64,000 nucleotides of DNA from Methanosphaera sp. ISO3-F5. Its GTDB lineage: Archaea > Methanobacteriota > Methanobacteria > Methanobacteriales > Methanobacteriaceae. Location of the stretch: the NCBI RefSeq assembly GCF_034480035.2, contig NZ_CP118753.2, positions 1,645,426 through 1,709,425 on the forward strand. Direction: 5' to 3'. Positions 1 through 64,000 of this stretch are shown here, piece after piece. The notes beneath the pieces were generated by a model. It saw only the letters and a list, made by a program, of their open reading frames with translations. It was not told where the DNA came from and searched no databases. Position numbers and translations under genes: made by a program. Within the stretch, counting starts at the first letter, position 1; the number at the start of each line of letters is the position of its first letter.

Positions 1-359
1 GTTCTATTATTGATAAGGTTGAGCTTGATGATAAGGTTGGTGTTTGTTTAGATACTTGTCATGTTTTTGATGCTGGTTATGATATTAAGGATGATTTGGA
101 TGGTGTTCTTGATGAGTTTGATTCTGTTGTTGGTCTTGATAGGTTGAGGGCTGTTCATTTGAATGATAGTATGTTTGGTTTGGGTAGTCATAAGGATAGG
201 CATGAAAAGATTGGTTGTGGTTTGTTGGGTTTGGATGCTATTGTTGATATTATTAATCATAGGTGTTTGAGGGATCTTCCTTTTTATTTGGAAACTCCTA
301 ATGATGTGGATGGTTATAGGGAGGAGATTAGTTTGTTAAGAGGATTGTATGTTGATTAA
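1..359 (+). CDS. nfo: endonuclease IV, C-terminal part (5' end outside window)
   Basis: This is the 3' part of an AP endonuclease of the endonuclease IV family, which cuts DNA 5' to abasic sites in base excision repair. The reading frame is open from base 3 with no start, so the gene begins upstream of the window. Visible family motifs are [14 protein letters not shown], with its metal-ligand His and Asp, and [11 protein letters not shown], which carries further zinc ligands, followed by the usual PFYLETPND near the C-terminus. The end is intact (TAA at 357-359). It converges on the small leftward gene at 376-501, leaving only 16 bases between the two stops. Confidence 0.93.
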
Positions 360-375
360 TCCTCTTATTCTTTTT

Positions 376-501
376 TTAGTTGTGTTTTGGTTTGTATATT
401 GGTTTTAGTTCGTATATGTGTAAGTAAAACATGATTGGTATCATGATGAATATTGCACTTATTTTTATTATGTTGTTTTTTATTGTGTTTATTATTTTCA
501 T
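376..501 (-). CDS. 41-residue single-pass membrane protein behind a CsoR-like operator
   Basis: A short leftward reading frame (ATG at 501, TAA at 378-376) encodes 41 residues. Residues about 10-30 form one hydrophobic helix (IIKISAIFIMIPIMFYLHIY) with two internal Met and a His, followed by a basic tail ending KPKHN. A GGTGAT ribosome binding site sits at 506-511, four bases before the ATG. Further upstream lie a CsoR-like palindrome (536-549) and a consensus TATA box (571-578), all oriented for this frame. These signals make a real gene likely. I recognise no family. The Met/His content and operator suggest a role in copper or metal stress, but that is inference. The csoR gene lies just upstream on the same strand with its own signals. 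Confidence 0.62.
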   Translation of the reverse strand: MKIINTIKNNIIKISAIFIMIPIMFYLHIYELKPIYKPKHN

Positions 502-535
502 GATTATCACCACGTTATTATAATAATTATACCTG

Positions 536-578
536 TACCCCTATGGGTATAATTGATTATGTCACAATACTATATAAA
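536..578 (-). promoter_or_regulatory. TATA box plus CsoR-type operator for the 41-residue gene
   Basis: On the minus strand TTTATATA (571-578) is an archaeal TATA consensus. TACCCCTATGGGTA (plus strand 536-549) is a 14-bp palindrome with TACCC/GGGTA arms. It lies where transcription would start, about 25 bases past the TATA box, so a bound repressor would block initiation. GC-rich centres with TA ends are typical of CsoR/RcnR-family operators. A CsoR-family gene lies at 630-902. Confidence 0.6.
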
Positions 579-629
579 GGTTCCCACGAAAAAACAAAAA
601 AATGCAAAAAAATAATACAAAAAAAGTAA

Positions 630-902
630 TTAAATTCTTGAATAATAATCAATTATCCTAGACAAATCCTGGATAGCCTCAGAACTATCACCCTTATCAA
701 TAGCATCCTTAACACAATGATTCATATGCCCCTCCAAGATAATACTACCAACCCTATTCAATGCAGACTTAGCAGCATTAACCTGCATAAGAACATCCTC
801 ACAAGGAACATCCTGCTCAATCATACGATCAATAGCAGCAACCTGACCCTCAATCTTTCTTAAACGTCTATGTAAATTATCAGAATCCATACATTGTTTC
901 AT
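630..902 (-). CDS. csoR: CsoR/RcnR-family (DUF156) copper-type transcriptional repressor
   Basis: A 90-residue all-helical repressor of the CsoR/RcnR/FrmR family. The frame extends to a GTG at 914, but the ATG at 902 is preferred because GTGGTG lies just before it and the protein then starts MKQCMDSDN, as is usual for the family. The family signature NLHRRLRKIEGQ is present. C34, H59 and C63 match the Cu(I)-binding Cys-His-Cys set of CsoR rather than the nickel set of RcnR; H62 and C4 are extra possible ligands. It is the last gene of the leftward egsA-UPF0179-rpiA-csoR run. A CsoR-like palindrome 80 bases beyond its stop suggests it controls the small membrane gene there. The copper assignment rests on these residues only. 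Confidence 0.88.
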   Translation of the reverse strand: MKQCMDSDNLHRRLRKIEGQVAAIDRMIEQDVPCEDVLMQVNAAKSALNRVGSIILEGHMNHCVKDAIDKGDSSEAIQDLSRIIDYYSRI

Positions 903-915
903 AAATAACACCACA

Positions 916-1599
916 CTACTTTTCTATAACTTCATTACCAGAATCCCTACCAACAATAACCTTATCAGCAATACCAGAGAAAATACCATTCTCAAGAACA
1001 CCAGGAATAGTATTTAATTCTATTTCAAGTTCATAAGGATTTTCAATATTATCAAACTTAGTATCTAAAACAAAATTACCATTATCTGTAATAACAGGAC
1101 CATCCTTCTGAATACCCATACGAACTTCAGGCTTACCACCCAACTCCATAACAGCATTCTTAACCAATCTTAAAGATTCAGGAATAATCTCAATAGGTAC
1201 GGGGAATGCACCTAACTTTTCAACAACTTTACTACCATCAACTATGACAACAAATTCATCAGCAGAACTATCCACTAATTTCTCAATGGTATGAGCAGCA
1301 CCTCCACCCTTAATCAAATCAAGATTAGAATCCACTTCATCAGCACCATCAACAGCAATATCAATATCATGCTCATCAAGAGTAGTGATTTTTATACCAG
1401 ACTCCCTTGCCAATAATGTAGACTGGAAAGAAGTAGGTATTCCAAGTATTTCCAATCCCTCATTCTTCACACGTTCACCCAAATATCTTATAAAATGATG
1501 AGTTGTTGAACCAGTACCTAATCCAACAACCTGACCATCCTTAATTAATTCAGATGCTTCTTTACCAACATTTTCTTTCAATATATTACTATCAACCAT
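916..1599 (-). CDS. rpiA: ribose-5-phosphate isomerase A
   Basis: Interconverts ribose 5-phosphate and ribulose 5-phosphate, supplying ribose for nucleotides. Archaeal methanogens use it with the ribulose monophosphate pathway. Motifs seen: [11 protein letters not shown] near the N-terminus (phosphate loop), DGADEVD (catalytic region) and IKGGGAAH. At 227 residues it has the normal family length. A GTG at 1608 is possible, but AGGTGA at 1605-1610 is well placed for the ATG at 1599. It lies between UPF0179 and csoR with almost no spacing, so all are probably one transcript. Confidence 0.95.
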
Positions 1600-1608
1600 T
1601 GTATTCAC

Positions 1609-2031
1609 CTAATGACTTAATATGACCTCAGTTAAGCTATTTCCATTTTTACAATTAACTTCAGGACCAATCTCTTCTATTTGACACTTATCATCATTAT
1701 ATAAACCTTCAGGATGACAAATATCATAGTTATCACATTCATCCTCACAATCAGGCTTTCGGAAAATTATTGTAGAACCTTTATAAGCTTTTTTAGATTC
1801 GACAACAGCCCTTATTGTAGCTGGTTCTACCTCTATTGTTTGAACTGTACCATCCTTATGTAAAGGACATTTATGGGTTACTCTTTTAACATTAGTAATC
1901 ATATATTTACGTCCTTCTTCCAGATTAAGACAAGTTCTCTTAAATCTACATGATTCACATTTTTTTGAACCACCATTATACGTGAAAACCAATCCTTTTT
2001 TTGCTAAACTTGTACCTATTAATGTAATCAT
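1609..2031 (-). CDS. UPF0179 family cysteine-rich protein
   Basis: A 140-residue protein of the archaeal UPF0179 family, recognised by the N-terminus MITLIGTSLAKKGLVF and the motif CESCRFKRTCLNLEEGRKY. It has nine Cys in pairs (CESC, CEDECDNYDIC and others), suggesting zinc or iron-sulfur binding. No function is established to my knowledge. The start has a strong AGGAG ribosome binding site. It is 12 bases downstream of egsA and its stop lies within the ribosome binding site region of rpiA, so translation is probably coupled. Confidence 0.85.
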   Translation of the reverse strand: MITLIGTSLAKKGLVFTYNGGSKKCESCRFKRTCLNLEEGRKYMITNVKRVTHKCPLHKDGTVQTIEVEPATIRAVVESKKAYKGSTIIFRKPDCEDECDNYDICHPEGLYNDDKCQIEEIGPEVNCKNGNSLTEVILSH

Positions 2032-2043
2032 AAAACCTTTCTC

Positions 2044-3090
2044 CTAATCTATTACTCCCGTTTTTAAAGCAATGTTCAATGCCGCTTCTTTTGTTAATCC
2101 CCTATCACCCAGTATGGTATATCTTGATTTACGTATGTTATGTGCCTGTGTTAATGCTTCAATAATGTATTCTTCCTTTATTCCTAATTCTTTAGCGTTT
2201 GTAGGTGCATTAACCTGTTTTAAAACAGAACGTATCTTCTTCCAATCGCCACCCTGTAAATACATCATCAGTATAGTGCCTACACCACATTGTTCTCCAT
2301 GCAATGCAGGTTTTGGAGCTATTTTATCCAAAGCATGACTGAATTTATGTTCTGATCCACTAGCTGGCCTACTGCTTCTAGCAATACTTATAGCCATACC
2401 ACTACTGATTAATCCTTTCACAACTATCCCTGCACTTTCCGGATGTCTAGGTTGAATATTGTTTGCCTGTTCAATCAGTAACTTTGCGGTCATTAATGAT
2501 AAAGCAGCTGCTGAGTCACTGAATGGTTCATTTATCAGTTTATATGCTAATTTCCAATCTTCCACTGCTGTAAAGTTTGAAATTATATCTGCAAATCCTG
2601 CTGCTGTGAATTTATAAGGAGCATTAGATATTATCTGTGTATCAGCAACTAGTGCAAATGGAGCATTAACTTCTTTTGAAACGTTATCATGCTCATTTTT
2701 TATTGATGCACGTGGTGAAACTAGACCGTCATGAGCTGCAGTAGTAGGAATGCTTATTAATGGAATTTGGTTTCTTGTTGATGCTACTTTTGCAACATCA
2801 TTTACTTTTCCTCCACCTACTGCAATTATTGCGTTTGATTCTTTTGAAATGTTTGTTACTTTTTCTACTGAATCTTCGGTGGCTGTTGTTACAATTACTA
2901 CTGTGACATTGTATTTTTTATCTTCTAAAATATCTATTACTTGGTTACCTGCAATTTTTTTTGTAGTGTTTCCTGTTACTAGTGTGATATTTTCTCCAGA
3001 TAACAATGTATCACATACATCACCGATTTCTGTTATTATACCTGGTCCTGTATGTATTTCGCGAGGTAATTGTACGTTTCTGAAATCCAT
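2044..3090 (-). CDS. egsA: sn-glycerol-1-phosphate dehydrogenase
   Basis: Reduces dihydroxyacetone phosphate to sn-glycerol-1-phosphate, the defining stereochemical step of archaeal ether lipids. The 348-residue protein carries the NAD-binding GGGKVNDVAK motif, the region IPTTAAHDGLVSPRAS with a metal-ligand Asp, and the His-containing GSEHKFSHALD and HGEQCGVG motifs that complete the zinc site. A longer frame starts at 3105, but ATG 3090 follows a GGTAGGA ribosome binding site and gives the usual MDFRNVQLPREI start. An A/T-rich TATA element on the minus strand lies near 3140-3152. It is the first gene of a leftward run ending with csoR. Confidence 0.95.
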   Translation of the reverse strand: MDFRNVQLPREIHTGPGIITEIGDVCDTLLSGENITLVTGNTTKKIAGNQVIDILEDKKYNVTVVIVTTATEDSVEKVTNISKESNAIIAVGGGKVNDVAKVASTRNQIPLISIPTTAAHDGLVSPRASIKNEHDNVSKEVNAPFALVADTQIISNAPYKFTAAGFADIISNFTAVEDWKLAYKLINEPFSDSAAALSLMTAKLLIEQANNIQPRHPESAGIVVKGLISSGMAISIARSSRPASGSEHKFSHALDKIAPKPALHGEQCGVGTILMMYLQGGDWKKIRSVLKQVNAPTNAKELGIKEEYIIEALTQAHNIRKSRYTILGDRGLTKEAALNIALKTGVID

Positions 3091-3105
3091 TTTGTTTCCT
3101 ACCAT

Positions 3106-3726
3106 TATTATTTTGTATTTGTTATAAAAATGATAATGATATTTATATAATTCATCACATATTAATTTATTTTTAAATATTATTGGTAATATTATGTGCT
3201 TGATTTCAACATATGTGTTGTTATTCTTTGGTAATTAGGTTATTGATGTTTAATTGATATTAAAAAGAGTAATAAATTATTAATTAATAATAATAAAGAA
3301 AAATAAGTTACACTATGAATATTTATTGTTTAAGAGTATTTAAAGTTAACTAATAACGAATTTAGGTACGACTAAAAAAAGTGGCTAAAATAGATAAAAT
3401 CCACCAAAAATTAACCAAAATCAACTAAATTATAATAAAATTGAAAAAAAATAAAAAATACATTAAAAAACTTAAGTCAAATTAAGAAAAAAATTAAATC
3501 ATTTAAATAGTGGTACAAATAAAAGTGTGTAATAGAGGAGGAACAAATTTAGTTAAGTTATATGTGTACCCACAACAAAACAATAACATCTACAACAGTA
3601 GAATAAAAAATACACTCGTACACAAAACAATAACAATAAATTGATGAAAATCAAAAATTATTGAAAAATTCATAACCATAACAAAAATTTGACCCTCGGT
3701 ATTATTTAATTTGGAGGCTAATTAAA
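3106..3726. other. intergenic region with divergent promoters and long aqpM leader
   Basis: No convincing gene in 620 bases. The left end carries the minus-strand promoter of egsA. TTTAAATA at 3502-3509 is a plausible rightward TATA box. A transcript from it would start near 3531 and have a leader of about 195 bases before aqpM. The leader contains GAGGAGG at 3535-3541 followed only by tiny frames (14 and about 26 codons), so a leader peptide cannot be shown. Confidence 0.5.
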
Positions 3727-4440
3727 ATGGCAAACATGATTCAAAAATTTTTAGCTGAATTAATAGGATCATTCATATTAGTATTCTTCGGTACAGCATC
3801 AGTTGTATTAGTACTACTAGTAAACGGTGGTCTTAGTATAGCAGCAATAACAATGGCTGACTGGATTGCAATTGGATTAGCATTCGGTCTAGCATTAACC
3901 GTCGCAATATACGCATTAGGTCCCGTATCTGGTGCACACTTCAACCCAGCAGTAACCATAGGACTATGGGCAGGTAAAAAATTCCCAACATCCGACCTAG
4001 TACCTTACCTAGCAGCACAATTCATAGGATCAATTATCGCATCCGCAGCATTAATTGCAATAGCAGGAGTAAAAATCGCATCAACAACAGGTGCACTCGG
4101 ATCAGTAGGTGACGTAGCAGGAATCGGTATAGTAGGAATTTTCATAGTAGAATTCTTAGGTACCGCACTATTAATGTACTGTATTATGGCAGCAGCCGTA
4201 GACGGAAAAGCACAAGATGCAGCATTAAGTATCGGTCTAGTACTAGCAGGTATCGTAGTAGCAATCGGTGGATTCTCCGGTTGTGGTATTAACCCTTCAA
4301 GGGTATTTGCACCTATGCTCATGAACACATTAGTAGGAACAGCAGCACCATGGGAACTATTCCCAGCATACCTCATTGCACCAATCATAGGAGCAATATT
4401 CGCAGTATACCTATATGACTACTTAAAAGTAGAAGCATAA
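3727..4440 (+). CDS. aqpM: aquaporin / glycerol facilitator family channel (AqpM-like)
   Basis: A 237-residue major intrinsic protein with six membrane helices and two half-helix pore loops. The first loop has the canonical HFNPAVT; the second reads GINPSRVFAP, so the usual NPA is NPS while the pore Arg is kept. Methanogen AqpM proteins pass water and small solutes such as glycerol, and possibly dissolved gases; substrate here is inferred from family. A strong GGAGG precedes the ATG. It stands alone with a long leader upstream and a palindromic terminator-like sequence downstream. Confidence 0.93.
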   Translation: MANMIQKFLAELIGSFILVFFGTASVVLVLLVNGGLSIAAITMADWIAIGLAFGLALTVAIYALGPVSGAHFNPAVTIGLWAGKKFPTSDLVPYLAAQFIGSIIASAALIAIAGVKIASTTGALGSVGDVAGIGIVGIFIVEFLGTALLMYCIMAAAVDGKAQDAALSIGLVLAGIVVAIGGFSGCGINPSRVFAPMLMNTLVGTAAPWELFPAYLIAPIIGAIFAVYLYDYLKVEA

Positions 4441-4447
4441 AATAAAT

Positions 4448-4485
4448 GTAATAATTAAATTATTACTCTTCTTAAACCCCCCTTT
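4448..4485 (+). terminator. palindrome plus C-run/T-run after aqpM
   Basis: A perfect A/T palindrome (4448-4466, GTAATAA arm pairing with TTATTAC) is followed by CCCCCC and TTTTT. Archaeal termination depends mainly on T-runs, so the role of the hairpin is uncertain. Confidence 0.5.
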
Positions 4486-4584
4486 TTATGACTAATTTTA
4501 AAAACAATACAATTATTCCTAAAAACTAATAAATTATAAAAATCAAAATTAATAAATAACAATAGCTTATTTTAGGGAATAAAT

Positions 4585-5085
4585 ATGATAACAGAAAAAA
4601 ATATAAAAAAATATGCCAGTACCGTATTATTAAACACCGTTGACGAATTATTTGACAACAAACAAGAATTAATCGATAATTTCTATAAGGAATTCATTAA
4701 AACCAACAAAAGAAACAAACATCTAAAAAACAACTACAAAGATAACGAAGTAATAGATGAACTAATCCTAGAAGAACTAGAAAAAAGTTTCACACAAAAC
4801 GACATTGGACGAGTACTACAATCCAATATGGTCCGAGAAAACGACAAAGCCATAGCCGACTTAGCAAACATCCTAGATGAAAAATTACGACCAATAGCAT
4901 ATGACCTAAGACTATTATTCAATGACAATAAAAAATATGATGAATTCAGAAAACTCGTCACAGAAAACCTCGTAGTATCAAACATGAACCTAAATACATC
5001 CACCGTAAAAGCCCTAAAAACAATGGGAATGAAAGGAATAGAAGTAGCAAAAATCATCCAACTAATAACAGAAATAGACAATTAA
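4585..5085 (+). CDS. hypothetical protein, lineage-restricted
   Basis: A 166-residue soluble, highly charged, helix-rich protein starting MITEKNIKKYASTVL with a weak GGG ribosome binding site. No signal peptide, membrane helix or Cys motif is visible. The C-terminal third (VKALKTMGMKGIEVAKIIQL) could be a small helical binding motif. I do not recognise the family. Codon use matches neighbouring genes and the frame is clean, so it is probably real. It stands between aqpM and the adhesin island and ends in a CCCCC-then-T sequence like aqpM. Confidence 0.65.
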   Translation: MITEKNIKKYASTVLLNTVDELFDNKQELIDNFYKEFIKTNKRNKHLKNNYKDNEVIDELILEELEKSFTQNDIGRVLQSNMVRENDKAIADLANILDEKLRPIAYDLRLLFNDNKKYDEFRKLVTENLVVSNMNLNTSTVKALKTMGMKGIEVAKIIQLITEIDN

Positions 5086-5233
5086 ACACTAAAAGAAAAA
5101 TAATTAAATAAAATATTACTCAAACCCCCATTCTCATTTTACTAACACAAATACATTTTACATACAATTAATCAACAGACAAAACTAATATTAACTCATC
5201 AATAGAACATAAGTTAAATTAAACCCACTTATC

Positions 5234-8200
5234 CTAAAAAAAAATAAATAAATTAGTGTAATCAGTTGTTATCGTGGTTTCGAGTGTTGCACTGTTGTTT
5301 GCTGCTGTTATGGTTATTGGTTTTTGTCCTGGTAGTTCAAAGGTAATATTTGCTTGATGGTTCTTGTTTTTGTTTAGTGTGTATGTTACTTTTAGTGTTA
5401 TTGTTTCTCCGATTTCTGGGTTGTTTTTTGTTTCTAGTTTTAGTTGTCCGGTTATTTTTTGTGCTTCTATTGTGTGTAGTTTTTGTGTATTTTCTATGTT
5501 TTCATCTGGTGAGTAGTACCATACTCTTACGTGGTGTGGTCCTATTTCCTGGTTGTTGTAGGTGAATGTTGTTGTATCTTGGTTTATTGTGATGTTTTTG
5601 TATAGTGTTCCATCTGAGTATACCTCAATGTATCCCTTGTTTAGTGGTGTGTTGGTTTTTTGGTCGGTTACGGTTATTGTGAATTGTGTGTTTTCTTCAT
5701 AGATGTAATTTTGGGGTGCGTTTATTGTTATTTTTGTAGGGTGTGTTGTACTTGTTTCTTCACTGACATATGGATTTTCATTTTCGTTTTTGTTGGTGTT
5801 GTTTGCTTGTATTGTATTTTCGGTAACTTCTAGTGTTACGTTTCCATAGAATGTGTTGTTGGTTATTGTGCATGGGTTGAATGTTACTCCTATTTTTCCT
5901 GGACCAAATGAATTATTTCTAATGGTTAGTCCACCGGTGCTTCCTGCTACTTCATATGCATCGTCCTTGTATTGTGTCATGATAAGGTACTTGTTACTGT
6001 TTTCTATGTAATTGTTTTCAACTGTAATATTGTCACCAATTACGCATACACTGTAGCATGTTGCACTTCCTACTTGTAGGTCTCGTCCCATTATCTTGTT
6101 ACCACGTATGGTGATGTTGTTGTTTCCGTATTTGTCGTTTACATCAACGTTGTATGTGGTTGCGTATACGAGGTTTCCTATGAATCCGCTTCCTACTACT
6201 GTGCTGTTTTCTAGCAGACAGTTTTGTGATGCTGCAAATACTACTGTACTTACTCCGTTGTTGTCTGTTGTGTTGAAGTATGAGTTTTTGATTGTGACAT
6301 TCTGGCTGTTACGGATACTGGTTGATCCACGACCCCAACCATAACCACTAGTACAATAAGAAGTAATATTATCAAATGTTATATCATGTGCTTCGGTTGT
6401 TACTATCATTGTATTCTCGAATTGTATGTCTGTGATGTTGGTTCCTGAACCTTCACTGGTAATTATGAATGAATAGTCAGGAAGTTCACTGGTTCCTTCA
6501 AGTTTAGGTGTTGAATAGAAACAGAAGAAAGCATCACCTGTAGTGGATAACATATTAACCGGTTTGGTTATGTTAAATGCATATCTTTCATTATCAAACT
6601 TACCATGTACATCAATAGTAGCACCATCCGGCACATTTTCATTCAACAATCCATTGGTTATATACATGTCAAAGTTATCAGGTGTAAGTATGATAGGTTC
6701 TGCAATTCTTATCTGTTTTGAAGCTGCACATCCAAAGTCATTGTAACATTCATATTCAACACTAACTTCCATAGTTTTTGCTATTGTAGAATCCACAGGT
6801 ATTGATATTGTTCCATCAGCATCAGTAATATACGTTTGTAAATTCCCATCAATTTGTACTTGAACATATTGACCAGATATACTGTTTCCTTCTACATCTT
6901 TAAGTAATACTGTGATATTTTCTTCTTCATTCAATGGTATGTAATCTGGTGAAATAACTAACTGACTACTTACAGGTTCCCGGTTATTGATATAAGTATT
7001 TTCATCATCTGTTGTGTCTTTTATCACCTCTTCTATAGTGCCTTCACCTAGGATTGCATTGTATTTGAATGTGTTGTTTATGTTGTCCACTTCTATGACG
7101 TATGCGTAGTCTTCGGTTAGTAGGAAGTTGTTTTCTACCAGTACATTTTTGGAGTTGTCTAATTTTAGTGCTTTTCCATTGGTTACAGCGATTGTATTAT
7201 TTGTTATAATGTTTCCTTCATTCATCCAATAAGTATATATTCCTACTGTAGTTGGTTTAATGTAATCAACACTATACTCTGAACCGTTTGAATTTCCATC
7301 TACATAGATTGCGTTGTTGTCCATGGTCGTGTTTATTCCGATTGCTCCTATACCCATAGGATAGTTACCAGTAAGGGTCATGTTGTTTCCTATAATTTGA
7401 GTGTTTACTCCACCATACAGTTCAAATGCATATGATTGACGAGCATCAGCTATAACAGTATTGTTAATATACCTGTTGTTTTCCATGGAACTAATACTTG
7501 CAACGTATTCTCCTCCACCATAACTGAAGTCCAGTATCAGACATCCATAAGCAACATCAGGATTACCTTGATCAGTCTGTTCAAAACCTGCAGAAACGTT
7601 AATCCTATTATCGTAGATGTAATTGTTTTTCATACCATTTCCTTCAATATTCACACCAGCAGAATAGTACACTGACTTGACTGTTATGTTGTTGTTGTAT
7701 ATCCTGTTTTGTGAAGCTCTAACGACAAAACCATAAGTGTACTGTGTACCAGTTACTATAACAGTATTGTTGTAGATGTTAAGATTATTTCCACGGACAT
7801 ATACTCCGTAAAGACTTCTGTGTGTTCCATCACTTAAAATACAGGATTCGGTAATGTTAAAACGGTTATTTCTCAGGGTTGAATAAAATCCGGTAATCCA
7901 CACACCAATTCCTTTTGGAAGATCGGTGTCCATCCATGCTACCTGGCTGCTTGGAAGGTAGGCATTGATTGTACAGTTTTCAACAACACTGTTTTGTCCA
8001 CCAATATATAATGGAGAACTGGTTCCTTTGCTGGTGATGTTAGCATTTATTATACAATTTCTAGCAGTAGTGTATTCTCCACTAAGATTTAAAGCAATGG
8101 CTGGGGTGTTACCTGAAGCATTAAGGTTGATTGTACAGTTTTCAACAGTAGTATTTGCTCCAACAGTAAGTACATTTACACTAGAGTCACGTTGAGAATC

Positions 8201-8803
8201 AACATTAATGGTAACATGATTTAAACCAACCATGCTGGGAATATTCACGTAATCTCCGGTATAATCCTTATCATAATTCAGTACACTATCTTCCAACTCC
8301 AGTGATTTCAGATTACCTTTACTTAATTGTAGGTTTATATTATTAATTGTTCCAGATATTGTTAGAGTGTCATTTCTGTATTTGTTATTGTAGAAGTTGT
8401 TTATTGCTAATTGTTTGGCCTCTGCCGGCAGGTATGTGAAGTTTACCGTGTAATTGTTTCCAGGTACAAAATATGCTTGTTTTAGTGTGACCTTTCCTGC
8501 ACTGTTTATAGATATATAATCGTTGTAATTGTCTTCTGTTATTGTAGTTACATTATTATTAGCATTACCCTTAACCGTGATATTCTTCTTTTTAATACCT
8601 TTTGTGTTTATACATTCTTCTTTTTCCTTATTAATGTCTTTATCATTTTTTTCAATCAATACATTATTATCATAGGAATATGTGTCCTCTATTGTATGTT
8701 GAGTATCCTGTCGGGTAATGTTAGTATCATCGGCAGCTGCACATACAGACAATGAGAATAATAGTATTGCAAGAAATATGATGAAATATTTAATTTTATT
8801 CAT
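5234..8803 (-). CDS. adhesin-like surface protein, C-terminally truncated
   Basis: A 1189-residue exported protein. The signal peptide is MNKIKYFIIFLAILLF plus SLSVCAAADD, with a GGTGG ribosome binding site at 8812-8816. Long right-handed parallel beta-helix stretches of Asn/Thr-rich turns follow (residues about 100-1000, NosD/pectate-lyase-like). Then comes a module with GRGSTSIRNS and GNLVYATTYN shared with the gene at 15017-20728, and finally a beta-sandwich block (about 1030-1180). The paralogue continues from this block into nine Ig-like repeats. Here the match stops after TTITTDY and the frame ends at once with TNLFIFF and a TAG. The Ig repeats that probably hold such proteins to the wall are missing, so it may be shed, non-functional or a recombination donor. 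Confidence 0.8.
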   Translation of the reverse strand: MNKIKYFIIFLAILLFSLSVCAAADDTNITRQDTQHTIEDTYSYDNNVLIEKNDKDINKEKEECINTKGIKKKNITVKGNANNNVTTITEDNYNDYISINSAGKVTLKQAYFVPGNNYTVNFTYLPAEAKQLAINNFYNNKYRNDTLTISGTINNINLQLSKGNLKSLELEDSVLNYDKDYTGDYVNIPSMVGLNHVTINVDSQRDSSVNVLTVGANTTVENCTINLNASGNTPAIALNLSGEYTTARNCIINANITSKGTSSPLYIGGQNSVVENCTINAYLPSSQVAWMDTDLPKGIGVWITGFYSTLRNNRFNITESCILSDGTHRSLYGVYVRGNNLNIYNNTVIVTGTQYTYGFVVRASQNRIYNNNITVKSVYYSAGVNIEGNGMKNNYIYDNRINVSAGFEQTDQGNPDVAYGCLILDFSYGGGEYVASISSMENNRYINNTVIADARQSYAFELYGGVNTQIIGNNMTLTGNYPMGIGAIGINTTMDNNAIYVDGNSNGSEYSVDYIKPTTVGIYTYWMNEGNIITNNTIAVTNGKALKLDNSKNVLVENNFLLTEDYAYVIEVDNINNTFKYNAILGEGTIEEVIKDTTDDENTYINNREPVSSQLVISPDYIPLNEEENITVLLKDVEGNSISGQYVQVQIDGNLQTYITDADGTISIPVDSTIAKTMEVSVEYECYNDFGCAASKQIRIAEPIILTPDNFDMYITNGLLNENVPDGATIDVHGKFDNERYAFNITKPVNMLSTTGDAFFCFYSTPKLEGTSELPDYSFIITSEGSGTNITDIQFENTMIVTTEAHDITFDNITSYCTSGYGWGRGSTSIRNSQNVTIKNSYFNTTDNNGVSTVVFAASQNCLLENSTVVGSGFIGNLVYATTYNVDVNDKYGNNNITIRGNKIMGRDLQVGSATCYSVCVIGDNITVENNYIENSNKYLIMTQYKDDAYEVAGSTGGLTIRNNSFGPGKIGVTFNPCTITNNTFYGNVTLEVTENTIQANNTNKNENENPYVSEETSTTHPTKITINAPQNYIYEENTQFTITVTDQKTNTPLNKGYIEVYSDGTLYKNITINQDTTTFTYNNQEIGPHHVRVWYYSPDENIENTQKLHTIEAQKITGQLKLETKNNPEIGETITLKVTYTLNKNKNHQANITFELPGQKPITITAANNSATLETTITTDYTNLFIFF

Positions 8804-9302
8804 ATTACCGTTCCACCTGGTCTTTATACATATTATAACTTACCAACCATAAAAAAAAAATGATAATAAAAAAAAATTCCTTATTAAAAAAAATGGGAAA
8901 ATAATAACATCTAAAAAAAAAATATGATATAATTACCTATTTTATAATAAAATTTTTTGAATTTAATTTAGTTATCATTAAATCATCATATGGTTAATAA
9001 ATTAATATTTTAACTAAATTTATTAGAGAAAAATAATTATATCACTCCAAATTTAATTTTTATTGAATATTTGTTTATAAAAAGAGTTGTCATTATTTCT
9101 ATTTTCTTATAGATTAAAAAAATACTAATTAGATTATATATCTTAGTTTGATATTATACTAATTAATATATCTCTTTTTACAATAAACATATATTTGAAA
9201 ATTATCATATATACAAATATTGATTTTAAAACAAGCATTTTTAAATAAATTTGAAAAAAATAAAAGAATGTTATAATTTAGAATCAATTAAAAATTTTAA
9301 TA
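8804..9302. other. divergent promoter region between two adhesin genes
   Basis: About 500 bases of very A/T-rich DNA between divergent adhesin genes. It contains the leftward gene's GGTGG site and several TATA-like stretches in both directions. No reading frame of note, RNA gene or clear palindrome is seen. Confidence 0.5.
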
Positions 9303-9323
9303 ATGATTTATATGCAGATAAAC

Positions 9324-12300
9324 ATGAAAAAAATCATTTTATTCACTGCTTTACTGATTACATTACTATCAGTAGCCAGTGCAGCAGACATCCATGATAC
9401 AACAGTATCACAGGATGTAACAGCCAGCACAGTATCACATGATACACAACAAACTGATACAAATGTACTCACAAAAAGCAACACACAAAATGATAATATA
9501 AAAAAAGTTCAAAACGTAACAAAAGTTAAGAAAGAAACAAAGAACGAAGAAAATACCAGAGGCACAATACATAACATAAACAATACTAACTTTGACGAAT
9601 ATGTAACAGATTCTGGTTTAACCTCACTAGTAAATGGAAATGATACTCTAAACTTTACAAGTAATGTAACACGTACTTTACACAATTATACAATAAACAA
9701 ACCAATAAATATTACAGGAAATGGATTTACTCTAGATTTAAATACAATATATGGTTATAATCTTCCATCTCTACAGCAAACAAACATTGAATTTAACATT
9801 GGCGCAAATAATTCAAATATTACAAATCTAAAATTCCATAACACACAAGTATTCACGACAAGTGCATCAAACATTACATTCGACAACATTAATGTAACAG
9901 TAGATCAAGGTGTTGGAATGTATACAGGATATTTTGCATTACGCAATGGGGTAATAAATGTAACAGTTAAAAACAGTTACTTCCATGCAGTAAACAATAC
10001 AGGATGTAGTGCAATAGCAATTACTATGGGTGAAAATTGTACCATAGACCACAACATTATAATCGGAGAAGGAATAGTTGGAAACCTCATATACTTAAAC
10101 ACATTTAATGTGGGACCTGTTACAAATAATATAACTCAAAACAAAAACAATGTCATAAGCAGTAATACATTAACTGGACCAGAAACAGCTGATTCAAGAT
10201 GTTTTGCTATTACAGTTGGAGGACCACACAACCATATAATAAACAACACTATTAACTATAATGGAAAAGGAATAACTGGAAACTGGGCAGGAACCTATGA
10301 TCCAGCAACCAACACAACCAATGACTACTACAACGACACATATCTTGGAAACGGCTACATAAACAACACATTAAACAATGGTGCAGAATTCAGTGGAGCA
10401 CAAGGTAGTTTAGTGGCAGGAAACAACTTCACAGGAAAAGTAACTATAGCAAAAGAATCAAAAGTAAAAGACAACAGATTCTACAATACAACAACAATAA
10501 ACCAAAACTCCAACATAACAGACAACCAATTCAACGCTACAGCAACAATAAAAAAATACATAAATGTAAAAAACAGCATATTTAACAGCACTGCAACAAT
10601 AGGCGAATACTCAAACGTGACAAACAACACATTCAAATCAACAGTAACATTAAACAATAACATAAACTTCAAAAATAACAACGCAGAAAACTCAACAGTA
10701 TATGTAATTGGTGCAAATTGTGATTTATGTGGAAATAGGATTAATACATTAGTAATTTCTGCATACCCAGCTTATGTTTGTAGAGATAATATTTTTACTA
10801 ATTATCCAACAGATCCAAATATTTCATGGTACATTCATGGTTCAAGAAATAGTAATTTAAATAAAAACTATCTACGTTCAGTAAAAACCTCAAGTGTAAC
10901 AGAGGGAATAGAGTATGAAGAAGTTGATATTGATGATGAAGAAACTTTTTTAAAATACTTCCGTTTCCAAGAACAAGGTGAGGCATGGTTACCTCTTGGT
11001 ACATACATTACTGGAAATACAAGATTTAAATTAGGTTATTTCCCAGAAAAAGGTAAATTATTTTATTTAATGCTTCCAGTTTATGGTCAATATATGGACA
11101 GTCACTTTTCAATAGTTGGGAAGAATAATCTTACATTAAATAACGTTGGTCTTTATGTTGTTGGAACACATTGTTCCATATCCAATTTAACTTTAGTTTA
11201 TAACTTAGAAGATGAAACTGACAATACACAACCAGTTTCTTGCCAAGATTTTGGTATGTCTGGTTGTTATATTGAGTTTGATAATTTAAATATTACATTA
11301 AACTGTGAATATGGAACAATTAACACAGTCTTTGGAACAACTAAATCAAATAATTTGGGTAATATAATTATTCAAAATTCAATAATTAATGTTAAATGTC
11401 CAGCTAGCTCATTTGCAGTAATAAGTAACAATGCAGAGAATACTAAAATATTAAACAATATAATTAATATTGAAGAAAAGTATAATGTTGGTGATAATCC
11501 TTATATTATAGGAATATATGGGGATGTAAATTCTACTTTAAACCACAATTCCAATAATGTAACTTGTATTAATAATATAATTAATATGAATGGTGAATCC
11601 ACACTCATAGCAATAAAAATAGGGGGTAACACCAATACAATTACAAACAACAACATAACAGTAACCACAACTGGAACAGCAACCGGAGTAGAACTCACAG
11701 GAAACGACAACACAGTAACAGACAACTACATAATAGCAAACGACAAAAAAGGAGACGATGCAGTAACTGACAATGGTGAAAACAACATTGTAGAAAACAA
11801 CAGTCCATACAGTACATCACTTAAAGTAATTGCACCAGCAACTGCAAACATCAATGAAGCAACACCAATAACAATCCTACTCAAAGACAACACAGGCAAA
11901 CTAATACCTGAACAAGAAGTAAAACTATCAGTAGGAGAAAACCAGACAGAAACAGTAACCACAGACGAAGATGGTATCGCAGTATACAATTTGACATCAA
12001 CTACCAGTGGAGAATTAAACCTAACAATAACCTATGAGGCACAAGGATTATACACTGGATCCAACACTACAGTAACAATCAATGTTAACGAAGACAAAGA
12101 TGCAATCATAGAAGAACTTAACAATACAATAAAAGGAAACGAAGAAACTATTGAAGCATTAAATGGAACTGTTAATAACCAAAGCACTTTAATCAAGGAA
12201 CTAAACAGTACAGTTGATAGTTTAAATGATACTGTTCAAACTCAAAATAATACAATTAATGAACAAAACAGTACTATAAACCGGTTAAATGATACTGTTA

Positions 12301-14111
12301 ATGCTCAGGAAAGTAATATAAAAGATTTAAGTGACAAACTCAACACTACCGCTAAAGACCTTGAAGCTGCTAATAAGAAGGTTGATGATTTAAGTAAAGC
12401 TAACACTGACTTAAACAATAAACTTAACAATACAGCTAAAGACCTTGAAGCTGCAAATGATAAGATTGATGATCTTTCAAAAGCTAATAAGGATTTAGCA
12501 GGCAATCTTTCAAAAGCAAACAATGACATTAATAACTTAACACAGGCTAATAAAGAATTAAACAATAATCTTGTTGTTGCTAATAAGAAGGTTGATGATT
12601 TAAGTAAAGCTAACACTGACTTAAACAATAAACTTAACAATACAGCTAAAGACCTTGAAGCTGCAAATGATAAGATTGATGATCTTTCAAAAGCTAATAA
12701 GGATTTAGCAGGCAATCTTTCAAAAGCAAACAATGACATTAATAACTTAACACAGGCTAATAAAGAATTAAACAATAATCTTGTTGTTGCTAATAAGAAG
12801 GTTGATGATTTAGCAAAAGCAAATGATGACTTGGCTAAACAATTAAATGATACTAATAAGAAAGTTGACGAAATTGTTAAAAGTGTAGACAACTTAATCA
12901 CACAATTAAACAACACACAAGATAAAGTTAATAACTTAACCAAAGAAGTAGCAGACAAAGACAAAACCATCAAAGAACTAACAACCAAAAAAGCTACAAA
13001 AATAACAGTAGACAAAGTAAACACAACCACTATTGGAAGCAGCGTTGTAATAACAGGTAAATTAACCGACACAACAGGCACAGCTATTAATAACATGCCT
13101 GTCAGCATAAAAATTAACTCTGCATCCACCAAAGTAGTTACAAATGCTAATGGTGTATACAAGTACACTACAACAGCACGTAACACTGGTACCAACAATG
13201 TAACAGTATCTGCAATAGCAAACGATAAATACACAACAAGCAGTGTAAAAACCACATTCAAAGTAAACAAAGCCAATCCTACCCTCAAACTCAACAGTAT
13301 CAGTGCTGTTAAATTTAAAGACAAAGTAACAGTCACAGGTTCACTCATGGACAACACTAACAAAGCAATAAGCAGTGCAAGCATCACACTCAAAATCAAC
13401 ACTAAATCAGTCACAGTAAAAACAGCAAAAGACGGATCATTCACCTACACCACCACAGCAGCAAGTATGGGAACCAACAATGTAACCGCAACCTACAATG
13501 GTAACACTAAATACAACAAAGCAACCAGTAAAACAACATTCAAAGTAGCAAAACAAAACCTCATACTAACAGTTGACAGAGTTGCAAGTGGTCTTAAATA
13601 CAAAGATCCATTAGTTGTTGGTGGAAGACTTGTAGATGGTAATAATAAAGCAGTAGGAAACACCATGGTAAGCTTAAAATTCAATGGTAAAACATACAAA
13701 GCAAAAACAGATAAAAACGGTTACTACAAAGTAACAACACGTGCAACTACCATGGGTAAAAACACCTTAACCGCAACATATGTTGGTAACACTAAATACA
13801 ATAAGGCAACTGCTAAAACATCATTCACAGTAGCAAAACAGGACATTATCATTACATTTGATAAAGTAAGTTATGCTAATGGTAAAGTTACGATTAGTGG
13901 TACTTTCACAGACCGTAACAGACACGCACTAATGAACAGCCTAGCAAGAATCACACTAAACGGTAAACAGGGAACAGCAAAAACTAATAACAAAGGTACA
14001 TTCACATACACCACCAAAGCAAAACAGGGAACATACAAAGTAACACTCGCATATCCTGGTAATGACCGTTATAATGCTTACAGTAAAACAAGTACTGTGA
14101 AAACAGCTTAA
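9324..14111 (+). CDS. adhesin-like protein with beta-helix, coiled-coil stalk and Ig-like repeats
   Basis: About 1595 residues. The frame reaches ATG 9303, but ATG 9324 gives a standard signal peptide (MKKIILFTALLITLLSVASA); no clear ribosome binding site separates the two. Order: low-complexity linker; beta-helix (to about residue 850) including a module related to the neighbouring leftward adhesins; an Ig-like domain; an Asn/Lys/Asp-rich coiled coil (about 930-1220) with leucines at heptad-like spacing; and four Ig-like repeats ending at residue 1600. The coiled coil holds an exact 70-residue tandem duplication. The beta-helix holds a block (10700-11600) with different codon use, suggesting recombination. 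Such proteins in gut methanogens are thought to mediate contact with partners or host; the ligand here is unknown. Confidence 0.85.
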   Translation: MKKIILFTALLITLLSVASAADIHDTTVSQDVTASTVSHDTQQTDTNVLTKSNTQNDNIKKVQNVTKVKKETKNEENTRGTIHNINNTNFDEYVTDSGLTSLVNGNDTLNFTSNVTRTLHNYTINKPINITGNGFTLDLNTIYGYNLPSLQQTNIEFNIGANNSNITNLKFHNTQVFTTSASNITFDNINVTVDQGVGMYTGYFALRNGVINVTVKNSYFHAVNNTGCSAIAITMGENCTIDHNIIIGEGIVGNLIYLNTFNVGPVTNNITQNKNNVISSNTLTGPETADSRCFAITVGGPHNHIINNTINYNGKGITGNWAGTYDPATNTTNDYYNDTYLGNGYINNTLNNGAEFSGAQGSLVAGNNFTGKVTIAKESKVKDNRFYNTTTINQNSNITDNQFNATATIKKYINVKNSIFNSTATIGEYSNVTNNTFKSTVTLNNNINFKNNNAENSTVYVIGANCDLCGNRINTLVISAYPAYVCRDNIFTNYPTDPNISWYIHGSRNSNLNKNYLRSVKTSSVTEGIEYEEVDIDDEETFLKYFRFQEQGEAWLPLGTYITGNTRFKLGYFPEKGKLFYLMLPVYGQYMDSHFSIVGKNNLTLNNVGLYVVGTHCSISNLTLVYNLEDETDNTQPVSCQDFGMSGCYIEFDNLNITLNCEYGTINTVFGTTKSNNLGNIIIQNSIINVKCPASSFAVISNNAENTKILNNIINIEEKYNVGDNPYIIGIYGDVNSTLNHNSNNVTCINNIINMNGESTLIAIKIGGNTNTITNNNITVTTTGTATGVELTGNDNTVTDNYIIANDKKGDDAVTDNGENNIVENNSPYSTSLKVIAPATANINEATPITILLKDNTGKLIPEQEVKLSVGENQTETVTTDEDGIAVYNLTSTTSGELNLTITYEAQGLYTGSNTTVTINVNEDKDAIIEELNNTIKGNEETIEALNGTVNNQSTLIKELNSTVDSLNDTVQTQNNTINEQNSTINRLNDTVNAQESNIKDLSDKLNTTAKDLEAANKKVDDLSKANTDLNNKLNNTAKDLEAANDKIDDLSKANKDLAGNLSKANNDINNLTQANKELNNNLVVANKKVDDLSKANTDLNNKLNNTAKDLEAANDKIDDLSKANKDLAGNLSKANNDINNLTQANKELNNNLVVANKKVDDLAKANDDLAKQLNDTNKKVDEIVKSVDNLITQLNNTQDKVNNLTKEVADKDKTIKELTTKKATKITVDKVNTTTIGSSVVITGKLTDTTGTAINNMPVSIKINSASTKVVTNANGVYKYTTTARNTGTNNVTVSAIANDKYTTSSVKTTFKVNKANPTLKLNSISAVKFKDKVTVTGSLMDNTNKAISSASITLKINTKSVTVKTAKDGSFTYTTTAASMGTNNVTATYNGNTKYNKATSKTTFKVAKQNLILTVDRVASGLKYKDPLVVGGRLVDGNNKAVGNTMVSLKFNGKTYKAKTDKNGYYKVTTRATTMGKNTLTATYVGNTKYNKATAKTSFTVAKQDIIITFDKVSYANGKVTISGTFTDRNRHALMNSLARITLNGKQGTAKTNNKGTFTYTTKAKQGTYKVTLAYPGNDRYNAYSKTSTVKTA
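12371..12790 (+). repeat. exact 210-bp tandem duplication in coiled-coil region
   Basis: Bases 12371-12580 and 12581-12790 are identical and in frame (70 codons each). A third copy starts at 12791 (TAATAAGAAGGTTGATGATT) and then diverges. Complete identity at the third codon positions implies recent slippage or unequal recombination that lengthens the stalk by whole heptads. Confidence 0.95.
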
Positions 14112-14125
14112 AAACACTTTAATCT

Positions 14126-14172
14126 TTTGAAGTTATGAAAAAACAGTATATAACTTCAAATTCTATTTTTTT
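14126..14172 (+). terminator. hairpin and T-run after the 9.3-14.1 kb adhesin
   Basis: TTTGAAGTTAT (14126-14136) pairs with ATAACTTCAAA (14150-14160) around a 13-base loop and is followed by TTCTATTTTTTTT. It starts 14 bases after the stop codon. Confidence 0.75.
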
Positions 14173-14426
14173 TCATGTTCAGAGTATTGGACAAAACTTT
14201 CTGATGACTTAGTTTTATTGATACTTTCTTTTTTGTTCTTTTTTAGTTAAATGGGGCTTTTTTTGTAAAAATGTTTATTCTTGTTTTTAGGTTGATTGGG
14301 GTTTGTTTTGGGCTTTTGTTGTGTGGTTTTTTATTTTTTCTGAAAAATGATTAGCAGTGTTAATTTTATTAATGGTTTAATTATTCGTCCAGAATAAACA
14401 AACAGTGATTTGTTCTAAAAGGGAGG

Positions 14427-14780
14427 TTATTTTATGTTTTTTATTCGGGTATTGTTTTGTATTCTTTGATTTTTTTCTTTTTTGAATGTTTGATATTCAT
14501 TGTTTTCATCTAAATCTATGTGTATTATTTCAAATATTCTGTTTAAGTTGTATGCTATGCTGAATAGGTTTATTATGTTTCTACATTTTGTTTGTTGATG
14601 AATGGTGGTTGGTTGATGTTCTATTGTTGTTTGAGTGTTCCGAAGGGTGCTTCTACTGGTTTTCCTCTTCTGATATTCTTCTTTTCATTTTTTTGTTTCT
14701 AGTTTGTATTTCATTTGTTGTGAGTATTCTTATTCGTATTCTGTTATTTATCTGTGTACATGGCTGTTTATGAAGCATAA
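14427..14780 (-). pseudogene. degenerate DDE transposase remnant (IS1182-like C-terminal end)
   Basis: Reading leftward and joining frames, one recovers MKYKLETKK, then PVEAPFGTLKQQ, then INQPPFINKQNVET and INLFSIAYNLNRIFEII. This matches the C-terminal E-x-FG-x-K and YNL-R signatures of IS1182-type DDE transposases. At least one in-frame stop (after TLKQQ) and two frame changes disrupt it, and the catalytic N-terminal two thirds are absent. It ends at TAA 14429-14427. Terminal inverted repeats could not be identified. The rest of 14173-15016 is A/T-rich DNA without a gene. Confidence 0.65.
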
Positions 14781-15016
14781 TTAGTAATATTCAATAATAA
14801 CTAATTATAATAAATTATAATCAAAATAATATATAAAGTAATGAAAAATAAGAAAAACAAATGATAAAAATAAAGAAAAAATAATGATAAAAAATAACAA
14901 AATAATAATGCCATTTTGAAAAAGAGTATACAACTAAAAAAATACAAAAATTTTGAAAAAATAATCAAAAAAAGTAAAAAATTAGATAAGAACATACTTA
15001 TCTAATAATATGAAAT

Positions 15017-18000
15017 CTAAGCAATACTGAAGACTTTTTTAGCTCCAGTATACTTATTATAATACTTGTTTCCTGTGAAACTAGCAATCAAAGTATTCTT
15101 ACCCGTTTTAGCAGTAACTGTTAATGTGTAAGCTCCTTTGGTGTTTGTTTTCGCGGTTTTCTTTTTACCATTGATTGTGAGTGTTACTTTACTGTTTCTT
15201 AATGCTTTACCATCCTTGGTTGTTAGTTTTCCAGTGACTGTTACTTTTTTGCTTCCTTTTACCTGTTTAGTATTTGTGGTTATTTTTACTGTTTGTTTGG
15301 TTACTGTGAATGTGGTTTTCTTGGTGATTTTATTATAGTTTTTGTTTCCAGGGTATGTTACTGTTATCGTGTTGCTTCCTAGTTTGGTTGTTGTTAGGCT
15401 ATGGTTGTATATTCCTTTGCTGTTGGTTTTGGCTCTTATGATTTTGCCGTTAATGTTTATGGTTATTACTGTGTTTCTTATTATTTTACTATGTTTATCT
15501 GTTAGTTGTCCTTTGACGTATACTTTGGATCCGTAGCCTACCTTGTTTGTCCTGTTTAGTGTGATTTTCAGGTTTTGTTTGGTTACTTTGAATGTGGTTT
15601 TCTTGGTGATTTTATTGTAGTTTTTTGTTCCCTGATGTGATATTGTGATATTGTTTGTTCCAACTTTTTGTGTGGTGTGTTTGTATGTGAATATTCCATT
15701 TTTGTCTGTTTTTATTGTGGTTGTTTTTCCGTTGATGTTGAGTTTTAGTTTACTGTTTCCTAGTATTTTACCGTTTTTGTCTTTGAATGTTCCCTTGATT
15801 ATTATCTTTTCACCATAGGCAACTGTTGTTATTTTGTTTATTGTAATTTTAAGGTCCAATTTGCTTACAGTGAATGTTTTCTTAAGTGTTGTACCCTGGT
15901 AGTTGGTGTTTCCATTGTATGTTATGGTGATGTTGTTTGTTCCTACTTTGTTTGTCTGGTACTTGTAGGTTATGATTCCGTTTTTGTCTGTTTTTATTGT
16001 GGTTGTTTTTCCGTTGATGTTTAGTTTGATATTTTGGTTTGCTAATATTTTACCGTCATTGGTTGTGAGTTTTCCTGTGATTGTTGTGTTACTGGTGTAT
16101 GTGGATTTTATATTGTTTAATGTGATAGTGGTGTCTTGTTTGTTTACTGTGAAAGTTGTCTGTGTATTGCCATTGTTGTAGTTATTATTGCCAGCAAATG
16201 TTACTGTCAGGTTGTTTGTTCCTACTGTGTTTGTTGTGTGTTTATAGGAGAATGCTCCGTTTTTATCTGTTTTTACTGTGACTGTATTTCCGTTAATGTT
16301 TAGTTTGATGTTTTGGTTTGCTAGTGTTTTACCGTTTTTGTCTTTTAGTGTTCCTGTGATTGTTACACTTTCAGTGTATTTAGTTGCTGGTATAGTATTG
16401 GTTGTGACTAGGGTGTCTTGTTTGTTTATTGTGATGGTTGTGGTTGTGCTGGTTGGGTTGTAGTTGCTGTTTCCATTGTATGTTACTGTTACATTGTTTG
16501 TTCCTATGGTGGTTGCTGTTGTTGTGTATGTGTATTCTCCGTTGTTGTTTGTTTTTATGTTGTGTTTGTTGTTGTTTAGTGTTAGTGTGATGTCTGTGTT
16601 GCTTATTGCTTTGTTGTTTTCGTCGGCTAGTTTTCCTGTTATTGTGATTGTTTCTTCATATTTAACATTTTTTGTATTGATTGTGATTTTTGTGTCTTTA
16701 GTTACTATGAATGTTGTCTGTGTATTGGCACTGTTGTAGTTAGTGTTTCCAACAAATGATATTATAATGTTATTTGTTCCTGTGGTGTCAGCTTGTGTTG
16801 TGTATGTGTATGTTCCTATGTTGTTCGTGGTTACTGTTGTTTCTTTATTGTTTATGTTTAGTTTTATGTTGGCGTTTGCTATTGTTTTACCGTTTTTGTC
16901 TTTGAGTGTTCCTGTGATTGTTACACTTTCATTGTATTTTCTGGCTGGGATACTGTTTATTGTGACTATGGTGTCTTGTTTGTTTACGTTTATTGTGGTG
17001 GTTGTACTGGTTGGGTTATAGTTAGTGTTTCCATTATAAGTTATTGTTGCTGTGTTTTGTCCTACCTTGTTTATGTTGGTTGTGAGTGTGTATTCTCCAT
17101 TATTGTTTGTTGTTACCTTGTTTTGTACTCCGTTGATTGTGATTGTGATGTCTGCATTGGTTATTGCTTTGTTGTTTTCGTCGGCTAGTTTTCCTGTTAT
17201 TGTGGTTTTTTCTCCATATTTGGCAGTGCTTGCTGTGCTTGTGATTTTGGTATCAAGTTTTGTCACGGTTATTGTGCTTGTTTTGTCACTATTTTTGAAG
17301 TGAACTGTTCCTGTGTATGTTGCAGTTATTGTTTCACTTCCCACATTATTAAATGTTATAATGGTGGTTGCTTTATTGTTATTAACATTTGATGTTGCTA
17401 TTGTTTTCCCGTTTTTATCTGTGAATGTTATTGTTCCCGTGTTTATTGTTGTGTTGTTTGGTGTTTTAACTGTTGCTGTTATGGTGGTTGCTTGTCCTAT
17501 TTTGGATTGTGTTGGTGTTATTTCAATACTGGTGGTTGCCTGTTTTACTCCTAGTTTTGTGCTGATTTCTGTTATTTCTATGTTTGGATTATCTGTTATT
17601 GCCGTGATTTTTATGTTTTGTTCTCTTCCTCCAAGTATGTTTCGTATGTAATCGGTTGTTATGGTTGTTTCTAGTGTTGCTGTATTGTTTACTGCTGTTA
17701 GGGTTATTGGTTTTTGTCCTGGTAGTTCAAATGTTATGTTTGCTTTGTGTGGTAGGTTTTTGTTTAAGGTGTATGTTGCTTTTAATGTTATTGTTTCTCC
17801 AATTTCTGGGTTGTTTTTTGCTTCTACTTTTAATTGTCCTTCAATTTTCTTGGATACTATTGTATGTAATTTCTGGCTTTGTTCAAGTGTATTGGTATCC
17901 TCTGGGTAGAACCATACTCTTACCCTATGGGTTCCATGAGTAGGGTTAGCATATACGAATGTTGTGCTTTCACTATTTATTGTAATATTTTTATAATGGT

Positions 18001-20728
18001 AACCATCTGCATATACTTCAAGATATCCTCTTGATATTTTTTGACCAGTCTTCAGGTCTGTAACAGTAACTGTGAAAGTATTGCTTTCATCATAAGTATA
18101 ACTTGTAGGTGCATTCACCACTACATTTGTAGGATGTATTGTTTTCTCTTCTTCTTCCAGGTATGGATTTTCATTTTCATCTTTAATTGTATTATTTTGT
18201 TGGATCGTTTCATTTGTCACGATTAATGTTACATTTCCATAGAAAGTATTGTTTGCTATGGTGCATGGATTAAATGTTAATAATATTCTTCCAGGTGCAA
18301 ATGAATTATTAACTATGTTTAATGAACCTTCCTTACCTTTAACATCATAACCCGCCTCTCGGTATTGTGTGTTTATAAGGTATCCATTATTGTTTTCAAT
18401 ATAATTATTTTCAACAGTAATATTTGTTCCAGTTAAACATACACTATAACATGTTGCTATACCCTGTTCTAAGTTACGAGCTATTATTTTATTGTTTCTT
18501 ATGGTAATGTTATTGTTACCATAATCAGTATCTACATCTATATTATAAGTTGTAGCATAAACAAGGTTTCCGACAAATCCACTGCCCACTACTGTGCTGT
18601 TTTCAAGCACACAGTTTTGTGATGCAGCAAACACTACACTACTTACTCCATTATTATCTGATGTGTTGAAGTATGAGTTCTTGATTGTTATGTTTTCACT
18701 ATTTCTTATACTGGTTGATCCTCTACCCCAACCATAACCACTATTACATATTGATGTAATATTATCAAAGGTTACATTATGTGCTTCATTTGTAACTATC
18801 ATCGTATTTTCAAACTGTATTCCAGTAATGTTACTTCCAGAACCTTCCCCTGTTATTATGAAAGAGTTGTCTGGTAATTCACTTGTTCCTTCTGCTTTTG
18901 GTGTTGAGAAGAAACTGAAGAAAGCATCACCAGTACTTGATATTATATTCACTGGCTTGTTTATAGTGAATGAGTATTGTTCACCATCAAATTTGCCTCG
19001 GAAGTCTAATGTTTCTCCATTATTAACATCATCATTCAATAAACCATCTGTAATATACTCTGAAAATGTTTCTGGTGTCACTATTTTCACAAGATTGTAA
19101 GTTCCATTAACAGTGTCAAGTCCACTACCTAAGTCAGAATACAAATTGTTCTGGTATAATATTGTATTTTTTTTGGATATTTCAATTGCGTAATCATAAT
19201 TATCAGTAAACACTGTGTTGTCTTCTATTTTAACATTGGATGATTGAACTAGTATTCCTCTACCTTTACCAATATTTATGGTGTTTCCTAATATTTTTAT
19301 TCCTTTGGAACTATAAGAAGTGTATATTCCTGAATTTATGGATTTAACGTAATCTACGGTAGGGTCCCAGTCACTGCTTTTTCCGATGAGGTTGATCTTA
19401 TTATTTTTTATGGTTATGTTTTCTCCAATAACTCCTATACCTTCAGGGGAATTAGCTTCCACACATTCTATGGTATTGTTTTCTATTAGTGTGTTAACAC
19501 CACCAAATTGTTCATATCCATAAAATTGTCTTGCCTGGCCTGTTAAGGTGTTGTTAATTATTTTATTATTTGATGGAGAATTTGCTTTAGCAGTATAATT
19601 TGATCCATGGTAAGTATATTCTGTGGCCATTATTGCATAAACAACTTGGGCATTGTTGAAAGGACTAAAATCGTCGCCTGCAACTACGTGTATTCTGTTG
19701 TTTTTAATGGTATTGTTATTGGATGCTGATTCTATTCCAACACCGTTAGCATAAGTTTCTGAATATACTTCTATTTCATTATCACTTACAATATTATTAT
19801 CACCATAAATTCTTAGAGCATATGCATATTCATGGGCATTTAATGTAATATGGTTGTTAATAAATGTGTTGTTGTTTCCATTACTATAAATTCCTAGGGA
19901 AGTTTTTAATGAATAAGATTCCATCCAGTTATTTAATGTTAACTCATTGTTTTTGAAGAGTATATTGTCTGATTCTATGTTCACTGGAACATAATTAGGT
20001 CGTTTAGTTCCTTCAGGATTATTGTCTTGGTTTGTTTCTACAAAATTTGTGTTAATATTCAGGTTTTCTATAGTTCCTGGTGTTCTTATATCGAGTATGT
20101 ATCCTTTTGATGAGCTATCGGACCTATTTGCAGTTATGTTTAAGTTTTGTAGTGTGCAATATTTTGTTGGGTTTGTTATTATGATGAAATCGCTTGAATT
20201 GTATGTATCATTGTATATTATTTCCAAGTTTTCTATGGTAATATTTTTGAATGTGTTATCTATTCTTATTGCAGTGTTTTTTAGTTGTTTTCCTGCTCCG
20301 TTTAGTGTTAGTGTGGTGTTTTCATATTTGTTGTTATTTGTGGTTATGGTGATTACTTCTGCATTTTCTGGTAGGTATTTAATGTTGTAGATGTTATCTT
20401 TGTTTTCTTCAATTTTTGTTTCATTAATGCCGTAGTTATTGTTTGTTTTTGTGAAGTATTCGTTGAAGTTTTCTTCTGTTATATCTATGGAGCTACTTGC
20501 TGTTTTTATATTATTTTTTGTTTTTATTATTTTCTTTTCGTCTTCATAATTATTGTCATATGTTTGTATTTTTTCATTTTCTGTTATTGTTTGTGTCTCT
20601 GTTGTGGGTGTGTTTTCTATTGTTGTTGTGGTTTGTGTAATGTTATCGGTATCGGCTGCTACTGTTGTTGATATTAATGTTATGATTAAGAAAAGAAAAA
20701 TAATAAAGTATTTCCCTTTTATTTTCAT
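15017..20728 (-). CDS. giant adhesin-like protein with nine Ig-like repeats
   Basis: A 1903-residue exported protein with signal peptide MKIKGKYFIIFLFLIITLIS and a GAAGGA ribosome binding site. Residues about 90-930 form parallel beta-helix, including the GRGSTSIRNS/GNLVYATTYN module shared with the gene at 5234-8803. A beta-sandwich block follows (about 960-1080), then an Ig-like domain. Nine repeats of about 90 residues then run to the end, each with ITGKL.D.NGK, LNINGK, the closing GTNN.T.TY.GN..Y and TTFTV.KQ linkers. No C-terminal membrane helix or LPXTG motif is present, so attachment is probably through the repeats. It is the full-length relative of the truncated gene 6 kb to its left. 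Confidence 0.87.
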   Translation of the reverse strand: MKIKGKYFIIFLFLIITLISTTVAADTDNITQTTTTIENTPTTETQTITENEKIQTYDNNYEDEKKIIKTKNNIKTASSSIDITEENFNEYFTKTNNNYGINETKIEENKDNIYNIKYLPENAEVITITTNNNKYENTTLTLNGAGKQLKNTAIRIDNTFKNITIENLEIIYNDTYNSSDFIIITNPTKYCTLQNLNITANRSDSSSKGYILDIRTPGTIENLNINTNFVETNQDNNPEGTKRPNYVPVNIESDNILFKNNELTLNNWMESYSLKTSLGIYSNGNNNTFINNHITLNAHEYAYALRIYGDNNIVSDNEIEVYSETYANGVGIESASNNNTIKNNRIHVVAGDDFSPFNNAQVVYAIMATEYTYHGSNYTAKANSPSNNKIINNTLTGQARQFYGYEQFGGVNTLIENNTIECVEANSPEGIGVIGENITIKNNKINLIGKSSDWDPTVDYVKSINSGIYTSYSSKGIKILGNTINIGKGRGILVQSSNVKIEDNTVFTDNYDYAIEISKKNTILYQNNLYSDLGSGLDTVNGTYNLVKIVTPETFSEYITDGLLNDDVNNGETLDFRGKFDGEQYSFTINKPVNIISSTGDAFFSFFSTPKAEGTSELPDNSFIITGEGSGSNITGIQFENTMIVTNEAHNVTFDNITSICNSGYGWGRGSTSIRNSENITIKNSYFNTSDNNGVSSVVFAASQNCVLENSTVVGSGFVGNLVYATTYNIDVDTDYGNNNITIRNNKIIARNLEQGIATCYSVCLTGTNITVENNYIENNNGYLINTQYREAGYDVKGKEGSLNIVNNSFAPGRILLTFNPCTIANNTFYGNVTLIVTNETIQQNNTIKDENENPYLEEEEKTIHPTNVVVNAPTSYTYDESNTFTVTVTDLKTGQKISRGYLEVYADGYHYKNITINSESTTFVYANPTHGTHRVRVWFYPEDTNTLEQSQKLHTIVSKKIEGQLKVEAKNNPEIGETITLKATYTLNKNLPHKANITFELPGQKPITLTAVNNTATLETTITTDYIRNILGGREQNIKITAITDNPNIEITEISTKLGVKQATTSIEITPTQSKIGQATTITATVKTPNNTTINTGTITFTDKNGKTIATSNVNNNKATTIITFNNVGSETITATYTGTVHFKNSDKTSTITVTKLDTKITSTASTAKYGEKTTITGKLADENNKAITNADITITINGVQNKVTTNNNGEYTLTTNINKVGQNTATITYNGNTNYNPTSTTTTINVNKQDTIVTINSIPARKYNESVTITGTLKDKNGKTIANANIKLNINNKETTVTTNNIGTYTYTTQADTTGTNNIIISFVGNTNYNSANTQTTFIVTKDTKITINTKNVKYEETITITGKLADENNKAISNTDITLTLNNNKHNIKTNNNGEYTYTTTATTIGTNNVTVTYNGNSNYNPTSTTTTITINKQDTLVTTNTIPATKYTESVTITGTLKDKNGKTLANQNIKLNINGNTVTVKTDKNGAFSYKHTTNTVGTNNLTVTFAGNNNYNNGNTQTTFTVNKQDTTITLNNIKSTYTSNTTITGKLTTNDGKILANQNIKLNINGKTTTIKTDKNGIITYKYQTNKVGTNNITITYNGNTNYQGTTLKKTFTVSKLDLKITINKITTVAYGEKIIIKGTFKDKNGKILGNSKLKLNINGKTTTIKTDKNGIFTYKHTTQKVGTNNITISHQGTKNYNKITKKTTFKVTKQNLKITLNRTNKVGYGSKVYVKGQLTDKHSKIIRNTVITININGKIIRAKTNSKGIYNHSLTTTKLGSNTITVTYPGNKNYNKITKKTTFTVTKQTVKITTNTKQVKGSKKVTVTGKLTTKDGKALRNSKVTLTINGKKKTAKTNTKGAYTLTVTAKTGKNTLIASFTGNKYYNKYTGAKKVFSIA

Positions 20729-21059
20729 ATTTTATTCCTTCGATTTTCTTTATTTTGATGATTAAAAATCATTATTTGACATTTATTGCTTTTTTTGGAT
20801 ATATTGTAATGAATAATTTTTTAATTATATTTTTATAAAATATTCAAATTTTATTTATTCTAATTATGATTTTAATCAATGATTATCTATATATGAATTA
20901 TCTTTAATAAAATTTTTTTTAAGTATTAAAAATAGGTTTGAAAAATAATCCTTGAACTATTTTTTCATTTAATAAGAATATTGTGATTATTCTATCATAT
21001 AAAACGATTATGATATATATTTAAAAGAATTATCATTTTTTCAAAAAAAAATATTAAAA
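20729..21059. other. intergenic, adhesin promoter and T-run terminator of the membrane operon
   Basis: This 331-base A/T-rich stretch separates two leftward units. An A9 run at 21043-21051 (T-run on the coding strand) lies just after the DUF2149 stop and is a likely terminator. The left side supplies the adhesin's ribosome binding site and TATA-like sequences. No gene is seen. Confidence 0.5.
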
Positions 21060-21395
21060 TTAGGAGGTGGTCATGTATTGTCTTCCCGTTTTAGGGTCTG
21101 TGTATACTGTTCCTGTTTTTGTGTATCCTGAACTTGAGTCTTCTATGCTTTCAGGCAGGTCTTTGATTTCTTGTCCTTGTTCTACTTCTACGGTTTGTTG
21201 TGCTTGTTGCATGATTGCTTGTTTTTCTTGTGGGCTCATGTCACTGAACATGATGTTTTGTAGTCCTGTAGACATTACTGCAAATATGAGGAATCCTACT
21301 GCTAGTACTAGCATGATATCTGTCATGTTGGTTGCTGATGACATTGGGTCTATATCTTCTTCTGTTTCTCTTAGTCTACTCCGTCTTAGGGACAT
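21060..21395 (-). CDS. DUF2149 protein, ExbD-like single-pass membrane subunit
   Basis: A 111-residue protein with a basic, cytoplasmic-type N-terminus (MSLRRSRLRETEED), one membrane helix (about 25-44: TDIMLVLAVGFLIFAV) and a polar outer segment. Asp26 at the start of the helix occupies the position of the proton-carrying Asp in ExbD/TolR/MotB. I assign the Pfam DUF2149 family from memory of the N-terminal and helix pattern. It overlaps the ExbB-type gene by 20 bases and has a GAGGT ribosome binding site, so the two should be made together as a channel. The third gene of the operon is a DUF2162 membrane protein. Likely role: proton-driven force generation for a surface process, by analogy with TonB-ExbBD. 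Confidence 0.78.
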   Translation of the reverse strand: MSLRRSRLRETEEDIDPMSSATNMTDIMLVLAVGFLIFAVMSTGLQNIMFSDMSPQEKQAIMQQAQQTVEVEQGQEIKDLPESIEDSSSGYTKTGTVYTDPKTGRQYMTTS

Positions 21396-22041
21396 TGTAA
21401 TCTACCTCTAGGATTGTTTCTGCATAATCATATAATATGTTTATGTCTTGGTGGTACCATTTTCTTCTTATTTTTCCTATTACGTAGCATACTGTACCTG
21501 CGGCTAGTCCTGCTGTGGTTGTGTTGAATGCTGTTGTGAGGTTTGCTGTTAGTGTTTGCATGTCTCCTAGTCCTAGTGCTGCTAGTCCTGGTCCCATTGG
21601 GATGATTGTTCCTAGTAGTCCGCATCCTGATCCTACTTTTGCTACTATATCTACTTTTGTTAGTGATCCTAGCATTTTGGATTCTTGTGTTTCTAGCATG
21701 TTTCTTGCTAGTATTTCTCTTGTTTGTTTGTCATAGTATGTTCTGTCTAGTTTTGCTATTGATGTTAGTACTTCTTTGTCGTATTGGTTTAGTTTGGTGG
21801 TGGTTATTATTTGACAGATTTCGTCTGATGTTTTTGATTGTGCTATTTTTTTGATTACTGTTTCTTTTTCTTCTCCCGTGATTTTCTTTCTTCCCGTGTA
21901 TTCTGCTAATATTCCTCCAATTTCTATTACTGCGAATATTATGAATATTACTAGCAGAATCATTACTGGTAATAGTAAGCTTTGTGCTATGACGTTAAGT
22001 ATTCCTGAAAGAATATCTCCTCCGGGTATGGTTGTTGCCAT
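21376..22041 (-). CDS. MotA/TolQ/ExbB-type proton channel subunit
   Basis: A 221-residue membrane protein with the ExbB layout: helix 1 at about 20-43 (LLLPVMILLVIFIIFAVIEI), a long charged cytoplasmic stretch, helix 2 near 135-158 (GCGLLGTIIPMGPGL) and helix 3 near 165-190 (FNTTTAGLAAGTVCYVIGKI). The GLLGTI and TTTAGLAAG segments correspond to the conserved pore helices of TolQ/ExbB, including pore-lining Thr. GGGAGGA precedes the ATG. It sits between DUF2162 and DUF2149 genes and overlaps the latter. It differs clearly from the second ExbB at 48457-49299, so the genome has at least two such motors. Confidence 0.85.
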   Translation of the reverse strand: MATTIPGGDILSGILNVIAQSLLLPVMILLVIFIIFAVIEIGGILAEYTGRKKITGEEKETVIKKIAQSKTSDEICQIITTTKLNQYDKEVLTSIAKLDRTYYDKQTREILARNMLETQESKMLGSLTKVDIVAKVGSGCGLLGTIIPMGPGLAALGLGDMQTLTANLTTAFNTTTAGLAAGTVCYVIGKIRRKWYHQDINILYDYAETILEVDYNVPKTE

Positions 22042-22057
22042 TCTTTTTTTCCTCCCT

Positions 22058-22759
22058 TTAATATTTTAGTAGATAGCTTCTTCTTTTTGCTATTAGTGCT
22101 CCGAATAGTATCATTATTAGTAGTACTACTATCATCATTAGTACTTGGCCTGATGATTGTAGTTCGATTGTTGTTCCATCAACTAGTAATGAAATGTTTG
22201 GTAGTATCATTAGGCATAGGACAAAGTATATTCCTATGAATATCATGAAATTTCCCAGTACTAATGGGTATGGTTTGTTTATTTTTTTTACTATTGTTGA
22301 TGATAGTAGGTATGTTATTCCCATCACTATGACTAGGGCTATTGCTGAGAAAGCTCCTAGTGTGACTGTTGACACCCCTGCTACTGGTGCCACTAGTATT
22401 ACTGATGCTAGTATTGCTCCAAAACAGCATGGGCATGGTGCTACAACTGCCATGCATGTTGCTGATCCCACGTCCTTCTCAGTTACTTGCCAGTCGTAGA
22501 TTGTTTTAAATCCTGTTATAACAATTATTAGTGCTATGATGGCGAATATTGCTCCACTATATCCGTATACTATTTCGTATACTTGTTGGGTGTATGGTTG
22601 ACATATGTAGGATAGTATTAGGAGTCCTATTGCATAACCTACTAGGATTAGTCCGACTGTTTTTCTTTTTATTCCGGAAAATCCTAGTGCCAGTCCTATT
22701 TTCACACCGAATACAAGTACTGCAGCTAGTATGCCGTATTGTAAGAATTGTTCAAGCAT
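22058..22759 (-). CDS. DUF2162 polytopic membrane protein with intramembrane CPCC
   Basis: A 233-residue protein with about six or seven membrane helices and very few charges, started from an ATG with a GGTGAT ribosome binding site. I assign it to the DUF2162 predicted-transporter family. The striking feature is C102 and CPCC at 109-112 (ATCMAVVAPCPCCFGAI) at or inside a helix. CPC motifs line the metal path of heavy-metal P-type ATPases, and paired Cys in helices also carry electrons in CcdA/DsbD proteins, so metal or thiol transfer is plausible. It is the first gene of the leftward operon with the ExbB-type and DUF2149 genes. Substrate is unknown. Confidence 0.75.
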   Translation of the reverse strand: MLEQFLQYGILAAVLVFGVKIGLALGFSGIKRKTVGLILVGYAIGLLILSYICQPYTQQVYEIVYGYSGAIFAIIALIIVITGFKTIYDWQVTEKDVGSATCMAVVAPCPCCFGAILASVILVAPVAGVSTVTLGAFSAIALVIVMGITYLLSSTIVKKINKPYPLVLGNFMIFIGIYFVLCLMILPNISLLVDGTTIELQSSGQVLMMIVVLLIMILFGALIAKRRSYLLKY

Positions 22760-23085
22760 GAAATCACCATTCTTATATATTGTTTGTTAATGATTTGGTT
22801 ATTTTTTTTATAAAAATTCTTGAAACCATATAAAGATATTTTTATTTATCTTTATTAATTAATATTAGTATGCTTTATTCAATCATAATTCTATTATTTT
22901 TTATATAATTTTCATTTTAACCTTATTTTTAGTTTGAATGTTATTTTCATGTTTCTCGTGATTTTATGAAAATGCATACTTATAATAATAAAAAAAGAGA
23001 TATCAATATTCATATTAATAAAGTATACTTAATAACTATCAATTTATTTTGATTAGTTTATTAATTAAACATTATTAAAAATCGA
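22760..23085. other. divergent promoter region, membrane operon / surface protein
   Basis: This 326-base A/T-rich region drives the DUF2162-ExbB-DUF2149 operon leftward (TATA-like CCATATAAA at 22828-22836 read on the minus strand) and the surface protein at 23086 rightward. Shared regulation of the two units is possible. No operator-like palindrome stands out. Confidence 0.5.
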
Positions 23086-25779
23086 ATGGGGGTGAAAATT
23101 TTCTTACATGCTAATAAAAAAGCATTACTAATCATGATAACAATAATACTCATAACAACAATAACCTGTGTATCCGCAGTAGACGAAAACACAACAATAC
23201 ACAAAAACAAGACAATCACAAAAAACATACAACAAACAACAAAAACAGAAAACAATCAAATATACCTAAACCAGGACAACTACCAAGAATACAAAAACTA
23301 TGAATACCCAGAAAACACCCAAATAATAATCAACGACACAATAAACGATGCAGAATTCAACATATACAATAAAAACATTTCGATCACAGGAAATGAAGGA
23401 GCAACACTATCCAACAGTCACATAGAAGTATTTGATGACGGAAATATACGCCTATCAAACATCACATTCACAACAAACGATGAAAGCAAATACACACAAG
23501 TACTAATGATAGAAACAGACAACAACATACTAGAAAACCTAAAATTCAATGAATATAGGTCAACAGCAGACAGAAGAGAATACTACAGGTCAATCAACCT
23601 ATACGGTGACAATAACACAATAATAAACTGTACCTTCGATGTAACACAACCATCAAAACACATAAACTGGGATACATTTTCAGCAGAATGTCCATTCGAA
23701 ACAATAGCAATACACGGAAACAAAAACAACATAAGCAATAACTCATTGTTCATCCAAGAAGGAGAAGAAAAAGATTATCCCTTCGGAACAATATTCGCAA
23801 TATCAGTAAGAGGAGACAATAACACAATAGACTCCAACAACATACTAATGCAAGGAACATTATACCTATACGGAGTAAGAATATACCAATCCAACAACAC
23901 AGTTTCCAACAATAACATAGAAGTAAACTCAATAAGATACGCAAACGGAATAGCAATCGAAAGCCCACAAAGTGGAGTCACAGGAAACAACAAACTAGTC
24001 AACAACACAGTACATGTAACCACACAAAACTCAACAATACCTGGAGAACCATCTTCCCCAGGCCTTGTAGATGCTGCATATGCAATAATGATAACCGAAT
24101 ACAAGTATACTGGTGGAGGACTCTACACCGGAGAAAAATCAAACACTATAGATAACATCATAGAAGGAAACACAATCACTGGTGAATCCTCACAAATGTA
24201 TGCAATAGAACTATTCGGAGGAAAAGGCACAACAATATCATCTAACAACATCCGATCAGTAGGAGTATCAGCTATGGGAATAGCAGGAGGAGGAGCAGGA
24301 ACCAAAATAATTGGTAACAGAATGGAAGTATATGGTCAAACAAACCAAACATTCTACTCAGCCGACTACTATAAACCACAAACAGGTGGAATAAATCTAC
24401 AATATGGAACAGGAACAACAATAACAGGTAACGTAATAATAACAGACAATGGACCAGCAATCAGAAGTCTTGGAGAAGGAGATACACTAATAAGCGACAA
24501 CATCATAGATGTAAACAACAATGAAGTGGCAATAGACATAAATGGTCCAAGAGGATTAACAGCAATTATTGGAAATGCAATAACCAATTTAGCAGACCAA
24601 ATAATCAATGGTGGAGCCTCCTCTGGAAACTTTGATCCAAACCTTATACCAACAGATCCAGAACCATCAAATCCAGAAACTGACGAAACAAACAAAACTG
24701 AAACACCAGAAAATGGCACTGAAACACCTGAAAACAGTACTGTAACACCGGAACAAAATGACACTGAAGTTCCTGAAAACAGTACTGTAACACCGGAACA
24801 AAATGACACTGAAGTTCCTGAAAACAGTACTGTAACACCGGAACAAAATGACACTGAAGTTCCTGAAAACAGTACTGTAACACCGGAACAAAATGACACT
24901 GAAGTTCCTGAAAACAGTACTGTAACACCGGAACAAAATGACACTGAAGTTCCTGAAAACAGTACTGTAACACCGGAACAAAATGACACTGAAGTTCCTG
25001 AAAACAATACTGAAATTCCAGAACCTGAAGAGAATCAGACAGAAGTACTGGTACCTGAAGAGAATCAGACAGTCGTTCCAGAGCCTGAACCACAACAAAA
25101 TCAGACAGAAGTACCTCAACCAGAAATAGAAGAAAATACTACAGAAATTCCAGTAATAGAAGAAGAACAAAAAAATCCTGAAGAACCAAAAGAAAACAAA
25201 ACTCAAGAAGAGAACAAAGAAGAACAAAAGGACCAAGAATCAGAAGAGAACAATACAAGCACTGAAGTTGAAAACAATGAGACCACAGATACAAAAACCA
25301 ACACAACAACAATCCCTGATATTATAATCGAAAATACAACAGTCACACCAACAGAAAACAGTACACAACCAGCACAAGGTGAACTGGTTGAAGACATGGA
25401 AGTAATAAATGGTACTCAACAAGTGGTAAATGATACAACAAGTGCTGGTGAAAAACCAGATGACAGCAAAGATAGTGATGATTCTACAGATCCAGTAGAA
25501 CCACAACAGCCACAGCAACCAGAAAGTCAGGAGTCAGAAAATTCAGAGTCTGAAGACACATCCAATCAGGAAAGTAAACCTAACCAGGAAGAGCAACAAT
25601 CATCTAGTGCAGGTAAGGATAATGCCGTTGCAACAACTGCAACCATAGACAGTTCCAAGGTTTATGAAATTACTCAGAAGTTACCTGATGATTTGATGCC
25701 TGAACATCCTGAAATAATTATTGTATTATTGTTAACATTATGTGCAGCTTTCACATATGGTTATCTTAAAAAGAGATAA
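23086..25779 (+). CDS. membrane-anchored beta-helix surface protein with Pro/Glu/Thr repeat stalk
   Basis: An 897-residue exported protein. The signal peptide spans roughly residues 1-31 (core LLIMITIILITTITCVSA). Residues 50-500 form a parallel beta-helix. Residues 520-850 are a Pro/Glu/Asn/Thr stalk that includes six identical 15-residue repeats (PENSTVTPEQNDTEV). The C-terminus is a membrane helix (EIIIVLLLTLCAAFTYGY) with KKR stop-transfer. Unlike the other beta-helix proteins here it lacks Ig repeats and is anchored in the membrane, as is the CobN-like protein at 31010. Start uncertain: ATG 23086 lacks an upstream site, while GGGGGTGA lies just after it. It diverges from the ExbB-type operon, suggesting a link. 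Confidence 0.82.
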   Translation: MGVKIFLHANKKALLIMITIILITTITCVSAVDENTTIHKNKTITKNIQQTTKTENNQIYLNQDNYQEYKNYEYPENTQIIINDTINDAEFNIYNKNISITGNEGATLSNSHIEVFDDGNIRLSNITFTTNDESKYTQVLMIETDNNILENLKFNEYRSTADRREYYRSINLYGDNNTIINCTFDVTQPSKHINWDTFSAECPFETIAIHGNKNNISNNSLFIQEGEEKDYPFGTIFAISVRGDNNTIDSNNILMQGTLYLYGVRIYQSNNTVSNNNIEVNSIRYANGIAIESPQSGVTGNNKLVNNTVHVTTQNSTIPGEPSSPGLVDAAYAIMITEYKYTGGGLYTGEKSNTIDNIIEGNTITGESSQMYAIELFGGKGTTISSNNIRSVGVSAMGIAGGGAGTKIIGNRMEVYGQTNQTFYSADYYKPQTGGINLQYGTGTTITGNVIITDNGPAIRSLGEGDTLISDNIIDVNNNEVAIDINGPRGLTAIIGNAITNLADQIINGGASSGNFDPNLIPTDPEPSNPETDETNKTETPENGTETPENSTVTPEQNDTEVPENSTVTPEQNDTEVPENSTVTPEQNDTEVPENSTVTPEQNDTEVPENSTVTPEQNDTEVPENSTVTPEQNDTEVPENNTEIPEPEENQTEVLVPEENQTVVPEPEPQQNQTEVPQPEIEENTTEIPVIEEEQKNPEEPKENKTQEENKEEQKDQESEENNTSTEVENNETTDTKTNTTTIPDIIIENTTVTPTENSTQPAQGELVEDMEVINGTQQVVNDTTSAGEKPDDSKDSDDSTDPVEPQQPQQPESQESENSESEDTSNQESKPNQEEQQSSSAGKDNAVATTATIDSSKVYEITQKLPDDLMPEHPEIIIVLLLTLCAAFTYGYLKKR
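24733..25008 (+). repeat. six 45-bp in-frame tandem repeats
   Basis: A 45-bp unit encoding PENSTVTPEQNDTEV is repeated six times without base changes, then decays (AACAGT to AACAAT in the last unit). This expands an extended, sequon-containing (NST, NDT) stalk. The unit length being a multiple of three keeps the frame whenever copy number changes. It also keeps all minus-strand frames open, producing long spurious frames there. Confidence 0.95.
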
Positions 25780-26064
25780 AGCTTTAAAATTATGATTTTA
25801 TATTAATGGGAGGTAAACAATTACTTTTCATTATCAAACCTTTTTTTTACAAAATTTTTTTTTAGTAATTTTTTTTATTTTTGCTGATTATTTTTTTTAT
25901 CAACGTTTCTTCCTAAATTTTTATTTTTTCTTCAATTTTACTTAAATTTTAATTGTATTAATTATAATAGTATGTAAAAATAAATCTAATATCATAAAAT
26001 ATAATTCCCTTTAATGAATATTGTATACTATAATCAGAATTATATTAAAAACAGGTGAAAAGAG

Positions 26065-29000
26065 ATGAAAACCATAAGTAAATTCTTGTTATTTACACTA
26101 GTTTTACTCTTGGTTGGTTTGGGAACAGTTACAGCCGCAAACAACATGTCAGACATGACAAGCAATGTAAAAAATGTTCCTAATGACAGTATTACATCTG
26201 ATGTGATAAAAGACACATCAAATAATGTAATCAAAGATACCACTACAAAAAGTAGTGAGGAAACAATTAGCCATAATAAAACTATTGAAAAAAATAATGA
26301 GCTAAAAAGCAACACAAAAACTGCTCGTACAACAACAGTTACAAGCAGCACATACAACCAATATTTTAACACTAAATCTACAACAAGTTTAATCGCATCA
26401 GGAGACACAATAAATCTAAAAGGAACATTTAACAACGTAGATTTCACACTCGATAAATCAATTACACTAACAAGCTCTGATAAAAGTGCAAAACTATACA
26501 ATTGTACAGTAATTGTTCCAAAAACAGGTAGTGGATCAAAAATAACATACCTAACAATCAACAACAGTGCAGAAGAAACATCAGGTATAATACTCAATGA
26601 TTCAAGTAATCTAATCATAGAAAACAATATTGTAGAAGTAAGCGGACTAAACTCATACGGACTAGCAGCAAACGTAAATAAAAGTACAATAAGATTCAAT
26701 TCATTCGAAACGCATAAACTTGATGCAAACACCGAACGAACACACACAGCAGTAGTGCTAAGCTGCTCCTACTACAATACATTCGCAAACAACACAGTAA
26801 AAAGTGACGGAGCAAACTGCATATACCTAAGCGCATACCAGGCAGTAGGAATTAAAGGAGGACCATCCTACTACAACAACATAACAGGAAACAAGGTACA
26901 AGGAGCAAACACAGGATGGAGTTACACAATACAAATATTCGGAACAAATAACAGAGTAATAGAAAACACAGTCAGTGGAGGATACCGTGGAATATCCACA
27001 GAAAGCGCAGACAACACAATAAACAATAATGACGTAAACGCATACAATGTAGGAATATACGCAGCAGACAACTGTAACGTACAAAACAATAATATCCACG
27101 TAACAGACCTTGCAACAGGTATTACAGTAGGTGGAGAAAACGTTAAAATAATTGGAAACACAATACAAACAGCTGATGGAAGAGCCATTGAAATACAAGC
27201 AAACAATGCCGCAATAACAGATAACACAATAACCTCAACAGAAAATGTGGGAATACACTCAAAAGGAGCATACAGTGGAGTAAACATCATCCATAACACA
27301 ATCACAACCAAAAGAGAAGGAATCCTCTTCGAAAAACAATCAAACACCAAAAAAGTAAACAACATACTAGTAGACAGAAACACAATAACATCAGAAGCAG
27401 AATATGCAATAAACTTCCTCGACGCAGGAGCAAAAACATCAGCAGATGTAAACGTAACAGTTTCAAGCTCAAACGTGCTCACATCAAGCAAAGGAAAAGG
27501 ATTAACCTACGCATACCTTAAACCATCAAACGCAGGACAAGGCACAAACACCGACACCAACCAGGTAATCACAATAACACCAGAAAACTACTCAACATAC
27601 TTCACAGATGAAACAAGCAACTCCAACATAAAACAAAACGCAACAATATACTTATCAGGAACATTTAACAACATTAAATTCTCATTTAACAAAAAAGTAC
27701 ACATCAACGGTAAAAGTGCAACAATAAACAATGGACTAATCACACTAACAGGCGAAGCACACGAATCAACAATAACTGATGTAACAATAAACAACAACAA
27801 TAAGCAAGGAACAGTTCATGCAATAGAATTGTTTGAAGTAAACAATTGTAAAATAACAAACTCCAAAATAACAAACTATGCAACACAGGAAAGTCTGGGA
27901 ATATTCCTATTCGGAGCAAATGGTAACACCATAACATCTAACACAATAACAACCACTGGTGACTACCTGAACAATGCAATACTAGCATACGCTTCAGATT
28001 CTAATACAATCAACAATAACAGGATAACAATCACTCAAAGTAACATACCACGAGGATATGATAACTACGTTATGTTCAACGAAAAAATAGGATCCATACA
28101 AGAAGTACTTCACAACCATGGAATAATACTTCTTTACTCATCAAACAACATCATAGACAAAAACACAGTAACAGGAACATCACAATTCAAATCATACACA
28201 GCACCATCCAAGGACTGTCAAAACAGCATAGTAGGAATAGACATCTACTTCGAATCAAACAAAAACAAAGTAACAGGCAACACAATAAACATTAACAGTT
28301 ACTCACCATTCGTTTATGGAATGGGAGTTCTCGGAGCATCATGGGGAAAATCAATAACATCCTCAAACTCAACAGACAACATATTTGAAAACAATGACGT
28401 AACACTAAAAGGAGGCTACTTTGCAACAGGATTCATAGCAGGAAGAAACAGTGCAAACACACAAATAAAATCAAACACATTCAAAATAGATGTTACAAAA
28501 GACTCCACAAGCAGGGGAGACTACGTCTATGGTATAACACTAGAAAACAGTACAAAATCAACGATTAACTCAAACACAATCACAAGCACAGGATCAGCAT
28601 TATATAATATAGAACTATTCGATTCAGGAAACAACATAATAACCAATAATAAAATCACAGGAACTGGTACACACCCATGTGCAATAGCAGGATACAGAAC
28701 ATCAAACAACAACATAGAAGGAAACATACTAACACTAAGAAAAGTAAACTATGGAGCAACAAGCTCAGCAAAACACTCTGATGCAATACCATACACAGAT
28801 GAAGGCATAACCTTAACCTCAACAAGCACTAACAATATAATAACAAAAAACACAATAAACACTAATGCAACATCAACAATAAAACTTGGAAGCGAAACAT
28901 CAAACAATAAAATCATTGAAAATTCATTACTTGCAAAAGGCACAGCAGGTGACAAAACAGTTAATAATCAGGCATCAAACACAGTATCTAATAACTTCAT

Positions 29001-30747
29001 ACACTTTGTTAACGCAACAGTCAACCCATTAAGTGCAAAAATTGGTGACACAATAACCATAACAGCAAATATCAAATCAACTACAACAGACACTAAAAAT
29101 TTAACCGCAAAATTCCAGTTAGGAACAAACAATATAGGATCATCAAAAATAAGTAATGGTAAAGCAACACTCAAATATCAAATATCAAACCTTTACAGGC
29201 CAACAACATATCAGATTAAGGTAACAGTAAGTGGTAACAACTTCCAGAATGCAACAGCTACAGAAAAAGCAACATTCACTAAAGAACCAGAAAAAGTAAC
29301 GGTTAAAGTTGCAAAAGTACTTAAAACAATAGGATCTAAGGCACAATTAACAGCAAACATAACAACAAGCAATGGTGGAAAAATAAGTGCAGGACAAGCA
29401 ATATTCTACCTGGACAACAAGAAGTTAAGCACTGTGAACGTGACACTAGGAAAAGCAAGCTACACTTATCCTATTAGCAGTAATAGTAAAAGTGGTGTTC
29501 ACACAATAAAAGTACAATACCTTGGAACAAATGACTATAAAACAGCACAAGCAACAAACGTATTGGGAATACAAACTAAGACTAGTATCACACTAGCATC
29601 CCACACAGCAAAGATAGGACAAGCAGTTAACATTAAAGCAACAATAAAAACAGGAACAAGTAAAGTATCAACAGGTAAAGCACTAATTTATATAGGAAAT
29701 AAGAAAATAGCAACAGCAACAATTAAAAACGGAGTTATTAACTATAAATATACAGTTCCAACCACTTATAACAAGACAACCTACAACCTTAAAATAGTCT
29801 ACAATGGAAACAACACTCAGTCACAGGCAACTAAAACATCAAAAATTAAAATGAACGGTATCACACCAGTATTTAATTATTCAACAACAAGCGTAACTGT
29901 AGGAAAAACAGCATCATTAGTGCTTAAAGTAAGCAATGGCAAAACAGGCAAAAACTTGTATAATGCACAAAATGGTAGTGTAACAGTAAAACTTAATGGT
30001 AAAACACTTAAGGATAAGAATGGTAAAGCAATCACTGGTAATGTTAAAAAGGGTAAGTTAACCCTTAAATTCACTGCACCTGAACAGTTAAGTGGAAAAC
30101 AGAATATTACATTCACATATAAAGGAAACAATAAATTTGCAGCTCTTACCAAAACATACAAAAATGGATTAAACATTAAGAAAATAACCACTAAATTAAC
30201 CATTACAAAGATAAAGGCAACAAAGTATGGTAACAAGGTAGTGGTCACTGGAAAAGCTACAGATGCAACTGGTAAAGTACTTAAAAATGTTAATGTTAAA
30301 GTAAAAATTAACAAGAAAACTGTTACGGTAAAAACAAATGCTAAAGGAGTGTACAAGTATACTGCAACAACAAATGCTGTTGGAACAAACACTGTCCTGG
30401 TCACTTATGCTGGTAACAAGAAGTATGCCGCAAAAAGTGTTAAAACAACGTTCAAGGTTTCTAAGCAAAATGTTAAAATATCAATTAAGAAGATTGCTAA
30501 TGCTAAGATTAACAAGACTGCAACAATTAGTGGAACATTGAAGGATGCTAACGGCAAAGTGTTAAAGAATACTAATATTAAAATAAAGATAAACACTAAG
30601 ACAGTTACGGTTAAAACTAACAGTAAAGGAGCATATGCTTATAAGTATAAGGTAACTGTTGCTGGTAAACATAATGTTTCTGTCATGTTTGCAGGTAACA
30701 AGTTGTATACTGCTAAAACATTGAAAACATCCTTTAAAGCAGCTTAG
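26065..30747 (+). CDS. adhesin-like protein, double beta-helix plus six Ig-like repeats
   Basis: A 1560-residue exported protein with an AGGTGA ribosome binding site and signal peptide MKTISKFLLFTLVLLLVGLG. Two parallel beta-helix domains (about 100-480 and 510-960) each begin with a similar unit: YNQYFNTKSTTSL then GDTINLKGTFNNVDFTLDK, and YSTYFTDETSNSN then ATIYLSGTFNNIKFSFNK. This suggests internal duplication. Six Ig-like domains follow, the last two of the ITGKATDATGKVLKNVNVKV type, ending in FKAA. No C-terminal membrane helix. It lies between the two membrane-anchored proteins on the same strand, but T-rich spacers on both sides suggest its own promoter. Confidence 0.85.
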   Translation: MKTISKFLLFTLVLLLVGLGTVTAANNMSDMTSNVKNVPNDSITSDVIKDTSNNVIKDTTTKSSEETISHNKTIEKNNELKSNTKTARTTTVTSSTYNQYFNTKSTTSLIASGDTINLKGTFNNVDFTLDKSITLTSSDKSAKLYNCTVIVPKTGSGSKITYLTINNSAEETSGIILNDSSNLIIENNIVEVSGLNSYGLAANVNKSTIRFNSFETHKLDANTERTHTAVVLSCSYYNTFANNTVKSDGANCIYLSAYQAVGIKGGPSYYNNITGNKVQGANTGWSYTIQIFGTNNRVIENTVSGGYRGISTESADNTINNNDVNAYNVGIYAADNCNVQNNNIHVTDLATGITVGGENVKIIGNTIQTADGRAIEIQANNAAITDNTITSTENVGIHSKGAYSGVNIIHNTITTKREGILFEKQSNTKKVNNILVDRNTITSEAEYAINFLDAGAKTSADVNVTVSSSNVLTSSKGKGLTYAYLKPSNAGQGTNTDTNQVITITPENYSTYFTDETSNSNIKQNATIYLSGTFNNIKFSFNKKVHINGKSATINNGLITLTGEAHESTITDVTINNNNKQGTVHAIELFEVNNCKITNSKITNYATQESLGIFLFGANGNTITSNTITTTGDYLNNAILAYASDSNTINNNRITITQSNIPRGYDNYVMFNEKIGSIQEVLHNHGIILLYSSNNIIDKNTVTGTSQFKSYTAPSKDCQNSIVGIDIYFESNKNKVTGNTININSYSPFVYGMGVLGASWGKSITSSNSTDNIFENNDVTLKGGYFATGFIAGRNSANTQIKSNTFKIDVTKDSTSRGDYVYGITLENSTKSTINSNTITSTGSALYNIELFDSGNNIITNNKITGTGTHPCAIAGYRTSNNNIEGNILTLRKVNYGATSSAKHSDAIPYTDEGITLTSTSTNNIITKNTINTNATSTIKLGSETSNNKIIENSLLAKGTAGDKTVNNQASNTVSNNFIHFVNATVNPLSAKIGDTITITANIKSTTTDTKNLTAKFQLGTNNIGSSKISNGKATLKYQISNLYRPTTYQIKVTVSGNNFQNATATEKATFTKEPEKVTVKVAKVLKTIGSKAQLTANITTSNGGKISAGQAIFYLDNKKLSTVNVTLGKASYTYPISSNSKSGVHTIKVQYLGTNDYKTAQATNVLGIQTKTSITLASHTAKIGQAVNIKATIKTGTSKVSTGKALIYIGNKKIATATIKNGVINYKYTVPTTYNKTTYNLKIVYNGNNTQSQATKTSKIKMNGITPVFNYSTTSVTVGKTASLVLKVSNGKTGKNLYNAQNGSVTVKLNGKTLKDKNGKAITGNVKKGKLTLKFTAPEQLSGKQNITFTYKGNNKFAALTKTYKNGLNIKKITTKLTITKIKATKYGNKVVVTGKATDATGKVLKNVNVKVKINKKTVTVKTNAKGVYKYTATTNAVGTNTVLVTYAGNKKYAAKSVKTTFKVSKQNVKISIKKIANAKINKTATISGTLKDANGKVLKNTNIKIKINTKTVTVKTNSKGAYAYKYKVTVAGKHNVSVMFAGNKLYTAKTLKTSFKAA

Positions 30748-31009
30748 TAATTTGTAGAAAATGGTTATTTTTTAATCATTGTCTTTATTTTCTTTTTTTT
30801 CATAATATTAATTCCATTTTAAATTACTTTTTATTCAAATTATTATTATAAATCTTTTTTTAAAAATCAATCAAATTTTCATTATCTAAATTAAATTAAG
30901 CATAACTATATTATTCTTAAACAACTAAATATTAACCAGTGTATTTGTTCATAAAATATTGAATCAATCACACAAAACATTTAACTAATCAATAAAGGAG
31001 TTTCCTATA

Positions 31010-34000
31010 GTGAATAAAAAAATTATTTCATTATGTATGATACTCTTTATTTTGATAATCTGTACAACTGTAAATGCAAAAGACATAACCAACAGCACGA
31101 ATACAACAATAACCAGTAACAAAATTGATAATTCAAATATAGAACAAATAGAACCAACAATTAAAACGGACACAAACAAAAACACAAACCTTACCAAGAA
31201 CACGTTAAATAAGCAAGAACAGTTGACACAGTCAACAACTAACAAAAAGAACATAATTAAGCAAACCAATAAGAAGCTTAATATTAAAACAGACACAATC
31301 CAAGAAGTCACAAACCTCAACATCACAGGAATAGTGACAACAGCATATGACAAAGAAAACAACACATATGCTGCAGATGAAGAAGAAGGATACACAGTCC
31401 AAGGAGCTAAAATAACATTATATGATAACACTGGAAAAGTACTTAAAACTACTTTATCAGATACAGAAGGAAAATATCAGTTCACAAACCTCACAAACGG
31501 AACATACACCGTAGAATTCAAATACGGCACATATGAAGTAACAAAGGAACAGATAAACCTAAGAACAAGATCACTAAAAGCTAACCATATCTTCGTCCCA
31601 GACATACTAATCATAGCATTCTCTGGAGACAACAACGGAAATGGACAAGCAGAAAAAATAAAATACCTAAAACAAATGAGTGACAGAGTTCTCTTCCTGG
31701 AAAGTTATGAATTAAACAATTCATACGACAAATCCGGACAATGGATGATAAACTTTGCAAACTTCATACTAGTAGACATGTACTCCATAGGAAACGGTTT
31801 CGGAATAGATGTAGACCTGGTAGCTGATTCACCAGCATCACATAACAACAAAATAGCATACTGTTTTGGACTATTTGATGACTCCATACTACAAGGTACA
31901 TTAGGACGATGGGGATGGCTAGGAACAAACCCACACTCCGTACAAAACACTTATGTAGGTTCATACTGGCAGGCACTGTCCGAGACAAACTCCACGACAA
32001 TAAAAACCAATATGAAAAACTTACTAGAATACATAAGATACCTACTGGGAGAAACAAAAGTAGACCCAACACAAAACGGTAGAGGACCATTACTTCTTTC
32101 AAACTCATGGGGTTTATACTATCCTGGATACACAGGCAATGTAAAACTACCAAGCTCAAACCTGATAAAAACATGGATTGAAACAAATCCAGGATACAAT
32201 GCAGACGGAGCAGGTAGTTTAAACTGGATGATAGAAAATTATTCCCAATGGAATATAGAAAACAATAATCCAGCAAAAATATTAAGAAACTTTGAAGATT
32301 GGTACACAGCTAATAAAAAATTAAAAAGTTCTTTTATCATAATATCTACCTACTATGAAGGTGGAGCAGTAGTTGATGCATTAATAAAAGAATATGAAAA
32401 ACAAGGCAGAGCAGTATTCAGTCTCTACAAAACCACATCCGAAGATCCTGATATGACAGCATTACTTGAAATTGCTGGAAACAAATCAGTTCTAAAACGG
32501 GGTGTTTCAGCAGTAAGTTACATGTACTGGTGGACAACAGGTTATGCTCAGAGAGGTGGAAACTACACTATAAATGCTTATAAAAACTTGAACGTATCAT
32601 TAATCGATGCATTAAAAGATATAAGTAAATTCAGTTACGAAAGTGAATACGGTCCACAAAATGAATGGACAGCCGCAGTAACAATGCCTGAACTTGAAGG
32701 AGTTTTCGGTGCAATACCAGTATCCTATGTTAATGACAACAAGGAAACAGTAATAATTCCTGAAGGAGTTGCAAAACATGTGCAGATAACCAATGGATGG
32801 GCAAAACTTAGGGATTTAAACAATTCAGATAAGAAAATATCCATCCTCGTGTATGGTTATCCTCCTGGAAAGGCAAACATCGGGGCATCATACCTCGACG
32901 TGTTCCAGAGTATACATGATTTACTTGGAAAGTTATATGACGAAGGATACAACATAGGCATGAACAAAAGTGAAATTCCAACAACAGATGAGATAAATGC
33001 CATAATATCCGATTTTGGTAACAAGGGATTATGGGCAGAAGGATTACTTGATGAATATGTAATCAAAAACTATGATGAACTAACCAATAACGGACAACTA
33101 GTGGCAAAGGCAACATATAACAAGTGGTACAAAGCACTTCCAAAACAATTACAACAAGATTTAACAGATTATTGGGGTGCACAATTAGGTAATGGTTCAA
33201 TGATTTACCGCGAAAAAGTAGCAGTAAACATTAAAGACCTGAAAAGCTGGTTAAACAATTTAACCGGAAACTATAAAGACCAATTTGAACATTACTGGGA
33301 TATCAATACAAGAAAGATTGTAATATCCAAGAACTCAAAAACAATGGTCTTAAATAAAACCAATTTCTACTTGTGGCTATATGATTTACCTGCAAACCTC
33401 CAGAAAGTATTTAGTAAACATGGCGGTTCAGGATTATTAAACGAAACACCATACAAGAATCAGGGTTACTTCCTCATTCCCGGAAAACGTTTCGGTAACA
33501 TTTTCCTAAGCGTACAGCCAGTAAGAGGTTGGGAATCACAGATTGATTTCCACAATTCCTACCTGCCACCACCACAACAGTACGTGGCATATTACAAGTA
33601 TCTTAGTCAGATATTTAAAACAAACGCTATAATACACATGGGAACTCACGGAACATTAGAATGGTTACCTGGAAGAAATCTTGGATTACAATCATCAGAT
33701 TGGCCGTTCCAATTAATTGATACTCCAATCATATACCCATATATTGTATCAAACCCTGGAGAAGGAATGGTAGCTAAGGAAAGAAGTTTTGCACAAGTTA
33801 TAACACACATAACACCAATAACTTCAGTTTCCTCATTATATGGAGATTATGCGGAACTTAAGGATGCAATATCCAAGTATGATTCAAACAAGAATACAGG
33901 TGTAACAGAAAACCTTGAATACTACAAGGAGTATATTCTAAACATAACACAAAGCTTAGGATATGATGAACCAGACTATGTGACTGTCCAAAAATATGTT

Positions 34001-36718
34001 GATGATTACCTCATAGCAGTAAACAATAACAATAATAAAAGTATTAACAAAGCTAGATCAGCATTAATACAAAAAGCTACTATACTAAATTTCAACAAAC
34101 CAGCAGCAGGTAAATTTGATGCATGGCTAAAAAAACTACAAAAATATCTTAGCAGTGAAGAAGCCTTCGAAGAATGGCTGGCAATAATCCATGCAAACCT
34201 CGAAGCACTCGAAACTGATAAAATCAATTCAGGTATGCATACACTTGGAAGAATCTGGAACGATTCAGAGATGATAACAGGAGTATCCTCCATCGTATCA
34301 TCAAGAACAGATGTGCTTAATAATATAATGAACATAATATATCCAGAAATAACACAAAGTTATTATGATAAGATTAAGCAGAGATCCTTCAATTCACAAA
34401 AAGAAATTATCCAGGGAGTACTAACTTCAATGGTAACAAACATTGTGGAAGGAGAAAGTGTTAAAAGTGTAGCAGAAAGCTATGGTGTATTCAATGAATC
34501 AGCACCATTATATGAGGACCTGCTATTTATTGAGGAAACAATAAATGATATTCTCAATAACCATGAATGGGAATCCATCCTATCAGCCCTAAGTGGAGGA
34601 TACGTGGAACCAGCATTATCTGCAGACCCATTATACTCGGATGTTCTTCCAACAGGTGGAGCAATGTACACTAGTGATTCAACAAAAATACCTAGTAAAA
34701 GTGCATGGCAATCAGCAAAAAATTCAGTCGACCAAGTATTAATAAAATACATGGTAGACCTTGGTGAAGAATCATATCCTGAACTAGTCGGAGAAGTAAT
34801 CTGGGGTACTGAAATTCTACGTACAGAAGGAATAAGTATAGCACAATTCCTATACCTACTCGGAGTACAGCCAACCTGGGATAAGACAGGTACGGTAACA
34901 GGAATAGAAGTAATACCACTAGAAAACTTAACACTAACAATCGATGGAACAGTATATAACAGGCCAAGAATTGACGTATTTGCAACAATGGTATGTAATA
35001 ATCCTGACTGGATATCATTACTCACTGACTCAGTAAGCCTAGTTAATTCACTAAAGGAATCAGTTAAAGATAATTATGTTAAAAAACATTACAAGGAATC
35101 AGGTTCATTAGAAAGATTATTTGGTTTGCCTGGAGCAATACTTGAAGGAACTGGAGTAGCAGACCTGTTAAATAATGCAGGTACAAAGCTCAGCGAGGCA
35201 GATGGTATATCAACAGAACTGGCAAGCGTATACGAATCAAGGATAGGTCACTCATGGAATGTGGATGACAGTGGTAACATAGTAGTGAAAGATGATGGAA
35301 AATCATTCTCATACCTGCTTGAACACATGGACCTAATAATCCAGGACCTTGACAGTACATGGAGATACCTTGACTCAGACGATTATCTTGACTGGTTTGG
35401 TGGACTTTTAAATGCAGCAAACGTACATGGAAACATAGTTAACACTGTTCTATTAGATATTCGTGATAAAAATAATGTAGTTACAAGCACATTAGGTGAA
35501 GAAGTAAAAAAAGAGACAAGAACAACAATACTAAACCCTCAATGGTTAAATGATATTACAACTGAAGTTGGTGGATGGAACCAAATGTCAATGAACTTTG
35601 AAAACTTGATGAAAACCATGCTAACAACACAGGAGTACAAAGAAAACCAGGCAGGAAAAGCAGTTCTTGACACAAGCACAGGAAACAATGCAGGTATTAT
35701 TGGAGACGGTTTACTAGGAGAACTAGCAGAATTAGTCACATACAGTGATTACTTCACAATAGACGCTCAATATAAATCATACTCATTCCAATCAATGGCT
35801 GGATGGCTACTTACAAGTGACATGGCAGGCTTCTGGAAAACAGAAAATGTAGCACTTAGAAAAGACATGCTGCAGAAGTATGTTGACAATGCAAACCGTT
35901 ACGGAGTAGCATGTTGTCACCACACATGTGGAAACATTAACTTCCACGAATGGATCATAAAAACAGGTTCATCACTGGGAGTTAAAGGATTATCAGAGTA
36001 CTCAGAAATATATGCATCAGCAACCAAAAATCCCGATGCAATATATGCAGACCCTTCAAACCCGGATGCAACAATCAGTACTGATGGTTCAGCAAATGGT
36101 GTTGTAGATGTAAGTGAAGGTATAAGTGAATACTTGAATGATGGGGCAACCAGTGAAGCAAATGCAATGGCAATGGCCGCAGCAGGAGCAACTGGTCTAT
36201 CAGACACATCAAACAATAACGGTAATTCAATGACAATGGCAAAAGTAAACAATGGTGGAAAAGGTTCCGGTAACTCTGGAAACAGTCAAGGTTCTAGTGA
36301 TGTTGGAACAAACACAGGAACAGGTAACGGTACAGATAATGCAGCAGAAGGTGGAGGATCAGGTAATGGTGAAGGTTCAGGTAATGGACAGCCAGTACAG
36401 GATGCAACTACTGATGCAAACTCACAGGTAAGCCAGAACGGTACTGACACATCATCTGATGCAGGTGATAACAGTCAATCAGAATCACAAACTGCTACTG
36501 AAGTAACAGTTAATGATGTAAGTAGTAATCAAGGTTCAAGTGCTGGTGGAGAATCAGGTGATAGTGCCGGTGCAGCCTCAGTATATGAACTTGTTAAGAA
36601 GAGTGTTGGAAAACCACCATCACCTCAATCTGAGATAGCCTTTGGTTACTTGATGTTCATTGTTGTAATACTTGTAATATTCTTTGTCGGATTTACAAAG
36701 CCTAATATAAAACGATAA
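31010..36718 (+). CDS. exported, membrane-anchored CobN-like chelatase subunit
   Basis: A 1902-residue protein from GTG 31010 (AAAGGAG nine bases upstream). Signal peptide about 1-24; Asn/Thr linker; a beta-sandwich domain about 100-185 (GAKITLYDNTGKVLKTTLSDTEG, carboxypeptidase-regulatory-like); then a full CobN/BchH-type region to about 1690. CobN hallmarks: VYGYPPGKANIGAS (614-627), HMGTHGTLEWLPG (876-888), SNPGEGMVAKERS, DVLPTGGAMYTSD, and GVIWGTEILRT-like VIWGTEILRTEG with NRPRIDVFA. A Cys/His cluster CCHHTCGN lies at 1635-1642. A Gly/Ser/Asn spacer and a C-terminal membrane helix (FGYLMFIVVILVIFFVGF) fix it outside the cell. CobN normally inserts cobalt in the cytosol using ATP with CobST; no such partners are visible here, so surface tetrapyrrole or metal handling is more likely. 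Confidence 0.88.
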   Translation: MNKKIISLCMILFILIICTTVNAKDITNSTNTTITSNKIDNSNIEQIEPTIKTDTNKNTNLTKNTLNKQEQLTQSTTNKKNIIKQTNKKLNIKTDTIQEVTNLNITGIVTTAYDKENNTYAADEEEGYTVQGAKITLYDNTGKVLKTTLSDTEGKYQFTNLTNGTYTVEFKYGTYEVTKEQINLRTRSLKANHIFVPDILIIAFSGDNNGNGQAEKIKYLKQMSDRVLFLESYELNNSYDKSGQWMINFANFILVDMYSIGNGFGIDVDLVADSPASHNNKIAYCFGLFDDSILQGTLGRWGWLGTNPHSVQNTYVGSYWQALSETNSTTIKTNMKNLLEYIRYLLGETKVDPTQNGRGPLLLSNSWGLYYPGYTGNVKLPSSNLIKTWIETNPGYNADGAGSLNWMIENYSQWNIENNNPAKILRNFEDWYTANKKLKSSFIIISTYYEGGAVVDALIKEYEKQGRAVFSLYKTTSEDPDMTALLEIAGNKSVLKRGVSAVSYMYWWTTGYAQRGGNYTINAYKNLNVSLIDALKDISKFSYESEYGPQNEWTAAVTMPELEGVFGAIPVSYVNDNKETVIIPEGVAKHVQITNGWAKLRDLNNSDKKISILVYGYPPGKANIGASYLDVFQSIHDLLGKLYDEGYNIGMNKSEIPTTDEINAIISDFGNKGLWAEGLLDEYVIKNYDELTNNGQLVAKATYNKWYKALPKQLQQDLTDYWGAQLGNGSMIYREKVAVNIKDLKSWLNNLTGNYKDQFEHYWDINTRKIVISKNSKTMVLNKTNFYLWLYDLPANLQKVFSKHGGSGLLNETPYKNQGYFLIPGKRFGNIFLSVQPVRGWESQIDFHNSYLPPPQQYVAYYKYLSQIFKTNAIIHMGTHGTLEWLPGRNLGLQSSDWPFQLIDTPIIYPYIVSNPGEGMVAKERSFAQVITHITPITSVSSLYGDYAELKDAISKYDSNKNTGVTENLEYYKEYILNITQSLGYDEPDYVTVQKYVDDYLIAVNNNNNKSINKARSALIQKATILNFNKPAAGKFDAWLKKLQKYLSSEEAFEEWLAIIHANLEALETDKINSGMHTLGRIWNDSEMITGVSSIVSSRTDVLNNIMNIIYPEITQSYYDKIKQRSFNSQKEIIQGVLTSMVTNIVEGESVKSVAESYGVFNESAPLYEDLLFIEETINDILNNHEWESILSALSGGYVEPALSADPLYSDVLPTGGAMYTSDSTKIPSKSAWQSAKNSVDQVLIKYMVDLGEESYPELVGEVIWGTEILRTEGISIAQFLYLLGVQPTWDKTGTVTGIEVIPLENLTLTIDGTVYNRPRIDVFATMVCNNPDWISLLTDSVSLVNSLKESVKDNYVKKHYKESGSLERLFGLPGAILEGTGVADLLNNAGTKLSEADGISTELASVYESRIGHSWNVDDSGNIVVKDDGKSFSYLLEHMDLIIQDLDSTWRYLDSDDYLDWFGGLLNAANVHGNIVNTVLLDIRDKNNVVTSTLGEEVKKETRTTILNPQWLNDITTEVGGWNQMSMNFENLMKTMLTTQEYKENQAGKAVLDTSTGNNAGIIGDGLLGELAELVTYSDYFTIDAQYKSYSFQSMAGWLLTSDMAGFWKTENVALRKDMLQKYVDNANRYGVACCHHTCGNINFHEWIIKTGSSLGVKGLSEYSEIYASATKNPDAIYADPSNPDATISTDGSANGVVDVSEGISEYLNDGATSEANAMAMAAAGATGLSDTSNNNGNSMTMAKVNNGGKGSGNSGNSQGSSDVGTNTGTGNGTDNAAEGGGSGNGEGSGNGQPVQDATTDANSQVSQNGTDTSSDAGDNSQSESQTATEVTVNDVSSNQGSSAGGESGDSAGAASVYELVKKSVGKPPSPQSEIAFGYLMFIVVILVIFFVGFTKPNIKR

Positions 36719-36823
36719 ATCTAAAGTATCATACAATTAATTAAATACCCCCCATTTAACTTTTATTTTTTATTCTTTTTTGGTTAAAAACTTATCTTAA
36801 TACAAAATAAAGGTGAAAACAAA

Positions 36824-39565
36824 TTGAAAAACAATAAAATACTGCTAATTTTATGCTTAATCATATTAATTTTCTCATTAAACGCATTATCTGCAACAAC
36901 AGAAAACAATACAAACACTAAAAAAGCTGAGAAAATATATGAACATGACAATCATAAACAAGCACAAGAAGATATATATGTTAACATTAACTCACAAAGT
37001 TCAACAGAAGATGGAAGCAAAAGCAACCCATACAAAACAATCAACAAAGAAAATTTAGAAAAAATAACACCATATTCAACATTACATGTTGCAAAAGGAA
37101 AATACACATTAGGCTCGGTAAATATTACAAAAGACATTACAATAATCGGTGAGAACAGGGAAGATGTAATATTCACATCAAATGGTGAATCAAGCATGTT
37201 CACATTACCATTAGGTCGTACTTTAAAACTGAACAATATCACAATAAAAGATCATACCTCCACGGGTAATGCTGCAATAACAAACAATGGAAACCTCATC
37301 CTAACAAACATATTATTCCAGAACAATACTGGAACAATGGGCGGTTCCATAAGTAACAACGGAAATTTACAAGTTAATAATACAGTATTCATGGAAAACA
37401 CTGCATCCTTCGGATCAGCAATATACAATAAGGCCAATCTAACAATAAAAAACTCCACATTCAATGATAATCATATATATAATGTTGGAGGGGCTATTTA
37501 CAGTACAAATGGTACAATGGAAGTAACAGACTCATACTTTTCAAATAACCGTGCAGTAAGTGGAGCAGCAATATACAATGCATTCGGGTACCTGGAAGTA
37601 AACAACACAAAATTCATAGAAAATGATGCAGAACACTTCTTTGGAGGTGCAATATACTCCACTGGTATAACACGGGCATATAATTCCTTATTTGATAATA
37701 ATCAGGCAAATAAGGATGGAGGTGCAATAACTACCACAAGCAATTTCACCATAATCAACTGCACATTCAATGAAAACTTTGCAAAAGAAAATGGTGGGGC
37801 AATAGAAAACGTACCATGGACAGATAAGGAAAACGGTAACCTGACAATAATTAATTCCACGTTCACAGAAAATGCTGCAACACTGGGTGGGGCAATAATA
37901 AACTATGGAAAAATAGAACATACTGGAATACCTGCAACAGTTACTGCAAGGGGTTGTGTCTTTGATTCAAACACTGCCGACAAGGGTGGAGTCATATACT
38001 CCCAACAGTATGTGAACATACAAAACAGTGTATTCAAGGATAATACTGCAGATGAGTATGATGTTATCTATGTGAATGATTCAGAGTATGTGATATCACT
38101 GGATAATAACTGGTGGTCAACAAACAATCCACGTGAATCTGAGATTGGATTCATGCCATCAGTGTGGGTTGTAATGAAATTCACTAACAAAACAAGCTTA
38201 TATGTTAATAAAACATCTACAGTCAGTGTATCATTAAACACATTAAATGATGGAAGTATGATTAAAACAACATTGCCACCAAGAAAAGTTATATTTAATG
38301 CTATAAACTCAACATTTAAAGAAAACAATATGACAATAAAGGGTAGCATAGAAAATGTTGTAGAACAAAAAGATGATAATATAACCGCACAAATAGATAA
38401 CCAAATACTGACACTACAACCAGTAAATGCACCAAAACCAACAATACTAACAATCAACACAAACAAACAAGCCTATTACAAGGACAATATTAAAGTTACC
38501 GGAAAATTCATGGACATTAATAAAAAACCATTAATCAACACTCTACTAAAACTAACAATAAATAACAAAACTAGAAATGTTAAAACAAACAACAAAGGAA
38601 TATACACTTATAACCTTAAAGCACTAACAACAGGAATCAACAATGTAAGCATAAGTTATCATGGAAACAATAAATACGAAGCAAACAAGACAAGCACACA
38701 ATTCAAAGTAAATAAGAAGAACATAAAAATAACATTAAACACTATAAAAACAGTAAACTACAAGGACAACATTACAATCAAGGGAAAATTCACAGACACA
38801 TCCAACCACCCATTACAAAACAGCAACATACAACTAAAAATCAACAACAAAAACGTAATAATAAAAACAAACAACAAAGGAATATTCAATTACACATTCA
38901 AAGCCATAAAAACAGGAAAAAACAGTGTAACCGCCACTTATAATGGAAACAAGTATTATATGAAAAACACTACAAGCACAACATTCACAGTAACAAAAAA
39001 ACAGGTACAAATAATATTAAACTCAATAAAAACAGTGAATTTCAAGGAAAAAACCAGGATCTCCGGAAAATTCATGGACAAAAATAATCATACACTAACT
39101 AATACAATTATTAAGCTCAACATATCCGGTAAAATAATAAACGTGAAAACCGATAAAAAAGGAATATTCACCTATAATTATAAAACAAACAAAACCGGCA
39201 CTAATACTGTAACAGCCGTTTTCAAAGGAAATAATAATTACTCAAAGTTTAGTATAACAAGAAAGTTCAACGTTAAAAAACAGGATCTTAAAATAACAGT
39301 TAATAAGATTGTGAAAACTAAACTTGGACAAAATGTTAAAATCAGTGGAAAACTAACCGATAAAAATGCTCATGCATTACAAAACACTTTGATTAAAATT
39401 AAAGTTAACAACAAGAATTATCTTGCTAAAACAAACAGGTATGGAATATTTAACTGTAACATCAAAACTAGTAGGGCTGGTTTGAATAATTTAACAGTCA
39501 GTCATAACGGTAATATTAATTATAATAAATATGTTTTAGATACGGTTTTCAGAGTATCAGTTTAA
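36824..39565 (+). CDS. adhesin-like protein with Pmp-type GGAIY beta-helix and four Ig-like repeats
   Basis: A 913-residue exported protein from TTG 36824, chosen because AGGTGA at 36811-36816 is correctly spaced and a signal peptide follows at once (KNNKILLILCLIILIFSLNA). The N-terminal half starts with IYVNINSQSSTEDGSKSNPY, then a beta-helix built of repeats with GGAIYS, GGSISN, FGSAIYN and GGAIEN turns, as in polymorphic outer-membrane-type proteins. This type is unlike the other beta-helices here. Four Ig-like repeats (from about residue 545) end the protein. It follows the CobN-like gene by 105 bases containing a CCCCCC/T-rich element, so co-transcription is uncertain. Confidence 0.85.
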   Translation: MKNNKILLILCLIILIFSLNALSATTENNTNTKKAEKIYEHDNHKQAQEDIYVNINSQSSTEDGSKSNPYKTINKENLEKITPYSTLHVAKGKYTLGSVNITKDITIIGENREDVIFTSNGESSMFTLPLGRTLKLNNITIKDHTSTGNAAITNNGNLILTNILFQNNTGTMGGSISNNGNLQVNNTVFMENTASFGSAIYNKANLTIKNSTFNDNHIYNVGGAIYSTNGTMEVTDSYFSNNRAVSGAAIYNAFGYLEVNNTKFIENDAEHFFGGAIYSTGITRAYNSLFDNNQANKDGGAITTTSNFTIINCTFNENFAKENGGAIENVPWTDKENGNLTIINSTFTENAATLGGAIINYGKIEHTGIPATVTARGCVFDSNTADKGGVIYSQQYVNIQNSVFKDNTADEYDVIYVNDSEYVISLDNNWWSTNNPRESEIGFMPSVWVVMKFTNKTSLYVNKTSTVSVSLNTLNDGSMIKTTLPPRKVIFNAINSTFKENNMTIKGSIENVVEQKDDNITAQIDNQILTLQPVNAPKPTILTINTNKQAYYKDNIKVTGKFMDINKKPLINTLLKLTINNKTRNVKTNNKGIYTYNLKALTTGINNVSISYHGNNKYEANKTSTQFKVNKKNIKITLNTIKTVNYKDNITIKGKFTDTSNHPLQNSNIQLKINNKNVIIKTNNKGIFNYTFKAIKTGKNSVTATYNGNKYYMKNTTSTTFTVTKKQVQIILNSIKTVNFKEKTRISGKFMDKNNHTLTNTIIKLNISGKIINVKTDKKGIFTYNYKTNKTGTNTVTAVFKGNNNYSKFSITRKFNVKKQDLKITVNKIVKTKLGQNVKISGKLTDKNAHALQNTLIKIKVNNKNYLAKTNRYGIFNCNIKTSRAGLNNLTVSHNGNINYNKYVLDTVFRVSV

Positions 39566-39749
39566 TATATTCCTTAAACTTCACCACCCCATTTCTCCTA
39601 TTCATTTTTTTAGTGTTTTTTGATAGAATTCACAAATATTAATATTTTCTCATTAATTATTTGTATGGAAAAAGAGTATTATCCCCTAAATAATAAAGGA
39701 TTTTTTCTTGTATAAATGGATAAAATTTCTATAAAAAAAGGAAAAATGT

Positions 39750-39777
39750 TGGACACACAACATTAAACATGTGTCCA
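39750..39777 (-). terminator. hairpin terminator of the 39.8-43.6 kb adhesin
   Basis: TGGACACA (39750-39757) pairs with TGTGTCCA (39770-39777) across a 12-base loop. On the minus strand it lies 38 bases after the stop codon of the leftward gene and is followed by T-rich sequence (AACATTTTTCCTTTTTTT). Confidence 0.65.
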
Positions 39778-39814
39778 TCCAATAAAAAAAAATGATATTT
39801 TTCAAAAACTATTT

Positions 39815-42800
39815 CTAAGCACTTACAGTAATACTTTGACCAGCAGCAGCACTATAATTCTTGTTACCAGCATAGCTTACTGAAACTTTCACTGTACCTT
39901 TAACAGCTTTAGTGTAAGTGTAAACACCTTTATTGTTGGTTTTTACATTAGTAACTTTACCATTAATAGTAACTTTTGCAAGACTGTTCATTAAAACTTT
40001 CTTATTTGAATCAGTTAATTTACCAGTCACGGTAACTTTACCTTTACTTACTTTAACACTGCTTATAGTAGCAATAACGCCCTGTTTTGTAACTTTGAAT
40101 GTAGTGTTAGCAGAAGCCTTATTATAGTTTTTGTTACCAGCATAGCTTACAGTAACCTTGTTGGTTCCCATAGTGGTTGCTTTAATTTTTAGTGTGTAAA
40201 CACCTTTATTATTAGTTTTAACTGAGTATGTTTTACTGTTAACTTTTACTTTAACAAAGGTGTTCATAACAACTTTTCCATTAGCATCAGTTAATTTACC
40301 TGTAATAGTTACAGTATCTTTATATTTAACAGCACTAATCTTACTAACTGTAAGTTTTAAGCTTCGTTTAACAACTTTGAAAGTAGTTTTTTGTGATACT
40401 TTCTTGTAGTTAGCATTACCAGCGTAGCTTACTGTTACGTTGTTTGTTCCAACTTTTGTTGCTTTTGTGGTGTAAGTGAATACTCCACCTTTACCTGTTT
40501 TTACATTAACTGTTTTACCGTTAAGGTTAAGTTTTAAGTTAGTGTTAGCAATACCTTTACCATTAGCATCAGCAAAAGTACCTTTAATTGTTACACTATT
40601 TTTGTAAGCAACATTTGCTATTTTATTAAGGGTTATTTTTAAGTTTCGTTTAACAACTTTGAATGTTGTTTTATTAGTAACTTTACCATAGTTGTTGTTA
40701 CCAGCGTAGCTTACTGTTACGTTGTTTGTTCCAACTTTTGTTGCTTTTGTGGTGTAAGTGAATACTCCACCTTTACCTGTTTTAACAGTTACTGTTTTAC
40801 CGTTAAGGTTAAGTTTTAATTTGGTGTTAGCTAATGATTTACCATTAGTAGCAACGAATGTACCAGAAATTGTTACATTATTACCATATTTAACAGCTGC
40901 TATTTTATTAAGTTTAACTTGTGTTATGTATGGTGAGTTGTTTTTAACAACAGTGTCTTTCTCGGTTGTTTTAACTGCATTATCTCCGAAAATCTTTGAA
41001 CCAATTTTTATAAAGTTGTTTTTCACATTACCTTTGGTTGTTTTGTTAAAGTTTATTTCTGCACCTTTAGTGCTTATAATATTGTTTTGGAATATTGTAA
41101 CATTATTTGCTGCTCCGAAGTATAATACATTGTTATTTGCTTTACCGTTAAGTGTCATGTTGTTGTTTATAATGTTCACATTTTGTGGTGCATTGCCCAT
41201 CCAGTCAATATGAGCATTTACTGCTGTTGTGGAATTACCTGTAACTTTAATGTTTGAGTCTGCAATTATGATATTGCTTGATCCTTCCATTAATGCTCCT
41301 GTAGCAAGTGGTGCATTAACTGTCATGTTACTGGTTGTTATGGTTATGTCTTTTGAGCTTCCGGTTCCCATTGCTGTACTGTATACACCGTATGCTTCGG
41401 TTTTTGCGGTACTGATAATTACACCGGTTATGCTCATACCGTCTGCATCGAATAATTGAACACCGTTACTGTAGTAATCGGAGTCAACTTTTACAGTTAC
41501 ATTAGTAAGTTTGGTTGTTTTTGCTCTTCCTACATTAATACCATAAACGTATACTGGACCTTTTACTGTAACTTCTGTGTTGGTTATAGCGTTGTTATTA
41601 ATTGTTGTTGTACCGTTTGGTGATTGTATGTCTATTCCATCAGCACTAGGATAGCTTCCGGTTTTCTGTGATCCGTCGAAGTATACTTTTGAATCACTTA
41701 TTGTGTTCCTATTTGATGCTATGAGTATTGCGGATGTTTGTGGTTGTCCTACAAAGCTTGCATCATATACTACATCTGCACTAGGAGCAGTTACGTTAAC
41801 AGTTATGTTTGTTAAAGTGTTTCTGTTACCTGTTATTTCAACACCATGTAATGCTTTGTTATCAACTATCTTAATTACAGAATTGGATAACATGTTATTG
41901 TCGGTTTCAAATAGTACTGCTGGAGCATTTTTGTTAGTGTTATCGATATTTATTCCACTAGTCATAAGTGTAGCATTGTTCTGGGTGATGAAACTTGCAT
42001 TGTAAAATGTTGATTTACCTTTTGTTTCGAATTTAACTAATACTCTATCATCAAATATGAAGTCTTTATTTTTAAAGTCACCTTGTGCTACAACTGTGTT
42101 TGTAGTGTATGGTTTTGCTATGAATACTGATTCATTATTAAAGAAGTTTGAGTAATTATTATCAGTTAAGAGATATAATCCATTATTCTGTCTAATTTCA
42201 GTGTCATTTTCTGTTGATTTAGCACCGTTGTCTCCAATATATTTGTTTCCTATACCGATATCGTTAAATGTAACTTTACCGTTTGTGGTTTTGTTTAAGA
42301 AAATTTCTGAACCTGCTGTACTCATAATTTTATTTTGAGTTACTTCAACATTATCACATAATCCAAAGTAGAGTACGTTATTGTTGTCGGTACCTTCGAT
42401 GTCAAATGTGTTGTCTCGTATATTGATATTTGATGGTTTGTTACCCATCCAGTCAACATGTACATTTACTGCTGTTGCAGTTTTACCTTTGACAGCAAAG
42501 TTAGAAGATACTATTGTAATGTCACTTGTTCCTTCCATTAAGGTACCAGTAGCTTTTTCACCGTTAACAGTCATATTAAGTTCTCTAAGAGTAGTTTGTT
42601 TTGAAGTTCCAATTCCCATTGCGGTACTGTATACACCGTATGATTCATTTTTAGCAGTGCTGTTAATTACACCTGATATGACTGTATCATATGCATCGAA
42701 TAATTGAACACCGTTACTGTAGTAATCGGAGTCAGCTTTAACAGTAATATTTTCTAGTGTGGTTCTATTTGCTCTTCCTACATTTACTCCATAAACATAC

Positions 42801-43636
42801 ATTGGACCTTTTACTGTAACTTGTGTGTTAGTTATTGTGTTGTTTCGGATTGTAACAGTTCCATTAGGTGATTGTATGTCTATTCCATCAGCACTAGGAT
42901 AGTATCCTGTTTTTTGTGATCCATCGAATGATACGTTTGAGTTTGCAATTATGTTGTCATTTGATGAGATTTGTATTGCTGATGTTTGTGGGTATCCTAC
43001 GTAGTTTGCATCGTATACTACATCTGCACTAGGTGCTGTTACTTTAGCATTAATGTTGGATATGGTATTTTTGTTACCTGTTATTTCAATAGCATGTAAT
43101 GCTTTATTATCGGTTACGGTTATGTTTGAGTTTTGGAGTGTGTTGCCTTCACTTTCAAATAATACTGCTTGAGCATTCTTGTTTGTGTTAACAATTTTTA
43201 ATCCATCAAACACTATTTTTGCACTGTTTTGTGTTATGATGCTGGTGTTGTATAATGTTCCAGTACCAGTTACTGTTAGTTTAACATTATCAAATATGAA
43301 GTCTTTGTTTTTAAAGTCTCCGGCTAATTTGATTTTACTGTCATTTTTTACTGCACTGGTTTTTATCACAGAATCTTTATCAAAATATGTTGAATATGTT
43401 GATTCGGTTATATTATATTCTGTTGCTGGTGCAGTTTTAGTAATAGTTTTACTATTACTTGCCTTATTTATAACATTTTTTTCTATACTTTTAGGTTCGG
43501 TTGTTGTTTTCTTTATTGTGTCTGTTGTACTGTCATCTGTGATGTCAGCTGCTGAAATACAACCTACTCCTATTAGTAAGATTAATAATGTTGTAAATAG
43601 GAAAATTGTTTTCATATTTTTATTCATATTAATCAT
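39815..43636 (-). CDS. adhesin-like protein with duplicated beta-helix and four Ig-like repeats
   Basis: A 1273-residue exported protein. Three in-frame ATGs (43636, 43627, 43615) precede the signal peptide MKTIFLFTTLLILLIGVGCI; no ribosome binding site decides between them. Two beta-helix halves (about 90-480 and 490-880) are clear duplicates: both contain SADVVYDA, DGSQKTG.YPSADGIDIQ, DSDYYSNGVQLFDA, VYSTAMG.G and NNVLYFG in the same order. Four Ig-like repeats follow; repeats 1 and 2 are nearly the same sequence (KLKLNLNGKTV, GKGGVFTYTTKATKVGTNN). It ends the adhesin island and converges with the gene at 36824. Confidence 0.86.
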   Translation of the reverse strand: MINMNKNMKTIFLFTTLLILLIGVGCISAADITDDSTTDTIKKTTTEPKSIEKNVINKASNSKTITKTAPATEYNITESTYSTYFDKDSVIKTSAVKNDSKIKLAGDFKNKDFIFDNVKLTVTGTGTLYNTSIITQNSAKIVFDGLKIVNTNKNAQAVLFESEGNTLQNSNITVTDNKALHAIEITGNKNTISNINAKVTAPSADVVYDANYVGYPQTSAIQISSNDNIIANSNVSFDGSQKTGYYPSADGIDIQSPNGTVTIRNNTITNTQVTVKGPMYVYGVNVGRANRTTLENITVKADSDYYSNGVQLFDAYDTVISGVINSTAKNESYGVYSTAMGIGTSKQTTLRELNMTVNGEKATGTLMEGTSDITIVSSNFAVKGKTATAVNVHVDWMGNKPSNINIRDNTFDIEGTDNNNVLYFGLCDNVEVTQNKIMSTAGSEIFLNKTTNGKVTFNDIGIGNKYIGDNGAKSTENDTEIRQNNGLYLLTDNNYSNFFNNESVFIAKPYTTNTVVAQGDFKNKDFIFDDRVLVKFETKGKSTFYNASFITQNNATLMTSGINIDNTNKNAPAVLFETDNNMLSNSVIKIVDNKALHGVEITGNRNTLTNITVNVTAPSADVVYDASFVGQPQTSAILIASNRNTISDSKVYFDGSQKTGSYPSADGIDIQSPNGTTTINNNAITNTEVTVKGPVYVYGINVGRAKTTKLTNVTVKVDSDYYSNGVQLFDADGMSITGVIISTAKTEAYGVYSTAMGTGSSKDITITTSNMTVNAPLATGALMEGSSNIIIADSNIKVTGNSTTAVNAHIDWMGNAPQNVNIINNNMTLNGKANNNVLYFGAANNVTIFQNNIISTKGAEINFNKTTKGNVKNNFIKIGSKIFGDNAVKTTEKDTVVKNNSPYITQVKLNKIAAVKYGNNVTISGTFVATNGKSLANTKLKLNLNGKTVTVKTGKGGVFTYTTKATKVGTNNVTVSYAGNNNYGKVTNKTTFKVVKRNLKITLNKIANVAYKNSVTIKGTFADANGKGIANTNLKLNLNGKTVNVKTGKGGVFTYTTKATKVGTNNVTVSYAGNANYKKVSQKTTFKVVKRSLKLTVSKISAVKYKDTVTITGKLTDANGKVVMNTFVKVKVNSKTYSVKTNNKGVYTLKIKATTMGTNKVTVSYAGNKNYNKASANTTFKVTKQGVIATISSVKVSKGKVTVTGKLTDSNKKVLMNSLAKVTINGKVTNVKTNNKGVYTYTKAVKGTVKVSVSYAGNKNYSAAAGQSITVSA

Positions 43637-43690
43637 CTAGATTTTTAATATTGTTAAATAGAAGCAATTTTTTTTTAGTAATTTAATGAT

Positions 43691-43766
43691 TATAAAACAT
43701 TTTTATATTCATTAATTTAAATTTATAAAACATTTTTATATTCAATAATTTAAATTTATAAAAATT
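43691..43766. repeat. 33-bp imperfect tandem repeat upstream of adhesin gene
   Basis: The 33-bp unit beginning TATAAAACATTTTTATATTC occurs at 43691-43723 and, with one change, at 43724-43756; a third, partial copy starts at 43757. On the minus strand each copy carries TTTATAAATTTAAAT, a TATA-like element, 55-130 bases upstream of the adhesin start. The remainder of 43637-43966 is A/T-rich with no gene. Confidence 0.6.
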
Positions 43767-43966
43767 ATTTTATTTCCATTAAATAATTTTTTACTTCTAC
43801 TATATTTTTATTTCATAAGTTATTAATAATTCTTTTGTATATCTGGTAATAATAGAATATTGATTTGGTATTTATATTAATTATTGGCATAACTTATTAA
43901 TTATTTAAAAAATTTCAATATTTTAAAAATATTTTCTAAAAAAAGTTTAATAATAATGGAGGGGAT

Positions 43967-44701
43967 TTATTCTGTAAATATGTGTTTGATAGAACCGTCT
44001 CGTGCAGCTCTTGCTACAGAAACGCTGCTGGCACCATTTTCTATCATTTTTTCATAGTCTTCACGGCTTGTCACTGAATTGTTTCCAATAATGTGTATGC
44101 TCGTGTTTGATGCAATCCTGTTGAGAATGTCATAATCAGCTTCTGGAACACCTTCTTTCATTGCATCTACATGGAGGTATTTGACATTGTATGTGTTTAT
44201 CAGTTCAACAATTTTTAGTATGTCTACTCCTTCAACGTTGGCCCTAATTTTTACTCCAACATCCTTACCAGAGTTACTAGTAACTTCCTCCAATATTTCA
44301 GAGAGTAATGTAGTATTCTTTAACAATGCTTGACCAGTTCCTGCACTTAACATTGGCTGTTGTCTACAATGAGCATTTATCTCAAAGATATCTATATCAT
44401 CATTACCATATAACACTTTGAAGGAATCCTTAGAAGATGCCCTAAGATTAACACTAATCAAACCATCCCAACTAGAATTATAATCCCTGATAACATCAAC
44501 AAAACCACTAATATCCTCAGTAATATGATGAGGACAAGTAATGAACTCCTTACGATCATTAGTCATATTCTCTAATCCAGCCTTAAAAGTCTCCAAGTCA
44601 AGATTAAAACCGCCCAAAGTTATAACATCAACTCCCTCATCAGTAAACCTTTTACAATATTCACCATCATTTATTCCAGCCATAGCAGATAAAACATTCA
44701 T
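43967..44701 (-). CDS. DUS/dihydroorotate dehydrogenase-like TIM-barrel protein (MJ0144 type)
   Basis: A 244-residue TIM-barrel protein resembling dihydrouridine synthase or dihydroorotate dehydrogenase-type flavoproteins. It has the EINAHCRQQPM segment with a Cys at the place of the catalytic Cys region, VKIRANVEG (phosphate/flavin-contact strand) and IIGNNSVTS with GASSVSVARAAR at the C-terminal phosphate site. In Methanocaldococcus the homologue (as I recall, MJ0144) is next to GTP cyclohydrolase III (MJ0145), and the same order is kept here. The exact reaction is unknown. Conserved linkage suggests a step tied to flavin or F420 metabolism, or an RNA modification. Confidence 0.7.
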   Translation of the reverse strand: MNVLSAMAGINDGEYCKRFTDEGVDVITLGGFNLDLETFKAGLENMTNDRKEFITCPHHITEDISGFVDVIRDYNSSWDGLISVNLRASSKDSFKVLYGNDDIDIFEINAHCRQQPMLSAGTGQALLKNTTLLSEILEEVTSNSGKDVGVKIRANVEGVDILKIVELINTYNVKYLHVDAMKEGVPEADYDILNRIASNTSIHIIGNNSVTSREDYEKMIENGASSVSVARAARDGSIKHIFTE

Positions 44702-44741
44702 AAAAACTACACATCCTCATAATATATATTAACACTAATAA

Positions 44742-45497
44742 TCAGTCATGAAAAACTAAAATAGAATCATCAGTAAGATCAGCCCTAATATCCTCAAGAC
44801 CAAGATCTGCAAGATCAGCAGCACGACCACCAAACTTGGATATGCCAACACCAGCCTTAAGAGTAACTCCAGTCTTCTCATCAACCTTCTTCAAAGCATC
44901 CCTCAACTGACTCCTGGTTATACCATTAGATGGGGCCATATAATTATCTCCACCAATAAAGAAACATAAAGCACCCAACTTCTTAAGCTCCTTCATTAAC
45001 TCAAACAACACCTCATAAACAGTAATAGAAGTATTATAAGCTGTTTCAACATCAGTTAAAGTAGTGGTAATATTATTAATATCAATATGAGCAATTTGAA
45101 CCTTAGATTCATCATCACTTGCCAATGACTCAATATTAAGCACTTCACATCTCTTATCAGACTGAGCACCACCACCCTTCTGAATCATCTCTGTTGCAAC
45201 TTTCTGAGCTTCAAGAGGTGTAGGTCTAGCTGCCACACCCATACTCACAGTTATTGGATATCTGTTACGTATTGATTCTTGAATTTTCCGGTGGTCTTCC
45301 TCGCCAATTCCATTACTTACAGCAATTAAATTATCAAATCTGTTAAAGAATACGATTCCACCACGTGCTCCAAATTCCCTTTCTAAATCACCATATAATC
45401 GGGATTGTAATGTTTGTAAATCAGGTTCATGCCTTGGCCCTGGCGTAACAGTCCATGGCCCGTAATTATCAATTTGTATCAACGTAATCTGTATCAT
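44742..45497 (-). CDS. arfA: GTP cyclohydrolase III
   Basis: Hydrolyses GTP to 2-amino-5-formylamino-6-ribosylamino-4-pyrimidinone 5'-phosphate, the archaeal entry to riboflavin and the deazaflavin FO of F420. The 251-residue protein starts MIQITLIQIDNYGPWTVTPG and contains LQSRLYGDLEREFGARGG, FFNRFDNLIAVSNGI and the second-domain FIGGDNYMAPSNGI. The two related halves with DN motifs are typical of GCH III, which resembles nucleotidyl cyclases. It precedes the DUS-like gene and follows cofD on the same strand with short spacers, consistent with an F420 operon. Confidence 0.95.
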   Translation of the reverse strand: MIQITLIQIDNYGPWTVTPGPRHEPDLQTLQSRLYGDLEREFGARGGIVFFNRFDNLIAVSNGIGEEDHRKIQESIRNRYPITVSMGVAARPTPLEAQKVATEMIQKGGGAQSDKRCEVLNIESLASDDESKVQIAHIDINNITTTLTDVETAYNTSITVYEVLFELMKELKKLGALCFFIGGDNYMAPSNGITRSQLRDALKKVDEKTGVTLKAGVGISKFGGRAADLADLGLEDIRADLTDDSILVFHD

Positions 45498-45515
45498 TTA
45501 ATCACTTGGTTCTAA

Positions 45516-46415
45516 TTATACTCCGAGTATCTTCCTAGCAAGATTAACTTTATCCTGCAATGTTTTCAGAATAATATTTTCAACAGATACTTCTGGTATG
45601 AATTCTTTTATACTGCATTTATATTTGTCATCCGTAGTATTTATTATATAATGGTCAAGAAAATCACTATACATTTTTGCAACACCAACAGGTGAAACCT
45701 CAACATTCTCAGCCCTCATAAACTTACCAGCAGGACCACTAAATGCTTCACAACCTATAATCGGAGAAACACCAGTAACATAAGTACTTTCTAGCAAATC
45801 CTTCACTCCACTCATAGAAATAATAGGATTTATAGAAGTAACAGGATTAGAAGGACCAATAATAACATGATCAGACTCCTCAATAGCACTTAACACTTCA
45901 CTCGTAGCCTGAACATTATCATACACAACCTTCTCCACACTAGGCTGTGCACCCTCCTTAATAAGAAAATCATGAAAAGACATACTGCCCATATCAGTTT
46001 CAATACTAACATTAGATTCCTCATCACTCATAGGCAAAATATTAGCCTTAATGCCCAAATTCCTACATTGAATCTTAACAGCATCAGTTAACGAATAATC
46101 CCTCAGAAGCAAAGTTTTCTGAATCTTCAAAGCACGATCCTTATCACCAATACGCAACTCTTCATCAAAACCCAACTCCTTCAAAGTATCATGAGTATGA
46201 AATGTATCATCACGCCGACCATACCAACAATCCTCATTAATAAGATCACACATAGTATACAAAACAGTATCCACATCAGCAGACACATAAACCCCGCTAA
46301 AATAATCATTTTCCAATGTATTGACAACAACATTCAATTCATCGTCAGGAACAACACTCCTAATACCTTGTAAAAGCTTAGGAGTACCAGTACCACCACT
46401 AAAAACAGTAATCAT
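45516..46415 (-). CDS. cofD: 2-phospho-L-lactate transferase
   Basis: Joins a phospholactyl-type group to FO to make F420-0. The 299-residue protein starts MITVFSGGTGTPKLLQGI, the nucleotide-contact loop of CofD. It also has NTLENDYFSGVYVSADVDT, YGRRDDTFHTH and IIGPSNPVTSINPI, all typical. A GTG at 46424 is in frame, but ATG 46415 follows a GGTAGGTG ribosome binding site overlapping the cofE stop. Position directly after cofE and before arfA places three F420 genes in one leftward transcript. Confidence 0.95.
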   Translation of the reverse strand: MITVFSGGTGTPKLLQGIRSVVPDDELNVVVNTLENDYFSGVYVSADVDTVLYTMCDLINEDCWYGRRDDTFHTHDTLKELGFDEELRIGDKDRALKIQKTLLLRDYSLTDAVKIQCRNLGIKANILPMSDEESNVSIETDMGSMSFHDFLIKEGAQPSVEKVVYDNVQATSEVLSAIEESDHVIIGPSNPVTSINPIISMSGVKDLLESTYVTGVSPIIGCEAFSGPAGKFMRAENVEVSPVGVAKMYSDFLDHYIINTTDDKYKCSIKEFIPEVSVENIILKTLQDKVNLARKILGV

Positions 46416-46424
46416 AACAAACAC

Positions 46425-47189
46425 CTACCTGAAAGCATCATGTTCATTATCCCGGACAACTTCACTAATGGAAGCATCATCTAATCCACAACTACTTAAA
46501 CCAGAATCGTAACCGCGGATAAGAACCAGACAAATGCCATTGTCGGATTGACCCATAAGCAACGAAGCAGCACTGGCAAGCTCATCACCAGTACCTTCAA
46601 TAGTACTCATAAGCTCCTGACCATACAAATCATGACAGCCCCTGAAATCAGTAACAGGATGTAAACCAGCTACACCAACCGCAACACCAATAGCACCAAC
46701 ACGCCAGGCACGACCCTGAGTATCAGAGATAACTACTTTACAATCAACATCAAACTTATCATCCAAAAACTTCTTAATCATCCTAGCACTCAAATCCGGA
46801 TTAACAGGCAGAGGAGTAACAAAGCCAACCTCACAATTACTATTATCAATACCACTATTAGCACAAACAAAACCATGAGGAGTCTCAGTAATAATAAGAT
46901 CCTTCTGACATCTAATAACATCCACACTATTATCTAATATAATCTGGCACTGTCGAGCATCTTTACCACTAATATCAGACATAACCTTGGCCTTATCACT
47001 AGCAACAACATCACTAATCCGTACAATATTCCCCTCAGCTTTACTAACCACAGTTTCAGCCAAAACAAGAACATCACCATCAACCAATGAAATACCATTA
47101 TCTAATAATGAATCATAAATAATCTCGGGAAGATTGTCATCCTCTTTAATAATTGGAAAATTCTCAATACCTATAATTTCAATACTCAT
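46425..47189 (-). CDS. cofE: coenzyme F420-0:L-glutamate ligase
   Basis: Adds glutamates to F420-0 with GTP, giving the gamma-glutamyl tail of F420. The 254-residue protein has the family's ETVVSKAEGNIV, ITETPHGFVCANSGIDNSN, SDTQGRAWRVGAIGVAVGVAG and DELASAASLLMGQSD motifs with metal- and GTP-binding acidic residues. Normal length for the archaeal single-domain enzyme. It is the first gene of the leftward cofE-cofD-arfA cluster, preceded by a 200-base A/T-rich spacer with the probable promoter. Confidence 0.96.
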   Translation of the reverse strand: MSIEIIGIENFPIIKEDDNLPEIIYDSLLDNGISLVDGDVLVLAETVVSKAEGNIVRISDVVASDKAKVMSDISGKDARQCQIILDNSVDVIRCQKDLIITETPHGFVCANSGIDNSNCEVGFVTPLPVNPDLSARMIKKFLDDKFDVDCKVVISDTQGRAWRVGAIGVAVGVAGLHPVTDFRGCHDLYGQELMSTIEGTGDELASAASLLMGQSDNGICLVLIRGYDSGLSSCGLDDASISEVVRDNEHDAFR

Positions 47190-47392
47190 AAAATCAAACT
47201 CAATAAATTTTACTCTAATAATAACATTTATAATTTAATTTTAAAATAATATTGGAAAAAATAAGAAAAAATAATACACTTATTTTGTAAAAATGTTTTA
47301 TTGTACATTAGTGGATGGTGGTTAGATGTTTTTTTACATGATTAAATATTTAAAAAATAGTTGTTAATGGGGGTGATGATTGTATGTTTTTT

Positions 47393-48001
47393 CTATGGAT
47401 TTTTTACTGTTATTTCCCATTCTGTTTTTCCGAATGCTGCACAACTTGTTACAGGGTTTGTGAATTCTTCGAATGTTCCTTGTCCAAATATGTAATCTGT
47501 TGCTTCTTGTGAATTGTTTACAGGGTATTCTACTTTTCTTGGACTGTTGTGTTCGTATGTTGATACATAGTATGCTTCTCCAGGATTTACTTTTATTATT
47601 TCTATTCCGTCATCACGTACTATTCCAATAAATCCTTCTCCTTCAAAGTTTATTGCTCCTGCTATTCTTGGTGTGTTGTAGTCATCTTTTTCGTAGTCCA
47701 TTGCAAGTAAGCTTAGTGCTATTGCGTCTCGTATGTTCATTCCTTCTCTGATTTTTCCGGCTATGATGTCTGTGTGTGATCCGTTGGTTACTACGCATAT
47801 GTCATCTATTATGTCTATGCAGTTGTAGCTTATGTATGGATTTTTGTATATGTCTCCTTCTGATCCTTCGGTTGGGATTATTGCTACTTTTTCTCCGTTT
47901 ATTGCGGATTGTCTGTTTGGGAATGATCTGCTGGATACTCTGTATGCTGCATAGCTTCCTTTTTCATTACTTCCTATTGATATTATTCTTCCTAAATACA
48001 T
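47393..48001 (-). CDS. purO: IMP cyclohydrolase, archaeal type
   Basis: Closes the purine ring, converting FAICAR to IMP in archaea that lack the bacterial PurH domain. The 202-residue protein begins [31 protein letters not shown]-like ([24 protein letters not shown]), followed by [12 protein letters not shown] and [19 protein letters not shown], all family features. It is the last gene of a leftward group behind an ExbB-ExbD pair, 29 bases after exbD. The functional reason for that linkage is not obvious. Confidence 0.95.
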
Positions 48002-48030
48002 GTTATTTTTTCTCCTTTATTTTTTTGTTA

Positions 48031-48438
48031 TTATACTACTGGTGCTTTTACGGCTACATCTAGTAGGTCTGGTGGTGCCGTTATGGTTATTGTTCCTGTG
48101 GATGAGTCCATTGTTATTTGTCCTTCGTCCATTACTCTTGTGTGTACTGCTATCGAGCCTTGCCTTATCATGGATGATTTGTCCACTCCGTTTACTGTTA
48201 CTTTTCTTAGTCCGTTTAATGGTAGTAAGTAGTATTCGGAGTCTCCTGTTGAGCTTGTTGGCTTGGCTGATATTTGTTCTGGCGAGTATTCGTCTAGTTG
48301 TGTTTCGCCTGGGTGTTGGCTTAGCAGCACTAGTAGAAATATCATTATTGTGAAGATTACATCTAGTAGTGGTACTAGGTTTATGTTCGGTGTTTGGTGT
48401 TCTATTTTATCTTTAAATTTTTGTGTATCTATTGACAT
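48031..48438 (-). CDS. exbD: ExbD/TolR-type biopolymer transport protein
   Basis: A 135-residue single-pass protein with a cytoplasmic N-terminus, helix 1 at about 20-40 (NLVPLLDVIFTIMIFLLVL) and an outer domain. Asp26 in the helix is the expected proton-carrying residue of ExbD/TolR. The outer domain (about 75-130) has the short beta/alpha pattern seen in ExbD. It is 18 bases downstream of the ExbB-type gene, so together they form a proton channel. No TonB-like partner is visible nearby. This pair is separate from the ExbB/DUF2149 set at 21-22.8 kb. Confidence 0.88.
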   Translation of the reverse strand: MSIDTQKFKDKIEHQTPNINLVPLLDVIFTIMIFLLVLLSQHPGETQLDEYSPEQISAKPTSSTGDSEYYLLPLNGLRKVTVNGVDKSSMIRQGSIAVHTRVMDEGQITMDSSTGTITITAPPDLLDVAVKAPVV

Positions 48439-48456
48439 TTTTTTCCAACACCTTGT

Positions 48457-49299
48457 TTATTGTTTTAGTTTACTTTCTACTATACGGTTTTGTGTGTCTG
48501 ATTTTTCTCGTATAATGGTTTTTATTCCTTTTTCTAGCATGTTTGGTTTCAGGTATATTTTTAGGTTTGCTTGTTCGTCTTCTATTTGTTTTACTTGTAT
48601 GATTCCTGGTGATTCTTGGAGTGCTTCTATGACTTCGTCTATGTCTTTTTCTAGCCATATTTTCATTTCAGCGTTTCTCCAGTTGCTCATTTTCTTTGCT
48701 ATTTCTATGTTGTCTAGTTGTATTTCTATTTTGCTTTTTATGTATGTGTGTAGTGGGAGTAGTATGATTGCTACTGCTAATCCGAATATGGTTGTTACTA
48801 TTGCTATGTATATTCCGTTTGCCATTAGTGTGATGTCGCTTCCTGCTCCGAGGTCTCTGAATGTGTACCACATTCCCAGTACTGTTCCGATTAGTCCTAT
48901 TAGTGGTGCTACTTCTATTATGGTTTGTAGGGTTGATAGGCCTTTCATCATTTTACTCATTTCTACAATGAATACTTGTTCCATGTTGTCTTCTACTTCG
49001 GATTTGCTTCGGTATCCTATTTTCAGTGCTTCTGATATTATTCGTGATATTGGTGTTTTGTAGTTTCCTATTGCTCTTAGTGCTTCTAGTGATCCTCCAT
49101 GTGCCATTGATTCGTTTACTATTATCATTAGTTCTGTGAGGTCTATTTGTGATGCTTTTCTGAGGTATAGTATTTTTTCTATTGATAGGAATATTCCGTA
49201 AATTCCGATTATTGTGAGGATGTATACTATTGCTCCTCCACTTTGGAACATTGTTATTATGTCATTTCCTGTAGATAGTATTATTCCTATAATGTCCAT
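48457..49299 (-). CDS. exbB: MotA/TolQ/ExbB proton channel protein
   Basis: A 280-residue protein: helix 1 about 20-43 (SGGAIVYILTIIGIYGIFLS), a cytoplasmic region, helix 2 about 130-152 (APLIGLIGTVLGMWYTF) and helix 3 about 165-185 (GIYIAIVTTIFGLAVAIILL). The LIGLIGTVLGM and TTIFGL segments are the conserved ExbB/TolQ pore. A charged C-terminal extension of about 80 residues goes beyond usual ExbB. First of the three-gene leftward group exbB-exbD-purO. Confidence 0.92.
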   Translation of the reverse strand: MDIIGIILSTGNDIITMFQSGGAIVYILTIIGIYGIFLSIEKILYLRKASQIDLTELMIIVNESMAHGGSLEALRAIGNYKTPISRIISEALKIGYRSKSEVEDNMEQVFIVEMSKMMKGLSTLQTIIEVAPLIGLIGTVLGMWYTFRDLGAGSDITLMANGIYIAIVTTIFGLAVAIILLPLHTYIKSKIEIQLDNIEIAKKMSNWRNAEMKIWLEKDIDEVIEALQESPGIIQVKQIEDEQANLKIYLKPNMLEKGIKTIIREKSDTQNRIVESKLKQ

Positions 49300-49380
49300 T
49301 TATTTTTAGCTCCTTATAGTCAATATCCGTTTTTTATTAATAGTTATTATATATTATGATTTTTGTAGTATAATAATTTT

Positions 49381-50016
49381 TCAGTCTTTTGTTTCTATAT
49401 TTTTGACGGTGTTCCATGTTTGTCTTACTATTGGGGGGTATTTTCCGTTGAGATTTTTCAGGTATCCTGTTGTTTTTTTGTCGCTTGGGTATCCGGATCC
49501 TACTGCTCCGTATTCTTGTCTTATTATTTCCATTTGTTTGTCTCTTTCTACTTTTGCTATTATTGATGCGGCTGCTACGATGTTGTATGTGTCGTCTGCT
49601 TTGTGTTCTGTTATTACTTCCATTTTATGGTTTGTGTGTTGTATTCTGTTGTGGAATCTTTCTTCGTTTACGTCGAGGCAGTCTATGCAGCATTTTTCTG
49701 GTTTGTATTGTTTTATGATTTCTATCATTGCGTTGGTTTCTATTTTGTTGAGGTTTGTTCCTGTGTTTCGTAGGTGGTCTATTTCTTGTGCGGTGATTAT
49801 TGTTGTTGTGAATTGTGTTATTTTTTTTATTTTTCTGGAGATTATTGTTCTTTTTTTTGCTGTTAGTCTTTTTGAATCTTTTACTCCGATTCTGTCTAGG
49901 AATTTTAGTTTGTTTTCTTTCATGAGTACTCCTCCTATTACTAGTGGTCCTAGTACTGAGCCTCTTCCTGCTTCGTCTATTCCTAGTACTGTTTTTGTTT
50001 TTTCTGTGTCTGCCAT
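49381..50016 (-). CDS. rnhB: ribonuclease HII
   Basis: Cleaves RNA in RNA-DNA hybrids and removes misincorporated ribonucleotides. The 211-residue protein has the N-terminal LGIDEAGRGSVLGPLV motif with the first two catalytic acids (D14, E15), KDSKRLTAKKR, CCIDCLDVNEE with a further acid, and AAASIIAKVERD near the C-terminus. The C-terminal DKKTTGYLK is typical. It is a single leftward gene divergent from pssA. Confidence 0.95.
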   Translation of the reverse strand: MADTEKTKTVLGIDEAGRGSVLGPLVIGGVLMKENKLKFLDRIGVKDSKRLTAKKRTIISRKIKKITQFTTTIITAQEIDHLRNTGTNLNKIETNAMIEIIKQYKPEKCCIDCLDVNEERFHNRIQHTNHKMEVITEHKADDTYNIVAAASIIAKVERDKQMEIIRQEYGAVGSGYPSDKKTTGYLKNLNGKYPPIVRQTWNTVKNIETKD

Positions 50017-50267
50017 GTTTTTTGTTCTCTTTCTTTTTTTTGTTGTTGTTATTTTTGTTTTTTGTTGTTTATTATTTTTTCTTGTAATATAAAGATTTAT
50101 ATATTATTTTAAACAATGTTTAATATAATGATGTTACTAATAATTTTATTAAAAAAATAGGACATATATGATAGAAATTATCATTACAAGAATATTGTTA
50201 AAAGGTATATTATGTATTAAAAAGATATATAATACATATACTAGAATAATATGGATATGATTAACCT

Positions 50268-50945
50268 ATGCAAACAAATATAATAAAAATGATAGGAGTA
50301 GCAGACATAGCCTCCCTCCTCAATGCAACATCAGGAATGCTAGCAATACTAACAGCACACTACCAAAACATAACACTCACAGCAATTCTACTAATACTGG
50401 CAGTATTGTTTGATGCAATAGATGGACCATTAGCACGAAAATATCCAAGCTCAACAAAAGAAGTCTTCGGAGAAACAATAGATTCGCTAGCAGATGTAAT
50501 ATCATTCGGAGTCGCACCAGCAGTAATAATATTCGAATTATATAATCAACCACTAATGATAATAGCATCAATACTCATATTATCATGTGGAATACTAAGA
50601 TTAAGCAGGTACAATACAATAATAACAGAACAAGTCGGACCAACAAAAACATTTATTGGCCTACCAATACCAGTAACATCATTCATGTTGTCCCTATTAC
50701 TGTTCTCAAACATACAAGAACAACATATAATATTAATCTTAATGATAATCATAGCAATACTGATGGTATCAACACACAAATATCCAAAAATAAAAAACAA
50801 CAAAATATTCCTTGTATGCGGAGTATTACTGGTACTAACATTAATCTATCCAATAAACAATATGCTATACCACATACCATCATACTTACTGATAATAATG
50901 GGAATAATATACATGATAAGCCCAATATTACCAATAAAAAACTAA
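50268..50945 (+). CDS. pssA: archaetidylserine synthase (CDP-alcohol phosphatidyltransferase)
   Basis: Makes archaetidylserine from CDP-archaeol and serine in ether-lipid head-group synthesis. The 225-residue multi-pass protein has the family motif D-x2-DG-x2-AR-x8-G-x3-D-x3-D as DAIDGPLARKYPSSTKEV followed by FGETIDSLAD, then seven or so hydrophobic helices. Archaetidylserine specificity follows from similarity to archaeal PssA and the ISFGVAPA segment. ATG at 50268 has no obvious ribosome binding site and may be leaderless. DUF515 and mptD genes follow on the same strand. Confidence 0.9.
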   Translation: MQTNIIKMIGVADIASLLNATSGMLAILTAHYQNITLTAILLILAVLFDAIDGPLARKYPSSTKEVFGETIDSLADVISFGVAPAVIIFELYNQPLMIIASILILSCGILRLSRYNTIITEQVGPTKTFIGLPIPVTSFMLSLLLFSNIQEQHIILILMIIIAILMVSTHKYPKIKNNKIFLVCGVLLVLTLIYPINNMLYHIPSYLLIIMGIIYMISPILPIKN

Positions 50946-50995
50946 ACTCTTTTTTTTATCATATATTTTTTTCCTATTCCTAAAAAAAAACAATT

Positions 50996-52069
50996 ATGAA
51001 AGAAATAAAAGAAAAAATACAAGAACAATATCAGAAAATAATAAACCTCCTGGATCAAGAAGAAAACAAAACAAAACTGTTCCGCAACAGACACCACAGA
51101 CTAAAAAAACAAGAAAATGAAGAACTGATGACAGGAATAATAGTAGTGGCACTAATAATCATAATAATCTTCTCACTAGCATATTATCTCTTAATATTCG
51201 CACCACAACAGGAAGAACTTAACAACCTGAAACAGGAAAAAATAAACACAGTAAACACATTACTCGTAGATGATGAGGGACATAACAAGGAAGCAATAAT
51301 AGCAGAAATAGAAAGCAAAAACACAATAGAAGAACTAAACAATCTCGATGTAAACCTGATGATACACCCCATACTAAAAAATACCCTACTACAACAAATC
51401 AAGGAATACAAGGATAAATATGATAGAATAGAAATAATAACCGATAACACAACTGACATAATGAACACAGAAAATGCAACAAATTACATTAACTCACAGG
51501 AAACAACAACATTATCCACAATAAAAATTAAACCTGTAGACTCAGTAATAATACCATTAAACATCAACCGTAAACAGGCAGCTAGTGGATTTTTATCTCA
51601 AGGAGACAAAGTAGACATATATAAAACAACAAAAGATGAAGAAATCAAGGAATATGATGAAAACAATACAGAAAACACTACCATTAACACTTCCACAAAA
51701 ATAGTGGGAGGTTCTACTGTAGTATCCATCCTAAGATCCAAGGATTCCGGTAACATAGAACAAAACATGGAACTTTCCGAAACTCCAAAAAACAGGAACA
51801 TGTCCCAGTCATCATCATTGGACATTCAGCAAATACTATCCTCCCGTGCTGCCGGGACTTATGATGAAAAGCAGATTAAGCTCTTGTTAAATGAGTATGG
51901 TGTCCGACTTTCAAATTATGAGAGAACATCAAATATTGGAGACCTGGATGTTGAATATATTATAATGTTGGAAGTTCCCCGGGATAGTGTTGAAAATTTA
52001 ATAGATAATATGGACAATATAATATTAACAATTCCGACCTATGATGCACCATCATGGGTAAAACTTTAA
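50996..52069 (+). CDS. DUF515-type membrane protein with CpaB/SAF-like domain
   Basis: A 357-residue protein with a charged N-terminus predicted to be helical (about 1-44), one membrane helix (LMTGIIVVALIIIIIFSLAYYLL, about 44-67) and a large outer or soluble part. Residues about 175-215 (VIIPLNINRKQAASGFLSQGDKVDIYKTT) resemble the CpaB/RcpC region that follows a SAF domain in pilus assembly proteins. I associate it with the archaeal DUF515 family from memory. Function unknown; a role in envelope or pilus assembly is a guess. Its stop overlaps the ribosome binding site of mptD, so the two are coupled. Confidence 0.6.
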   Translation: MKEIKEKIQEQYQKIINLLDQEENKTKLFRNRHHRLKKQENEELMTGIIVVALIIIIIFSLAYYLLIFAPQQEELNNLKQEKINTVNTLLVDDEGHNKEAIIAEIESKNTIEELNNLDVNLMIHPILKNTLLQQIKEYKDKYDRIEIITDNTTDIMNTENATNYINSQETTTLSTIKIKPVDSVIIPLNINRKQAASGFLSQGDKVDIYKTTKDEEIKEYDENNTENTTINTSTKIVGGSTVVSILRSKDSGNIEQNMELSETPKNRNMSQSSSLDIQQILSSRAAGTYDEKQIKLLLNEYGVRLSNYERTSNIGDLDVEYIIMLEVPRDSVENLIDNMDNIILTIPTYDAPSWVKL

Positions 52070-52079
52070 GGTGATATTT

Positions 52080-52439
52080 TTGAATGAAGAAGATTATTTT
52101 AAAAATTTAACTGATCGTGAAAGAGCAATCTTTGAGGGCGGTATCAGTATGGGATCATTGTTTCATCAGTTTGTTGGAACGCCTGTAAGTTTGAATACTG
52201 TTTCATCTTTGGAGACTGCAATTAGTGAGAGTATATTGTTGCAACCAGCTATTGTTGATGTTGATGTTAAATTGGATTGTAAGTTAATTGAAAAAAATAG
52301 TCGAAGTATGGGTTATACTTCTTTGACCGGGGATATGTTGCAAGTAAGATTAACCACTAAAATTAATGAAAAATTAATCGTTACATGTATATCATACGAT
52401 GAAAATTTGCATTATCCTATGATGTATATTGAAGACTAA
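52080..52439 (+). CDS. mptD: archaeal dihydroneopterin aldolase (MptD)
   Basis: Converts 7,8-dihydroneopterin to 6-hydroxymethyl-dihydropterin plus glycolaldehyde on the way to methanopterin. The 119-residue protein has LTDRERAIFEGGISMGSLFHQFVGTPVSL followed by LLQPAIVDVDVKLD, which matches the archaeal MptD (former DUF381) family. An upstream GTG (52071) is in frame, but AAGGTGA covers it and is correctly spaced for TTG 52080. Third-position T-rich codon use differs from the A/C-rich upstream neighbours. Confidence 0.85.
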   Translation: MNEEDYFKNLTDRERAIFEGGISMGSLFHQFVGTPVSLNTVSSLETAISESILLQPAIVDVDVKLDCKLIEKNSRSMGYTSLTGDMLQVRLTTKINEKLIVTCISYDENLHYPMMYIED

Positions 52440-52453
52440 AAAACATAACCCCA

Positions 52454-53182
52454 CTAATCTTCAACATCACCCTCTTCTTTTCCCGGCTGCAACTCCTTAA
52501 TCTCAGCAGGAAGCCTATTAAACAAACGATCAATAAAACCCATATTCTTCACCTGACCAATAGCAAAACTATACTTCTCTAACCTTTTAAGAGTATCATT
52601 CAACTCATCCTGAGTCTTATTAAGACGTTCCTGTGCATGTTCACGCTTATTCTTAATCTTAGTATTCTCTTTAACCTGACGATTAGTCTCCTCAACCTGC
52701 TCAATATACTTAGACTCTAACTCCTTATTCTCACTAATAAGCTCCCTATTCCTATCCTCAAGACCAGCATTAATCTCACTTAAACTATTAACTTCCTTTT
52801 CTAAACTTCTAACAGAATTCTCAAGCAACTTATTATCATTTTCTAATCTGAACACATCCTGTTCATGTTGGTTCAGCAAATCATTACTTTTCTTATTACT
52901 AGCTCTTGTTGAAAGAAGATCATCAGACAACTTTTTATTCTCTTCTTCAAGTTTTTCACACAATATTATAAGATTGTTGTTTTCATCATTTAAATTGTTG
53001 ATTTTTGTTTTTGTTTTTTCAATGTCCAACACATCATTATTAACATAGTTTTCAATAGCTTTTTCCATCTCCTCTGAAGTATGCTTGTAAGTAGTACCAT
53101 ATTCTTCTTCTATTTTTGCCTGAAATTCATCCCACAGTTTCTTATTTAATTTAATGGTTTTTCTAACATATTCCTCACTCAT
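52454..53182 (-). CDS. RHH-like N-terminus fused to long coiled coil
   Basis: A 242-residue acidic protein. The first 50 residues (RKTIKLNKKLWDEFQAKIEE then HTSEEMEKAIENYV) look like a ribbon-helix-helix DNA-binding unit. Residues about 60-215 form an unbroken coiled coil rich in Glu, Asn and Leu with heptad spacing, and the end has IDRLFNRLPAEI. ATG 53182 is preferred over 53191 because GGGGATGA directly precedes it. Such an arrangement could link DNA to another structure or oligomerise a repressor. I do not recognise a named family. It converges with mptD, only 14 bases apart. Confidence 0.65.
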   Translation of the reverse strand: MSEEYVRKTIKLNKKLWDEFQAKIEEEYGTTYKHTSEEMEKAIENYVNNDVLDIEKTKTKINNLNDENNNLIILCEKLEEENKKLSDDLLSTRASNKKSNDLLNQHEQDVFRLENDNKLLENSVRSLEKEVNSLSEINAGLEDRNRELISENKELESKYIEQVEETNRQVKENTKIKNKREHAQERLNKTQDELNDTLKRLEKYSFAIGQVKNMGFIDRLFNRLPAEIKELQPGKEEGDVED

Positions 53183-53191
53183 ACTTTTCAT

Positions 53192-53691
53192 CCCCTTATT
53201 ATACTAATATTTGTCATAACTAATATTAATTGTTGATTTTTGTTTTTCAAAGTATGATTTCATAAACTACTAAAATTATTAAAGTATGTTTTCTGTTTTC
53301 TAAAATCAAACATCAAAATTTGCTATGAAAAATGCTGACAAATGATGATTTCTAATTGTTGATTTCTGATTTCTATATTCCATAAAATCTCTTAACACAA
53401 GCTATAAACATTAATTGCAAAATTATCTAAAAAACACATAACATAATCAAAAAATACAATACTTAACTAACTTTACCCAAAATTCCACAAAACATTAAGA
53501 ATCATGATAAATATCACAACACTATTAATATTATAACAAACATATAATTAAAATAATGTGAGATAATGGATTTTTCTACAAAAATACAACAAAAAATTCA
53601 TTCTAAACACATCATTACAAAAATTTACAAGTTTATGTTAATTATATAAGGAAGTAAAAAACCTTCACTTAAAAAGTACAAGGTAATAAAA
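53192..53691. other. intergenic divergent promoter region
   Basis: Five hundred A/T-rich bases between the coiled-coil gene and the kor operon. Short direct repeats such as AATTGTTGATTT (53227 and 53357 areas) and AAAGTATG occur, without clear arrangement. TTATATA at 53642-53648 is the kor TATA box; korD has an AGGTAA ribosome binding site. No gene or RNA is seen. Confidence 0.5.
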
Positions 53692-53889
53692 ATGATATAC
53701 ATTAATGAAGAATTATGTAAAGGATGCTTTATATGTGTAGATTGTTGTCCAATGAATGTGTACACTCCATCAAAACAACTAAACCAAAAAGGAGTACACA
53801 TTCCAATACCGGAAGTGGACAAATGCGTAAAATGCCAACTATGCACACTAATGTGTCCAGACCAAGTAATTTCAGTAGAGGATGATTAA
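53692..53889 (+). CDS. korD: 2-oxoglutarate:ferredoxin oxidoreductase, delta (ferredoxin) subunit
   Basis: A 65-residue ferredoxin with two [4Fe-4S] sites: CKGCFICVDCCP near residue 9 and CVKCQLCTLMCP near 44. It passes electrons between the catalytic subunits and cellular ferredoxin. First gene of the operon korD-korA-korB-korC-sucC, with a TATA box about 45 bases upstream. KorDABC order is usual for methanogens. An indolepyruvate or pyruvate delta subunit would look similar; the following genes fix the call. Confidence 0.93.
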   Translation: MIYINEELCKGCFICVDCCPMNVYTPSKQLNQKGVHIPIPEVDKCVKCQLCTLMCPDQVISVEDD

Positions 53890-53891
53890 AA

Positions 53892-55016
53892 ATGGCAGAC
53901 AAAGAACTATTCGTACAAGGAAACGAGGCATGTGCACTAGGAGCACTAAAAGCAGGATGCACATTCTTTGCAGGATACCCAATCACACCATCCACCGAAA
54001 TTGCAGAAGTAATGTCCAGAAAACTACCAGAAATAGGCGGACACTTCATACAAATGGAAGATGAAATAGCAGCAGTAGGAGCAATAATAGGAGCATCATG
54101 GGCAGGTCAAAAAGTAGTCACCGCAACAAGCGGACCAGGAATATCCCTCATGCAAGAAAACATAGGATACGCAGTAATGACCGAAACACCAATAGTCATA
54201 ATAAACATGCAAAGAGGATCACCATCCACAGGACAACCAACAAGATCCGCACAAGCAGACATGATGCAAACCCGATGGGGATCACACGGAGACTACGAAA
54301 CAATCACACTAGCACCATCAAGCGTACAAGAATGCTTCGACTACACCATAAAAGCATTCAACCTAGCAGAAAAATACAGATGCCCAGTATTCGTAATGGC
54401 AGATGAAATCGTAGGACACATGAGAGAAAAAATCATCATACCAGACAACATAGAAATAACACCAAGACAAATGCCAGAAAAAACAGAAAACTACCTACCA
54501 TACGACGCACCAGAAAACTCAACAACACCAATGCCATCATTCGGACAAGGATACAACATACACGTAACAGGACTAACACACGACAAAAGAGGATACCCAA
54601 GCACAGACGACGAAGAAACACACACCCAACTAGTAACAAGACTATGCAACAAAATACTAAAAAACACAGATAAAATAACACAAATAGAAACAGAATACCT
54701 AGACGACGCAGAAACAATAGTACTATCATATGGAATACCATCAAGAAGTGCACTAACAGCCGTAAAACAAGCAAGACAAAAAGGAATAAAAGTAGGCTAC
54801 ATAAAACTAGGAATAGTATGGCCATTCCCAGAACAAAAACTACTAGAACTCACAAAAAACGCAAAAAGAATCATAGTACCAGAACTAAACCTAGGACAAA
54901 TATACCTAGAAGTAGACAGAGTACTAGGAAAACATGCAAAAGTAGAACTACTCTCCAAAATAGGCGGAGCACTACACACACCAACAGAAATACTAGAAAA
55001 AATAATGGAGGAATAA
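53892..55016 (+). CDS. korA: 2-oxoglutarate:ferredoxin oxidoreductase, alpha subunit
   Basis: A 374-residue KorA subunit. It has the N-terminal ALGALKAGCTFFAGYPITPSTEI motif, the QMEDEIAAVGAIIGASWAG substrate/TPP interface, SGPGISLMQENIGYAVMTE and RGSPSTGQPT. Together with KorB it reductively carboxylates succinyl-CoA to 2-oxoglutarate for glutamate synthesis in the incomplete reductive TCA pathway of methanogens. The start is two bases after korD, with GAGGATGA inside the end of korD as ribosome binding site. Codons are strongly A/C-biased (ATA, ACA, CTA), as in the whole operon. Confidence 0.95.
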   Translation: MADKELFVQGNEACALGALKAGCTFFAGYPITPSTEIAEVMSRKLPEIGGHFIQMEDEIAAVGAIIGASWAGQKVVTATSGPGISLMQENIGYAVMTETPIVIINMQRGSPSTGQPTRSAQADMMQTRWGSHGDYETITLAPSSVQECFDYTIKAFNLAEKYRCPVFVMADEIVGHMREKIIIPDNIEITPRQMPEKTENYLPYDAPENSTTPMPSFGQGYNIHVTGLTHDKRGYPSTDDEETHTQLVTRLCNKILKNTDKITQIETEYLDDAETIVLSYGIPSRSALTAVKQARQKGIKVGYIKLGIVWPFPEQKLLELTKNAKRIIVPELNLGQIYLEVDRVLGKHAKVELLSKIGGALHTPTEILEKIMEE

Positions 55017-55022
55017 AAGCTT

Positions 55023-55886
55023 ATGTCAAATCATGAACACAAATTTATGAAATACTTAAGAAAAGAAAGATTACCTCACATATTCTGCCCAGGTTGTGGA
55101 GACGGAATAGTACTAAACACACTATTCAACGCAATAGAAATGTCAGACATAGACTTCGAAAACATAAGCATGGTATCAGGAATAGGATGTTCCTCAAGAA
55201 TACCAGGATACGTAAAATGTGACTCACTCCACACAACACACGGAAGAGCACTAGCATTCGCAACAGGACTAAAAACAGCAAACCCAAAACAAGACGTAAT
55301 AGTAGTAACCGGAGACGGAGACGCAACCAGTATCGGAGGAAACCACCTAATCCACGCAGCAAGAAGAAACATAGACCTGACCGTAATATGCATAAACAAT
55401 GACATATACGGAATGACCGGAGGACAAATAAGTCCAACCAGCCCACTAGGAAGCTACGCAACAACAGCCCCATACGGATCAACAGACAAACCATTCAACA
55501 TAGCAGAAATAGCAAAAGCAGCAGGAGCAACATACGTAGCAAAATACACAACAGCCCAACCAATACAAGTATCACAAGCAATCAAAGCAGGACTAGAAAA
55601 CAAAGGATTCTCATTCATAGAAGTAGTAGCACAATGCCCAACATACTACGGAAGAAAAAACAAAATACGAAGCCCAATAGAAATGCTAAACTGGCTAAAA
55701 GAAAACACAATCACCATTGAACAAGCAAAAAACATGACAGAAGAAGAACTAGAAGGAAAAATAATAACCGGAGAATACATAAACAAACCAAGAAAAGAAT
55801 TCATCGAAGCACTAGAAGAAATCACAAAAAACAACACAGACATAAACCCAGACACAAACATAAACAGAGCATACAGGAGTGAATAA
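55023..55886 (+). CDS. korB: 2-oxoglutarate:ferredoxin oxidoreductase, beta (TPP) subunit
   Basis: A 287-residue thiamine-diphosphate subunit. CPGCGDGI near the N-terminus, GIGCSSRIPGY, the TPP/Mg motif VTGDGDATSIGGNHLIHAAR with NNDIYGMTGGQISPTSP, and a final helical tail identify KorB. It binds TPP and the active aldehyde intermediate. The length is normal. Translation is probably coupled with korA, whose stop is six bases upstream. Confidence 0.96.
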   Translation: MSNHEHKFMKYLRKERLPHIFCPGCGDGIVLNTLFNAIEMSDIDFENISMVSGIGCSSRIPGYVKCDSLHTTHGRALAFATGLKTANPKQDVIVVTGDGDATSIGGNHLIHAARRNIDLTVICINNDIYGMTGGQISPTSPLGSYATTAPYGSTDKPFNIAEIAKAAGATYVAKYTTAQPIQVSQAIKAGLENKGFSFIEVVAQCPTYYGRKNKIRSPIEMLNWLKENTITIEQAKNMTEEELEGKIITGEYINKPRKEFIEALEEITKNNTDINPDTNINRAYRSE

Positions 55887-55890
55887 GACA

Positions 55891-56448
55891 ATGAGAACAG
55901 ATATAAGAATAGCAGGATTCGGAGGACAAGGAGTACTCATGTGCGGAATAGTAATAGCAAAAGCAGCATCACTATTCGACAAAAACTACGCAGTACAAAC
56001 ACAATCCTACGGACCAGAAGCAAGAGGAGGCGCAAGCCGAACAGAAGTAGTAGTCAGCGACGAACAAATAGACTACCCAAAAGTAGAAAACCCACAAATA
56101 TTCGTAGCAATGAGCCACGAAGCACTAATAAAATACATAGACGACATAAAAACAGGAGCAACACTCCTCATAGACCCAGACCTAGTATACCAAGATGAAA
56201 TCAAAGACATCATAGAAGAAAAACAACTACAAATATACCACTCCAAAGCAACACAAACAGCAGAACAAACAATAGGAAAAAAAATAGTATCAAACATCGT
56301 CATGCTAGGATCATTTGTAGAAGCAACAGGAATAATAACCGAAGAATCAGCAAAACAATCAATCCTAGACAGCGTACCAAAAGGAACAGAAGAACTAAAC
56401 CTACAAGCATTCGAAGAAGGAAAAAAAATAGTAAAAAAAATAAACTAA
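55891..56448 (+). CDS. korC: 2-oxoglutarate:ferredoxin oxidoreductase, gamma subunit
   Basis: A 185-residue gamma subunit, the CoA-site domain. It starts MRTDIRIAGFGGQGVLMCG and has YGPEARGGASRTEVVVS, both signatures of the POR/KOR gamma family. A longer frame from GTG 55879 overlaps korB, but AGGAGTGA at 55875-55882 is well placed for ATG 55891. Completes the four-subunit enzyme with korDAB. Confidence 0.95.
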   Translation: MRTDIRIAGFGGQGVLMCGIVIAKAASLFDKNYAVQTQSYGPEARGGASRTEVVVSDEQIDYPKVENPQIFVAMSHEALIKYIDDIKTGATLLIDPDLVYQDEIKDIIEEKQLQIYHSKATQTAEQTIGKKIVSNIVMLGSFVEATGIITEESAKQSILDSVPKGTEELNLQAFEEGKKIVKKIN

Positions 56449-56477
56449 AAAAAATAACAAAACAAGGAGTATATAAT

Positions 56478-57584
56478 ATGAACATACACGAATACGTAGC
56501 AAAATCAATATTTGAAAAATGCAACATAAGAGTACCAAGAAGCTACCTTGCAAACTCACCAGAAGAAGCAAAAGCAAAAGCAGAAATGATAGCCAAACCA
56601 GTAGCAGTAAAATCACAAGTACTATCAGGAGGCCGAGGAAAAGCAGGAGGAATACTCTTCGCAGACACACCAAAAGAAGCAGCAGAAAGAACAAAAGAAC
56701 TATTCAAGAAAACAATCAAAGGAGAAAAAGTCACAAAAGTACTAATCGAAGAAAAAGTAGACGGAAAAATCGACGAATACTTCATATCAATAATCCTAGA
56801 TAGAAACGCCAAAAAACCACTAATCATGGCAAGTATGTCAGGTGGAATGGACATAGAACAAGTAGCAAAAGAAACACCAGAAAAAATAGTAAAACAATAC
56901 ATAGAACCACTAGAAGAATTCATGCCATACCAAGCAAGAAACATAGCACTAAAAATGGGAGTAGACACAAGCGACGTATCCGCAGTAGGATCATTCATAT
57001 GGAAACTATACCAAGCATTCAATGACTACGATGCAACAGTAGCAGAAATCAACCCACTCATGAAAACAGAAAACGGATTCATAGCAGCAGACGCAAAAAT
57101 GGCAGTAGATGATGACGCATTATTCAGACACACAAAAATCAAAGAATTCGATGACTTCAGAGACGAAGAATTCGCATACGTAAAACTAGACGGAAACATA
57201 GCAGTAATAGGAAACGGAGCAGGACTAACACTAACCGGTATGGACTTAATAGAATACTATGGAGAAAAACCAGCAACATTCCTAGACGTAGGTGGAGGAG
57301 CCAGCGAAGAAAACATTACAAAAGCAATCGAACTAGTACTCAAAAATCCTAACGTAAAAGTAATATTCCTCAACGTACTAGGAGGAATAACAAGAGCAGA
57401 TGATGTAGCACACGCAGTAGTAAACGTATCCAAAGAAGCAGGACACAAAGTACCTATAGTAATAAGATTAACAGGTACAAACGAAGAAGAAGGACAAAAA
57501 ATTCTTAAAGAAAACAACATACCATTCGAAACATCAATGGAAAAAGCTGCACAAAAAGCAGTATCCATAATGCAAGAATTATAA
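56478..57584 (+). CDS. sucC: succinyl-CoA ligase, beta subunit
   Basis: Forms succinyl-CoA from succinate with nucleotide triphosphate, giving the substrate of KOR in the reductive direction. The 368-residue protein has an ATP-grasp fold (MNIHEYVAKSIFEKCNIRVP, GGRGKAGGI, EINPL, GNGAGLTLTGMD, GGGASEENI). AAGGAG precedes the ATG. It is last in the kor operon; the partner sucD is not in the window and must lie elsewhere. Confidence 0.96.
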   Translation: MNIHEYVAKSIFEKCNIRVPRSYLANSPEEAKAKAEMIAKPVAVKSQVLSGGRGKAGGILFADTPKEAAERTKELFKKTIKGEKVTKVLIEEKVDGKIDEYFISIILDRNAKKPLIMASMSGGMDIEQVAKETPEKIVKQYIEPLEEFMPYQARNIALKMGVDTSDVSAVGSFIWKLYQAFNDYDATVAEINPLMKTENGFIAADAKMAVDDDALFRHTKIKEFDDFRDEEFAYVKLDGNIAVIGNGAGLTLTGMDLIEYYGEKPATFLDVGGGASEENITKAIELVLKNPNVKVIFLNVLGGITRADDVAHAVVNVSKEAGHKVPIVIRLTGTNEEEGQKILKENNIPFETSMEKAAQKAVSIMQEL

Positions 57585-57616
57585 ACTCTCTCCTCACCCA
57601 CTAATTTTTATTATTA

Positions 57617-57656
57617 TAATTTTTTTCCACAGTTCATGCAGAATTTATCTTACATT
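57617..57656 (-). repeat. duplicated tail of the downstream Dus-M48-zinc ribbon gene
   Basis: These about 40 bases match 58507-58546 at 38 of 40 positions. On the minus strand they encode DKFCMNCGKKL and stop, the exact C-terminus of the gene at 58507-60579, but no gene precedes them (a stop follows at once upstream). The two copies, in direct orientation, bracket the MNT-HEPN gene pair. The rest of the sucC-MNT gap is A/T-rich. Confidence 0.8.
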
Positions 57657-57794
57657 TTCTCAGATTGGAATGTGGATTGTACCATAATTTTTCATATACT
57701 CTTTAATGTGAAGAGTACTAATTTGATTTTATTTAAAAAAATATTATAACTATTTTTAACAAAGTATAATTACAAAAATATTCAATTGATTATT

Positions 57795-58100
57795 ATGAAA
57801 AATCGTCGTTTAATTGCTCAAAAATTTGCAAATTCAATAAAATCACAATATATAGATAAAATTATATTATACGGCTCTGTTGCACGTGGTGACGATACTG
57901 AAAACTCCGATATAGATATTTTAATAATTACAAATAATTATGATAAAATTGAATCAAAAGTATATAATGAAAGTTATACTATAATAATTGATGATAATGA
58001 AATAATCTCACCACATTTTATAACTCCTGAACATTTTGAGAAAATTAAAAATTTTTCTTTTATTTCAACTGTACTGAAAGAGGGGATCTTACTTGGATGA
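57795..58100 (+). CDS. MNT-type nucleotidyltransferase antitoxin
   Basis: A 101-residue minimal nucleotidyltransferase of the pol-beta superfamily. It carries ILYGSVARGDDTENSDIDILI, which holds the GS and the D-x-D metal-binding pair. In MNT-HEPN pairs this enzyme silences the partner by attaching AMP to a Tyr. A TTG at 57786 is in frame, but ATG 57795 gives the usual MKNRRLIAQKF start. Its last eight bases overlap the HEPN gene. Codon use is plainer (GAT, AAT, ATT) than in the kor operon, consistent with separate acquisition. Confidence 0.85.
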   Translation: MKNRRLIAQKFANSIKSQYIDKIILYGSVARGDDTENSDIDILIITNNYDKIESKVYNESYTIIIDDNEIISPHFITPEHFEKIKNFSFISTVLKEGILLG

Positions 58101-58470
58101 AATAGATTACTATTTTAGAAATGCTGAAGAAAATCTTGAATCAAGTATTGCGCTTTACGACTTGGGGAAATGCCGTAATTCACTTTCCTTATCTTATTAT
58201 GCAATGTTTTTAGTTGCTAAAGGATTGCTTATTTCTGAAGGACATATAACTAAAACTCATAGCGGAGTTAAATCAGATTTTTCGAAGTTTTACGTCAAAG
58301 AGGGTATATTTGAACAAAAATGGTATGTTGAACTTTCAAGATCTGAAACGTTACGCAATCAAGCAGATTATGATGTAACCTTTAATTTCAACAAAAAAGT
58401 AGCACAAGAGCGTATAATAGCTGCTACAAATTTCATTAAAGTTGTTAAAGATTATATTAGAAATAAATGA
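58093..58470 (+). CDS. HEPN-domain toxin partner
   Basis: A 125-residue all-helical HEPN protein from TTG 58093 with AGGGG seven bases before it. It has SIALYDLGKCRNSLSLSYYAMFLVAKGLL, the SYYA core of the HEPN family that pairs with MNT proteins, and SETLRNQADYDV, the RN-x-x-DY segment typical of this branch. Such proteins are RNases or sensor subunits; which applies here is unknown. The 8-base overlap with the MNT gene is the expected toxin-antitoxin arrangement. Confidence 0.85.
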   Translation: MDEIDYYFRNAEENLESSIALYDLGKCRNSLSLSYYAMFLVAKGLLISEGHITKTHSGVKSDFSKFYVKEGIFEQKWYVELSRSETLRNQADYDVTFNFNKKVAQERIIAATNFIKVVKDYIRNK

Positions 58471-58506
58471 ATTAGTAAGTATATACCTTACTTATTTTAA
58501 ATATTA

Positions 58507-60579
58507 TCATAATTTTTTTCCACAGTTCATGCAGAATTTGTCTTCACTATTTACTTGACTGCCACAGTCTTGGCAGATGTTATTTTTTTCATGTAGGTTA
58601 TAACCGCATTGCATGCAGAAGTTATCATAATTTTCAACTTTACTTCCACAATTTGGACAACACTTTACTTCATTGTTTGTTGCATTAAATGAGGACACAT
58701 TACTTGATTGTTGCATTTGTGGCATAGAGTTTGGAATATAATTGTCCTTCTTGAATTCACGTTTGACTTTCGGTGTTTTATCAAGCAGTGGCCCAGCATA
58801 AAAGTCACTATCTTCACTTAATTCATATAATGATTCTCTCATAACCGCAATACGTTTACTGTCAGAAGGGTGAGTTGAAAAGAAATCAAATTCGTTACGG
58901 TTTCCCTCAGAAAATTTCTGCCAAAAGTCCGGGACAATGTTCATATTAAATCCAGCCATATAAGCTAGTTTCAAACCTAACTTGTCTGCTTCAAGTTCAT
59001 GATCACGACCCCATGGTTTTGTTAAAAAGTAATGAGAACCAAAATCAGCAACATTAACAGCAGCACGAGTCAAATCTCCAGCCCCATGAAAACCCAACAT
59101 GTCAAGAGCAAAACTCCCCATCCAAGTAGCATTACTAAGACTGTTCTTCGTATTATCTACACTTGCACTAGTCCTTGAATGATCAAGAAGTGCATGTGAA
59201 ATTTCATGAGACAACACGAATGCAAGTTCATCCTCATATTCCATGAGTGACAATATTCCCGCATAAACCAGTATCTTACCCCCAGGAAAACAACATGCAT
59301 TAACTGTTCCACTATTAACAAGGTGTACTTCCCAATCATAGTAATCTTCAACATAATCATATCTTCCAATTTTCATAAGATAATCGTTAACAGTATTAAT
59401 AAGTCTTGAAGATATGTTAAACACCATCTGACCTTGGGGTGTATTGTCTAGTAATTCATACTGGTTCACCTCATTATAATAATAATTATAGCTTTCTGCA
59501 AGAAATTCATCATCATCTACTGTATCATAATGCTTCTTACCAGTAAAGGGGTTCACTGCACTTCTATCATCCTTGCTCATAATAATGTCCTCCCCTAAAT
59601 ATTTATCTAATATATAGAATAGTTCTTCTTGTGTACTACTTTTAACAACTTCTTGTTTAAATCTTTTATCACAACATATACTCTTCAAATAATCCATAGT
59701 ATGTTTCCTCATCTTACGAATTGCAACATGTTCTCCCTTAAGTTTCACAAGCAAACACGTATGGTATTTAATACAATTAATTATTTCATCCAGACTCACT
59801 TCTACAGGTTTAAGACCACTTTCAAGGTAATTCACACAATCTCTTATCAGCCATGGATTACCAACACATCCTCTGCCAACCATCACAGCATCACAATCTG
59901 TAACATTTAACATTTCCATAGCATCATAACATGAACATACATCACCATTACCAATAACAGGTATGTCAACACATTCCTTAACATCTCGTATAACCGACCA
60001 GTCAGAGTGTCCTGAGTATCCCTGACTTCTGGTACGTGGATGAACAGTAATTGCAGAAGCACCTGCTTCTTCAACAAGGCCTGCTACACTAACTGCATTA
60101 ACACAATTTTCATCCCATCCACTTCTAATCTTCACAGTAACAGGCAAGTCAACACTATTAACTACTCCCTCAACAATATCATATATTTTCTCAGGATTTC
60201 TTAATAATCTACTACCAGCCATTCTTTCATTAGTAACCTTAGCCACAGGACAACCCATATTAATGTCAAGGAGGTCCGGTTTAAAATTTTCCTCAACATA
60301 CTCTGCAGCATAACATAGAATATTCTTATCTGAGCCAAAAATCTGAACAGCTAATGGTCTTTCATAATCTTCAAAATATAACATTTCACAGGTTTTCTTG
60401 CTACCATAATATAATGCATTAGAAGAAATCATCTCACCACTGACAAGCCCACAACCCATAGACTTAACAATACTCCTAAAAGCATGATCACAAACACCAG
60501 ACATAGGAGCTAACACAATCTGATTATCTATTTGAACATTTTTAATCTTCCACTTCATACAGGACACAAATAATTTCAT
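58507..60579 (-). CDS. fusion: tRNA-dihydrouridine synthase, M48 metallopeptidase, two zinc ribbons
   Basis: A 690-residue protein with two enzymes in one frame. Residues 1-333 are a Dus flavoenzyme: VLAPMSGVCDHAFRS, DINMGCPVAKVTNE with the catalytic Cys, VTVKIRSGWDEN, TVHPRTRSQGYSG and VMVGRGCVGNP. Residues 334-600 are an M48 zinc peptidase starting MSKDDRSAVNPFTGKKHYDT, with LSHEISHALLDH (HExxH at 458-462) and HELEADKLG giving the third ligand. The end has two four-Cys ribbons (CPNCGS with CMQCG, and CQDCGS with CMNCG). No membrane helix is apparent. ATG 59580, at the junction, has its own strong ribosome binding site, so a separate peptidase may also be made. The N-terminal start could be ATG 60579 or 60558. 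Confidence 0.88.
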   Translation of the reverse strand: MKLFVSCMKWKIKNVQIDNQIVLAPMSGVCDHAFRSIVKSMGCGLVSGEMISSNALYYGSKKTCEMLYFEDYERPLAVQIFGSDKNILCYAAEYVEENFKPDLLDINMGCPVAKVTNERMAGSRLLRNPEKIYDIVEGVVNSVDLPVTVKIRSGWDENCVNAVSVAGLVEEAGASAITVHPRTRSQGYSGHSDWSVIRDVKECVDIPVIGNGDVCSCYDAMEMLNVTDCDAVMVGRGCVGNPWLIRDCVNYLESGLKPVEVSLDEIINCIKYHTCLLVKLKGEHVAIRKMRKHTMDYLKSICCDKRFKQEVVKSSTQEELFYILDKYLGEDIIMSKDDRSAVNPFTGKKHYDTVDDDEFLAESYNYYYNEVNQYELLDNTPQGQMVFNISSRLINTVNDYLMKIGRYDYVEDYYDWEVHLVNSGTVNACCFPGGKILVYAGILSLMEYEDELAFVLSHEISHALLDHSRTSASVDNTKNSLSNATWMGSFALDMLGFHGAGDLTRAAVNVADFGSHYFLTKPWGRDHELEADKLGLKLAYMAGFNMNIVPDFWQKFSEGNRNEFDFFSTHPSDSKRIAVMRESLYELSEDSDFYAGPLLDKTPKVKREFKKDNYIPNSMPQMQQSSNVSSFNATNNEVKCCPNCGSKVENYDNFCMQCGYNLHEKNNICQDCGSQVNSEDKFCMNCGKKL
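59580..59596 (-). promoter_or_regulatory. internal ribosome binding site for the M48 half
   Basis: On the minus strand AGGGGAGG (59589-59596) lies eight bases before ATG 59580, in frame with the fusion protein. This matches the best ribosome binding sites in the window. It implies that the 357-residue peptidase was or still is translated independently. Confidence 0.65.
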
Positions 60580-60669
60580 TTTTCTTTAAGAACACTCATT
60601 TTAATAATATATATTTTATATATGCAATATAATATATTCTAAAGACATATAGTAATTTTAGTGATTAAA

Positions 60670-60825
60670 ATGGCATCAATAAAAACAATTAGGGTTAAAG
60701 AAAGAACACATCAGAGATTAAAAGAAAGAGGAAAAAAAGATGAATCATATGATGATATAATAAACAATATTCTTAATATCACAGAAAGATATGAAGAGTT
60801 AAATCTCGAAAAAAATTATGATTAA
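60670..60825 (+). CDS. small VapB-type antitoxin-like protein
   Basis: A 51-residue protein, MASIKTIRVKERTHQRLKER followed by GKKDESYDDIINNILNITERYEEL. The KTIRV-x-E-x-x-x-RL and D-ES-DDII pattern is that of the short archaeal VapB (UPF0330/DUF217-type) ribbon-helix antitoxins. TATA-like sequence lies about 50 bases upstream. Its expected toxin is missing: downstream only an 18-codon frame remains before the tnpB element, so it may be an orphan. Confidence 0.7.
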   Translation: MASIKTIRVKERTHQRLKERGKKDESYDDIINNILNITERYEELNLEKNYD

Positions 60826-60837
60826 TTGGTGGTTCAG

Positions 60838-60894
60838 ATGGTAACATCAAAACAGGTTTCTTATGATTTTACCAATGTTAATTTGGCTCTGTAG
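60838..60894 (+). other. 18-codon stub after the antitoxin, possibly a cut toxin gene
   Basis: A GGTGG site at 60828-60832 precedes ATG 60838 and a frame of 18 codons (MVTSKQVSYDFTNVNLAL) ending at TAG 60892-60894. Its position is that of a toxin start, and the tnpB-type element begins close by, so interruption is possible. No toxin family can be recognised from it. Confidence 0.3.
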
Positions 60895-61029
60895 AAAACC
60901 TTGCATTGAGAGAAATATGAGTAATAACCCAAATATAGTTTTTTTACAGAGGGAAATATTTTATTTCAATATTCTCCTTTCTTCATCCTAATACAATTCT
61001 CACCCATATTGAGTAATCGTATTTTTCAT

Positions 61030-61130
61030 TTGATTCCTGCCTAATTGCCGCCAACGCTAAGCATAGTAAGTGGTACAGGCGATCTCCGGGAAACCCTCGG
61101 TTCACATATAAAAATACTTTGTTTATATAA
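61030..61130 (-). ncRNA. probable omega RNA / right-end structure of the tnpB element
   Basis: Immediately downstream of tnpB the base composition jumps to GC-rich at 61035-61107, in an otherwise A/T-rich area. Short complementary arms occur (CCGAGGGTTTCCCGG; CGCC with GGCG; GCCT with AGGC). IS200/IS605-type tnpB genes encode a guide RNA that overlaps and extends past the 3' end, and this block has that position. Exact ends and guide are not determined; the guide would lie to the left, between about 60890 and 61030. Confidence 0.6.
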
Positions 61131-62230
61131 TTATATTTTTTTTAATCCTTCTCGTTGTATGTTTTTGGCTGCGTTTATGTCTCTGTCATGTATGTTTCCA
61201 CATTGTGGACATGTCCATATTCTGTTGTTGAGTTTTAACTTGTCATTGTAGTATTGGCAGTTGTTGCATGTTTTACTGGAGGGGTACCATTGGTCGATGT
61301 GTATTAGTGTTCGTCCGTGTTCATATGCTCTTTTTGTTCTATTATTTTTGTGAACATGTGCCATGATTTTTCTTGTATGCTCTTAGATAGTCTGCTGTTT
61401 TTTAGCATACCTTTGATGTTTAGTGTTTCCATGCAGATTACTTGGTATTCTTCTGTTAATTGTTGTGCTATCTTATAGAAGTGATAGTCTAGTATGTTAT
61501 GTATTTTTTCATAGGTTTGTGCTATTTTCTTTTTGATTTTATTATAGTTTTTGCTGCTAAATTCTTTTTTGGATAGTTTTCTTTGTAATCTTCGTATTTT
61601 GTTGTTTAGTTGTATGATTTTGTTTTGTTGTGGGAACTGTATTATTTTGCCCGTGTTTATTGTGACAAAACGTGATACTCCCAAATCTATACCACAACTA
61701 CGATTATTACTCTTAAAAATATGTCTTGTAACATTTTTACATAAAATAGAAATAAAATATTTGCCGGATGCTTTTCTTTTAACTGTTACAGATTGTATTT
61801 GGCCAGTTATCTTTTGATGGGTACGATATCTTATCCAACCTACCTTAGGAAGGCGAATAAATTTGTCCTTAATTCTGATATTGTTATTGATATTATTGGT
61901 TTTATAAGATTGTACTGGATTATATTTATTTTTATGGCGTGGATACTTGCTGATTTGGTTAAAGAATCTGTTAAATGCATTTTCTAAATTTTTCAATGAT
62001 TCAATTAAACCTGTGGAATCAACTCGTTTTAACCAAGTTTTAGACTTTTTTAGCTCAGTTAACATAGCTGAACAATCATAAAAAGATAAATACTCCATAT
62101 TTTCAGTATATGCTTTCTTTTTGGCATCCAGAAAAGTATTAAAAACAAACCGACAACAACCAAACTGATTGGTGAAAAAATTCTCCTGAACCTCATCAGG
62201 ATAAATACGAACAACAAAACTCTTATACAT
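61131..62230 (-). pseudogene. tnpB: frameshifted TnpB (IS200/IS605-type RNA-guided nuclease)
   Basis: Two overlapping frames give one TnpB. The first (from ATG 62230) has the N-terminal helical part, CGIDLGVSRF with RuvC Asp at about residue 182, and VICMETLNIKGM with Glu at about 268. It runs to KSWHMFTKIIEQKEH, then leaves the family and stops at 61304. The second frame continues AYEHGRTLIHIDQWYPSSKT with the CNNC/CPQC zinc finger and DRDINAAKNI, the third catalytic acid. The break is near CAAAAAGAGCA (about 61335-61345) and looks like a 2-base gain or 1-base loss. Without correction the product lacks the zinc finger and the last catalytic Asp. No tnpA is present. Confidence 0.85.
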
Positions 62231-62458
62231 AACAACTTTCAAAAAAATACACCAAATAATAAAATATTAAATATAGATAATAAATTATTACTTATTGTAT
62301 AGTTAATAATTATTTGATAATAGTATTTAAATATTTTGATAAAAAGTCAATGCTATTAAGTTGAGGTATTGTTGAACTTTGGTAGGATTATATATTTTTT
62401 TTAATGTTTATTTTTTTTTACATAATATTTATAAGTGATGATGTATATATTATTATAT

Positions 62459-62929
62459 ATGGTAGGCAAAACTAAAATTGATATTTTTAGGAATATGTCT
62501 AAATCTGAGTTAAAAGAAGCAATGCATGAGTATGTTATAGCTCATAGAATATATGAACGATTATATGCTATTAATTTATTAGCAGAAGGTTATTCATATG
62601 ATATGGTAGCACATAAAATGAATAAATCTTATCAGACTATTCACAGGTGGGCTAAAATTTGTGAATCTGAGGGAATTGATGGTTTGAAACCTAATTATAC
62701 TGGTGGAAGACCAGAAAAAATAAGTAAATCAGATTTACATAAAGTAGACATTATGATTAAAGAAAATGATGAAATTACTATTCAAGAAGTTCATGATTTT
62801 ATTTTAAAAGAATTTAATGTCGATTACAGTATGAAGCAAATATGGGAGATTTTAACTCAAAAACTAAATTATAAATGTAAAAATACTAAAGTTATACCCA
62901 AAAATAAAGAGTTAATCATTAATACATAG
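62459..62929 (+). CDS. IS630-type HTH transposase N-terminal protein (OrfA-like)
   Basis: A 156-residue HTH protein. AINLLAEGYSYDMVAHKMNKSYQTIHRWAK, then SEGIDGLKPNYTGGRPEKIS and IQEVHDFILKEFNVDYSMKQIWEILTQKL match the paired HTH start of IS630/Tc1 transposases. No DDE domain follows, so it is an OrfA or a remnant. The frame opens at GTG 62435; ATG 62459 lies about 25 bases after TATA-like ATTTATAA (62427-62434), suggesting a near-leaderless start. Between it and tnpB (62243-62434) only A/T-rich DNA is seen. Confidence 0.7.
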   Translation: MVGKTKIDIFRNMSKSELKEAMHEYVIAHRIYERLYAINLLAEGYSYDMVAHKMNKSYQTIHRWAKICESEGIDGLKPNYTGGRPEKISKSDLHKVDIMIKENDEITIQEVHDFILKEFNVDYSMKQIWEILTQKLNYKCKNTKVIPKNKELIINT

Positions 62930-63038
62930 TAATTTATAGGTTTAGATCATTATTCTTATTGTTTTTAATCTAATATTTTTTTTTGCATCACATCATCTAT
63001 AAAAAACATTATGTAATATTTTGGTGGTTTGATTTATC

Positions 63039-64000
63039 ATGTTTTCAAAAGTAATAGTATCCAACACATTATCCAATTTACGAAATATAGATAAAAAGTA
63101 TTATGTTAATGAAAATAACTTCATATATTCAAAAAAATTAACTCCCGAAAACACAGCAGGTATTATATTGAATAATAATGGATTAAACATTAATTCACAA
63201 GCTAGACATTTCATCAAAAGAATTGAAAAAAATTGGTTTTTTAAAGTTTCAGGTTCTGCTTTTTGCCAAAGAAGACAAAATTTACTCCCTGAATTATTTA
63301 AAGAGGAAAATGATAAGTTAATTCATAACGTATACAAACAATTAAAACATTTACATAAATATAATGGAAAATCATTACTTGCAGCAGATACTTCCATCAT
63401 AACACTAACTAATCATACTATTACTAACGAAAAATATGGAATTAAGTCCAAATTAGATGCTAAAAACACTATTCCACGAGCAAGAATTTCATGTATAACT
63501 GATACACTAACTAATATGGTAATAAGTGCCAACATCAATATTAAAGCAACTAGCGAACCCAAACTTGCATCTAGACAAATAAATGAGCTTAAAAACATCA
63601 TCGATTTAAAAAACAGCATAATTATGGGTGACAGAGGATATGACTCACTAGAAATGATGTTAAACATCATAGAACAAAACTCCTATTTCATAATACGATT
63701 AAAAGACTCCACATTCAAAAAAGAACGCGAAAATTTAACAAAACAGGATGAAAACATATGGATTAACATAAATAATACTCGTTTAAAAAATGCTGAAAAT
63801 AAAGAAATAAAAGAAAAATACCTAAAAGAAGGACGAATTAAACTAAGAATAATCGAAATAAAATTAGAAAAAGAAAATGATGAAGAAGAAAATAAAGAAT
63901 ACCTTATTACAAATTTAACAAAAGAAATGGCACCATATGATGATTTTAAAGAGTTATATCATCAAAGATGGAGTATAGAAACAGAATTTGACCGATTAAA
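63039..64000 (+). CDS. IS4-family DDE transposase, 3' end outside window
   Basis: An open frame of more than 320 codons from ATG 63039 (GGTGG upstream) to the window end with no stop. It has the DDE layout of IS4-type enzymes: SLLAADTSIITL (first Asp), SIIMGDRGYDSLEM (second Asp), and LYHQRWSIETEFDRLK, the Y-x2-R-x3-E-x6-K signature with the catalytic Glu. The N-terminal part is an alpha-helical region with RHFIKRIEKNWFF and CQRRQNLLPELF. The gene appears intact as far as seen. Terminal inverted repeats cannot be judged because the right end is not included. Confidence 0.88.
   Translation, partial: MFSKVIVSNTLSNLRNIDKKYYVNENNFIYSKKLTPENTAGIILNNNGLNINSQARHFIKRIEKNWFFKVSGSAFCQRRQNLLPELFKEENDKLIHNVYKQLKHLHKYNGKSLLAADTSIITLTNHTITNEKYGIKSKLDAKNTIPRARISCITDTLTNMVISANINIKATSEPKLASRQINELKNIIDLKNSIIMGDRGYDSLEMMLNIIEQNSYFIIRLKDSTFKKERENLTKQDENIWININNTRLKNAENKEIKEKYLKEGRIKLRIIEIKLEKENDEEENKEYLITNLTKEMAPYDDFKELYHQRWSIETEFDRL

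Follow-up and report, generated by a model that had tools for sequence, protein, structure and literature searches.

The unannotated 41-residue membrane protein encoded at 376-501 of the 64,000-nt stretch of Methanosphaera sp. ISO3-F5 DNA analysed here (the window) is probably controlled by the CsoR-family repressor encoded at 630-902, which would act at a 20-bp operator at 530-549; on comparative evidence, we put the probability of this reading at roughly 0.8. The features on which the argument draws are as follows.

376-501, minus strand: single-pass membrane microprotein MKIINTIKNNIIKISAIFIMIPIMFYLHIYELKPIYKPKHN, 41 aa, supported by alignment, genome searches, purifying selection and a predicted helix
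506-511, minus strand: Shine-Dalgarno sequence GGTGAT, separated by 4 nt from the ATG; a GGTGA/GGAGG-type site is found here in most homologues
530-549, minus strand: candidate CsoR operator TACCCATAGGGGTACAGGTA, one mismatch from the genus consensus TACCYATAGGGGTATAGGTA, overlapping the predicted transcription start
536-549, no strand assigned: core palindrome TACCC-CTAT-GGGTA, read from the sequence
571-578, minus strand: TATA box TTTATATA, read from the sequence, starting 29 nt before the operator
630-902, minus strand: csoR, a 90-aa CsoR/RcnR-family repressor (PF02583) with C4, C34, H59, C63 and D79
916-1608, minus strand: presumably a ribose-5-phosphate isomerase-like ORF, directly upstream of csoR on the same strand
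5234-8803, minus strand: large repeat protein of 1189 aa, taken from its signal-like start and repeat composition to be secreted and adhesin-like

The isomerase-like ORF and csoR stand in the same order in further genomes of the genus (e.g. loci L133, L138, L141, L142, L144 and L137).

The operator and its association with csoR

The TATA box, palindrome, GGTGAT motif, 41-codon frame and csoR all lie in the sequence where a preliminary description of this DNA had placed them, on the minus strand. That description took the 14-bp core TACCCCTATGGGTA (positions 536-549) as the operator; the location holds, but the element is longer. What is conserved around the six copies in the genome is a 20-bp sequence, TACC(C/T)ATAGGGGTATAGGTA, present in the window as an inverted repeat that runs from 549 to 530 on the minus strand and contains the 14-mer. 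In its symmetric form, the operator is an 8-4-8 inverted repeat, TACCTATA-GGGG-TATAGGTA.

Comparison across genomes shows this operator to be a recurrent element. There are six exact copies of the 14-mer in the 2.68 Mb genome and none of the reversed pattern used as a control; with up to one mismatch, the 14-mer is found once in the window, against 0.00 expected from shuffled windows. The 20-mer is present in 19 of the 20 genomes of the genus, at 1-10 copies each, with zero control matches in those 19. Across 64 genus sites, TAC, the inner GTA and GGG are each retained in 64/64. Recurrent matches of the form TATCC(A/G)TAG(T/A)G... (L060, L065, L068), which are probably coding-sequence hits and have no TATA box, were set aside.

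The promoter geometry is likewise recurrent. Among 81 distinct sites in the genus, the TATA box starts 32 nt upstream of the operator in 46 and 30 nt upstream in 11 (57/81 together), and the distance at the window site is 29 nt. Archaeal transcripts begin about 25 nt past the TATA box, which places the predicted start site within the operator, as would be expected if the repressor blocks initiation.

Allowing up to two mismatches, the operator was found in 33 of 138 genomes of the family, comprising the 19 of the genus and 14 others. All 14 of the latter have csoR, and of the 16 operator sites outside the genus, 15 are no more than about 280 bp away from it (operator coordinates compared with the csoR search). 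Conversely, among the 40 family genomes in which no csoR was detected, only G005 carries the operator, and its assembly is 72% complete. In several other genera, csoR precedes a P1B-type ATPase gene, with the operator before csoR or before the ATPase gene. The one genome of the genus with csoR and without the operator is G016 (locus L138, G016:C28); its CsoR is divergent, with a one-residue insertion ahead of the first metal-binding Cys.

The association extends beyond archaea. The closest relative of the window CsoR in the plasmid collection (54% identity, same N-terminus) is encoded on a Roseburia plasmid. Its gene is followed by one for a CPC/HN P1B ATPase, and the promoter of the ATPase gene contains the identical 14-mer together with a second TACCCCCATAGGTA. 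This csoR-P1B ATPase module (L199) lies at 8970-9460 of plasmid NZ_CP135163.1 of Roseburia sp. 831b, a pig-gut clostridium, and the match suggests that the module was transferred between gut Clostridia and gut methanogens. Additionally, a full-length CsoR relative, 56.7% identical to the window protein, is present in the phage collection at MT836347.1:10374-10643, a record labelled 'Bacteriophage sp.' from human faeces.

Characterised CsoR sites consist of a TAC/GTA dyad with G-tracts and N9 spacing, an example being the operator ATATACCCCTNAGGGGTATAT of Streptomyces lividans, whose regulator belongs to the same CsoR/RcnR family (DUF156, PF02583; PMC3902906). The window operator agrees with them in its TAC/GTA inverted repeat flanking G/C tracts. 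It differs in that its core is TAC-N8-GTA, one base off the published spacing, which counts somewhat against our reading, and in the additional outer TACC/GGTA repeat that extends it to 20 bp. A literature search returned no verbatim match to the operator 20-mers.

Could the palindrome instead belong to another regulator, its nearness to csoR being coincidental? The pairing of CsoR with this operator is drawn from comparison, and one of the genes found behind operators, feoA, is often controlled by regulators of the DtxR/Fur type. Nevertheless, this alternative is highly improbable, since in several genera as well as in Roseburia the operator is found tightly together with csoR and next to it, and since its TACC...GGTA pattern with a G-tract is typical of CsoR. 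The match between regulator and site is about as strong as comparative evidence gets, and it is very likely that CsoR is the cognate regulator.

The gene downstream of the operator

The microprotein frame begins with an ATG at 501 and its stop codon ends at 376 on the minus strand, giving 41 codons. A family alignment of 16 distinct homologues of 37-46 aa yields a consensus with an amphipathic N-terminus and one membrane helix followed by FYLxxYExxPIYxPK, in which Y26, Y30, P34 and Y36 are invariant and F25 and E31 nearly so. In a profile search, homologues were recovered in 15 of the 20 genus genomes and in 0 of the 118 other genomes of the family, so that frame and operator are conserved together in relatives, the check that the preliminary description had proposed. 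No match was obtained in G001, G005, G013 and G016, and G017 has a fragment at a contig end. Given these four genomes and the operator-less csoR of G016, the microprotein may be dispensable, or assemblies may be incomplete.

All 16 distinct genes lie 28-582 nt downstream of an operator, and 12 of them also lie just downstream of csoR. In the remaining four (G003, G004a, G007 and G011), csoR is on a different contig or lies about 1 Mb from the gene, and the operator is kept, which favours regulation, rather than adjacency to csoR, as the conserved link.

Several measures bear on whether the frame is translated. Variability is lowest at second codon positions (0.24, against 0.45 and 0.50), pN/pS is lowest in the true frame (0.57, against 0.90 and 1.43), and the G006/G015 pair has a dN of 0.037 and a dS of 0.54. 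Judged by these comparisons, the 41-codon frame is a genuine gene under purifying selection. The alternative, that the operator-driven transcript is a small RNA or untranslated leader in which the frame is incidental, draws on the shortness and AT-richness of the gene and on other operators behind which there is either no conserved frame or a leader several hundred bases long. It can be given very little weight in view of the codon-position pattern, the frame dependence of pN/pS, a protein motif conserved in 15 genomes with its Shine-Dalgarno sequence and ATG kept, and a search of Rfam, which returned no RNA match at the locus. Family comparison bears out the earlier proposal of a CsoR-type operator where transcription of a small membrane protein gene begins, and shows that gene to be real and conserved.

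The AlphaFold model consists of one helix (residues 2-32), for which Foldseek returned no match, and the protein falls in no Pfam or NCBIfam family; none of the 16 members matched the DUF1490/DUF6110 domain in Pfam. A second small-protein family, found behind other operators, shows a weak likeness to the microprotein, with an hhalign probability of 90%, a type of score that hydrophobic helices inflate. A search with this second family recovered a G009 member from outside its building set, directly behind an operator.

The regulon and the metal sensed

The preliminary description had named the neighbouring csoR as the regulator of this one gene. Its control of the gene is very likely by the comparative evidence, and csoR is indeed the obvious candidate, but the gene accounts for only one of up to about ten sites in a regulon that genome comparison shows to include several classes of target. 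A P1B ATPase with CPC...HN motifs stands behind operators at L066, L105, L121, L127 and L129. Other operators precede a gene for a DUF6110/DUF1490-type protein; at L100 and L197, the loci at which the next gene was read, that gene encodes a P1B ATPase carrying YSCA and HN motifs. Orphan FeoA, without adjacent feoB in the inspected loci, is found behind operators in ten genus genomes. Further targets are a DnaJ-domain protein, several other single-helix proteins, and a soluble protein of 40-44 aa followed by one of 80-99 aa. The former (MTYMxKK...YTYIKPxxIYTTKK) was seen at L055, L061, L073 and L111, and the latter (..LLTEITCI..) follows it at L055 and L073; the 43-aa protein of L111 had no match in Pfam or NCBIfam, and the 80-aa protein of L055 no convincing one. 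DUF6110 proteins are typically encoded with P1B6 ATPases, the HN motif marks P1B6, and CPC with HN is termed 'P1B6-like', as in the zinc exporter CtpC (PMC9374683).

In the genome of the window itself, the window gene, feoA, a DUF6110-ATPase pair and several small genes lie behind operators. The leaders between operator and DUF6110 gene at L197 (this genome), L100 and L122 are about 460-480 nt, far longer than those of other targets, and are possibly structured or coding. Two CPC/HN P1B ATPase paralogues of this genome do not lie behind the operator, which is a point against our reading. Two P1B ATPase paralogues at L193 and L194 (G000:C1:885003 and 833261), 42-43% identical to ATPase-1 of the regulon, have in front of them an inverted repeat of another kind, AGTAATAC(N)GTATTAC, which seems to be present in tandem and suggests that another regulator acts on them.

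The window CsoR, encoded by a single-copy gene, belongs clearly to its family (PF02583, 99.5 bits against a cut-off of 22.8, E=1.4e-28). Its ligands C34, H59 and C63 (X-Y-Z, Cys-His-Cys) are invariant in 24 distinct sequences of the family, as is the N-terminal Cys4. At the second shell, position A, before Cys34, is Pro in 21/24 and never Tyr, position B is Asp in 22/24, and position 'C' of the window protein is Ala76. Under the published scheme, in which the second-shell Tyr is tied to Cu(I) allostery and the metal sensed cannot be predicted from the ligand pattern (PMC4235346), the protein fully matches neither the Cu-CsoR nor the InrS fingerprint.

It had been proposed that a copper-sensing CsoR controls a copper-handling microprotein whose Met/His helix binds copper. 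The C-H-C ligand set is that of Cu-type CsoR, the nearest PDB relative is a CsoR (4m1p, E=1.8e-17), and the best NCBIfam match is RicR, at a score below the RicR cut-off. Neither part of the proposal fares well, and as a whole it is improbable. Copper is disfavoured because the second-shell Tyr paired with Glu/Asp in Cu(I) sensors is absent, with Pro in its place, and because the targets include P1B6 or P1B6-like ATPases and FeoA (besides DUF6110 and small proteins) rather than the copA/copZ genes of a copper regulon. Furthermore, the Met and His residues of the microprotein are unconserved, position 28 being H, Y, R or N and the helix Mets varying among members. A divalent metal, for instance iron or zinc, therefore appears a likelier effector than copper.

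In a sharper form of our reading, the metal sensed by the CsoR-family protein would be Fe(II), Zn(II) or some other divalent ion, and its management would fall to the regulon through P1B6 ATPases, FeoA, microproteins and DUF6110 as a scaffold. The targets point in this direction: FeoA in ten genomes, DUF6110 with a P1B6 ATPase in others, the reported company of DUF6110 proteins and P1B6 ATPases, and the export of zinc by P1B6-like CtpC (PMC9374683). On the other side, the metal is deduced indirectly, the ligand pattern being unpredictive of it (PMC4235346), and induction of FeoA alongside efflux is not self-explanatory; this form is tentative, falling somewhat short of an even chance. A ferrosome reading (FezB, P1B6) was also considered.

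Proposed mechanism, related systems and significance

By our reading, we infer that, without inducer, a CsoR tetramer would sit on the operator over the start of the TATA promoter and block initiation. Metal binding at Cys34-His59-Cys63, perhaps with Cys4, would release CsoR from the DNA, and the microprotein, which consists of one membrane helix and a short YExxPIYxPK tail, would then be made. As one of the small membrane proteins sharing the operator with P1B6-type ATPases, a DUF6110 (PacL-like) protein and orphan FeoA, it would most likely serve as an accessory or tuning subunit of a membrane metal-stress response. That it assists metal transport is our best guess, held at slightly less than even odds. 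A wider proposal is more doubtful. In it, a CsoR-family repressor that gut Clostridia also possess would have been rewired in Methanosphaera to govern a multi-site regulon, probably for a metal other than copper (Fe or Zn), and the single-helix microproteins under its control would form a genus-specific superfamily whose members serve P1B6 ATPases and Feo-type transport as subunits or brakes.

Known CsoR/RcnR systems share with this one the placement of csoR beside a P1B ATPase, as in the related genera and Roseburia. They differ from it in that the operator here lies at the start site of an archaeal TATA promoter, the second-shell Tyr is absent, and genus-specific microproteins and FeoA are part of the regulon. 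InrS, the cyanobacterial Ni sensor of the same family (PMC4235346), has the C-H-C core and the Pro before the first Cys in common with the window CsoR, which, unlike InrS, has Ala76 rather than Glu at 'C', an N-terminal Cys rather than His, and targets that are not NrsD-like. The PacL1-CtpC efflux platforms of Mycobacterium (PMC9374683) likewise combine P1B6/P1B6-like ATPases bearing the HN motif with small single-helix membrane partners, and a DUF6110/DUF1490 protein occurs within the present regulon. In contrast to PacL, the 41-aa protein has no match to these domains, no Glu/Ala repeats and no metal-binding tail.

Our literature search turned up no paper describing a CsoR regulon in Methanosphaera and no archaeal CsoR regulon. 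The regulator family is known; what is new is an archaeal multi-site regulon with genus-specific microproteins. Its operator and promoter geometry are defined, its targets across 19 genomes form a list that can be tested, and through it a microprotein family that had lacked annotation comes under probable metal control. With the Cu-sensor Tyr missing and P1B6 ATPases and FeoA among the targets, the system offers a natural case for studying what sets metal specificity in this repressor family, and the regulon provides an entry point to the management of transition metals in gut methanogens, whose energy metabolism depends on such metals.

Follow-up and report, generated by a model that had tools for sequence, protein, structure and literature searches.

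What would a methanogenic archaeon do with a CobN-family protein outside its membrane, in the company of an ExbB-type motor? The question is raised by Methanosphaera sp. ISO3-F5, in a stretch of 64,000 nucleotides analyzed here as a whole (the window). A preliminary description had placed CobN, DUF2162, ExbB and DUF2149 genes there, and all four are found at those positions (Table 1). The 2025 study of HmuS left unclear how archaea use homologues of HmuS, CobN and ChlH, as they lack complete hmu operons (PMC12583661). In the freely accessible literature searched we found no earlier description of DUF2162 or DUF2149 with CobN in archaea. Our tentative proposal is that these genes together specify a stator-driven class I chelatase that works outside the cytoplasm and wins a scarce transition metal, in the first place cobalt and otherwise nickel, from chelates in the surroundings of the cell.

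Table 1. Features of the locus, in window coordinates
Feature	Position	Strand	Basis
DUF2149 protein, ExbD/HmuV-like, single TM; gene overlaps that of ExbB by 20 bases	21060..21395	-	PF09919 2e-18
Asp26 of DUF2149, at TM start (NMTDIMLVLAVG), in the place of the protonatable Asp of ExbD/TolR	21318..21320	-	alignment
ExbB/MotA-type stator protein, family signature GT(L/I)IPMGP	21376..22041	-	PF01618 MotA_ExbB 2e-8; alignment with HmuU and bacterial relatives
Predicted transporter of the DUF2162 family, membrane protein with 7-8 TM and intramembrane PCPCC	22058..22759	-	PF09930 5e-61; alignment
CPCC motif of DUF2162, aa 109-112	22424..22435	-	alignment
Surface protein in divergent orientation, with a beta helix, repeats and a C-terminal TM; uncertain whether part of the system	23086..25779	+	PF13229 2e-6
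CobN-family protein (class I chelatase), exported, C-terminally anchored, 1902 aa	31010..36718	+	PF02514 CobN-Mg_chel E 6e-175; TM segments
CobN signal peptide, approximately aa 1-24, MNKKIISLCMILFILIICTTVNA	31010..31081	+	hydrophobic segment from aa 1
Ig/prealbumin-like domain of CobN, aa ~107-195	31328..31594	+	PF17210 9e-11, PF13620 9e-9
HMGTHG motif of CobN, aa 876-881; His880 aligned with catalytic His538 of HmuS	33635..33652	+	alignment, 31 proteins
DSDDY motif of CobN, aa 1455-1459; Asp1458 aligned with His1209 of HmuS	35372..35386	+	alignment, 31 proteins
Membrane-proximal Cys motif CCHHTC of CobN, aa 1635-1640, followed by GN	35912..35929	+	sequence comparison
C-terminal TM anchor of CobN, from aa 1872, after G/S/N-rich linker	36623..36691	+	TM prediction

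The exported CobN-family protein

The CobN gene starts with GTG, preceded by an AAAGGAG site, and is the sole member of its family in the 2.68 Mb genome. The protein scores below the cut-offs of both NCBIfam equivalogs, with 364 bits for BchH (cut-off 829) and 354 bits for CobN (cut-off 1619). Its Ig domain is of the SdrD_B/CarboxypepD_reg type, matched at aa 114-185 in a profile search. The CobN/ChlH body and the HxGxHG motif are shared with the CobNST cobaltochelatase and the ChlHID magnesium chelatase, and DSDDY with CobN. Yet in those systems, which insert metal on the way to vitamin B12 and chlorophyll, the protein is cytosolic and an AAA+ ATPase drives it, whereas the window protein is exported and no ATPase of the ChlI/D/CobST type (TIGR02442) was matched in its genome. 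In another archaeal genome, a cytosolic CobN has ChlI/D next to it.

Among the closest known systems is the HmuS-HmuT-HmuU-HmuV set of the Bacteroidota hmu operon, in which HmuS (PDB 9d26) is a haem dechelatase. Like HmuS, the window protein is an exported member of the CobN superfamily with N- and C-terminal membrane segments, the catalytic His motif and a C-terminal Cys pair; His538 of that motif is essential in HmuS (PMC12583661). The membrane-proximal Cys motif is common to the operonic CobN of archaea, that of Trichlorobacter lovleyi (ACCDHTCNN) and HmuS (SCSGFVCDN), and was not found in the cytosolic CobN and BchH proteins compared. A PDB query with the segment near this motif matched nothing but an engineered repeat protein, and this match was discarded.

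Could this be an archaeal haem dechelatase, taking iron from haem as HmuS does? Methanosarcina barkeri has two CobN-like proteins, named 'BtuS', to which such a function has been ascribed as a suggestion, and BtuS there rises with the Fe source (PMC10846266). The order CobN-DUF2162-ExbB-DUF2149 parallels hmuS-T-U-V, the PDB match of the window protein to HmuS reaches into the C-terminal domain, and the Cys motif is shared with it. However, the haem-specific features are missing. Where HmuS has LSLDHxxEFMGG, with His1209, the window has LDSDDYLDWFGG, with Asp at that place. The site-1 haem ligands Met79 and His254 are Tyr and Trp, in a head domain whose alignment is less sure than that of the body. 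Where the HmuS proteins of two Bacteroidales have a Met-rich insert in domain IV (98-140 residues, 17-19 Met), the window has 38 residues with 1 Met. Asp occupies the active-site position in 29 of 29 distinct motifs of archaeal exported CobN, and the solved CobN structure 9fpc has the same DSDDY; by alignment, the window residue is thus of the CobN kind, where HmuS and BchH have His. Furthermore no homology of HmuT to DUF2162 was detected (hhalign probability 0.8%), and relatives occur in genomes of Methanothermus and Methanothermobacter type, from hot habitats that presumably hold little haem. We therefore regard haem, one of the substrates proposed in the preliminary description, as improbable.

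The window-type CobN and the operonic archaeal CobN fall into different clades of the tree. A single origin of all exported CobN proteins was rejected by the AU test (p-AU 5e-5, with the caveat of long branches).

The motor operon and its linkage to CobN

The ExbB protein of the window scores 34.5 bits against PF01618 (cut-off 22.9), and DUF2149 gives only a sub-threshold match to the Pfam family of ExbD. HmuV of Bacteroides belongs to PF09919 (3e-34). HmuU is homologous to the ExbB protein and HmuV to DUF2149, and the parallel with hmu that had been drawn earlier holds in structure. Asp26 is nearly invariant in 24 archaeal and bacterial sequences and, judged by alignment, the pair has the residues of proton-driven stators. 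An ExbB-type channel protein with a one-TM partner carrying Asp is also the arrangement in the Ton (ExbB-ExbD-TonB), Tol and Mot stators. Unlike those, the archaeal system lacks both a force arm of the TonB, TolA or MotB type and an outer membrane; DUF2149 forms a short family of its own, and the ExbB is of the LIPMGP subfamily.

A TonB-like motor for surface uptake, as first suggested, is doubtful. TonB (PF03544) is absent from the window genome. Archaea, which have no outer membrane, retain the pair, and in T. lovleyi it lies beside a separate ExbB-ExbD-TonB; both observations argue against a role as a TonB energizer.

In the window, CobN is read divergently from the motor operon (22759-21060, minus strand), at a distance of 8.25 kb. 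The two are hence not co-transcribed here, and the link between them rests on comparison across genomes. A neighbourhood survey found the CobN and motor families together across the Methanobacteriota and in Bacteroidota, in line with the preliminary description. Among the matches listed, 49 of 151 DUF2162 genes have a CobN gene no more than 15 kb away, where 2.75 were expected, i.e. ~18 times above chance across the phylum. In genomes of Methanobrevibacter and Methanothermobacter type, over many genera, CobN-DUF2162-ExbB-DUF2149 form one contiguous co-directional operon. ExbB-DUF2149-CobN is also the core of the Bacteroidota hmuS(T)UV, and recurs in Trichlorobacter, Comamonadaceae, Azospirillum and Runella; Pseudomonas has it too (PMC9431628, PMC8456098). 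With respect to the six hmu genes (Y, R, S, T, U, V), the archaeal set has equivalents of S, U and V only, with no HmuY or HmuR and with DUF2162 in the T slot. 

Might the motor serve surface or wall proteins in general and lie near CobN in this genome by chance? In genomes of M. ruminantium type, among others, ExbB-DUF2149 pairs come directly after adhesin-like or FmdE-domain surface proteins with no CobN present, and the motor is thus not reserved for chelatases. The window has two surface proteins in the interval from motor to CobN, and surface proteins are likewise interposed in other Methanosphaera-type genomes. Against this stand the linkage across the phylum, the contiguous CobN-motor operons, and the ten plasmid records found for the window-type ExbB subfamily, all of which have CobN adjacent. 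We consider incidental proximity very unlikely.

The CPCC motif of DUF2162 is present in 17/17 copies of the CobN-linked type in archaea, is CPVC in T. lovleyi and has been lost in copies linked to CbiM. Searches of DUF2162 against PDB profiles, including the question of a LysE, CcdA or NicO type, gave no match, and the best Foldseek match of its AlphaFold model (mean pLDDT 76.5) had E 0.82, with none below E 0.8.

Cobalt, nickel or a whole cofactor?

The regulatory context of the bacterial relatives points to cobalt, nickel or corrinoid. Plasmid pGLOV01 of T. lovleyi carries TBDR-DUF2162-ExbB-DUF2149-CobN-ExbB-ExbD-TonB, with the same four families, CPxC in DUF2162 and ACCxHTCxN in CobN. It differs in being from a Gram-negative with outer-membrane receptors, in placing DUF2149 before CobN, in a CobN with neither the Ig domain nor the wall-spanning linker, and in having two tandem cobalamin riboswitches upstream. 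These genes adjoin bzaF/cobT. A cobalamin riboswitch lies directly upstream of ExbB-DUF2149-CobN in Comamonadaceae. The Runella module sits within hypBF...hypCDE of a nickel hydrogenase, the DUF2162 slot being taken by a weakly NicO/DsbD_2-like protein. The genes PA1922-PA1925 of Pseudomonas aeruginosa, known here from the literature, group CobN-like, ExbB/D-family and DUF2149 genes as in archaea, and differ in having a TonB-dependent receptor, no DUF2162 and zinc regulation as part of the Zur regulon (PMC9431628, PMC8456098). Neither the archaeal loci nor the window contain a cobalamin or other known riboswitch, and the upstream regions of archaeal motor, CobN and CbiM operons share no palindromes or k-mers beyond Shine-Dalgarno-like words.

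A B12 riboswitch fits the import of corrinoid and of cobalt equally well. Intact corrins bind cobalt very firmly, and dechelation of B12 is chemically unlikely. The CobN ectodomain might then capture a whole corrinoid, or an F430-like cofactor, that the motor and DUF2162 would move inwards with its metal kept. The riboswitches, the proximity of bzaF/cobT and the CobN-type Asp are consistent with this; on the other hand DUF2162 has only ~233 aa and a metal-type CPCC, Runella has its NicO-like protein in a nickel locus, and control by Zur points to metal. The preliminary description gave as a possible rationale that methanol-using methanogens depend on corrinoids; since the window genome has a gene for CbiD, the organism probably builds the corrin ring itself. 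Uptake of the intact cofactor is a serious alternative, though on balance an unlikely one.

The source might instead be nickel tetrapyrroles, such as the F430 of dead methanogens. Methanogens have a high demand for nickel and release F430, the Runella homologue belongs to a NiFe-hydrogenase maturation locus, and a second motor operon in the window genome carries CbiM, a Co/Ni S-component. Yet no archaeal copy was found under nickel regulation, the active-site motif fits a corrin-type CobN, and several bacterial relatives are under the control of cobalamin and not nickel. We give nickel scavenging of this kind only a small chance. Of the substrates first proposed, corrinoid is favoured, together with cobalt or nickel, on riboswitch, residue and neighbour evidence, and haem is not; binding and transport are predictions.

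A proposed chelatase driven by a stator

The combination of an exported CobN with a proton motor suggests a cell that draws on membrane energy, not ATP, to take cobalt or nickel off compounds in its surroundings. Starting from the observed gene anatomy and linkage, the coupling of motor to chelatase, the substrate and the direction might be as follows. As there is no ATP outside the cell, the mechanical work done elsewhere by the ChlI/D (CobS/T) ATPase would here come from the ExbB/DUF2149 stator. By pulling on the chelatase via the membrane-proximal domain, the stator would make the enzyme open, bend the macrocycle it holds out of shape and complete a turnover. The freed metal would then be handed on, by way of the Cys motif near the membrane, to CPCC in DUF2162, and cobalt or nickel could enter the cytoplasm through that protein. 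Applied to the hmu system, this reasoning would have HmuU and HmuV power HmuS itself and not the receptor in the outer membrane. HmuS purified in the absence of HmuTUV achieves just 1-2 turnovers (PMC12583661).

In favour of the chelatase machine we counted the exported, sole CobN, the absence of ChlI/D/CobST ATPase and of TonB, the linkage, contiguous operons and plasmid cases, together with the cobalamin riboswitches, the Runella nickel locus, the Zur regulon, the CbiM operon, the CobN-type Asp and the low turnover of HmuS. Against it we counted the separation in the window, the differing clades, the lack of a recognised fold for DUF2162, the motors without CobN and the firmness with which corrins hold cobalt.

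How general might such a machine be? It is conceivable, with the same reserve as for the archaeal locus, that proton-driven class I chelatases exist in archaea and bacteria, in which ExbB/DUF2149 replaces the AAA+ component of CobNST and ChlHID outside the cytoplasm, with variants adapted to haem iron, cobalt, nickel or zinc, and in which HmuU/HmuV power HmuS and not the receptor. The Methanobacteriota carry an S-U-V-like core with another membrane protein in the T slot, and the same core occurs in several bacterial phyla in cobalamin or nickel contexts, zinc control being known from the literature. This turns the remark on archaea in the HmuS study into a concrete, testable machine, and calls into question the role of HmuU/HmuV as a TonB energizer. 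It also offers likely roles for two domains of unknown function, DUF2149 as a stator partner and DUF2162 as a probable metal permease. If the proposal is true, the (de)metallation of tetrapyrroles can be driven by the proton motive force, and gut and rumen methanogens would compete for metals at the cell surface with a tool related to that of the Bacteroidota.

Architecture of the exported CobN and the linked motor genes

The CobN gene and the DUF2162-ExbB-DUF2149 operon lie where the preliminary description placed them. From N to C terminus the CobN-family protein comprises a signal peptide, an N/T-rich spacer, an Ig domain of the SdrD_B/CarboxypepD_reg type, the CobN body, a G/S/N-rich linker and a C-terminal TM segment; the 2.68 Mb genome encodes no other CobN-family protein. 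The motor operon and CobN are divergent, a variant of the Methanosphaera-type split layout, and thus are not co-transcribed here. A surface-protein gene in the window contains tandem PENSTVTPEQNDTEV repeats, as a result of which the opposite strand has long open reading frames that are spurious. Separately, a canonical-type ExbB (PF01618, 5e-28) is paired with an ExbD-like protein (NINLVPLLDV) within the housekeeping run rnhB-exbB-exbD-purO-cofE-cofD-GTP cyclohydrolase III.

Coordinates of the features discussed (window positions unless prefixed; G000:C1, contig of this genome; other G and L prefixes, compared genomes and extracted loci)
Feature	Location	Strand	Remark
CobN-family protein, 1902 aa	31010-36718	+	PF02514, E 6e-175
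DUF2162, ExbB, DUF2149 genes	22759-21060	-	ExbB and DUF2149 genes overlap by 20 bases
Surface-protein gene	23086-25779		repeats at 24369-25093
Second ExbB/ExbD-like pair	48031-49299	-	canonical type
Second motor operon	G000:C1 ~1,071,100-1,077,600 (L181:4109-10612)		with FmdE-domain protein and CbiM
Adhesin-linked ExbB-DUF2149	L213:9982-15554; L216:3106-8382; L217:4081-9586		no DUF2162 or CobN
Apparently broken operonic CobN	L187:11866-16207 (G144); G151:C1:985055		Methanothermobacter-type
FmdE-domain surface protein	L169:15979-18897		upstream of CobN

Linkage in archaea and bacteria

DUF2162, DUF2149 and CobN are present in 130, 136 and 119, respectively, of the 152 genomes of the phylum. As lower bounds counted among the matches listed, at least 49 of 151 DUF2162 genes have CobN within 15 kb (2.75 expected), and at least 43 of these within 6 kb. 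Methanobrevibacter- and Methanothermobacter-type genomes have CobN-DUF2162-ExbB-DUF2149 on one strand; in nine Methanosphaera-type genomes CobN and the motor parts lie on one contig, their gene starts 4.5-31 kb from each other, and in those examined in detail surface-protein genes intervene. In two Methanothermobacter-type genomes the motor genes are intact but the operonic CobN seems to be disrupted (split reading frame; nine internal stops). The FmdE-domain protein encoded upstream of CobN in a Methanothermobacter-type genome weakly matches a Shr-like haem-interacting domain (E 0.006).

In Bacteroidales the order HmuS-T-U-V is found in 68 of 80 hmu loci retrieved, where HmuV is DUF2149 (3e-34) and HmuU is MotA_ExbB. 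Trichlorobacter lovleyi has TBDR-DUF2162-ExbB-DUF2149-CobN, immediately preceded by two cobalamin riboswitches in tandem and followed by a separate ExbB-ExbD-TonB of its own. A cobalamin riboswitch directly precedes ExbB-DUF2149-CobN on a Comamonadaceae plasmid, and another follows CobN-ExbB-DUF2149 in Azospirillum, with an ABC/TBDR set. In Runella the hypBF and hypCDE genes of a nickel hydrogenase flank the set TBDR-[weak DsbD_2/NicO]-ExbB-DUF2149-CobN; the CobN-ExbB-DUF2149-TBDR module of the R. slithyformis plasmid (L189) is a possible nickel uptake route that the plasmid's annotation does not mention. Among 72,556 plasmids searched, this ExbB subfamily occurs in ten records, each with CobN adjoining. 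P. aeruginosa PA1922-1925 (TBDR, CobN-like, ExbB/D-family, DUF2149) is under Zur control (PMC9431628, PMC8456098). Archaeal CobN-like proteins have already been noted, with a role described as unclear or surmised to involve haem, and operons reported as missing (PMC12583661, PMC10846266); in the openly accessible literature searched, we found no earlier description of a conserved archaeal S-U-V-like operon, its CPCC-DUF2162 partner or a proton-driven chelatase.

Phylogeny and conserved residues

In a tree of 44 sequences the clade that holds the window protein is archaeal (Methanosphaera, a Methanothermobacter-type paralogue and others) and falls on the same side as cytosolic CobN. On the opposite side are the other clade of operonic archaeal proteins, the exported bacterial forms and HmuS. 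A single clade of all exported forms was rejected (p-AU 5e-5, with long branches as a caveat), and thus export and motor linkage were gained, or lost, more than once.

In HmuS, His538 is catalytic with His1209 opposite, Met79/His254 ligate a second haem; the family marks also include a Met-rich insertion (PMC12583661). The window CobN retains the catalytic His (HMGTHG) but lacks the other features. The His1209 position is occupied by His in HmuS and in BchH; in cytosolic CobN and in the solved CobN fragment 9fpc the residue is Asp (DSDDY), as it is in the window protein (LDSDDY). Asp occurs in 29/29 distinct archaeal exported motifs examined and His in four cytosolic BchH-like motifs, an exception being His in the exported Azospirillum protein. 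Cytosolic CobN/BchH-like proteins of other Methanobacteriales (L062-L065, L068, L069, L071, L074) carry the porphyrin-type TDLDHYYEF and cluster with BchH. A C-terminal (A/S)CCxxxCGN motif is common to many archaeal exported CobN and T. lovleyi, is weaker in HmuS (SCSGFVCDN), and is absent from every cytosolic member compared.

A proposed motor in place of an ATPase, and the probable substrate

Cytosolic class I chelatases require an AAA+ ATPase. TIGR02442 has no match in this genome, the same search being positive in 13 of 14 control genomes, and no ATP is available outside the cell. The accompanying ExbB/DUF2149 pair has stator features, with a nearly invariant Asp at the DUF2149 TM start, the ExbD/TolR position; its ExbB carries the signature GT(L/I)IPMGP in archaea and bacteria alike. 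This genome has no TonB, the pair is found in cells that lack an outer membrane, and in Trichlorobacter it coexists with a true Ton set. For these reasons we infer that the pair works the chelatase itself. Purified HmuS without HmuTUV performs 1-2 turnovers (PMC12583661); this fits the absence of a motor but may have other causes.

The settings of ExbB-DUF2149 are of three kinds. In the first it accompanies CobN and CPCC-DUF2162; in the second, an FmdE-domain surface protein, an HPGH protein, CbiM and CPxC-less DUF2162; in the third, adhesin-like surface proteins alone. The second operon of this genome exemplifies the second, encoding the FmdE-domain protein, an HPGH signal-peptide/TM protein, CbiM (PF01891, 1e-37), a small exported protein, CPxC-less DUF2162, ExbB and DUF2149, with no CbiQ or CbiO within it. 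In L213, L216 and L217 the pair directly follows beta-helix/Big-domain adhesin-like proteins. A large exported protein is common to all three settings, which points to a motor for moving surface proteins, CobN included.

DUF2162 would be a putative metal permease, given its CPCC motif (PCPCC in 17/17 CobN-type archaeal copies aligned; CPVC in T. lovleyi), the loss of CPxC in CbiM-linked copies and its Runella slot-mate; structure and profile comparisons identified no match for its fold. We favour cobalt or nickel taken from a chelate over haem as substrate. The main rival is import of the intact corrinoid, in whose favour removal of metal from a finished corrin is chemically unlikely. The genome encodes CbiD and two CbiQ, and hence needs cobalt for its own probable corrin synthesis.
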